Source of the DNA: a virus
IMG/VR virus record: IMGVR_UViG_3300033816_000303
Location: 1 to 26,830 of that record
DNA length: 26,830 bases
Reading direction: 5' to 3' (one strand)
Shown: piece after piece, positions 1 through 26,830 of the stretch
How positions within the stretch are numbered: the first letter of the stretch is position 1
How the letters are laid out: every line of letters begins with the position of its first letter
The notes under the pieces: model-generated
Seen by the model: only the letters and a program-made list of their open reading frames with translations
Database searches by the model: none
Told to the model about the DNA's origin: nothing
Translations under genes and position numbers: made by a program

Positions 1-639
1 GTAGTCGGGGGCAATGTCAATACCCAATCGCTGTACCTCCGCACACATTTCACCGACCACTGATTCAGGTAGCACCATTGCAAGTGCGGGCGGTGCTGAT
101 TTCGGTTCCGCTTTTACCTGTGACTTTTTCGCTTTCTCATTGATGAACAGGTCGGGGTCAAATGAGACATATCGAAGTGATGCTACACTCGATGGGGCTG
201 GGTCAACAACTATCCCGAACCGCTTAAAATAGTAGTCCTGAATCCACCTGAATGATTCCTTGTGCTTATCGGGGTTGATCCGCACAAGTACGACAAGGCC
301 GCGCCCCGATGCAGACCCGAATAAGGCGTATGTGTATGGATCCTCATTCAGTTCGGTTCGATCGGTATATCCGTCAATGTCAATCGAAATGAATCCGCTG
401 TGCTCAAGCATCAGTTCAGCCTTGCGCTCTCGAAAGGTGCCGCTCACGGTCACGCTTGGAAGGTTGCGCTTCATGCCATCGCGCACCTTTTTATCCTCAA
501 CCTTTCTTATCGCCTCAATCTGATCCTTCCATTTTCCGAAACGAACGGCACTCAGGAAGTCGGAAATGGTTGTCTGCTCATCGGCAATGTGCGGCCTGTC
601 CTTTTCGGGCAATCGCTTGAATAGGCTAATGTTGGCCAT
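1..639 (-). CDS. Primase-like protein, BT4734/VirE N-terminal domain (partial, C-terminus outside window)
   Basis: An uninterrupted minus-strand frame of about 213 codons runs off the left edge, so only the N-terminal part is present. It resembles the BT4734-like/VirE N-terminal domain that precedes primase or helicase modules in Bacteroidota mobile elements and phages. Supporting stretches are ISIDIDGY, then LFGSASGRGLVVLVRI, then SSVASLRYVSFDPDLFIN. The acidic ISIDIDG strand and the RYVSFDPD strand resemble the acidic positions of archaeo-eukaryotic primase folds. Its likely role is priming or DNA replication, which fits the nearby SSB-like protein and exonuclease. I chose the ATG at 639 (MANISLFKRL) because the family starts with a similar short strand. 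In-frame ATGs at 648 and 690 are alternatives, and an in-frame TAA lies just above 690. It follows a promoter and dyad at 751-784. Confidence 0.8.
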   Translation of the reverse strand, partial: MANISLFKRLPEKDRPHIADEQTTISDFLSAVRFGKWKDQIEAIRKVEDKKVRDGMKRNLPSVTVSGTFRERKAELMLEHSGFISIDIDGYTDRTELNEDPYTYALFGSASGRGLVVLVRINPDKHKESFRWIQDYYFKRFGIVVDPAPSSVASLRYVSFDPDLFINEKAKKSQVKAEPKSAPPALAMVLPESVVGEMCAEVQRLGIDIAPDY

Positions 640-720
640 GAAAAGCATAAGGGGGCCGCGTGACAAGCGCGGAAACAGGCCTGCCACCATGAGCGCAGCA
701 CCTATTTACTTCCCCCTGTA

Positions 721-784
721 TTAAGTTGTTCCTGTGGGTTTCATGGATTTAAGGTCGGTTTGTCACTCCGACCTTGCAAATATA
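721..784 (-). promoter_or_regulatory. Host-type promoter with +1 dyad upstream of the primase gene
   Basis: Positions 784-777 on the minus strand read TATATTTG, a perfect match to the Bacteroidota -7 box TAnnTTTG. No good TTG -33 element is seen at the usual distance. Starting 2 nt downstream is a perfect 8-bp inverted repeat, AAGGTCGG (775-768) and CCGACCTT (758-751), with a 9-nt loop. The predicted transcription start falls at or inside the first arm, so the dyad could be an operator or a hairpin at the very 5' end of the mRNA. A 7-codon ORF (MKPTGTT, 744-721) follows. It may be spurious or a leader peptide. The leader to the primase ATG at 639 would be about 130 nt. Confidence 0.65.
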
Positions 785-792
785 CTAAATTC

Positions 793-1095
793 TCAGTTGC
801 CGCGCATCGTCATCATCCTGAAATGACACGTCTCGCCATGCAGGGTCGCGTAGTACCCGCTCGGCTTGTTGTCAATCGGTTTGATGGTGCGTTTTCCATT
901 GTGCTGCCCACGGTACGCGCGTATCAGTTCCCTTGTCGCGCGTTCGCTTGTGAACGTCTCAGGGTGTTCATTGAACAGGTGCCGCGCGAGTGTGCATGTC
1001 GGCCATGTGTTGTAGTCGGGGTCTGACAGGTATCGGCAGACGGTATGGCCTTTGGGGGTGCGCTTGCTCATATGGTTCAAAAATGAATGATTCAT
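793..1095 (-). CDS. Small protein with HTH-like N-terminal region
   Basis: This 100-residue basic protein has the segment TVCRYLSDPDYNTWPTCTLA followed by an ARHLFNEHPETF and RATRELIRAYRG pair of helices. I recognise this as similar to the N-terminal helix-turn-helix-like region of longer Bacteroidota phage proteins that carry a nuclease or phosphoesterase domain further on. Here only about 40 residues follow, so the catalytic part is absent. The ATG at 1095 lies 3 nt after the stop of the SSB-like gene. A second ATG at 1071 (MSKRTPKGHT) is a plausible alternative start. It is the last gene before the promoter and dyad region at 751-784, so a regulatory role is possible but is an inference from position. 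The exact function is unknown. Confidence 0.7.
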   Translation of the reverse strand: MNHSFLNHMSKRTPKGHTVCRYLSDPDYNTWPTCTLARHLFNEHPETFTSERATRELIRAYRGQHNGKRTIKPIDNKPSGYYATLHGETCHFRMMTMRGN

Positions 1096-1098
1096 CGG

Positions 1099-1440
1099 TC
1101 AGAACGGCAAAGAATCGCCATCGGGACTGATCGGCTCAGGGGTGTTCGATGCGGGAATGTTGGCGGGCGGCTGCATCCGTTCAGCAACGGTAACCTTCCA
1201 CCCCGTGATCGAAGGGAAGTACCGCCCATTGTATTCGCGGCCTCCGATGTTCACCTCAACAGTCACACGTTGGCCGACCGTGACCTGATCCAATAAGGCG
1301 CACTTGTCTTTTTTGAACTCGATCGGGCAGAGGTTGTCGTACTTATCGGCTGTTTCGACCACAAGCAAACGCTTCTGAAACCCGTTCGATCCGATCGATT
1401 CTGTTTGTCCAACGTATCGGACGGTTCCTTCAATCTGCAT
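1099..1440 (-). CDS. DUF3127-like single-stranded DNA-binding protein
   Basis: This is a 113-residue protein with an OB-fold-like N-terminal half (EGTVRYVGQTESIGSNGFQK, then RLLVVETADKYDNLCPIEFK). That pattern matches the DUF3127 family, which is largely restricted to Bacteroidota and thought to be SSB-like. The C-terminus is a flexible proline-rich linker ending in DGDSLPF. This resembles the acidic, phenylalanine-ending tail through which bacterial SSBs recruit repair and replication proteins. It overlaps the preceding gene by 11 bp and is followed 3 nt later by the HTH-like gene, so it sits inside an operon. The likely role is coating single-stranded DNA during phage replication and recombination, together with the primase and the YqaJ-type exonuclease. 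Confidence 0.8.
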   Translation of the reverse strand: MQIEGTVRYVGQTESIGSNGFQKRLLVVETADKYDNLCPIEFKKDKCALLDQVTVGQRVTVEVNIGGREYNGRYFPSITGWKVTVAERMQPPANIPASNTPEPISPDGDSLPF

Positions 1441-1693
1441 CCTGTTCGCTCTTTTCAGCCCCTTTCGGCCTACGTATTCTCAGCAGGGCGTTCTCACATT
1501 GCGCCATTGCAATAGGTAGGTTCGCAGCCTTCTCAACTTCGCCAACAGGTATCCACCGATGCGGCCCCGTTTGCTTCCATATCTGCCAGTCGAACCCTTC
1601 GCCCGTTGGCTTGATACGGGCATCGTGATTGACGTTGCGAATAGGTTTGCGCAGGCGATGTTCACCCCTCGCGTTTCTCCAGTTTGTTTCCAT
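1430..1693 (-). CDS. Hypothetical basic protein in replication operon
   Basis: This 87-residue protein was not recognised. It is rich in arginine and lysine at the N-terminus (METNWRNARGEHRLRKPIRN) and has a WQIWKQTGPHRWIPVGEVEK core that looks like a small beta-hairpin region. It starts at an ATG at 1693, 37 bp after the previous gene, and its 3' end overlaps the SSB-like gene by 11 bp. That overlap supports translation and coupling. A TTTTG stretch 4 nt before the ATG resembles a -7 box, but no matching upstream element is present, so I do not call a promoter. A DNA-related role is suggested only by its neighbours. Confidence 0.65.
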   Translation of the reverse strand: METNWRNARGEHRLRKPIRNVNHDARIKPTGEGFDWQIWKQTGPHRWIPVGEVEKAANLPIAMAQCENALLRIRRPKGAEKSEQDAD

Positions 1694-1730
1694 GCGTCAA
1701 AAGTGGTAATTTATTTTGTGGGTTGTGGGT

Positions 1731-2318
1731 TCATGGTTGCGTAGTTGTTTCGGTTGCCAGCTCCCCCTTCCTTCTATCCTTTGCCTCCGCAACGCCATCA
1801 GCGGTCTTTACCGCGCCCGATAGACCCGCCCACACTTTGCCAAGCGCGTCAATGTTTTCAGCCTGTGCGATTGCGGCAAGTGCGGGTGCGGTGTCAATCT
1901 GCGCGGGTGCGGCAACGGTCAGCGGTTTGACGGTGAACGGCTTGCGGCTTGTTTTGGAGGCTGTCAGCGCGATCGTTTTCGGCCCGTCAATGTGGCTAAG
2001 ATGCGATATTCGTATACCACCAACCGCAATGCCTCCGAACATGACAGCGGGATCAAGGTGGAGTGTAATTGATCGGCCAACGTATTCGCCACCGTTCGCG
2101 CCCCAAATTGCGACAAGTAGCCGCCTCATTGATTTGCAAGGTTTGTAAGGTTTCCCGTTGTCGCCTTCGTAATGAATAGCGACAGGTTGTTGCGGGTCTG
2201 CCGACCCCTTGACCGCGACCACCTTAATAGTGATCGGGCCTGTGATCAGATCGTCCGCGTTCAGTTGGTCGCTTTTCGGGACAATTGTAGGCGATAGGTC
2301 GATTGATTCGTGGGTCAT
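1731..2318 (-). CDS. Conserved phage protein, candidate ssDNA-binding or annealing partner of the exonuclease
   Basis: This 195-residue protein has a conserved-looking central block: DDLITGPITIKVVAVKGS, AIHYEGDNGKPYKPCKSMRR, LHLDPAVMFGGIAVGGIRIS, HLSHID, then SRKPFTVKPL. Similar proteins are common in phages of several host groups near YqaJ-type nucleases, but I know no assigned function. The many short beta strands suggest an OB-like or other barrel fold in residues 15-135. The C-terminal 55 residues are alanine-rich and helical. It overlaps the upstream gene by 4 bp (ATGA). No RecT, Erf or Beta homologue is visible in the window, so this gene is the best candidate for the strand-annealing or ssDNA-handling partner of the exonuclease. 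That assignment is inference only. Confidence 0.75.
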   Translation of the reverse strand: MTHESIDLSPTIVPKSDQLNADDLITGPITIKVVAVKGSADPQQPVAIHYEGDNGKPYKPCKSMRRLLVAIWGANGGEYVGRSITLHLDPAVMFGGIAVGGIRISHLSHIDGPKTIALTASKTSRKPFTVKPLTVAAPAQIDTAPALAAIAQAENIDALGKVWAGLSGAVKTADGVAEAKDRRKGELATETTTQP

Positions 2319-2530
2319 GGGTGTATTGTATTAGAGAGAAAAACGCAGTTCCATTCGTTTAGTATGACTATTTCAGCCATCTCGTTTAGTAGTTCTTGAC
2401 TGAACGGGCAAGGTTCGTTAAACAGGTTTACAAGGTTGTCAATTGTGAAGTACTCGCGCACCTCTTTTGGTGCCCCGAACTGGTCTCCGTTATCGAATCC
2501 TGTTGCATCATTGATCTGTGAGCGTGTCAT
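2315..2530 (-). CDS. Small hypothetical protein, first gene after a host-type promoter
   Basis: This 71-residue acidic protein (MTRSQINDATGFDNGDQFGA...) has no recognised family. It has a predicted helical middle (VREYFTIDNLVNLF and FSQELLNEMAEIVIL). It starts 25 nt downstream of a near-perfect Bacteroidota promoter (2556-2587). The leader contains an A-rich stretch and AAGGGGAAATG, an unusually purine-rich ribosome-binding region for this genome. Its stop overlaps the start of the next gene by 4 bp, so the two are probably translationally coupled. It heads the unit containing the 195-residue protein and SSB-like genes. A role in early replication is possible from position only. Confidence 0.7.
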   Translation of the reverse strand: MTRSQINDATGFDNGDQFGAPKEVREYFTIDNLVNLFNEPCPFSQELLNEMAEIVILNEWNCVFLSNTIHP

Positions 2531-2555
2531 TTCCCCTTGCTTTTTAATTACCCCA

Positions 2556-2587
2556 CAAACATACTACAACCCGCGCAACTATGCAAA
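2556..2587 (-). promoter_or_regulatory. Bacteroidota housekeeping-type promoter (TTTG-N20-TATGTTTG)
   Basis: On the minus strand, TTTG at 2587-2584 is followed after exactly 20 nt by TATGTTTG at 2563-2556. This matches the Bacteroidota consensus of a TTG -33 element and a TAnnTTTG -7 element separated by about 19-21 nt. The region upstream is AT-rich (around 2585-2605). Transcription is predicted to begin near 2550, giving a leader of about 20 nt to the ATG at 2530. It should be read by the host primary sigma factor and drive the SSB and replication genes. It is the only site in the window matching both elements. Confidence 0.8.
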
Positions 2588-2636
2588 TTTATTTTGCTGT
2601 TTTGGCGTATGTGGTTGATTGTGAGGGAGAAAGAGT

Positions 2637-2882
2637 TTAGCCGCGAACGACACTCAAGGCGTTTATTAATTGGGTGGACAGTTCCATGTAAAACTTACCC
2701 TTATCAATATCTTGACCATTTGATTTCAAGGCAAGCTCTTTTATGTGTTCGTTCGCAAACCAAATTTCAGTCAATGAGTATTGCCTTTTATTGTTGGCAA
2801 TCTCATTCCAAAGATCGACCAACGATTGAAAGTCGTTCGTTGCGTCCGCGTCCTTAAGGATCTGTGTGATAGTCCTACTCAT
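2637..2882 (-). CDS. Small hypothetical helical protein
   Basis: This protein of about 81 residues starts MSRTITQILKDADATNDFQS. It appears almost wholly alpha-helical, with the blocks LVDLWNEIANNK, TEIWFANEHIKELALK and FYMELSTQLINALSVVRG. I chose the ATG at 2882 because it overlaps the exonuclease stop by 8 bp. A GTG at 2903 in the same frame would add seven residues and a much longer overlap. It follows the YqaJ-type exonuclease immediately and so may act with it, but no family was recognised. It is the last gene before the promoter at 2556-2587. Confidence 0.7.
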   Translation of the reverse strand: MSRTITQILKDADATNDFQSLVDLWNEIANNKRQYSLTEIWFANEHIKELALKSNGQDIDKGKFYMELSTQLINALSVVRG

Positions 2883-3561
2883 CACTCCCCTGAATTTCCC
2901 CACCCCCCAACGCCTCCATGTATTCGGAAACTGGCATCCCCGCTGACTTATCCTGATAGTCAGCGATCACCTTCTCAACATCGGCCTCGAATTTCTTAGC
3001 CGCCTGTTCGATCAGGGCGTGATAGGCGGGGTCTGCCTCTACGCGAACGACCTGCATCGGCATACCATTAGCGAACGAAATGAAGTCGCACCATTCGCGG
3101 CCCGTGACCCAGAGGCCAGTCTGAATTTGCGCGATATGTTCATTCGGAACCACCCCGCTCGCGATCCGTTCGACCTGAATCCTTGACTTGGCGGACTTGA
3201 TCTCAATGATGCCGTCACCGCCCACAAGACCATCGGGCGAATAACCCACAAGGAATCCCAAGCGGTCGTTCGTAACGAACCCACACTCCTTCACTGGGTA
3301 GTAGTGCAGCGCGTACAATTCACGCGCCCTCACCTCTTCCAATTGGCCGCGCATCATGTCGAAGGATTGGAATGTTTCATCGGTTCGGTTGTTGATCCGC
3401 TGTGCCGCAATCTCGTAAACGTGCGCCCTTACTTTGTCGTTGTCGGCCAACTTTCCCGTTGGCGTGATAAGCGTTTTGATGGCGGTCGTTGTCAGCACCC
3501 CGCGCCTGATAGCGTGCCATTCGGGGGTGCCTTGTTCGATGTCGAAGTGGTAGTGGGTCAT
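2875..3561 (-). CDS. YqaJ-type viral recombinase / lambda-exonuclease-like nuclease
   Basis: This 228-residue protein has the hallmarks of the PD-(D/E)XK YqaJ family, which degrades one strand of double-stranded DNA to feed homologous recombination. Visible motifs are EQGTPEWHAIRRGVLTTTAI near the N-terminus (residues 9-28), RGQLEE (71-76) carrying the first acidic residue, GYSPDG (106-111) with Asp110, and IEIKS (119-123) giving the E-x-K pair. QIQTGLWVTG (145-154) supplies the conserved Gln helix. The length is normal for the family. The start ATG at 3561 lies 7 nt after the -7-like box of array R1, so the mRNA is probably leaderless. The C-terminal 15 residues are Gly/Glu rich. Its expected annealing partner is not recognisable. 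Confidence 0.92.
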   Translation of the reverse strand: MTHYHFDIEQGTPEWHAIRRGVLTTTAIKTLITPTGKLADNDKVRAHVYEIAAQRINNRTDETFQSFDMMRGQLEEVRARELYALHYYPVKECGFVTNDRLGFLVGYSPDGLVGGDGIIEIKSAKSRIQVERIASGVVPNEHIAQIQTGLWVTGREWCDFISFANGMPMQVVRVEADPAYHALIEQAAKKFEADVEKVIADYQDKSAGMPVSEYMEALGGGEIQGSDE

Positions 3562-3568
3562 TGTTTGG

Positions 3569-3636
3569 CAAAGTTGTTTCGCGAACCGTGCCGCGACATT
3601 GAAATTGAATTAAAAGAGTATTGAAACGGGGTTAAA
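3569..3636 (-). promoter_or_regulatory. Array R1: four 11-bp phased hexamers plus -7-like box
   Basis: On the minus strand, hexamers begin at 3636 (TTTAAC), 3625 (TTCAAT), 3614 (TTTAAT) and 3603 (TTCAAT), each exactly 11 bp apart. The last begins 35 nt before the end of CAACTTTG (3576-3569), a degenerate Bacteroidota -7 box. The ATG of the exonuclease follows after 7 nt. The first unit overlaps the stop codon of the upstream 55-residue gene. Three other intergenic regions share this layout and spacing, which argues strongly for a common promoter class. Confidence 0.8.
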
Positions 3637-3799
3637 CTTTAGCCCTCAGTTCCTTATTATCCCCCTCGACCTTTTCCTCATCGATGAGCGCGATAATAGA
3701 CTTCCATTGCAGCCTGGGCACATGTCGCTTGAGCCTCAGATACGGCATCGGGCCTATCCTTTGCAGCGTTTCGAGGGCCGTTTTCTGTAGCGGTGTCAT
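3632..3799 (-). CDS. 55-residue winged-helix-like small protein
   Basis: This small ORF begins MTPLQKTALETLQRIGPMPY and ends EEKVEGDNKELRAKV. Its ATG overlaps the TGA of the upstream gene by 4 bp (ATGA), the same coupling used throughout this cluster, and its stop lies in the first unit of array R1. The pattern is helix (LQKTALETLQRIG), helix (YLRLKRHV), helix (LQWKSIIALIDEE), then a charged hairpin. This is typical of a minimal winged-helix DNA-binding domain. No family was recognised. A DNA-binding or regulatory role is inferred from predicted fold and from adjacency to the array. Confidence 0.65.
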   Translation of the reverse strand: MTPLQKTALETLQRIGPMPYLRLKRHVPRLQWKSIIALIDEEKVEGDNKELRAKV

Positions 3800-4014
3800 T
3801 GTATCTCCAGTTCGCTTGTAATGTTCTCAAGACCGAAAAGTATGTCGAACTCGCGCGTAACGTCTCTGTTACCGATCTTGACGGTGGTAATCGCTGCTGT
3901 TGACGGATCATCGCCACCCGCGTCAGTTGTGCCACGGTAGCGCGATATGACAGCGTTCACCTCTTTGGTGGTGCTGATGCCGTCAGGGGATGATATTTCG
4001 ATTGTTAGTGTCAT
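3796..4014 (-). CDS. Small hypothetical beta-rich protein
   Basis: This 72-residue protein begins MTLTIEISSPDGISTTKEVN. It has alternating strand-like segments (LTIEISSPDG, KEVNAVISRYRG, ITTVKIGNRDVTREFDILFG) and no membrane segment or cysteine. No family was recognised. It starts 12 nt after the upstream gene, and its stop overlaps the 55-residue gene by 4 bp. It belongs to the unit downstream of array R2 and is probably expressed with its neighbours. Confidence 0.65.
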   Translation of the reverse strand: MTLTIEISSPDGISTTKEVNAVISRYRGTTDAGGDDPSTAAITTVKIGNRDVTREFDILFGLENITSELEIQ

Positions 4015-4026
4015 GCGTTCGTGTTG

Positions 4027-4329
4027 TTACGCCTCCGATTCTGACCACCTTACTTCCATGACCCGCACTGCGCCCTCGACCTGAATGGTGTAGTTGTCGG
4101 CTATTCTGATGAACGTGCGATATGCGGGCGTTATCTGATCGGGTGCCTCGTGCCCCACGCCCAACGCTCGGCATATTTCGCCAAGTGCGGTGTCCGTTGT
4201 TGTGATCGTACGCAGGCACCTTTCGCCATTCGGCACGTTGTAGCCCGCATAGTGAATGATGCGCTCGGCAACGTCACGCCCTTCGGCTGTGGCGTATATG
4301 CCTGATCGGAGTTTGTCGGTGGTGGTCAT
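4027..4329 (-). CDS. Hypothetical protein in small-gene cluster
   Basis: This 100-residue protein begins MTTTDKLRSGIYATAEGRDV. The sequence suggests a helical N-terminal half (EGRDVAERIIHYAG, TALGEICRALGVG) and a beta-rich C-terminal third (TFIRIADNYTIQVEGAVRVM EVRW, split here for length). No family was recognised. It begins 3 nt downstream of the preceding stop codon and is followed after 12 nt by the next gene. Codon use and base composition match the rest of the phage, so it looks like a resident gene rather than a recent acquisition. Confidence 0.65.
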   Translation of the reverse strand: MTTTDKLRSGIYATAEGRDVAERIIHYAGYNVPNGERCLRTITTTDTALGEICRALGVGHEAPDQITPAYRTFIRIADNYTIQVEGAVRVMEVRWSESEA

Positions 4330-4332
4330 GGG

Positions 4333-4578
4333 TTAGGCGGGTATCACTTTTGCTACAACGTCTTTTGAACCCGTGTAGCTAACATCGTGAAGGTATTTTG
4401 ATGGTATGCTTGTAAACGCACCATTTTCATCCTTAACAATGTATCTGGTTCGCTCATAGGTCGCCACCCATTCAAGTGACGCTTTTGCCGCCCCTGCAAT
4501 TGTTTTGAATTGCCCAGTCACTGGCGATGCGATCATCGAAAATGAGGCGGAGCTTGGTTTTGCCTTAAACGTTTTCAT
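4333..4578 (-). CDS. Hypothetical protein, first gene after array R2
   Basis: This 81-residue basic protein begins MKTFKAKPSSASFSMIASPV. It contains TGQFKTIAGAAKASLEWVAT followed by RTRYIVKDENGAFTSIPSKY, which looks like a short helix-plus-beta-hairpin region able to contact nucleic acid. No family was recognised. The ATG at 4578 lies 25 nt after the -7-like box of array R2, so it would be the first gene of that transcript. It is followed by 4027-4329 after 3 nt. Confidence 0.65.
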   Translation of the reverse strand: MKTFKAKPSSASFSMIASPVTGQFKTIAGAAKASLEWVATYERTRYIVKDENGAFTSIPSKYLHDVSYTGSKDVVAKVIPA

Positions 4579-4603
4579 GTTTTCTGTCGTTTGGTTACGG
4601 GGT

Positions 4604-4660
4604 CAAATATCCCCCGCCAAAACAGGCGCGACATTAAAACGGAATGAAAATGTGATTAAA
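4604..4660 (-). promoter_or_regulatory. Array R2: three 11-bp phased hexamers plus -7-like box
   Basis: On the minus strand, hexamers begin at 4660 (TTTAAT), 4649 (TTTCAT) and 4638 (TTTAAT), 11 bp apart. The last begins 35 nt before the end of GATATTTG (4611-4604). The next ATG (4578) follows after 25 nt, so unlike the other arrays this one leaves room for a leader. The array fills most of the gap between genes ending at 4670 and starting at 4578. Confidence 0.8.
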
Positions 4661-4669
4661 ATGCAGGGG

Positions 4670-4903
4670 CTACTTGCCCTCTAATATGGTCAGGCGGTTC
4701 TCCAATACCTCAATCTGCTTTGCCTGAGTGAGACACACACCTTCCAATATCTTGACCCGTGCGCGAAGTGTTGACCTGTTCTGAATAGCCTCGGTAATCA
4801 ATCTAAGCACCAATTCTGCACCGTTGAATATCAGTTGAAACGGTATCGGGTTGCCGTTTGACAGGTTCTCAGCGGCCTGTTTCTGAAGTGCGGTGTTGCT
4901 CAT
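4670..4903 (-). CDS. Small coiled-coil protein
   Basis: This 77-residue protein begins MSNTALQKQAAENLSNGNPI. The C-terminal half is a clear heptad pattern (LRARVKILEGVCLTQAKQIE, then VLENRLTILEG), predicting a dimeric coiled coil. A hydrophobic helix, IFNGAELVLRLITEAIQ, precedes it. I chose the ATG at 4903 because it overlaps the upstream stop by 4 bp (ATGA). An ATG at 4915 would add four residues. No family was recognised. It could be a multimerising regulatory or structural accessory protein. It is the last gene before array R2. Confidence 0.65.
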   Translation of the reverse strand: MSNTALQKQAAENLSNGNPIPFQLIFNGAELVLRLITEAIQNRSTLRARVKILEGVCLTQAKQIEVLENRLTILEGK

Positions 4904-5088
4904 TTCTCTTTCCAATTTTCGTCAATATCGTCAATATGGTATGCGTTCCACGTGTCGTCAGGGTAATCGACCACCACTGTTATGCCGTTGAAACCAGCAA
5001 CGACACACTCGTTGCCATTCGGATCAATCAGGTGTTTGCCTACGTGTAGGGTCATGCGCTCACGCTTTCCTGTGCGTTGATTGCTCAT
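4900..5088 (-). CDS. Small SH3/KOW-like hypothetical protein
   Basis: This 62-residue protein begins MSNQRTGKRERMTLHVGKHL. Residues 12-60 have the pattern of a small beta barrel (LHVGKHLIDPNGNECVVAGF, NGITVVVDYPDDTW, NAYHIDDID) like SH3 or KOW folds. No specific family was identified. Both its start and its stop overlap neighbouring genes by 4 bp, consistent with tight translational coupling. A second ATG (residue 12) is also possible as start. Function is unknown. Confidence 0.65.
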   Translation of the reverse strand: MSNQRTGKRERMTLHVGKHLIDPNGNECVVAGFNGITVVVDYPDDTWNAYHIDDIDENWKEK

Positions 5089-5378
5089 TTCTTCGTATTG
5101 TATTCGCGAACCTCTCCAGTATTCGGGTCGGTCACAATCGTGTTAAGGTGGTCGTGTTTCCCATCGTCAACCCAAATCATGTGACCAGGAGCAACATGAT
5201 AGTTGGGCAGGTCTTTCAATTCGTGGTTCATTTCCTTGAGTTTCTCAACTACGGCAATGTGGTACTTGAGCCAAATGCACAGATCAACCGCAAGCCGATC
5301 GACATTCTCAGGTGTTGCGACATTGATAAGCCGCTCGAACGAATCGATGCGGTATTCTTTTGGCTTCTTTTTGCTCAT
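5085..5378 (-). CDS. Hypothetical protein downstream of endolysin
   Basis: This 97-residue charged protein begins MSKKKPKEYRIDSFERLINV. It has a long helix around residues 25-55 (NVDRLAVDLCIWLKYHIAVV, EKLKEMNHEL) and a C-terminal beta region (GHMIWVDDGKHDHLNTIVTD, PNTGEVREY). Its ATG overlaps the endolysin stop by 4 bp and its stop overlaps the next gene by 4 bp. No family was recognised. Position links it to the lysis end of the operon, but nothing in the sequence indicates a lysis function: there is no signal peptide and no membrane helix. Confidence 0.65.
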   Translation of the reverse strand: MSKKKPKEYRIDSFERLINVATPENVDRLAVDLCIWLKYHIAVVEKLKEMNHELKDLPNYHVAPGHMIWVDDGKHDHLNTIVTDPNTGEVREYNTKK

Positions 5379-5821
5379 GGCTTAACAATCACGATCTTGT
5401 TGACGTTGTTCGGGCCTGTGTCCTTTGAGTCCATGTGGAGCCAGCCAAAGTAGGGGCCTGTACTGCGCGAAGTGTAGGCAATGTCCTCAACCCTTCTAAT
5501 TCCCATTGCGTATGCCTCAATGGGGTGCGATATGATCCACTCAAACACCTTGCGAGGCGTTACGCCTTTGGTCAGGAATTTCAGATCAAATGCGGCCCCC
5601 GTTTTGTGCATCGAGTACTTCGCGCCCGTTGCCGTATCCGACCGCCTCAATCCGCTTTCGGTGTAGCCACGCCCGTTGATAAGGATCGGGCCGAACTTGT
5701 CGCGCAGGGCATCGATGGCACGTAGCGCGTTCGGATCGAGCATGGCCCAACATTCGTCCTCTGTGTGGTTGGCAAGGAACCACGGGTCAACGAGTTCGGG
5801 AAGGGTGAAGTGTTTGGTCAT
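5375..5821 (-). CDS. Endolysin, peptidase M15-like (D-Ala-D-Ala carboxypeptidase fold)
   Basis: This 148-residue protein carries the zinc-peptidase signature SMHKTGAAFDL (residues 70-80), matching SxHxxGxAxD with His72 and Asp79. WLHMD (127-131) supplies the second histidine (His129). The upstream ILINGRGYTESGLRRS segment is the typical substrate-side arginine region. Its role is cleavage of peptide cross-links in host peptidoglycan at the end of infection. It has no signal peptide, so it should depend on the holin-like protein at 6542-6811 for release. Its ATG overlaps the previous stop by 4 bp. The length is normal for compact phage M15 enzymes. Confidence 0.9.
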   Translation of the reverse strand: MTKHFTLPELVDPWFLANHTEDECWAMLDPNALRAIDALRDKFGPILINGRGYTESGLRRSDTATGAKYSMHKTGAAFDLKFLTKGVTPRKVFEWIISHPIEAYAMGIRRVEDIAYTSRSTGPYFGWLHMDSKDTGPNNVNKIVIVKP

Positions 5822-6252
5822 CCTATCAGTCTAATCAGGTTCAACAGGTCGGTGTAGGTCTTGATGCCGTTAAATTCACAATCTTCTATCCACACCGAAA
5901 TCAAATCGTGGCGGATAATTACTTCAATCGTGTTGTGGGTGTAAACGAGACTGTTCGTTTTGTTTCCAAACCCATCCTCAATCAGTCTCCAAGGCACTAT
6001 ATGGTCGTGCATTAGATCAACATGCTGATGAATCTTGATCTCTTTTCTCAGTGCCATTTTAGGCTTGTGGTAGTCTAATCGCCCGAATATCAGCACCGAA
6101 CCGTCAACAATATAGGCCAAATCATAATTAAGTTCTACGAAACGGCTCGGCCTGTCTGGTAAGTTTGGATTAGCTGATATAATATCGGCCCACTCCGCCT
6201 CTGTTGTCGGCCTGCAATACGACTGCTCAAGCCTTTCCGTTGTTGATTTCAT
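5818..6252 (-). CDS. Hypothetical protein in lysis cluster
   Basis: This 144-residue protein begins MKSTTERLEQSYCRPTTEAE. It contains beta-rich segments (FVELNYDLAYIVDGSVLIFG, NSLVYTHNTIEVIIRHDLIS) and histidines within KIHQHVDLMHDHIVPW that could bind metal. No catalytic signature was recognised. It sits between the basic 59-residue protein and the endolysin and overlaps each by 4 bp. The local sequence is more AT-rich than the surrounding genes, which may indicate a more recent acquisition. Function is unknown. Confidence 0.65.
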   Translation of the reverse strand: MKSTTERLEQSYCRPTTEAEWADIISANPNLPDRPSRFVELNYDLAYIVDGSVLIFGRLDYHKPKMALRKEIKIHQHVDLMHDHIVPWRLIEDGFGNKTNSLVYTHNTIEVIIRHDLISVWIEDCEFNGIKTYTDLLNLIRLIG

Positions 6253-6428
6253 CCCCTCCGATGTTTGCGTTTGGTGGCCTTAGAAATGTGCAGGCGGTTG
6301 CTCTTTTTCTTGCGCTGTTTGGCGGTCAGGTTGTATCGGCCAGTATTGCGGGGTGGCGTATATACGCCTGTGTAGCGGGTCAGCGTAAAAGCCTCCGCCA
6401 TTGATACAAGTGCTGCGAGTGTTTTCAT
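6249..6428 (-). CDS. Small strongly basic protein, probably leaderless
   Basis: This 59-residue protein begins MKTLAALVSMAEAFTLTRYT and ends in a highly basic tail (KQRKKKSNRLHISKATKRKH). I chose the ATG at 6428 because it lies 5 nt downstream of the -7-like box of array R3. A GTG five codons upstream (6443) falls before the predicted transcription start. Its stop overlaps the next gene by 4 bp. The basic C-terminus suggests nucleic-acid or membrane-phosphate binding. The N-terminal hydrophobic helix is short for a transmembrane segment. No family was recognised. Confidence 0.6.
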   Translation of the reverse strand: MKTLAALVSMAEAFTLTRYTGVYTPPRNTGRYNLTAKQRKKKSNRLHISKATKRKHRRG

Positions 6429-6433
6429 GCCGC

Positions 6434-6479
6434 CAAATTTCACCCCTAAAACGGCACCGACAATTAAAACGAGATTAAA
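6434..6479 (-). promoter_or_regulatory. Array R3: two 11-bp phased hexamers plus -7-like box
   Basis: On the minus strand, TTTAAT hexamers begin at 6479 and 6468, 11 bp apart. The second begins 35 nt before the end of GAAATTTG (6441-6434). A TTG at 6463-6461, directly after the second hexamer, sits 19 nt from the -7 box, so this promoter also has a reasonable host-type -33 element. The ATG of the basic 59-residue gene follows after 5 nt. The remaining gap (6480-6541) holds no gene that I can see. Confidence 0.8.
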
Positions 6480-6541
6480 CCTTGCCCTGCCCGCGATATT
6501 TCTTTTCGGGTGGGTTGTTCTTTGAGTGAACGCCTGCCCGC

Positions 6542-6811
6542 TTACGCTTCGGGCGCGGCTTGTGCTGTGTTGCGTTGGTCTTTGTCACGGCTTGATTTCG
6601 ATGATCCAAAGTAGTAATTCAATACCGTTCCGAAAGCGGTCAGCAATGCGCCTAATGCGATGTTCACGAGGTCGTGCGAGCTGTCGGGTATGGGTGCGTA
6701 GAACAACAGGAACACGAGCGCAAACGTGCCAGTAATAACGGCAAAAGCTAACAGCCCCATGAACACGTTTCGGCCCTGCATCGTGGCCGCTAATTTAGTC
6801 AGAAAGGGCAA
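6542..6811 (-). CDS. Holin-like small membrane protein
   Basis: This protein has up to 89 residues and two predicted transmembrane helices: VFMGLLAFAVITGTFALVFL (about residues 16-35) and NIALGALLTAFGTVLNYYFG (about 50-69). A short PIPDSSHDL loop separates them, and a charged tail (SSKSSRDKDQRN) follows. This layout and the YYFGSS ending match small holin-type proteins common next to endolysins in Bacteroidota phages. Its expected role is to permeabilise the inner membrane and time lysis. The longest frame starts at a TTG (6811) and overlaps the truncated gene upstream. An ATG at 6781 (MQGRNVFMGL) gives a 79-residue version. Confidence 0.75.
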   Translation of the reverse strand: MPFLTKLAATMQGRNVFMGLLAFAVITGTFALVFLLFYAPIPDSSHDLVNIALGALLTAFGTVLNYYFGSSKSSRDKDQRNTAQAAPEA

Positions 6812-6987
6812 TATCTGTCGTCTATCTTAACGAGTAGCGGTCTGAGCGATTTGTACGACATGAACCGACTGCGCCTTTTATTTGCCACTTTAAGGCGTAT
6901 GTTGTTGATAGCGTGGTGGTCATGCTTTAGTTGTGTTGCGCGTATTCGGGAGTTAGCGAGAATGATTAATCCATGCCAACAATATGT
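6799..6987 (-). pseudogene. 5'-truncated remnant of a small phage gene
   Basis: An open frame of 62 codons ends at a TGA (6801-6799) next to the holin-like gene. It contains a protein-like stretch with no acceptable start: NSRIRATQLKHDHHAINNIR, then LKVANKRRSRFMSYKSLRPL, then LVKIDDRYCPF. It resembles the C-terminal part of short basic, helical proteins that often precede the holin in Bacteroidota phages. The frame begins at a TAG (6990-6988) inside the low-GC gene 6953-7180, and no ATG, GTG or TTG occurs before residue about 33. The simplest reading is that the low-GC gene was inserted into, or replaced, its 5' half. Confidence 0.6.
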
Positions 6988-7180
6988 CTATTTGGTCTTT
7001 GTTTAATATAAAAGTATTATTTTCTCCATCGTCAATACCAATTTCAATATCACCATCTTTGTAATTAAAAAATGACAATTCTTTGGTTCTGCCTCTGAAT
7101 AACAAATCACTCTCGCTAACACAGGCTATATGCAATGCCTGTTTAGTGCTATCATCTAAGTTTATTATATCTTCAATCAT
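6953..7180 (-). CDS. Low-GC 75-residue acidic protein, likely acquired cassette
   Basis: This 75-residue protein begins MIEDIINLDDSTKQALHIAC and ends ILLAWINHSR. It is acidic, with a beta-rich middle (LSFFNYKDGDIEIGIDDGEN). The gene is markedly more AT-rich than every neighbour, uses AT-ending codons, and is preceded by a palindrome (7219-7244) and two CTTGCAC direct repeats. Its 3' end overlaps the truncated frame 6799-6987 in a different reading frame. No family was recognised. Composition and context point to a gene recently acquired from another source, possibly an accessory (morally optional) cargo gene. What it does cannot be read from the sequence. Confidence 0.65.
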   Translation of the reverse strand: MIEDIINLDDSTKQALHIACVSESDLLFRGRTKELSFFNYKDGDIEIGIDDGENNTFILNKDQIDILLAWINHSR

Positions 7181-7192
7181 TTATGCAATTTA

Positions 7193-7297
7193 TTAAGTTA
7201 GTGCAAGTTTTACGGCACTGCACATAGCCAAACCGTTATGTGCAAGCACTACAACCGTACCTCCGTCTTTGCCGTTGTTATTCCGCCTCGTTCCCAT
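7193..7297 (-). other. Short ORF at array R4, possible 5' fragment of the disrupted gene
   Basis: The ATG at 7297 lies 5 nt after the -7-like box of array R4, so it should be the first start codon of a leaderless transcript. It opens a 34-codon ORF beginning MGTRRNNNGKDGGTVVVLAH. The last half runs through the palindrome at 7219-7244 and looks non-protein-like. I interpret the first 15 or so codons as the original 5' end of the gene whose 3' half survives at 6799-6987. The rest would be foreign sequence. This is an inference from layout; no homologue was recognised. Confidence 0.4.
7201..7246 (-). repeat. Palindrome with flanking direct repeats beside the low-GC gene
   Basis: A perfect 8-bp inverted repeat, TGCACATA and TATGTGCA (7219-7226 and 7237-7244), is separated by a 10-nt loop. 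On the minus strand the heptamer CTTGCAC occurs at 7246-7240 and again at 7207-7201, just outside or overlapping the dyad. The element lies between the short ORF at R4 and the start of the low-GC gene. It could be a cassette boundary or recombination site, or a transcription hairpin. There is no T-tract, so it is not an intrinsic terminator. Confidence 0.55.
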
Positions 7298-7302
7298 CAC
7301 CG

Positions 7303-7348
7303 CAAAGGAAAAGCGGAAAATGGCGCGCGAAATGAAGATGAGATTAAA
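7303..7348 (-). promoter_or_regulatory. Array R4: two 11-bp phased hexamers plus -7-like box
   Basis: On the minus strand, hexamers begin at 7348 (TTTAAT) and 7337 (CTTCAT), 11 bp apart. The second begins 35 nt before the end of TTCCTTTG (7310-7303), the weakest -7 box of the four. An ATG (7297) follows after 5 nt. The array starts just after the stop codon of the coiled-coil membrane protein gene (7351). The remaining gap to 7180 holds the short ORF and palindrome described separately. Confidence 0.75.
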
Positions 7349-7350
7349 CT

Positions 7351-7764
7351 TTACGCCCCAGTCAGATCATCGCGGTGCGGTCGTTTCACCTTCATAGTCA
7401 TGCCCTGTGCCTCCATTGCCCGCGAAATGGCCTCCGTGAGGTCGTGAATAACCTCTCCCTGCTTGTCGATGCGGGCCGACATTGCGGCCTTTGAATCCTC
7501 ACACCTCTTTAGATCAGCCTTGATTTCTGTCAGGTCGGTGCGCAGTTCGTGGGCCACACTAATCATTGTACCGACTGCCGTCTGCTCAGATTGCACGTCT
7601 GTCAACTGCGCCTGAGCTTTTGTGAGTTTCGCATTTTCGGCCTTGACTTTCCATGCCCACGTCCCACTGATAGCTGCGACACCTATTGAGAATATAGTAT
7701 CGGCCTTTTTAATTGCGAGGTCGGTCAGGTCGGCAATTTCCATTGGTAGGGCTGTTTCGGTCAT
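7351..7764 (-). CDS. Membrane-anchored coiled-coil protein, spanin-like candidate
   Basis: This 137-residue protein has one short hydrophobic segment near the N-terminus (IFSIGVAAISGTWAWKV, about residues 24-40). It is followed by a long charged helical region with heptad character (KAENAKLTKAQAQLTDVQSE, ELRTDLTEIKADLKRCEDSK, DKQGEVIHDLTEAI). This topology, a single membrane anchor with a periplasmic coiled coil, is that of inner-membrane spanins, and it lies just before the holin-like and endolysin genes. The family itself was not recognised, so a structural or tail role remains possible. It overlaps the upstream gene by 4 bp and precedes array R4. Confidence 0.7.
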   Translation of the reverse strand: MTETALPMEIADLTDLAIKKADTIFSIGVAAISGTWAWKVKAENAKLTKAQAQLTDVQSEQTAVGTMISVAHELRTDLTEIKADLKRCEDSKAAMSARIDKQGEVIHDLTEAISRAMEAQGMTMKVKRPHRDDLTGA

Positions 7765-7964
7765 GGTATCTCTGTCGGTTCTGGCACGTAGTCAACGAGT
7801 GGCAATTTGCACACCCATTCGAGGCCCTTCGTCTCGCAACCGTTTACCTCTTGTTCGGATATGGCCCACCCGTCCTGAGTCTTGAACGGAGCGAAGTAGC
7901 AATCGGGCTGCCACTCTTGCCCGCGTAGTTCTTTGGCCTGTTCGTCTGTGATGTGTGCGATCAT
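7761..7964 (-). CDS. Small conserved phage protein (unknown function)
   Basis: This 67-residue protein begins MIAHITDEQAKELRGQEWQP. It has a compact, strongly patterned sequence, DCYFAPFKTQDGWAISEQEV followed by NGCETKGLEWVCKLPLVDYV, of a kind I recognise from small proteins near the structural/lysis boundary of Bacteroidota phages. No function is known to me. Cysteines at about positions 22, 43 and 52 are notable. Its ATG overlaps the preceding TAA by one base (TAATG) and its stop overlaps the next gene by 4 bp. Confidence 0.7.
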   Translation of the reverse strand: MIAHITDEQAKELRGQEWQPDCYFAPFKTQDGWAISEQEVNGCETKGLEWVCKLPLVDYVPEPTEIP

Positions 7965-9787
7965 TACACCTGCCTGCTGAGTGTTGTCTGAAAGGTCTGC
8001 ATGACTGATCGGAAGTGTGTTTCCTCCTCCGCGTTCAGGCCGTCAGTCAGCCACGCTGCGGCATAGTTGCGGGCGGTGTTGAATCCGCCCCCGCTGAACT
8101 GGCCCAATATGAAATTGGTGGCTGCTGGCGCGCTACTTGTTGCCGCTGTTGTCCTTTGCCCCTGTCCGTTCAAATTAAGCTCGGTGGCAGACGAAACAAC
8201 CCGCGAGGCCATCAATGTACCGCGCACGTCAGCGGGTGCCGTTGTGGTAGCTGTAGATGCCCCGTTGTTGATGTCGAAGTATGCCGTGCCTGAGATGTTG
8301 CCTGCAAGCCACGTTCGAGGCGTTACCGACCCCGACCACTCAACACCGCTTTGGCCCGCTGTTCGGTTATACACGCCCATCGTCAGGCTATTCTGACCCG
8401 TGACGTTGTTCGCTAATTTACTATCAGCTGACGTGTTGGTTCCGTTGCCAGTGACTCCGTTGCTGTCGTGAGTCCACCCGCCAGCGAATACTAAGCGATA
8501 GGCTGCATCGAGGTCACGCGGATCTTTGAGATTGTATTTGTGGGTAGTCGCTGTGCCGCCCACGAATGGGTATAATGCGCGAACCTTCGACCATAGACCG
8601 TAGTCATCCAAGCGCAGAGCTAACGATCGAAGTGCCCCCGTTATGGTCGCGTCAACGATTCCCGTGTTCGTGAGGAAGTCTGTGACCTGAGTCATTTGGG
8701 CCACCGTCACCTGAATGGTCGCGCCAACGGTGGTCACGCCATCGGTCGCAGTCACCATGATGGTCTGAGTCGAATAGCCCCGCGCGGTGATGGCTAATGC
8801 GTTGCCCGCCTGCGTAGTGCGCGAATACCCCCCTATGCTATCCGATGGGTAGCTGAAGGTGTACGATGTAGGCGTTAGTCCTGTTGCGGTCGCTGTGATG
8901 GTGAACGACCCACCGTATGCAGGTGTAGCTGTTGAGGTGGCGAGTGATATTGATGGTGTCACCACATTCAAAGATCCACCACTCAGAACCGACCCGTAAG
9001 CACCACCATTGAGCGTTACCGTTCCGTTCGGGGCTGTGATGTTCGCGGTCGAATCAGACTGAATCGCGGTCGTTGATAGCGTGTTGCTTGCCGTGTCCTT
9101 CAATACCGCTGTAGCATCGGGCGCTGTTATGTCGGCACTTGCGCCACTTGCGATTGACCCCGTGCTGATGGTCGTACCGCCTGACTTTTTCAGGGTGTAG
9201 GCGGCAGGGTCGCACGTTGTTCCGTATGCGGCCTCCAGACACGCCACTTGTGCGGGTGTCAGTCGCGCCAATACCGAAGCATCGCAGAAGTCGTAAAGGG
9301 TCAATCCGTCAACCGTTGGCGGAATTGTCGCGCCACTTTCAGGGATGGGGCATTTTGCGAAATCCCAAATCTGCTTAATGTTTAGTGTATAGCCACAACC
9401 CGCCACGCGGTCAGGCCCCTCTTCGGTGAACGGTTCAATTCGACCGCTGCGCTCAATTATGTAGGTCTGCCCGTGTTGCTGTGCGAACCACGCGATAATA
9501 TCGAGCATGACCGACAGGCGGTCACTTATCACCTCCTGTTCGTGTCCATCGGTATCATCGCCCTCCTCGCCTGCCCTTACGCGATCTGCACAAATAAGAT
9601 TGATGCGGTCGGTAACGTATTGGTCTGATATGTCGCGGCCCTCGCTATTTATCCAAAGAATAGGATATACTCGGTCAGGTCTGCCGTTCTCCCATTCCTT
9701 CTTATCGCCTACCCCGCTGCTGCTGATCTGCGCGTGTGCCGCTGCCAGCGTTTGGATTTGCGCGATTATCTGATTGAGCGTGAGCAT
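7964..9787 (-). CDS. Neck/tail-terminator-like domain fused to Ig-like and lectin-like domains
   Basis: This is a 607-residue modular protein. Residues 1-150 (MLTLNQIIAQIQTLAAAHAQ, YPILWINSEGRDIS, SVMLDIIAWFAQQHGQ) look like the compact tail-completion or neck proteins of Bacteroidota phages, which are usually separate genes of about 150 residues. Residues 195-275 are low-complexity strands with repeated ITAPD/ITAPN motifs. Residues 275-360 form an Ig-like beta sandwich (TPAYGGSFTITATATGLTPT, IMVTATDGVTTVGATIQVTV). Residues 390-600 look like a LamG/concanavalin-like domain (KVRALYPFVGGTATTHKYNL, KDPRDLDAAYRLVFAGGW). The fusion would place an adhesive domain at the head-tail junction or tail terminus. 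Domain boundaries are by eye. Confidence 0.75.
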   Translation of the reverse strand: MLTLNQIIAQIQTLAAAHAQISSSGVGDKKEWENGRPDRVYPILWINSEGRDISDQYVTDRINLICADRVRAGEEGDDTDGHEQEVISDRLSVMLDIIAWFAQQHGQTYIIERSGRIEPFTEEGPDRVAGCGYTLNIKQIWDFAKCPIPESGATIPPTVDGLTLYDFCDASVLARLTPAQVACLEAAYGTTCDPAAYTLKKSGGTTISTGSIASGASADITAPDATAVLKDTASNTLSTTAIQSDSTANITAPNGTVTLNGGAYGSVLSGGSLNVVTPSISLATSTATPAYGGSFTITATATGLTPTSYTFSYPSDSIGGYSRTTQAGNALAITARGYSTQTIMVTATDGVTTVGATIQVTVAQMTQVTDFLTNTGIVDATITGALRSLALRLDDYGLWSKVRALYPFVGGTATTHKYNLKDPRDLDAAYRLVFAGGWTHDSNGVTGNGTNTSADSKLANNVTGQNSLTMGVYNRTAGQSGVEWSGSVTPRTWLAGNISGTAYFDINNGASTATTTAPADVRGTLMASRVVSSATELNLNGQGQRTTAATSSAPAATNFILGQFSGGGFNTARNYAAAWLTDGLNAEEETHFRSVMQTFQTTLSRQV

Positions 9788-9828
9788 TTAGGTAGGCCCT
9801 TAGTTTGGCTTCGTTTATCTCGTTTCTG

Positions 9829-10398
9829 TTAGTTGAGGTCAATCTGCTCATCGCGGTATTTCTGTCTGAAAGACGTTGGGCGGTCGGTTCGGCCTAAAAA
9901 TATCGCAGACGTGAAAGCCTCGCGGGTCGGGTGTATCACGTCTGACCCGCTGCCTGGATTCTGATAGGTCGGATAGTCGGCCTCGTTCTCGCAAAGGAAA
10001 GCAACGAGGCGAGACTCGTACCATTCGGCCTTGTCGTTTGCCTTATTAGCGAGCGCGTCAATTGTGGCGCGGCCTGCAAGCTGCGAATTTTCGCTACTTA
10101 GATTAGTTACGCCCTTGTTCATCAGCTTATTCGATGACCAATAGGCCGACTCAGCCGTGACCCTCCAAATAAGAATAGGCTGAATGTAGTCGTTTATGAG
10201 TGTTGTATTTGCTGCCGTGAGCGTATTTGCTATGACCTGAGTTTTCAGCAGTTCGTACAGGGTCGAGCCTGTCAGCCGTTGAATGTGCTGATCCTGTGCC
10301 CATAGGATAGTCTCACGCAGATACTTAATATCTACGTTGTCGGATATGAATGACCTCTCCTTTAGGGTGCTTTCGGATATGAATAGCGCGTTTGCCAT
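9829..10398 (-). CDS. Head-tail connector, DUF6712-like
   Basis: This 189-residue, mostly helical protein begins MANALFISESTLKERSFISD. Then come DIKYLRETILWAQDQHIQRL, TGSTLYELLK and LINDYIQPILIWRVTAESAY. The pattern matches the DUF6712-type family of Bacteroidota phages, which by gene position is regarded as a head completion/adaptor protein (gp6/gp15-like). It follows the portal gene by 1 nt, as expected for a connector that docks under the portal ring. The C-terminal region (IFLGRTDRPTSFRQKYRDEQ) is basic. It is cytoplasmic and part of the virion; no signal or membrane helix is present. Confidence 0.75.
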   Translation of the reverse strand: MANALFISESTLKERSFISDNVDIKYLRETILWAQDQHIQRLTGSTLYELLKTQVIANTLTAANTTLINDYIQPILIWRVTAESAYWSSNKLMNKGVTNLSSENSQLAGRATIDALANKANDKAEWYESRLVAFLCENEADYPTYQNPGSGSDVIHPTREAFTSAIFLGRTDRPTSFRQKYRDEQIDLN

Positions 10399-10399
10399 C

Positions 10400-12472
10400 T
10401 TACTTCACTTGGATTAGTACACGTTCCCATGCGTGACGGCAGTAGTGCGTTGTTCCGGACCCGTCCTTCCTTGTCCAAAAACCACCCCTCCGCTGCCAAA
10501 CGTTGCGATCTTCTGACAAGCTCACACGGGTAATGTCGGCCTGACTCCATACGCGTGTTTTGGAAAGCTTGACCATTTTACGGCAGAACTCCCGCGTGGT
10601 GTCCATCACATCGGGGCCACTTACACCCATTCCAAGGACGTATCGGTATGCGATGGCGAATGAGGCTGGTAATGGTTTAACCGCTTGCATGGCCTGATCG
10701 CCCGCGTTCGTGATCTTGGCCAGGCGTTGTTCCGAACCAATGACCGATGTTATCTCCAGTCGAAGGAAGCCCGCGTTGATGTTTCGATTGACAGCGGCTT
10801 GCACGGCATTAATGGTAGTCGATAGTGCGTCCGCCACCTCTTGCATCGGCATTGACGGGTTCTTTTTCAACTGTGCAAGCACGCCCATATCGAATGAAGT
10901 AGTTGGCGAATCGAACCCATAGGCCATCAGTTCACCCTCACGGGCTTGCATATCTTCGAGCGACAGGTAATGATCGAATCGGTGTGCCGCGATCACTTGG
11001 CCCGTATGTACTTCGGTGCCGCAAGCCGCGAAACGTGCTACAAGGCGTGAATCGGAATCCTGTGAGGACATTTCGACTGGGGCCGTTGGCGTAACGGGTA
11101 ACGCGACCTTTCCTGTGACAATAGCCTGCGCCTGTTCGCGTGTGAATCCATACAACTCTATCATCAGTTCGATGGCCGAAGCCTCACCAATGATACCCTG
11201 TTGAACATTTTGAAGAACGGTAATAATACCTGTAACACCTCCGACTGTGCCCTTCAATGATGCCTGCGCATCGGCAGCGGTGGAGTCAATGTCAGTTGCA
11301 ATAGGTGCCAGTCCCGACTTCGCCCGAATTTCATCAGGGGTCATAACACCCACTAAGGTCATTTCGCTGAACTCCTGCGCGATCGGTTCGGTCTGCTCGA
11401 TGTCTATATTCTTCGGAACACCGTTAACGCCCGCAAGGTTATTGAACGCATCCAAAATGAATGCCTGACGCGCCTGAACGTAGGTCTTTTGGAACAGCTC
11501 GTAGCTATCCCTTATCTGATTGCGGGTAGCAAAGATTCCTTCGGGTTTGATACCGAACAAAGCAGGGTCAACAATGCGGTGCCCCGTGAAAATCTCCTTT
11601 TCAACCGTGCGATTGAGAATGTCGAAACGCTTGTCGAGGTCGTTTCCGCTGAGTTGGTTTATTTCAGGGCCTTGCTCTTTAGTGTCGTTGAAGGTCAGTA
11701 GTACTTTATTAGCATTGTCTGATCCTCCGAACTTGTCGATGATCTGTTGCTCGATTTTCTCTTTGTCTTCTTCGGTGGGCTGACCATTGAAGAAGTTGAT
11801 GATCGTTCCCGCCATAAATCCATTTTTGATACCGTTCAAATGGAAGTTGGCAATTTCACCGTCAAGCTCAATGTATGGTATTGCCCCGATGTACGATGGC
11901 AACGGGTAAACGGCTTTAGTCGGGTCGTATACCTTCAGATACAGGATAGACTTCTCAGCGGGCGTGTTGACGTTGAAAGTGGGTATAACGTCCACGTTGT
12001 CAGGCTGTGATTTCTTCCATCCATCAGCCGAATAGTACACAACCTTGCCATCCTTATCGAGGCGGCACTTGTTGAATGAGACGTGTGATAGCTTGGCTAT
12101 CTTCTTTCGAGTGCTGTTATAGATGACCTCGATGGCCGCACCGTTGAATAACTCAACGTCCAACGCGACCTGATCCAGCAACCGATCAAGATCCATCGAT
12201 TTGATGAAGTCCTGCGTCTCTGCCTCTTTAATGGTGTTCAGCCCGTCTTTCTTGACTTTAAGACCCCTACCTACAATGTAGTCAACCTTCCCCCTGACGA
12301 TGGCACCGTGTTTCGCGGAGGTGTTATACAGGTCAATGAGGTAGTCGGGGTATCTGTTGCGCCAGTCCTTGTCTGTGCCATACAGCACCCATTTTGACGA
12401 AGGTATGACCTTCATTTCGGGCGCATGGTGCGCAGCGAATTTCAAATTGATGGACGATACGCGCTCACTCAT
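10400..12472 (-). CDS. Portal protein with winged-helix and Cys/His C-terminal extension
   Basis: This is a 690-residue protein. Residues 1-430 look like a phage portal: SAKHGAIVRGKVDYIVGRGL, then AIEVIYNSTRKKIAKLSHVS, and further on NRTVEKEIFTGHRIVDPALF and QARQAFILDAFNNLAG. After a linker come three extra segments. Residues 490-525 are FRFD-like helices (VIAAHRFDHYLSLEDMQARE). Residues 526-575 are winged-helix-like (VLAQLKKNPSMPMQEVADAL, then TINAVQAAVNRNINAGFLRL). Residues 623-690 have conserved-looking Cys, Trp and His positions (TREFCRKM, GGFWTRKDG, HYCRHAWERV) recalling MuF-type minor head proteins. It forms the dodecameric DNA gate of the capsid. The start overlaps the upstream gene by 8 bp. 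The portal call is firm; the extension is interpretation. Confidence 0.88.
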   Translation of the reverse strand: MSERVSSINLKFAAHHAPEMKVIPSSKWVLYGTDKDWRNRYPDYLIDLYNTSAKHGAIVRGKVDYIVGRGLKVKKDGLNTIKEAETQDFIKSMDLDRLLDQVALDVELFNGAAIEVIYNSTRKKIAKLSHVSFNKCRLDKDGKVVYYSADGWKKSQPDNVDVIPTFNVNTPAEKSILYLKVYDPTKAVYPLPSYIGAIPYIELDGEIANFHLNGIKNGFMAGTIINFFNGQPTEEDKEKIEQQIIDKFGGSDNANKVLLTFNDTKEQGPEINQLSGNDLDKRFDILNRTVEKEIFTGHRIVDPALFGIKPEGIFATRNQIRDSYELFQKTYVQARQAFILDAFNNLAGVNGVPKNIDIEQTEPIAQEFSEMTLVGVMTPDEIRAKSGLAPIATDIDSTAADAQASLKGTVGGVTGIITVLQNVQQGIIGEASAIELMIELYGFTREQAQAIVTGKVALPVTPTAPVEMSSQDSDSRLVARFAACGTEVHTGQVIAAHRFDHYLSLEDMQAREGELMAYGFDSPTTSFDMGVLAQLKKNPSMPMQEVADALSTTINAVQAAVNRNINAGFLRLEITSVIGSEQRLAKITNAGDQAMQAVKPLPASFAIAYRYVLGMGVSGPDVMDTTREFCRKMVKLSKTRVWSQADITRVSLSEDRNVWQRRGGFWTRKDGSGTTHYCRHAWERVLIQVK

Positions 12473-12857
12473 GGACTGCGAAGGTAGTGTTGCCGCCTGA
12501 ATATGCGGGTATGGTAACGGTTGATGCGGTGCCCGAAACTATGCACATGCCGCGCTCAAGTACGGTAAGGCCCGATGGATTGAGGTTCGATGCGCTTGAG
12601 TTCGCATAGACCGTGTAATACCATTGACCTGTTGGCCTCATGGTTACCTCCGCATCTAATGGGTCTGCGCCCGATGCCATTTCTGTAATGCTGAACTCGT
12701 TGTATCGGTCAGGCCATGCACTCGTGTCATCGGCCACGCAATACACCGTCTCATCGGTCTGGTCGCAACGAAAGGCCCATAAATAATGTGCTGCCGTTCC
12801 CTTCTCTGTGAGGGTGACGGTCACGCTGTTAGCCTGGCCTTGCGTTATTCTGACCAT
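12465..12857 (-). CDS. Small structural protein (Bacteroidota phage type)
   Basis: This 130-residue beta-rich protein begins MVRITQGQANSVTVTLTEKG. It continues YLWAFRCDQTDETVYCVADD, then RYNEFSITEMASGADPLDAE and GQWYYTVYANSSASNLNP. The order (QxNxVxVTLTEK, RYNEF, P...G.W.Y.VY) is one I associate with small virion or tail-associated proteins in Bacteroidota phages, with no assigned function. It begins directly at the stop of the 146-residue gene (one base shared) and overlaps the portal gene by 8 bp. Location between tail tube and portal genes suggests a head-tail junction or decoration protein. Confidence 0.7.
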   Translation of the reverse strand: MVRITQGQANSVTVTLTEKGTAAHYLWAFRCDQTDETVYCVADDTSAWPDRYNEFSITEMASGADPLDAEVTMRPTGQWYYTVYANSSASNLNPSGLTVLERGMCIVSGTASTVTIPAYSGGNTTFAVHE

Positions 12858-13297
12858 TAGGACAGAGCAATGAAGTATTCAATGTCAACGGCTGCGGTGT
12901 CGGCAATCGCGCTGATCGTACCGATGTTTGCGAACGCGCTGAATGGACTTGCCGCCTCAATGAGATTGTTGTGCAGCATGAATGATTTGCCAGCCTCCAG
13001 CTTGACCCAATAATGGTCAGATCCACCATCGGCAATCTTCAACTTAACGTAGTTGGCGTTGTCCTTATTGGTGATGCGCATGTACTTGACATTCGCCCCA
13101 ACGAACGTGCCTGCGCCAACTGCGGTATCGTAGGCCAATATATCGACCTCTGAGGTCGGGATGGTCATAATTCGACCGTCCACCTCGTTGATGTCTGCGA
13201 TGGTCAGCGTGTTGCTGTTGCCGTATGCTTTGCCGTTCAATGTGACCGACTCGGCCAGCGTGACCGTGAGCGTTGCGTTGGTGATTGTAGTTGCCAT
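12857..13297 (-). CDS. Structural protein, possible decoration or tail-associated protein
   Basis: This 146-residue beta-rich protein begins MATTITNATLTVTLAESVTL. It has segments NGKAYGNSNTLTIADINEVD, YMRITNKDNANYVKLKIADG and HYWVKLEAGKSFMLHNNLIE. The pattern resembles a jelly-roll or Ig-like particle-associated protein found next to capsid and tail tube genes in Bacteroidota phages. I cannot assign a precise role. It is the first gene after a likely terminator (13311-13344), so its expression may depend on read-through. Its stop shares one base with the next start. Confidence 0.7.
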   Translation of the reverse strand: MATTITNATLTVTLAESVTLNGKAYGNSNTLTIADINEVDGRIMTIPTSEVDILAYDTAVGAGTFVGANVKYMRITNKDNANYVKLKIADGGSDHYWVKLEAGKSFMLHNNLIEAASPFSAFANIGTISAIADTAAVDIEYFIALS

Positions 13298-13310
13298 GTC
13301 TATCTGTTGT

Positions 13311-13344
13311 TAAAAGAAAAGGCGACCCCGTTGGAAGCCGCCTT
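13311..13344 (-). terminator. Intrinsic terminator or attenuator after the tail tube gene
   Basis: On the minus strand an 8-bp stem, AAGGCGGC (13344-13337) and GTCGCCTT (13326-13319), pairs with one G-U. It has a 10-nt loop and is followed by TTCTTTT. This is a classical intrinsic terminator shape, sitting about 20 nt past the stop of the major tail tube gene. No promoter is seen after it, so portal and connector genes probably depend on read-through. That would lower their expression relative to capsid and tube. Confidence 0.7.
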
Positions 13345-13364
13345 GTTCTTGATTTGCGGTCATG

Positions 13365-13925
13365 TTAGGCCATTGAAGCCTGAGTAGATGAAGTGATTGA
13401 GGCCAGCATCTGAGCAACGGTTCCGCTCGATGGGTTCAGGGCCATTACCTGTTCAGTCTCAAGGCCCATGAATGTGAGTGTGTACCCGTTCAGGTCAGCT
13501 GCTGCCGTGCCTGTGGTCGCGCTTCCTTCGCTCAGTTCGAGGCCGTTGTATGCACCTACTACCCAATAGGTAGGGGCAGCATCCATCGTCTCAACGATTG
13601 CCACCACGCGATTCTGTGCGAGCAGCTTGATCTCGTTGCGCTTCGCGGTTCTCAGCTTGGGCAGTACGATGGTCAGCTTCGGTGAGTAGTGCAGACCGCC
13701 CGTGTTCACCGTTGAAACGATGTCATCGGTCAGTACACTTGTCTCCTTCAGTTGGTCGTACTTGTAGAACACGGTCGATGCAGCACCGAACGCGGTCACT
13801 TCGCCACTTGATACGGTCGCGGTCAACGCGGTGTAGTCGGTAAGCGAAGTGAATCGGACGGACTTAACGCCACCGATCGCGTCCTTGCAATCGAAAATGA
13901 AGCCTGTGGTAAGTGGGCAAGACAT
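13365..13925 (-). CDS. Major tail tube protein
   Basis: This 186-residue protein begins MSCPLTTGFIFDCKDAIGGV. It has the pattern I know from Bacteroidota phage tail tube proteins: a Cys-containing N-terminus with DCKDAIGGVKSVRFT, then SSGEVTAFGAASTVFYKYDQ, LKETSVLTDDIVST and LTIVLPKLRTAKRNEIKLLA. Near the end are GAYNGLELSEGSATTGTAAA and DLNGYTLTFMGLE. These fit the beta-sandwich tube fold that polymerises into hexameric rings around the tape measure. It lies directly after the major capsid gene, flanked by hairpins (13949-13972 upstream, 13311-13344 downstream), as expected for a highly expressed gene. Confidence 0.82.
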   Translation of the reverse strand: MSCPLTTGFIFDCKDAIGGVKSVRFTSLTDYTALTATVSSGEVTAFGAASTVFYKYDQLKETSVLTDDIVSTVNTGGLHYSPKLTIVLPKLRTAKRNEIKLLAQNRVVAIVETMDAAPTYWVVGAYNGLELSEGSATTGTAAADLNGYTLTFMGLETEQVMALNPSSGTVAQMLASITSSTQASMA

Positions 13926-13948
13926 TTTTGTTCGGTCTTTGCGACTTA

Positions 13949-13972
13949 GGGGGCGGCTATCACACCGCCCCC
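13949..13972 (-). promoter_or_regulatory. GC-rich perfect hairpin between capsid and tail tube genes
   Basis: GGGGGCGG (13949-13956) and CCGCCCCC (13965-13972) form a perfect 8-bp stem with an 8-nt loop. It lies about 14 nt after the capsid stop. No T-tract follows on the minus strand, so it is not a standard intrinsic terminator. It may protect the 3' end of a capsid mRNA from exonucleases or tune read-through into the tube gene. Confidence 0.6.
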
Positions 13973-13985
13973 GTTGTCAGGTTCA

Positions 13986-14999
13986 TCAGAGTACGATCGC
14001 GGCTACTTCGCCTGGCAGGGCTATCTGCGTGGAGATTTTGAACTCCTGCGCAAATTTGACAACCCTGTCATCCTTCGAGTACCACACGTCAAACGCGGTG
14101 GTATCAGAGGCTCCATCCACACCGATGAAGACGTTGCTCTTCTTCGTGCCGTAGATGGCGTTGATGCTGTTCAGACCAGCCACAGGCAACACCTTGAGGT
14201 TAGTGCCTGGGAAGGTCAGCCCGCCCATGCGAGGATCAGGCGATCCTTGGAAGCCTCCGTTCAGGATGGCCCCGTAGGTTGCGCCACCAGCGATCAGCGA
14301 TGCAACAAGGGCGGTGAACTTGTCATAGCCCATGTAGACGATCGTGTCATCGCCTTGATCGAGGCCGTTGTTTGCGAGAGCCATGTAGATCCTCATGCAA
14401 GCCTCTTGCATCGTGGACACGTTGAACGCTGCGATGGCAGACGAGTCATAAATGCTCGTGCTGTTCGCGTCAATGTACGTGCCGCCACCAATGGAGTCCT
14501 GAATCTGGAAGCGCAGACCGTCCCAGTAGGCGTTGTTTCCTGTACCCATCGGCACGGTCGAACCGACACCACCACCTGACGCGGTTATACGGGCCTGCCA
14601 GACGGCCTTGTCAACCTCCTGATTCACGATGTCAACGATGTAACTCGTGATCGCTTGGAAGATGGCCTCTGGGTCAACCTTCTCGCGCATTGCCCCTGCT
14701 GGGATTCCAGCGCGCAGGAAATACGGCTCAAAATCTTTCGGGCACCATTGCTGATTGATGCGCACCTTACCTGGCACCAGCAAGCGCTGAGTGATGGTAG
14801 TGTCACCTGTGGCGTTGAAACCGCAGGCATCGGTCTGAAAGTACACGGTCTGCGACAGGCGGGGCAACGCAGTATTGCCTTTGATGTTGTCCAGAACCGT
14901 TGCGTTCTGCATCATTTTGGCCCCGAACAGCGATGCTTTTACCAGCGGGTCTTGCCGCTCTTCAACATAGGCGGTTAAGCCTGCGAGATTGAGTCCCAT
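13986..14999 (-). CDS. Major capsid protein
   Basis: This 337-residue protein begins MGLNLAGLTAYVEERQDPLV. It has the expected size and features of a HK97-fold capsid subunit. These are an N-terminal arm (KASLFGAKMMQNATVLDNIK), a spine-helix region (EAIFQAITSYIVDIVNQEVD), and a domain with DTIVYMGYDKFTALVASLIA. Also present are FPGTNLKVLPVAGLNSINAI and a closing strand EFKISTQIALPGEVAAIVL. It follows the scaffold-like and protease genes, the standard order for head assembly. The N-terminus is short because the scaffold is encoded separately. It forms the icosahedral shell in the cytoplasm. Confidence 0.88.
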   Translation of the reverse strand: MGLNLAGLTAYVEERQDPLVKASLFGAKMMQNATVLDNIKGNTALPRLSQTVYFQTDACGFNATGDTTITQRLLVPGKVRINQQWCPKDFEPYFLRAGIPAGAMREKVDPEAIFQAITSYIVDIVNQEVDKAVWQARITASGGGVGSTVPMGTGNNAYWDGLRFQIQDSIGGGTYIDANSTSIYDSSAIAAFNVSTMQEACMRIYMALANNGLDQGDDTIVYMGYDKFTALVASLIAGGATYGAILNGGFQGSPDPRMGGLTFPGTNLKVLPVAGLNSINAIYGTKKSNVFIGVDGASDTTAFDVWYSKDDRVVKFAQEFKISTQIALPGEVAAIVL

Positions 15000-15027
15000 G
15001 ATTGGTTGTTGTTTTCTGAGTTAATGG

Positions 15028-15597
15028 TTAGTCGTTGATTCCGAAGATTGCCTTGTTCGCCACCTTGAGCTTGTCCTCCCACGACACATAGTCCTTCGAG
15101 AACTCAAAGGGTTTTGAATCGGGTTCGGTTGACGATGCGGCAGGTGCCTGTGCGATGTCCTGAACAACCGAGAACATGGACTTCAGCGAGTCGCGCAGTC
15201 CTGTGATCTCAGATTTCAGCGCAGCCATTTCGACCTTCGCAGCATCCAGTTCAGCCCTCATCGCGGCATCGGCCACGGGCGCGGGTGTCGGTTCGGTTGT
15301 TTTGGCCTCTTCAATCGGCTTGACCTCGGTGATTACACCGCCTGCGATGGTGAACACCGTGCCGTCCTGTGCTTCATGTGCGCCATCGGGTGCGGGTATC
15401 TCTTTGCCCTCGCTGTCCATGATGGTAGCAGTAGCCCCAACTTCAAGGGCGGGCGATACGCTTACCTGTGTGCCGTCAACAAGGGTAACAGACGCGGCCT
15501 TTACCTCAACAGGTTCGGCAGGCGTTTCTTCACCGAAGATCAGTTTTTTGAGTTCTGGCAGCCGTTCGGCCACCTTCTCGCGGATAGACTTCTCCAT
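15028..15597 (-). CDS. Scaffold-like protein
   Basis: This is a 189-residue acidic protein. Residues 30-100 hold a repeat-like beta region (VTLVDGTQVSVSPALEVGAT, GKEIPAPDGAHEAQDGTVFT, IAGGVITEVK). Residues 105-155 form a predicted coiled coil (AAMRAELDAAKVEMAALKSE, ITGLRDSLKSMFSVVQDI). It ends in SWEDKLKVANKAIFGIND, a hydrophobic segment suited to binding capsid protein. This composition and the position directly before the major capsid gene identify it as the head scaffold of this phage group. It should be processed or removed by the XkdF-like protease. The gap to the lipoprotein gene (43 bp) holds nothing recognised. Confidence 0.75.
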   Translation of the reverse strand: MEKSIREKVAERLPELKKLIFGEETPAEPVEVKAASVTLVDGTQVSVSPALEVGATATIMDSEGKEIPAPDGAHEAQDGTVFTIAGGVITEVKPIEEAKTTEPTPAPVADAAMRAELDAAKVEMAALKSEITGLRDSLKSMFSVVQDIAQAPAASSTEPDSKPFEFSKDYVSWEDKLKVANKAIFGIND

Positions 15598-15640
15598 GCC
15601 TGTATATGCGGCATGAATGTGCTTTGCCTAAATAGTCAAG

Positions 15641-15853
15641 TCATGGACACAATTTCATGCCCGAGCCATGCTCAAGCCACGTCAACTCATCCACCTCTAC
15701 CCATTCGGTGCCGCAGTCGTTCTCTACCTGAAATAGGAACGTGCGCCCGTTTGCTGTGGACGTGAAAGCGGTAGTATCGGTAATGATACCACACTCGCAT
15801 TTATCGGAGCATGATGCGAAAGCGAACAGGGCGGCAATGATGGCAATCCTCAT
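15641..15853 (-). CDS. Small predicted lipoprotein in the head cluster
   Basis: This 70-residue protein has a short signal peptide and lipobox: MRIAIIAALFAFASC, then SDKCECG. Cys15 would be lipidated after cleavage by signal peptidase II. The mature part is about 55 residues, with five further cysteines visible including Cys19, Cys21 and one near the C-terminus, and it is exported. An envelope lipoprotein is unexpected between a prohead protease and a scaffold gene. Possible roles are superinfection exclusion at the host surface or an outer-membrane spanin. Neither is shown by the sequence. Its ATG overlaps the protease stop by 4 bp. Confidence 0.7.
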   Translation of the reverse strand: MRIAIIAALFAFASCSDKCECGIITDTTAFTSTANGRTFLFQVENDCGTEWVEVDELTWLEHGSGMKLCP

Positions 15854-16425
15854 TCCGTGATCTGCTTAATGATCTCTTCAATGATGGTTTCGTCTTCGCT
15901 CACGGTAGGCCCATCCTTGAACATACCCTCAACGCTGAAACCTTTGAAGGTGCCGTCCTTAATGGTGGCCCACACCTCATCATTATCAACCTTGAATGAT
16001 CCGAACCAGCTACCCTCTGGCAACGGGTCAAAGCCTTGCGGCACGGGCTTAGATTCCGATGTGATCCATGACTCAAATTGATAGACCGATTCGACCGATG
16101 TTTCGTGCATCAGGTTCGCGCCCGTATTTCGGCCATTCTTGAAGTACTTGTAAACGACGGCCCGAATGGTATCAGCATCGAAAACAACATAGTACTCCCG
16201 CCCGTCCTCATCGCGCCTGTAAATGGGAAGATCAGCCACCATTAGCGGCCCCGATACAATCCGTTTTTCTTCGTCCTGAACGGCAAATGTTTGGCGCGGT
16301 GCTTGACCGTGAAACGCTTGCCAGTTCATTTGAATCGCTGGGCTGTCAACAAGGGCCACAACCTCAACCCCCGTTTCGGTGTCGTTCGGGTCGATGGTCA
16401 GCTTGATAATGGGTAATTCTCTCAT
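15850..16425 (-). CDS. XkdF-like prohead maturation protease
   Basis: This 191-residue protein matches the XkdF/peptidase S78-like fold: RIVSGPLMVADLPIYRRDED (residues 55-74), YYVVFDADTIRAVVYKYFKN, and GANLMHETSV with candidate catalytic His107. Then come LPEGSWFGSFKVDNDEVWAT and TFKGFSVEGMF with candidate nucleophile Ser164. It would cleave scaffold and capsid precursors during head maturation. The length is compact but normal for this type. It lies 11 nt after the tape measure gene and overlaps the lipoprotein gene, followed by scaffold and capsid genes. The C-terminal acidic tail (SEDETIIEEIIKQITE) is not part of the protease core. Confidence 0.82.
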   Translation of the reverse strand: MRELPIIKLTIDPNDTETGVEVVALVDSPAIQMNWQAFHGQAPRQTFAVQDEEKRIVSGPLMVADLPIYRRDEDGREYYVVFDADTIRAVVYKYFKNGRNTGANLMHETSVESVYQFESWITSESKPVPQGFDPLPEGSWFGSFKVDNDEVWATIKDGTFKGFSVEGMFKDGPTVSEDETIIEEIIKQITE

Positions 16426-16436
16426 GGTGTCTGATG

Positions 16437-18266
16437 TTATCCGCCAAGGCCAAAGGTAGCCTGTCCGTAAATCTGTTCGATGTTGCTTTGAGTTCCTGTC
16501 ATGGCCGTCTCAACCACAAACGCCTGAATCGGTTGAAGCTCGGCCTGTTGCGTGTTGACGAGTCCTGTGACGTTGGTGCTGACTGCTGCGCCTTGTGGTG
16601 CCGATGCCGTGAATGACGGCATATTACCTATCGCTGCGCCACCACCTCCGCCTGGAATGTCGGCCTTGTTAAGAATTTCAATCGTTGATGCGATCGCGCC
16701 CGCCACCGTGCCGACCGCAACAGCAATGTTGGCGATCATGTCATAAGGCGTGACCGAAGATTGAACCGCTTTCGATATGGCGGAGGCCGTTGCCGTTGCT
16801 GCGTTGATCCACACTTCAGCGGTCGCGATACCTTTCGCCACCTCCGCATTGTCGGCCATTGCAGCGGTGACTATCTTACCAATGCCTATGAGTGCATTGC
16901 CCGACTGCTGTGCCGCTGACCACTTCGCCTGCGCCACCATTTGAGCGGTCGCTATCTCCTGTTTTGCGGCTAAGTCGGTAGCGGCCTTTTCCTGTGCCCT
17001 GTACTTCGTGTCAATCGCTTGCAGCTTGTTATGAAGTGCTATCTGCATCTGTTCGCGGATAGCCATCTCCATTTCGCCCTGCCCCTGAATAACGGCAATC
17101 TTTCGCTCAAAGGCAAGTATCTCGGCCTGACGTTCCCGCTCCTCTTCGCTTTCGATGTTCTCCACCTTGAGGTCTGACAGTGTGGTCAGGTGGGCCTTGT
17201 ATCTGGCCTGTTCGTCTGCCCATAGCTTCTCACGTTCGGCTGCGAGGGCTTTCAACCGTTCAGCCTCTGCCTCATCGCTTGCCTTTTTCGATGCAGCGGC
17301 CTCGCGAAGTAGACTGATCTCCTCAGTCTGCAAACGCTTGCGCCTCATTATGTTTTCGCGCTCAAGCTCGTAAATGCGGGCGCGGGCCTGTGCCTGTTCG
17401 TCCAAGATTGACTCTTCGCGACCTTCAACCTTTAGCCGTTGTTCAATGACTGCGAGACGAGCCTCGGCAATGCGCATCTCCTCGGCTGCCACCTCAGACT
17501 CTACCGCCCCTGCTTTTCTGATCGCCTTGATGCGTTCGTCAACAGAACGGTTGATGTCATCGGCAATGAGTCGGGCCTCCGCGATGGTCTTGTTCGCCAT
17601 TGCCCGCTCAACATTCAATTCCCGTTCAGCGACCTTTAGCGCGTTCAGTTGCCGCGCCACCTCCGCAAAAGCGTTGGCCGATTCGCGGGCCTCTTTACCT
17701 ATGTCTGCGATAGCTCTGCCTATGTCTCCGATTGCCTTAGTCGGGTTAGTGAGAAAAGACATTATGCCGTTGCCTAAATCCTTCAAGGCTTGCAGTGGGT
17801 TGCGGAAAGCATTGACGAGGGTTTCGCCTATCTTTTCTCCCACGTTAACGATGGCTTCAAATGCCCCTTTTAGGTAGCCGAGTGCCACCCTGAACTGCTG
17901 CGCACCTTTTTCTGATTCGGTGAAATATGCGTACAACGAGGCAAGGGCAACGGCCAGCGCAAGGATACCTGTTGATGCGATGGCCCCGCGCAATGACTTG
18001 AGCGATCCGCCAAATGCTGACACGCCTTCGCGAACTGATCCGAGCGCGTTGGCAACCTGACCGATGGGGCCTGGCAATGCCGAAGCCTGAGCCTCAACCG
18101 ATTTGAACCCTGCGGCCATTTCGGAGGTCGCGGCCTTGGCTTTCTTGCCTGCGGTCTGCGCAGACGTGCCTATCTTCTCAACCTTCGCGTTGATGGTATC
18201 AGCCGCGTTCGTTGGCGCGGTTTCGATGTTGATCCGTAGACCTATCTCCTTGTTAACGTCTGCCAT
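16437..18266 (-). CDS. Tape measure protein
   Basis: This 609-residue protein has the composition of a tape measure. The N-terminus is helical and Ala-rich. Hydrophobic helices lie near residues 95-115 (IASTGILALAVALASLYAYF) and 520-545 (NIAVAVGTVAGAIASTIEIL). Between them is a very long charged coiled coil (about 195-460), with stretches such as AERELNVERAMANKTIAEAR and RRKRLQTEEISLLREA. A Gly-rich linker (ADIPGGGGGAAIG) precedes the conserved-looking end QAFVVETAMTGTQSNIEQIY. By the rough rule of 1.5 angstroms per residue it would set a tail of about 90 nm. No sheath gene is present, which supports a siphovirus tail. Confidence 0.87.
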   Translation of the reverse strand: MADVNKEIGLRINIETAPTNAADTINAKVEKIGTSAQTAGKKAKAATSEMAAGFKSVEAQASALPGPIGQVANALGSVREGVSAFGGSLKSLRGAIASTGILALAVALASLYAYFTESEKGAQQFRVALGYLKGAFEAIVNVGEKIGETLVNAFRNPLQALKDLGNGIMSFLTNPTKAIGDIGRAIADIGKEARESANAFAEVARQLNALKVAERELNVERAMANKTIAEARLIADDINRSVDERIKAIRKAGAVESEVAAEEMRIAEARLAVIEQRLKVEGREESILDEQAQARARIYELERENIMRRKRLQTEEISLLREAAASKKASDEAEAERLKALAAEREKLWADEQARYKAHLTTLSDLKVENIESEEERERQAEILAFERKIAVIQGQGEMEMAIREQMQIALHNKLQAIDTKYRAQEKAATDLAAKQEIATAQMVAQAKWSAAQQSGNALIGIGKIVTAAMADNAEVAKGIATAEVWINAATATASAISKAVQSSVTPYDMIANIAVAVGTVAGAIASTIEILNKADIPGGGGGAAIGNMPSFTASAPQGAAVSTNVTGLVNTQQAELQPIQAFVVETAMTGTQSNIEQIYGQATFGLGG

Positions 18267-18267
18267 G

Positions 18268-18849
18268 TCACAGCTTAACTAAGCGATAGCCCGCGTAAAT
18301 CACAATGTCTGATGTCCCTGCTGTCGGTGCGCCAGCTGGCACATAGACTTCCCAATCGGCCCCGCTAATCACGGCCTTACCGCTTGACACGGCATTTGCA
18401 GTCAGCGGGATAAACACATCGGCACTAAACGCCAGTGCATTTACCGCGCTCACGAAGTTGTTCGACCCGCCCACCGACCTGATGCGTAGACTTGTGTTCG
18501 TTGCGTAGGCAACACCCGCGTATGTCGCACCCATGTAGATATCGCCCACAGGAACAGCTGCATAGCCACTCGGAACGGTCAGCCCAAATTGCTTTGGGGT
18601 GGCGTACATATTCAGAATTTCAGCAGACGGTATTTCAAGACGGACGTAGCGCAAGGCATTAACATCAATTATGCCATTATCAGTCCTGACCCACATACGA
18701 TCATCAACCGTATTCAGGAACAACTCGCCCACGTACACATCGAGGGCATCCCATGTGCCGTCCGTGTGGTCGGTAGATGGCGCGACCGTTGGCACTTCGC
18801 CTGTGGTCGTGCTGCGCTTAATCCTTATGCGTGAATCTTGGTCGGCCAT
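18268..18849 (-). CDS. Fibre-like or tail-tip accessory protein
   Basis: This 193-residue protein begins MADQDSRIRIKRSTTTGEVP. It has a short module (YVGELFLNTVDDRMWVRTDN) that is common at the N-terminus of phage fibres and receptor-binding proteins, where it attaches the fibre to the virion. The C-terminal part is beta-rich (FGLTVPSGYAAVPVGDIYMG, then ISGADWEVYVPAGAPTAGTS, ending DIVIYAGYRLVKL). Its start shares one base with the stop of the 964-residue tail protein (TAATG), so the two are coupled and probably act at the same structure. It is too short to be a complete long fibre. Confidence 0.75.
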   Translation of the reverse strand: MADQDSRIRIKRSTTTGEVPTVAPSTDHTDGTWDALDVYVGELFLNTVDDRMWVRTDNGIIDVNALRYVRLEIPSAEILNMYATPKQFGLTVPSGYAAVPVGDIYMGATYAGVAYATNTSLRIRSVGGSNNFVSAVNALAFSADVFIPLTANAVSSGKAVISGADWEVYVPAGAPTAGTSDIVIYAGYRLVKL

Positions 18850-21743
18850 TAGTTCAAATCGTTATGGTAATCTGCGTACAAGTTGGTAACGGTATCCTCT
18901 CCGCCATCGATGACAAAGATCGGGGTTGCCGCACTCAATGACCTAACCTCATCCTCACCGCCTTCAATGACCCCACCGAACAGCGCAACCTCCCCGCCAT
19001 TGATGACGGTGACATTTGACTTCGTTGCCGTGTAGCCTGTTGTGGATAGGATGGTCACGTTGTTAAGTCCATCGGCCACGGTGTTCTCATTGCCGACAAT
19101 GGTCACATTCTGAGTGCCAGCCCCTATGGTGTTGCGGTTACCTGTGACATTGAACCCGACAGCCGTGCCGTGTATGGTGTTGCCCGTGCCTTTTACGGTG
19201 CCCTGAAATTCAGGGGCGATGTTGCCCGACCGCTGGCGGATTGGATCAGGCGATGATGGCCCCTGTTCGATCTCAGCGAGTGAACCGCCCATCCTTCGCT
19301 CACGGCCCTTTACCAATGAGAACTCTATTTTTTTGAATGGGTCGAGGTCGAGAATCTTGAGCAGTTCAACCTTCGTCAGCTCATCGCTAAATGGGTTGTA
19401 GTCCATTACACGGTTCAACCTCCAATACACCCCATCTATCTCGATGGTGTCTCTGAAGTCGAGCTTGATAATGTCGAGCGGGGTCAACTTGAAAAACGCG
19501 GTCATCAACTTGCTGTCCTTGTCAACGATCTCGCGATATTGCCGCAAGTGGTATTCATTGAACAGATTGCTATTTGTGTAGAACAGCTGACCGACCAATG
19601 CGCTGACAGAATAGTATAATTCAAACGGTATCCCCCAATTGAGGTCAAAGGTCGGTGCGTACGGGTTATTGAGGTGGCCCGCGTATGGGTACTCGTCCTG
19701 ATAGATGTCAAGGTTAGTGGCGGGCGGAAAGCCCGACCTGAACCGCCAACGGGGTAACGATGGCAACAGGCCCGCATAGTACAAAATGCGAATGTTCGCA
19801 TCGGTCGGTTTCGCCCCTTCGCTGATGTCGGCATCGTAAATTTTCGGAATGATACGATTCGACCCGTAATCATTGTTAAGCGGTGTCGGGCTGAAAACAA
19901 TGCTTACCTCGGTGCGCTTTGGCACGAAGTCGTTGTCTATTTCAAAACGCCTGCTGCCATACGTGCGCCCGTGGGTGTTCTGGTATCGGCTGTTGTAGTA
20001 ATCGCCATCCTCCGAATACTTGAACATATATTCCCGCGCGGCAAGTAGCCCCATCGGGGTCAGTTCGATCGGGCTGTTGTGGTCGATCTTATATGTCCAG
20101 TCTCTGCGTGTTCCGTTCGCGTAGTACTCATCCCACGTCTCAATGATGTAGTGGTCTGGTATGTCGGGCGATGGGGTCATTTGCAGATTGAACATCCGCA
20201 GCACCGACACGAGAAAGTCCTTCATACTCACATCAGGAAGATTCTGAGTGACCTCGTATGTGCCGCCCTCAAGTAGCTGACTGACTGACGGGGTGACGGT
20301 GAACGATCCGCTAACTATCTGATGGCCGATGTAGCTCGCTGTGTTGCTGTTGACGGGGTTATCATAATCAGGCGACCACCCATTAGGCCCATCGGCTGCA
20401 ATGTGAACATACACCGCGTCACCCGCGTAAGTGTCCACCTCGTCTGACTCTACCGTTATGGTCTGATCGAAGATCGGAAAAGGCCCTGTGCCGACTGAGC
20501 TAACCGCAAAGATGTCGGTAAGGTTCCACTCAATATCAGTTGAACCTATAATGTTCAATGACCCATCAGCCGCACGGTAATGGACTATTTCGAGGCGTTG
20601 CTGATATAGCCCCGATGCAGGTGCAAGTGATCCGTTGATGTTGCTGTTGTACCATAGTATCAATTTCACCGATGCGGAGTATCTGTCGCGTCTGTGCATC
20701 TGATAGATCTGATACTCGTATTGCGGCCCCGCTGGGTTGAAGTTCGTGCCGTTGACTAAGTTGCCTGGAGTGTCCAGTATAACGTATTGGTTAGACGGGT
20801 CATTCGTCTCAACCTCAAAGCAGACCTTCGCAGGCACAACACCGCCACCACCCAACGCTAAAAAACACGAGTGATTTCCGAATGTGAACGGCTGCCCTGT
20901 TGTAAGTAGGGTGCGGTTGTGCAGATTCTGATCGATGACCTTTTCAACGAGCAATGAATTGCGCTCTCGCTCATCGTCTCCGATCATTGGCACACTTGTC
21001 AGCGGCACGATCAATCGCTTGAAGCCTGCCGTGTCCATGAAAGCACTCTCGTAGGTGCTGTTTGCGTAGGCGAAGATTCTATTTATGACCTCTTTAACAT
21101 AGATAGCTGGGCGCATATCCTCGACATGATAGACCCGATACCCGTCAGAATAGTATAGCGTATTGATGCCATAATCAATCATCGGGTATACGACCCCCTC
21201 GCCTATCGGTGCCGTCCATGTGTCAATGATGGTCTGCCTCTGATATGCGTGATTGAGGTCTGAGCAATCGATGTATGGCGCGTAGACTGGCAACGCCCCC
21301 GCCACTACATCCTGTTCGTTTGTGATGTAGCGGCCATTGATCTGATAGTCGGCAATACGAGTAAAGATGTTCGACAGCCTGCCGACGAATACAACCTCGT
21401 AGTCTATCCGCTCATTCAGGATAAGCACCTTGCGCAACTGAATGACCCCATCGAACACGGGGGCAGAGTCAACATAGACCTGAACGGCTGCCTTTTTATT
21501 CGGATTGAAGTTTATTTTGATGTTCGGCTGCCCCGATGTTATTATGTTGCTCACGGCCACATCGAACACATGACCAAATAGCTCATTGTTATTCACGGTG
21601 CCTGGACATCGAACGGTCTTGCTGAACTCAGTCGCGCGTGTCTCGGGGTTGCGAACATCAGACACCTGATAATTGAATGAAAAGGCCATGCCCGACTGAA
21701 CATCGAGCGAATGACCCTCAACACGTACTTCGGTATTAGCCAC
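18849..21743 (-). CDS. Large tail-tip protein with beta-helix-like C-terminus
   Basis: This is a 964-residue protein, the largest in the window. The N-terminal region (EGHSLDVQSGMAFSFNYQVS, TRATEFSKTVRCPGTVNNNE, VFDGVIQLRKVLILNERIDY) matches the tail-tip/baseplate hub-like family of Bacteroidota phages. The middle (300-830) is beta-rich and includes LTPMGLLAAREYMFKYSEDG. The last 110 residues contain short repeats of the form GNxNT(I/V) at TGNTIHG, GNRNTIGAG and GNENTVADG, as in parallel beta-helices. Then follow two copies of a GGEDxV motif (VIEGGEDEVRSL, VIDGGEDTVTNL). This end may contact the host surface. It overlaps the 423-residue gene by 8 bp. Confidence 0.82.
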   Translation of the reverse strand: MANTEVRVEGHSLDVQSGMAFSFNYQVSDVRNPETRATEFSKTVRCPGTVNNNELFGHVFDVAVSNIITSGQPNIKINFNPNKKAAVQVYVDSAPVFDGVIQLRKVLILNERIDYEVVFVGRLSNIFTRIADYQINGRYITNEQDVVAGALPVYAPYIDCSDLNHAYQRQTIIDTWTAPIGEGVVYPMIDYGINTLYYSDGYRVYHVEDMRPAIYVKEVINRIFAYANSTYESAFMDTAGFKRLIVPLTSVPMIGDDERERNSLLVEKVIDQNLHNRTLLTTGQPFTFGNHSCFLALGGGGVVPAKVCFEVETNDPSNQYVILDTPGNLVNGTNFNPAGPQYEYQIYQMHRRDRYSASVKLILWYNSNINGSLAPASGLYQQRLEIVHYRAADGSLNIIGSTDIEWNLTDIFAVSSVGTGPFPIFDQTITVESDEVDTYAGDAVYVHIAADGPNGWSPDYDNPVNSNTASYIGHQIVSGSFTVTPSVSQLLEGGTYEVTQNLPDVSMKDFLVSVLRMFNLQMTPSPDIPDHYIIETWDEYYANGTRRDWTYKIDHNSPIELTPMGLLAAREYMFKYSEDGDYYNSRYQNTHGRTYGSRRFEIDNDFVPKRTEVSIVFSPTPLNNDYGSNRIIPKIYDADISEGAKPTDANIRILYYAGLLPSLPRWRFRSGFPPATNLDIYQDEYPYAGHLNNPYAPTFDLNWGIPFELYYSVSALVGQLFYTNSNLFNEYHLRQYREIVDKDSKLMTAFFKLTPLDIIKLDFRDTIEIDGVYWRLNRVMDYNPFSDELTKVELLKILDLDPFKKIEFSLVKGRERRMGGSLAEIEQGPSSPDPIRQRSGNIAPEFQGTVKGTGNTIHGTAVGFNVTGNRNTIGAGTQNVTIVGNENTVADGLNNVTILSTTGYTATKSNVTVINGGEVALFGGVIEGGEDEVRSLSAATPIFVIDGGEDTVTNLYADYHNDLN

Positions 21744-23007
21744 GGTGCGTTCGTCCGTTTAGTGCGTACGAAAGATCAAACTGCGCATAGATGACCCCAT
21801 CCTGAACACCGCGCATCGTGCGGTATTTCTTGTTGAGTATGTTCATGGCTATAAACGTTCCGTCTGATTGCTCAAGGTACACCTCTGGCGAACGGTGCAG
21901 AGTCTTCATCCATACGCTATCCGCATCTGTCAGGTGGTTGCTGTTAACCGTTAACCGCATGGGTACGTCTGAGGCATATTCGACCGTGCCGCGTGATTGT
22001 GTCGTGTATCCGTAGCTCACGGGCCGCGATGCGAGGATATTGTGTTGCCGACCGAATGTTGACCGCTCAATATCCTCTTCAATAACCGACTTCAATGTGA
22101 ACGTGTAGGCATCGAACCCGCCCAACGGATTGAGCCAATGCAGCCGCACCCGTTCGTATTTCGCGCAGTCTGAGATGTTGAAGGTGTATGTCTGCCCAAC
22201 GGTGAAGCCGCCTGAATTACGAAACGTCACGGTGTAGCTGCCTGCCCCGATAAACGAGACGGGCGAACTCATCGCGGCAAGGTCGCGGGTACCAACGGCC
22301 ACCCGTGTGCGTCTGCGCTTGCTTATGACCGATGGAATGATTGTGCTGCCTATTGATACCGAACCGACCCAATCAGTGAACGGATTCGCGTATGTGTATG
22401 TGTTCAGTAGCCCGCCCGTGTAGTCGTATGTGCGCACCCGCATATCATAGGGCGAGTCTTCCGTATCAGTCAGGCAATGCAGAAACAGGCTATCATTGCT
22501 GCCGATGGTCTGAGTGTTCGCTGCCGTGGTAAGGCACCCAACGCCCGATGCGTTTAGCAGGTAGTCGGCCTGATCGTACGAAAGAAAAGGCACAGGGTCG
22601 AACACCGCGTTAAACACGTAATTCATTGGGTCGGTAAGCAATATGATCTCCTTGGACACCCATGCGGTGCCGTTGTAGTATTGCGAGATCAACGCAAGCC
22701 GATACGATGTAATGCTGTTCTCTGCCAGCATCCAAGGCGAAAGGGTGTAGTCGCGCGGGCCGTGAGTATATGACAGGTCAACGTCAACTATTCGCGAGGG
22801 GTCGAACACAACACATCCGCCTGTGCCTGCGCGAAAGCGATACTTAACTACCGCGATCGGGTCTGACAGGCTGCCGTCTCGCCATACATTGATCTGCATC
22901 CGCCAGTTGGCAAGGTCGGCATCTGTTACGTTTGTTTCCCTGACTACCCACGGCTGCTGATTGTAGGCGGGCGAGTAGTCGGGTGGGCGTTGCTCAATTA
23001 TCAGCAT
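21736..23007 (-). CDS. Distal tail / baseplate-like structural protein
   Basis: This 423-residue, strongly beta-rich protein begins MLIIEQRPPDYSPAYNQQPW. Segments include VVFDPSRIVDVDLSYT, WVSKEIILLTDPMNYVFNAV, ISDCAKYERVRLHWLNPLGG and DAYTFTLKSVIEEDIERSTF. The pattern (an xYNQQPWVVRET start, a central RLHWLNxLGGxD block) is typical of a Bacteroidota phage tail protein located just before the large tail-tip gene. It may be the Dit-like hub. It follows the HK97-gp10-like gene by 15 nt and overlaps the 964-residue gene by 8 bp. No enzymatic motif was seen. Confidence 0.75.
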   Translation of the reverse strand: MLIIEQRPPDYSPAYNQQPWVVRETNVTDADLANWRMQINVWRDGSLSDPIAVVKYRFRAGTGGCVVFDPSRIVDVDLSYTHGPRDYTLSPWMLAENSITSYRLALISQYYNGTAWVSKEIILLTDPMNYVFNAVFDPVPFLSYDQADYLLNASGVGCLTTAANTQTIGSNDSLFLHCLTDTEDSPYDMRVRTYDYTGGLLNTYTYANPFTDWVGSVSIGSTIIPSVISKRRRTRVAVGTRDLAAMSSPVSFIGAGSYTVTFRNSGGFTVGQTYTFNISDCAKYERVRLHWLNPLGGFDAYTFTLKSVIEEDIERSTFGRQHNILASRPVSYGYTTQSRGTVEYASDVPMRLTVNSNHLTDADSVWMKTLHRSPEVYLEQSDGTFIAMNILNKKYRTMRGVQDGVIYAQFDLSYALNGRTHRG

Positions 23008-23022
23008 GTAGGTATATACCTC

Positions 23023-23526
23023 TCAGGTGCGTTTTGCCGCCAGCTTATCATTGAGCGCGTCAATCATTGCGCTGAAGTCATCGACCGCAGCCGTGCCGAT
23101 TGCCTCGGCCATTTCGTCAATGATGCCTGATTTCTCAACTACATTCGTAAAAAAGCGGTTGCCCTTAGTTCCTTCGCGGGCTATCTTGCGACTGATTAAG
23201 TATGCCAACGACTCATGTTCTTTGATGGGTAGCTGACCACGAACGCCCAATCGATCAAGGACGTTAGGCATCGCAAGCCAAATGAATATCTTAGACCGTG
23301 GAGGCCACTTGCCCGCCTTTCGACCCTCGTCAACGAACCTGTAGTAGTCAGCCAGTTCAATGTCTAAGGTCAGCCTGTTAGCCCCGTTGTCTGAAATGGT
23401 GAACCCGATTGACTCTTCTAGATTGCCCGATGCCGATTGCTCACTTTGCTGCAAGCCATCAACGAGGCGGTTGACTATTAAGCCACCGTAGAACCTAACC
23501 GCTTCTGCGACTGCTGGGCCTGCCAT
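23023..23526 (-). CDS. HK97-gp10-like neck / tail-completion protein
   Basis: This 167-residue protein has the recognisable pattern of HK97-gp10-like proteins in Bacteroidota phages: NLEESIGFTISDNGANRLTL, then DIELADYYRFVDEGRKAGKW, PPRSKIFIWLAMP, and later SLAYLISRKIAREGTKGNRF and FTNVVEKSG. The DYYRFVDEGRKxGKxPP motif is the most diagnostic. It works at the head-tail junction or in tail completion. Its ATG lies inside the 3' end of the frameshift extension of the preceding gene (49-bp overlap), so the extension and this gene are likely translationally linked. Confidence 0.78.
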   Translation of the reverse strand: MAGPAVAEAVRFYGGLIVNRLVDGLQQSEQSASGNLEESIGFTISDNGANRLTLDIELADYYRFVDEGRKAGKWPPRSKIFIWLAMPNVLDRLGVRGQLPIKEHESLAYLISRKIAREGTKGNRFFTNVVEKSGIIDEMAEAIGTAAVDDFSAMIDALNDKLAAKRT

Positions 23527-24241
23527 GTTGATTTGGCTTTGTAAAACGCTAACCTGTTGAACACCTCTAAAACCGTGAGGCTAAAGTAGTAGCCCCACTT
23601 AGAACTATCGCCATTCGCTAACGTGTCCACGACATCCATCCACCCATACGTTGCGTGAAACCTGTCCACATCCTCAACAGCCGTGTCAGTGCTGCCGAAT
23701 AGACCAGCATACGCTTTGAATAGCGCAGGTAGTTGGACAAAAAAAAATCAGTGTTCGGCTTGACCACGGTCACGGGCAAGTCAAGTACGGCCTCCGCCAC
23801 AGCCTCATGCTCATCAGCATTGTAGTGATACCCCGACCACGGCCACCGACCGCGCTCAACGAGGCAGCACGCGAAAGCATTGTGCAGGTTCTTTGCCGCG
23901 TCTTTTTCGTTCTTGACGAAGTGCATCAGTCCCGTGAACGCCCCGTAGCTCATCGCTTTCGGGCTTGACACCACCCTATACTTCGACCCGTTCAGCGTCA
24001 GAGTCTCCTGCCGTTTGGCATCTATCGGAGTCTGCAAGAATTGAAGGGTCTGCCATACGTGCTGAAATGAGGCCACCGACCACGTTTTAATTTCGTCAAT
24101 GTCTGCCCCCGTGAAAATGCTGATGGCCGCATGAACCTTGTCAATGTCGGGCGCATCTTCGCTCATCATGTCTGAATAGGCCATGTACTGCCGTAGCGTG
24201 ACCTGTTGCCATGATGTGGGGACGGTTACTGATTTAGCCAT
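23478..24241 (-). CDS. Tail-assembly chaperone-like fusion made by -1 frameshift (254 residues)
   Basis: If ribosomes slip back one base on the nine-T run (23747-23739), the 165 residues from MAKSVTVPTS join an alternative C-terminus. That C-terminus reads FFFVQLPALFKAYAGLFGS, then TDTAVEDVDRFHATYGWMDV, VDTLANGDSSKWGYYFSLTV, and ends QKRLGSTVA. The alternative C-terminus is open from the T-run itself to its stop at 23478. It carries a YGWMDVVDTLA...LTVLEVFNRLAFYKAK pattern that I recognise as the normal C-terminal domain of this Bacteroidota phage protein. The slippery site T TTT TTT fits X XXY YYZ. This resembles the G/GT tail-assembly chaperone pairs of other siphophages. A one-base homopolymer error (ten T in reality) would give the same fusion. 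Confidence 0.7.
23618..24241 (-). CDS. Unshifted short product of the frameshift gene (207 residues)
   Basis: Without frameshifting, translation from the ATG at 24241 gives 207 residues ending at 23618. The start is fixed by an 8-bp overlap with the glycosyltransferase stop. A longer frame exists upstream but lies inside that gene. The core is helical (WQQVTLRQYMAYSDMMSEDA, DKVHAAISIFTGADIDEIKT, SYGAFTGLMHFVKNEKDAAK). The last 42 residues after the T-run (SNYLRYSKRMLVYSAALTRL and onward) look unlike a conserved domain, and the other frame looks conserved instead. If frameshifting is real this is the gpG-like short form; if the T-run is miscalled it does not exist. Confidence 0.55.
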   Translation of the reverse strand: MAKSVTVPTSWQQVTLRQYMAYSDMMSEDAPDIDKVHAAISIFTGADIDEIKTWSVASFQHVWQTLQFLQTPIDAKRQETLTLNGSKYRVVSSPKAMSYGAFTGLMHFVKNEKDAAKNLHNAFACCLVERGRWPWSGYHYNADEHEAVAEAVLDLPVTVVKPNTDFFLSNYLRYSKRMLVYSAALTRLLRMWTGFTQRMGGWMSWTR

Positions 24242-25220
24242 TGCCCAAAAGTAATTGCAAGCGGTTGACATTCACACCATCCATTGACCAATCGCGTTCG
24301 ATGTCTGCCCTGAGTGCCGCCCCACGTTGCGCAATCTCATCGGCACTCATGGCCTCCGCCTGCGCGATTGCCCGTTTCCAGTCGGTGACGTGAATTACCC
24401 CATCAGACTTGAACGGAAAGTATGGGTGCATGGCCTGAACGAATATCGGCCTACCCTTTGCGCCCGCCTCAAGTATCTTTAGATTCGATTTGCATCGATT
24501 GAAGGCTGTATCCGCCAATGGTGCGACCGCAATCGATATGTGGTCGTAGAATTTGCCGTAGTTCCAAACGTCCATCGCTGTGCCTACCTGAAAGGGCAGC
24601 TTCCCGTGGTCGCTCATCATTGCCGCCATCGCGGTGAACTCCTGTCGGTTGCTATCGTTCAGCCCACACAACAGCCGATTGCCAGTCCATCCGCGCCACG
24701 CGCCAACGGTTAGGGCCATATCAGGTAGATGGGTTGCGCCTGCTATGTAGCCGATCGTGCGCACTTCGGGCAACGGTGTGACTTGCCATTGCTCATCTTG
24801 CAGGGCTATCGCGTTGGGCACAATGGACACGTTCGGATTGAGCGGCCTGCATCTCTGCGCCAACGCCTCATGCGTTACCCATACCGCATCAGCCTGTTCA
24901 ACCGATCGGGCAATGTTCGGCCCTACTTTCTTGTGTTCGCGATAAAGGATGTGCGATGAGGGTAACACCCAATAGTCGTCAACATCGCATATCACTTTTA
25001 CGCCCCGTGCCCTCAATTCGGGTATCACTTGCCCCGCCTCATCGCCCGCAAGGAAACGATTGAACACCACAACATCAACAGCAACAGCGTCAACATTCGC
25101 CAAAGGTATCGCGTTAAACCGCGTTACCTCATGGCCCTGCGCTGCCAAATGTTCAAATGGTCTTGTCAGTCGGTGGTAGTCAACACCGCCATCCCTTTCG
25201 GAAACGTAGCCTATCTTCAT
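24234..25220 (-). CDS. GT-B-type glycosyltransferase (GT4-like)
   Basis: This is a 328-residue protein. It begins MKIGYVSERDGGVDYHRLTR, an N-terminal Rossmann strand with a Gly-rich turn. It then has EHLAAQGHEVTRF, VKVICDVDDYWVLPSSH, and VSIVPNAIAL (the typical hinge before the second domain). The sugar-nucleotide-binding region is FNRCKSNLKILEAGAKGRP (residues 240-258), matching the KxxEAxAxGxP pattern of family GT4 enzymes. It should transfer a sugar from a nucleotide donor. The acceptor could be a virion protein, a host surface polymer or phage DNA. It overlaps the terminase stop by 4 bp and the next gene by 8 bp, so it is a genuine member of the virion operon rather than a late insertion. 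Confidence 0.82.
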   Translation of the reverse strand: MKIGYVSERDGGVDYHRLTRPFEHLAAQGHEVTRFNAIPLANVDAVAVDVVVFNRFLAGDEAGQVIPELRARGVKVICDVDDYWVLPSSHILYREHKKVGPNIARSVEQADAVWVTHEALAQRCRPLNPNVSIVPNAIALQDEQWQVTPLPEVRTIGYIAGATHLPDMALTVGAWRGWTGNRLLCGLNDSNRQEFTAMAAMMSDHGKLPFQVGTAMDVWNYGKFYDHISIAVAPLADTAFNRCKSNLKILEAGAKGRPIFVQAMHPYFPFKSDGVIHVTDWKRAIAQAEAMSADEIAQRGAALRADIERDWSMDGVNVNRLQLLLGNG

Positions 25221-26389
25221 CGAATTGAGTATGTGCCTGATCTCGCTTTCAGTACTTCCATGATCGCGTACCGCGCGGCATCGATGGCGTGATTGTTCGC
25301 ATCTTCGGGTTCGTTGGTTGCCGCACCCGCCTTATCCGTCTGCCAGCAATATGACCTTAGTTCGCGTATCAGGTCGATGCTGTCTGATGTGACGAACATT
25401 CGCAGCCCCTGCATCTTCGCAATGCCTGCCCGAACGCTGTCGGGGCCTTTTACCGTTGGGCGTATCCTGAACCCGTGCCGCCTCAGTTCTTCAATGCTTT
25501 TCGGTTCGGCTGAGTCTGCTATTATCTCGCTGCCCTTCATCCATTGCAGTCGGTTCGCGATGTCGGTATTGATCAGCCCGCGTTCGTACATGACCTGCCG
25601 AAGATACACGTCCGTATCGTTGGCAATAGTGACCTCCACTACCGCTGTCTGGTCGTTTGAGAAACCCCAATCGAGGCCATAGATCCTGCGCCTGAACGAT
25701 TGCGGCACTTCGTCAACCTGTGACCAGTTATTGAACACAACGCCCTGCAATGAGCCGACTTCGCCAAGGCCGTACACGCGCCACCAATTAGACCAATATG
25801 CAGAGGTCGCGGCACGGTCGCGGGCGGCCTCAATGTCTGCCCGTATGGTTGCGGGCAATGCCTCATTGTCGAGGTAGGTCAGTATCAAGTGTTGCGCATC
25901 AGGTTGATTCAGCACCTCAGTATGCGCCCAAAATTCAGCGGTCGGGTTGAAGTCGATGTAGATGTCTCCACTCGTCCTGATTGCCAGCTGATAATAGCTG
26001 TCAAAGTCTATGTTGTTCGCTTCATTCATATAGAGGATTTCGCGCCTCGCCCCGCGCAACCTTGCCTCCTGATCGGCACTAAAAAACTCAATGTAGCTGC
26101 CGTTTGTGAACGAGTATGTGAGTAGCGTTCGGTTCCACCCATCTTCGCGCCATCGGTTAGTTGACTGCATGATCTTAGCGAAGTCCTTAATCGCACCCCT
26201 GCGCAAGTGCGGTACCGACTCGCTAACAACGCTTATCTCAGATCGCGGGTGCCGCGCTGCATGGTCTATGAGGACGGCCAATATGCCAAACGTCTTTGAT
26301 GCCGATGTGCCGCCCTGAATGACCTTTTTCCGCGCAGTCAGCCCGCGCAGCTTTCGGATCGCAGTAGTATAGATGAAGTCACTTGTCAC
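25217..26389 (-). CDS. Terminase large subunit
   Basis: This 390-residue packaging motor carries the expected ATPase and nuclease motifs. The Walker A-like IQGGTSASKT is at residues 24-33. The Walker B region REILYMNEANNID lies at 116-128, followed by the coupling motif DFNPT (146-150). The nuclease domain begins GLDWGFSNDQTAVVEV with Asp240, followed by IIADSAEPKSIEELRRHGF with Asp292, and closes with NNHAIDAARYAI with Asp370. These residues position the two metal ions for DNA cleavage. It pumps DNA into the prohead through the portal. The start is a GTG at 26389 that overlaps the small subunit by 11 bp. The length is slightly short but complete. Confidence 0.93.
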   Translation of the reverse strand: MTSDFIYTTAIRKLRGLTARKKVIQGGTSASKTFGILAVLIDHAARHPRSEISVVSESVPHLRRGAIKDFAKIMQSTNRWREDGWNRTLLTYSFTNGSYIEFFSADQEARLRGARREILYMNEANNIDFDSYYQLAIRTSGDIYIDFNPTAEFWAHTEVLNQPDAQHLILTYLDNEALPATIRADIEAARDRAATSAYWSNWWRVYGLGEVGSLQGVVFNNWSQVDEVPQSFRRRIYGLDWGFSNDQTAVVEVTIANDTDVYLRQVMYERGLINTDIANRLQWMKGSEIIADSAEPKSIEELRRHGFRIRPTVKGPDSVRAGIAKMQGLRMFVTSDSIDLIRELRSYCWQTDKAGAATNEPEDANNHAIDAARYAIMEVLKARSGTYSIR

Positions 26390-26792
26390 CGAATAGCGGC
26401 TGTTCCGCTTTTACCTCAATCTCTTGCTTATCTGTCAGCCCATTCAACCGCTGAGTGATCGATGGGTTGTACTTGCCAAGTAGCCCGCCTGTGATTTGAT
26501 CGGCCCTTATCTCTTCGCGTATATGTGAACAGATGGTAACAAAGTCATCGTATAGGCCGTCCTTATTAAGAAAATACTGCTTTACCATGCCTCCATTATC
26601 AAAGCACCAGACATTAAAACCCTCCATCGTGAGGGGTAGTTTTGGGTAATCCTCCACCCGTTCACCATCACGTCCCACGTACTGAACTACGGGCCAGTCT
26701 TTAGCAGCTTCCTTGAGGTGGTCTTTATACCTTGACCACGCTTCGGCAAGTTCGTCTGGGTGTTTGAATGTTCGTGTCGGGTGCATGGTCAC
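26379..26792 (-). CDS. Terminase small subunit (gp3-like DNA-packaging protein)
   Basis: This is a 137-residue, mostly helical protein. The region PDELAEAWSRYKDHLKEAAK, then PLTMEGFNVWCFDNGGMVKQ, and FVTICSHIREEIRADQITGG LLGKYNPSIT (split) matches gp3-type small terminase subunits, which recognise the packaging start site and present it to the large subunit. The DNA-binding part is the helical N-terminal region. The C-terminal NGLTDKQEIEVKAEQPLFGD is the tail that contacts the large subunit. It overlaps the terminase large subunit gene by 11 bp. The dyad just upstream (26805-26830) could be part of the packaging signal or of a preceding gene's regulation. Confidence 0.85.
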   Translation of the reverse strand: MTMHPTRTFKHPDELAEAWSRYKDHLKEAAKDWPVVQYVGRDGERVEDYPKLPLTMEGFNVWCFDNGGMVKQYFLNKDGLYDDFVTICSHIREEIRADQITGGLLGKYNPSITQRLNGLTDKQEIEVKAEQPLFGDK

Positions 26793-26804
26793 TTCACTCT
26801 TTTA

Positions 26805-26830
26805 GCGGGTACCCCAACGTAAGTACCCGC
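26805..26830 (-). repeat. Perfect dyad upstream of terminase small subunit gene
   Basis: GCGGGTAC (26805-26812) and GTACCCGC (26823-26830) form a perfect 8-bp inverted repeat with a 10-nt loop, ending exactly at the window edge. On the minus strand it is followed by TAAAAGAG rather than a T-tract, so it is not a clear terminator for leftward transcripts. It may be a packaging-site element or the end of a regulatory region whose rest lies outside the window. Confidence 0.55.

Follow-up and report, generated by a model that had tools for sequence, protein, structure and literature searches.

Promoters of Bacteroidota carry a TTG motif at -33 and a TAnnTTTG box at -7, and promoter control in the phages of this phylum has been little studied. 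Tandem half-sites resembling those considered here are known from other bacteria. The PmrA (BasR) box of enterobacteria, like OmpR/PhoB tandem operators, is built of head-to-tail YTTAAT-type half-sites (CTTAAG/XTTAAT) 5 bp apart, that is, with an 11-bp period (PMC3973317). The Pho boxes of cyanobacteria consist of CTTAACCT-like repeats of 8 bp joined by 3-bp linkers, giving the same YTTAAY repeats at 11 bp (PMC1906773; PMC10976474). For cyanophage S-PM2d, gel-shift assays have shown that host PhoB binds phage promoters (PMC1906773; PMC10976474; Zeng and Chisholm 2012 as cited there). The YTTAAY-N5 tandem format is thus already known; what appears here, as read from the sequence, is its use in putative promoters of Bacteroidota phages. 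A limited literature search on Bacteroidota response-regulator motifs and phage promoter motifs found no report of such a binding site.

The window, i.e. the whole stretch of 26,830 nucleotides that was analysed, is part of the circular 34.7-kb genome (G001) of a Bacteroidota virus. Four arrays of phased hexamers, A1 to A4, are found in it, all intergenic, on the gene (minus) strand and shortly upstream of a start codon (Table 1). In each of them, counting from the first base of the last hexamer, the G of the -7-like box is reached at 35 nt (inclusive). All coordinates given for these arrays in the preliminary description were recovered on the minus strand. The hexamers had been described as TTYAAT-like with an 11-bp period; the period holds, but the hexamers at 4649 (one departure) and 7337 (two departures) are degenerate with respect to TTYAAT. 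A fifth array (A5) occurs in the same phage outside the window (G001:21753, minus strand); there the 35-nt position reads TTTA.

Table 1. Positions of the hexamer arrays, their -7-like boxes and two associated genes in the window.
Feature	Position	Strand	Details
YqaJ/RecE-like exonuclease gene	2875..3561	-	Downstream of A1; PF09588 E 9.4e-13; phrog_149 E 6.1e-31
A1 -7-like box CAACTTTG	3569..3576	-	ATG of YqaJ exonuclease 7 nt downstream
Array A1	3598..3636	-	TTTAAC 3636, TTCAAT 3625, TTTAAT 3614, TTCAAT 3603; period 11 bp
Wh55, predicted 55-aa winged-helix protein	3632..3799	-	Stop codon overlaps first A1 hexamer
A2 -7-like box GATATTTG	4604..4611	-	25 nt to ATG at 4578 (81-aa ORF 4333-4578)
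Array A2	4633..4660	-	TTTAAT 4660, TTTCAT 4649, TTTAAT 4638
A3 -7-like box GAAATTTG	6434..6441	-	5 nt to ATG at 6428 (59-aa ORF 6249-6428)
Array A3	6463..6479	-	TTTAAT 6479, TTTAAT 6468
A4 -7-like box TTCCTTTG	7303..7310	-	5 nt to ATG at 7297 (34-aa ORF 7193-7297)
Array A4	7332..7348	-	TTTAAT 7348, CTTCAT 7337 (two departures from consensus)

The half-sites belong to the YTTAAY class with 5-bp spacers and match the published ones, TTCAAT and TTTCAT variants being also present. PmrA boxes have two half-sites, whereas the phage arrays have 2-4; the phage arrays further differ in standing at putative phage promoters, where the distance to a Bacteroidota -7 box is always 35 nt. Compared with the Bacteroidota sigma promoter, TTTG is in the right place in all four window boxes but the TA of TAnnTTTG is present in none, in agreement with their earlier description as degenerate. 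Neither TTG nor TTTG was found at -33 in the four window promoters, where AATG, AATG, AATT and CATT stand at the expected spot. Boxes lacking TA, together with the absence of a clear -33 TTG, suggest that these promoters depend on an activator.

On the gene strand, exact TTYAAY matches lie 11 apart in five pairs and 22 apart in three, and no other distance between 6 and 33 yields more than one pair; no exact pair at distance 11 is found on the opposite strand. A strict search for an array followed by TTTG at 35 returned three occurrences in the window (A4, which does not satisfy the hexamer rule, is missed), whereas 200 dinucleotide shuffles gave 0.005 on average. With the other offsets from 20 to 59, the same search gave none, except for one at 21. 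No Rfam match was found in the window.

Within the array-bearing clade, eight array families can be recognized (A1-A5 and three more from close relatives), each with at least two hexamers and each with a [CT]TT[AG] (YTTR) box at exactly 35 nt. A1 is kept in L017, L119 and L076, and its copy in L019 is shorter by exactly 22 bp. Orthologs of A2 are found in L337, L076 and L019, and those of A3 and A4 in L076, where the second A4 hexamer is TTTCAT instead of CTTCAT. Variable columns amount to 6/96 in the hexamers, 10/50 in the spacers, 32/126 between hexamer and box, 5/24 in the four bases preceding TTTG and 1/24 in TTTG itself; the hexamers are less variable than the spacers and the hexamer-to-box segments (P=2e-4). 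Two arrays, both 35 nt from a box, also occur in an unrelated phage (L058 record). Conservation of the hexamers and of TTTG while spacers drift, and recurrence of the 35-nt geometry in related and unrelated phages, support the earlier proposal of a promoter class in which a putative activator would be bound in helical phase. The absence of similar arrays from related phages had been named as an observation that would count against it. Arrays do recur in close relatives; however, none was found in distant relatives by helicase (L338-L376, 55-69% identical), so that deep conservation cannot be claimed. Matches of a first viral pattern scan were mostly AT-rich chance occurrences, the informative ones being limited to L017, L057, L058, L076 and L119. 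Among named phages, convincing arrays were found neither in Flavobacterium phage lotta8-1 nor in Cellulophaga phi46:1 or Nonlabens P12024L, and a blastn search with a marine array region matched no isolate, so that no cultured system is available so far.

The arrays had been regarded as phage-specific. This view is not supported: the same array with the exact spacing is found at chromosomal promoters of Bacteroidota, beside OmpR-type two-component systems. When bacterial genome contigs were scanned with unconstrained spacers, gaps of 16 to 26 gave 2, 6, 4, 3, 7, 80, 7, 3, 2, 4 and 3 matches. The peak of 80, nearly all in Bacteroidota, coincides with the phage spacing, neighbouring spacings giving about 4 each; it should be noted that most of these host matches come from two orthologous promoters and are therefore not independent events. 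Beyond these two promoters, 17 other matches have the right spacing, compared with about 4 expected. A response-regulator signature is found within 4 kb of 49 of the 80 matches at the right spacing but of only 1 of 41 at wrong spacings (P=2e-11). The prevailing order at regulator-linked arrays is regulator-kinase-array-target, and targets include TolC-type efflux (36), a SulP transporter (25) and TatA directly preceding the regulator (2). The adjoining regulator is of the OmpR/PhoB type, its nearest NCBI model being heavy-metal CzcR/SilR/CopR, under the cut-off of that model. Phage spacers match the corresponding host spacers position by position (none of 20,000 shuffles was equally good), whereas the wrong spacer does not fit. 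The host arrays have a full TAnnTTTG and stop 10 bp short of it, the same interval that separates the end of E. coli PhoB boxes from the -10. An extra hexamer at 24 nt is present in 70 of the 80 host arrays but not in the phage arrays. The strict form was found in only 2 of 395 genomes sampled evenly across the phylum, which limits its generality; the cognate regulator may thus be missing from any one host. A TTTAAC-array pattern gave one match in five host genomes, and host counterparts of the marine phage arrays are not established.

Taken together, the occurrence of host arrays beside OmpR/PhoB regulators, the shared spacers and the PmrA-box/Pho-box format make response-regulator operators the best explanation. 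We favour, with moderate confidence, the view that the arrays are operators at which a response regulator of the OmpR/PhoB family, in all likelihood that of the host, activates weak -7 promoters. Each array would offer head-to-tail half-sites to a winged-helix protein of this family. It would lie one helical turn ahead of a weak TTTG (-7) promoter that the Bacteroidota housekeeping sigma factor recognizes. Once bound, the protein, aligned along one face of the DNA, would recruit or position RNA polymerase, and the exonuclease/replication operon and several small-gene operons would be turned on. The regulator would most likely be a host CusR/QseB/PmrA-like protein whose own operons in Bacteroidota bear the same arrays. 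We infer binding, activation rather than repression, the identity of the regulator and the position of the start site from these features. No match to the Trans_reg_C domain (PF00486) was found in the complete genome G001 or in 15 other array phages, and Pfam and PHROGs searches of the small ORFs showed no strong regulator. The operons behind the arrays are those for recombination and small genes, and the structural module is not among them; this speaks against the late class considered in the preliminary description.

The main rival to a host regulator is Wh55. The arrays may be operators of a phage-encoded activator or repressor, for which Wh55 is the best candidate; lying in an array-driven operon, it would be autoregulated. 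We regard this as the less likely reading. An AlphaFold2 model (pLDDT 76) predicts the winged-helix order H-H-H-E-E, and structure comparison gives weak matches to MarR-like proteins and the activation domain of T4 MotA (best E 0.06). Homologs are confined to the array-bearing clade (L017, L119, L019, L076, L337 and G001), and in L076 and L337 an array lies directly upstream of the gene that precedes wh55. However, this co-occurrence is all in one lineage and counts as a single event; Wh55 is absent from unrelated phages with the same arrays (L058 record, marine contigs), and it does not account for arrays of identical geometry, with the same spacer preferences, next to two-component systems in bacteria. 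Its logic would be that of T4 middle promoters, where, with MotA/AsiA, a phage activator near -30 replaces the -35 contact. Here, however, no AsiA-like protein was seen, the sites are repeated whereas T4 has one MotA box, and there is no sequence homology.

It is improbable that the last hexamer is read as a -35 element by a phage sigma-like factor, the upstream hexamers being accessory. G001 does encode a candidate of 148 aa (TIGR02989 E 9e-9; TIGR02937 E 1.9e-5), and similar small, weakly Sigma70_r2-like ORFs, under Pfam's cut-off, occur in 9 of the 11 marine array records tested. But a single sigma has no need of 2-4 phased repeats, response regulators adjoin the host arrays, TTTG is the box used by the host housekeeping sigma, and L347 has a sigma-like homolog (27.5% identity) without arrays; moreover, the gaps of 21/22 and 31-33 observed in marine phages do not fit a fixed -35/-10 spacing. 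The AT-richness, 11-bp phasing and position directly upstream of the core promoter would also suit curved DNA or an UP-like element that the RNA polymerase alpha subunit contacts, acting without a dedicated protein. This is quite improbable too: the hexamer is specific, with an internal TpA step and no A-tract, the spacers common to phage and host arrays contain GC and are position-specific, and few genomes of the phylum have strict arrays, which go together with response-regulator genes. As for non-promoter elements, the phage encodes a DnaA-C-like protein (PF08299 E 7.6e-18), as might be expected if the repeats were replication-origin iterons. Yet the arrays are scattered over five sites or more, every one of them on the gene strand, upstream of start codons and at a constant distance from a box, and the hexamer is unlike a DnaA box; chance repeats are at odds with the shuffles and with the conservation of hexamers and TTTG. 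Such elements are thus very improbable.

The arrays are proposed as a binding site for an OmpR-type regulator family of Bacteroidota. They define a testable promoter class, readable by eye, with fixed spacing, common to phages and to efflux/transporter operons near two-component systems. Since the same geometry is found beside two-component genes in bacteria, the virus has probably taken over a stress-response switch of bacteria for turning on genes of its own. Cyanophage genes under host PhoB/SphR offer a parallel, phage genes being driven there by a host two-component system, as they would be here; so far, cyanophages under phosphate limitation provide the precedent for such dependence on a host signal. 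The phylum is, however, another one, the host context is efflux/SulP and not phosphate, the arrays precede exonuclease and small-gene operons, and the gel-shift binding belongs to the cyanophage. If the regulator is that of the host, phage expression would hinge on host envelope or metal stress signalling. Tentatively, and at somewhat less than an even chance, much of the replication and small-gene programme of this Bacteroidota phage may obey a two-component system of the efflux/heavy-metal type belonging to the host, in which case a host stress signal would gate infection, and unrelated Bacteroidota phages with the same geometry may behave likewise.

The 11-bp steps, the hexamer positions and the exact 35-nt distance (inclusive, from the start of the last hexamer to the G of TTTG) attributed to the four window arrays, A1 to A4, in the preliminary description are all correct. 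On the gene strand of the window, exact TTYAAY pairs number five at distance 11 and three at 22, and no other distance between 6 and 33 gives more than one; the non-gene strand has none at distance 11. A strict search of the window for an array followed by TTTG at 35 nt retrieved three cases, whereas 200 dinucleotide shuffles averaged 0.005. Array 4 is missed because its CTTCAT breaks the strict hexamer rule. Two hexamers are degenerate. The -7 boxes are indeed degenerate, the TA of TAnnTTTG being present in none of the four.

The window record (26,830 bases) is 100% identical to parts of IMGVR_UViG_3300044858_002079 (G001), which has 34,804 bases. A 120-base repeat of its ends shows that the G001 genome is circular, with 34,684 bp (L130 plus L131), and the window is a permuted part of it. 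About 8 kb are absent from the window record, including the primase/helicase, VRR-NUC, sigma-like and glycosyltransferase genes. The array-carrying genes are on the minus strand. That the phage is tailed is shown by matches to portal (phrog_33693) and terminase (phrog_5653) and by the YqaJ exonuclease. DUF3127 and BT4734-like domains, the type of -7 box and Flavobacterium/Nonlabens phage relatives point to a Bacteroidota host. A DnaA C-terminal-domain protein of G001 possibly has a replication or regulatory role.

Features of the arrays and of the phage genome (L numbers, loci compared; L131 belongs to G001)
Feature	Location	Strand, record	Remarks
Degenerate hexamers	4649; 7337	minus, window
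TTTG-to-ATG spacing, A1; A3; A4	3562-3568; 6429-6433; 7298-7302	minus, window	5-7 nt
Fifth array (A5)		G001, outside window	TTTAAT CACAT TTTAAT CCGTT TTTAAT; box CACCTTTA; precedes 141-aa ORF
Sigma-70-like protein, 148 aa	L131:2529-2975	minus, G001, outside window	TIGR02989, E 9e-9; upstream of glycosyltransferase and terminase genes
DnaA C-terminal-domain protein, 124 aa, without ATPase part	L131:3285-3659	minus, G001, outside window	PF08299, E 7.6e-18
Marine TTTAAC-N5 array contigs	L149, L182, L196, L203, L142 and similar		several with two arrays each
Other low-complexity 11-bp repeats	L050:1313; L051:3007; L081:5942 and 2174		form CGCGTTTTAAT / CGCGTCTCAAT

Similar arrays, expected in related phages, occur in the close relatives: orthologs of A1 to A5 and three further array families are found in L017, L019, L076, L119, L336 and L337, with six arrays having a YTTR box at 35 nt in L076 alone, and none was found in more distant relatives identified by their helicase (identity 69% and less). 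Across array orthologs, 6% of hexamer columns are variable, as against 20% in spacers and 25% between array and box (P=2e-4 for hexamers versus the latter two combined); the figure for TTTG is 4%. The A1 ortholog at L019:2985 is shorter by exactly 22 bp, that is two repeats, with phase kept, suggesting that arrays can contract in whole repeat steps; its downstream box, at 35 nt, was lost following a gene change. Moreover, the 35-nt distance recurs in both arrays of an unrelated phage (G014, record L058), whose boxes are TATATTTG and TATATTTA. In many marine contigs, TTTAAC-N5 arrays precede TATATTTG with gaps of 21-22 or 31-33, one helical turn apart.

The class had been described as phage-specific. 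This view does not hold, as bacteria have arrays at the same spacing. Using the pattern TTTAAY-N5-TTYAAY-N5-TTYAAY-N{16,26}-TANNTTTG, with spacers and gap unconstrained, 84,980 species genomes were scanned. Among the matches listed, gaps 16 to 26 were represented by 2, 6, 4, 3, 7, 80, 7, 3, 2, 4 and 3 cases, giving a single peak (at least 80 matches) at 21, which equals the 35 nt of the phage. The listed gap-21 matches are mostly from Pedobacter, Pontibacter, Hymenobacter, Adhaeribacter and other Bacteroidota, and 70 of the 80 have a fourth hexamer, one step nearer the box, whose end lies 10 bp upstream of TAnnTTTG. The strict host pattern is uncommon, occurring in 2 of 395 genomes drawn evenly from the phylum.

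Among the matches listed, 49 of 80 cases at gap 21 have an OmpR-type regulator signature no more than 4 kb away, versus 1 of 41 at other gaps (P=2e-11). Regulator, kinase, array and target usually follow one another in this order; listed targets include TolC-type efflux (36) and SulP transporter (25) genes. These 80 matches are not 80 independent events, because most belong to two orthologous promoters; other contexts account for 17, above the roughly 4 expected. In two listed cases the array precedes a TatA gene and then the regulator. On Pedobacter contig G008:C23, two arrays are separated by 2.3 kb; TatA-regulator follows one of them and TolC the other, a layout as expected for autoregulation. 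The adjoining regulators are full-length and of the OmpR/PhoB type, closest to the heavy-metal CzcR/SilR/CopR model, below its cut-off.

The host sites had been found without using the spacers. The first spacer reads C-Y-S-W-T in hosts and C-N-C-R-T in phages, and T-T-C-G-N follows the second host hexamer where K-T-C-G-C follows the last phage hexamer. Phage spacers placed on the matching host spacer outscore all 20,000 within-spacer shuffles, a P value that is indicative only because shared ancestry of the phage arrays cuts the effective sample; on the wrong host spacer, their fit does not exceed shuffles. By these features, phage and host arrays read alike.

The format of the window arrays is known from PmrA boxes, where CTTAAG and XTTAAT half-sites 5 bp apart are bound head to tail (PMC3973317), and from cyanobacterial Pho boxes, with 8-bp CTTAACCT-like repeats and 3-bp linkers (PMC1906773). 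In E. coli, 10 bp separate the end of the PhoB box from the -10 downstream (PMC1906773). Host PhoB binds cyanophage S-PM2d promoters in gel shifts, and the same paper warns that box predictions in phages are unreliable (PMC10976474).

Thus, arrays serving as operators for an OmpR/PhoB-family response regulator, at weak Bacteroidota -7 promoters, are the reading that we rank first and hold to be somewhat probable, the host's own regulator being its likeliest source; a Trans_reg_C domain was found in none of the 16 array phages tested. Wh55, a phage-made predicted winged helix, tracks the arrays within this clade, as a phage-made binder should, and its gene runs into A1. However, unrelated phages with arrays lack Wh55, and no phage protein is needed at the bacterial arrays, so that Wh55 comes second and is rather unlikely to be the binder. 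The sigma-like protein of G001, a candidate late-gene regulator, is a weaker contender; weak sigma-like small ORFs are also present in marine array phages.

If a response regulator is involved, its molecules would bind head to tail on two to four half-sites along a single DNA face, and would stop one turn short of the box on its upstream side and contact the polymerase. Upon infection, host holoenzyme alone would be expected to use the phage boxes poorly, because they lack TA and a -33 TTG. The short TTTG-to-ATG spacing at A1, A3 and A4, similar to the 4-6 nt of many TolC promoters in Pedobacter, suggests that these mRNAs may be leaderless or near-leaderless. Activation and repression by the arrays would both be compatible with the sequence. 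The genes served are those of the exonuclease/replication operon together with small genes, and the structural module is not among them; this target set would be consistent with early or middle expression driven by a factor present in the cell beforehand.
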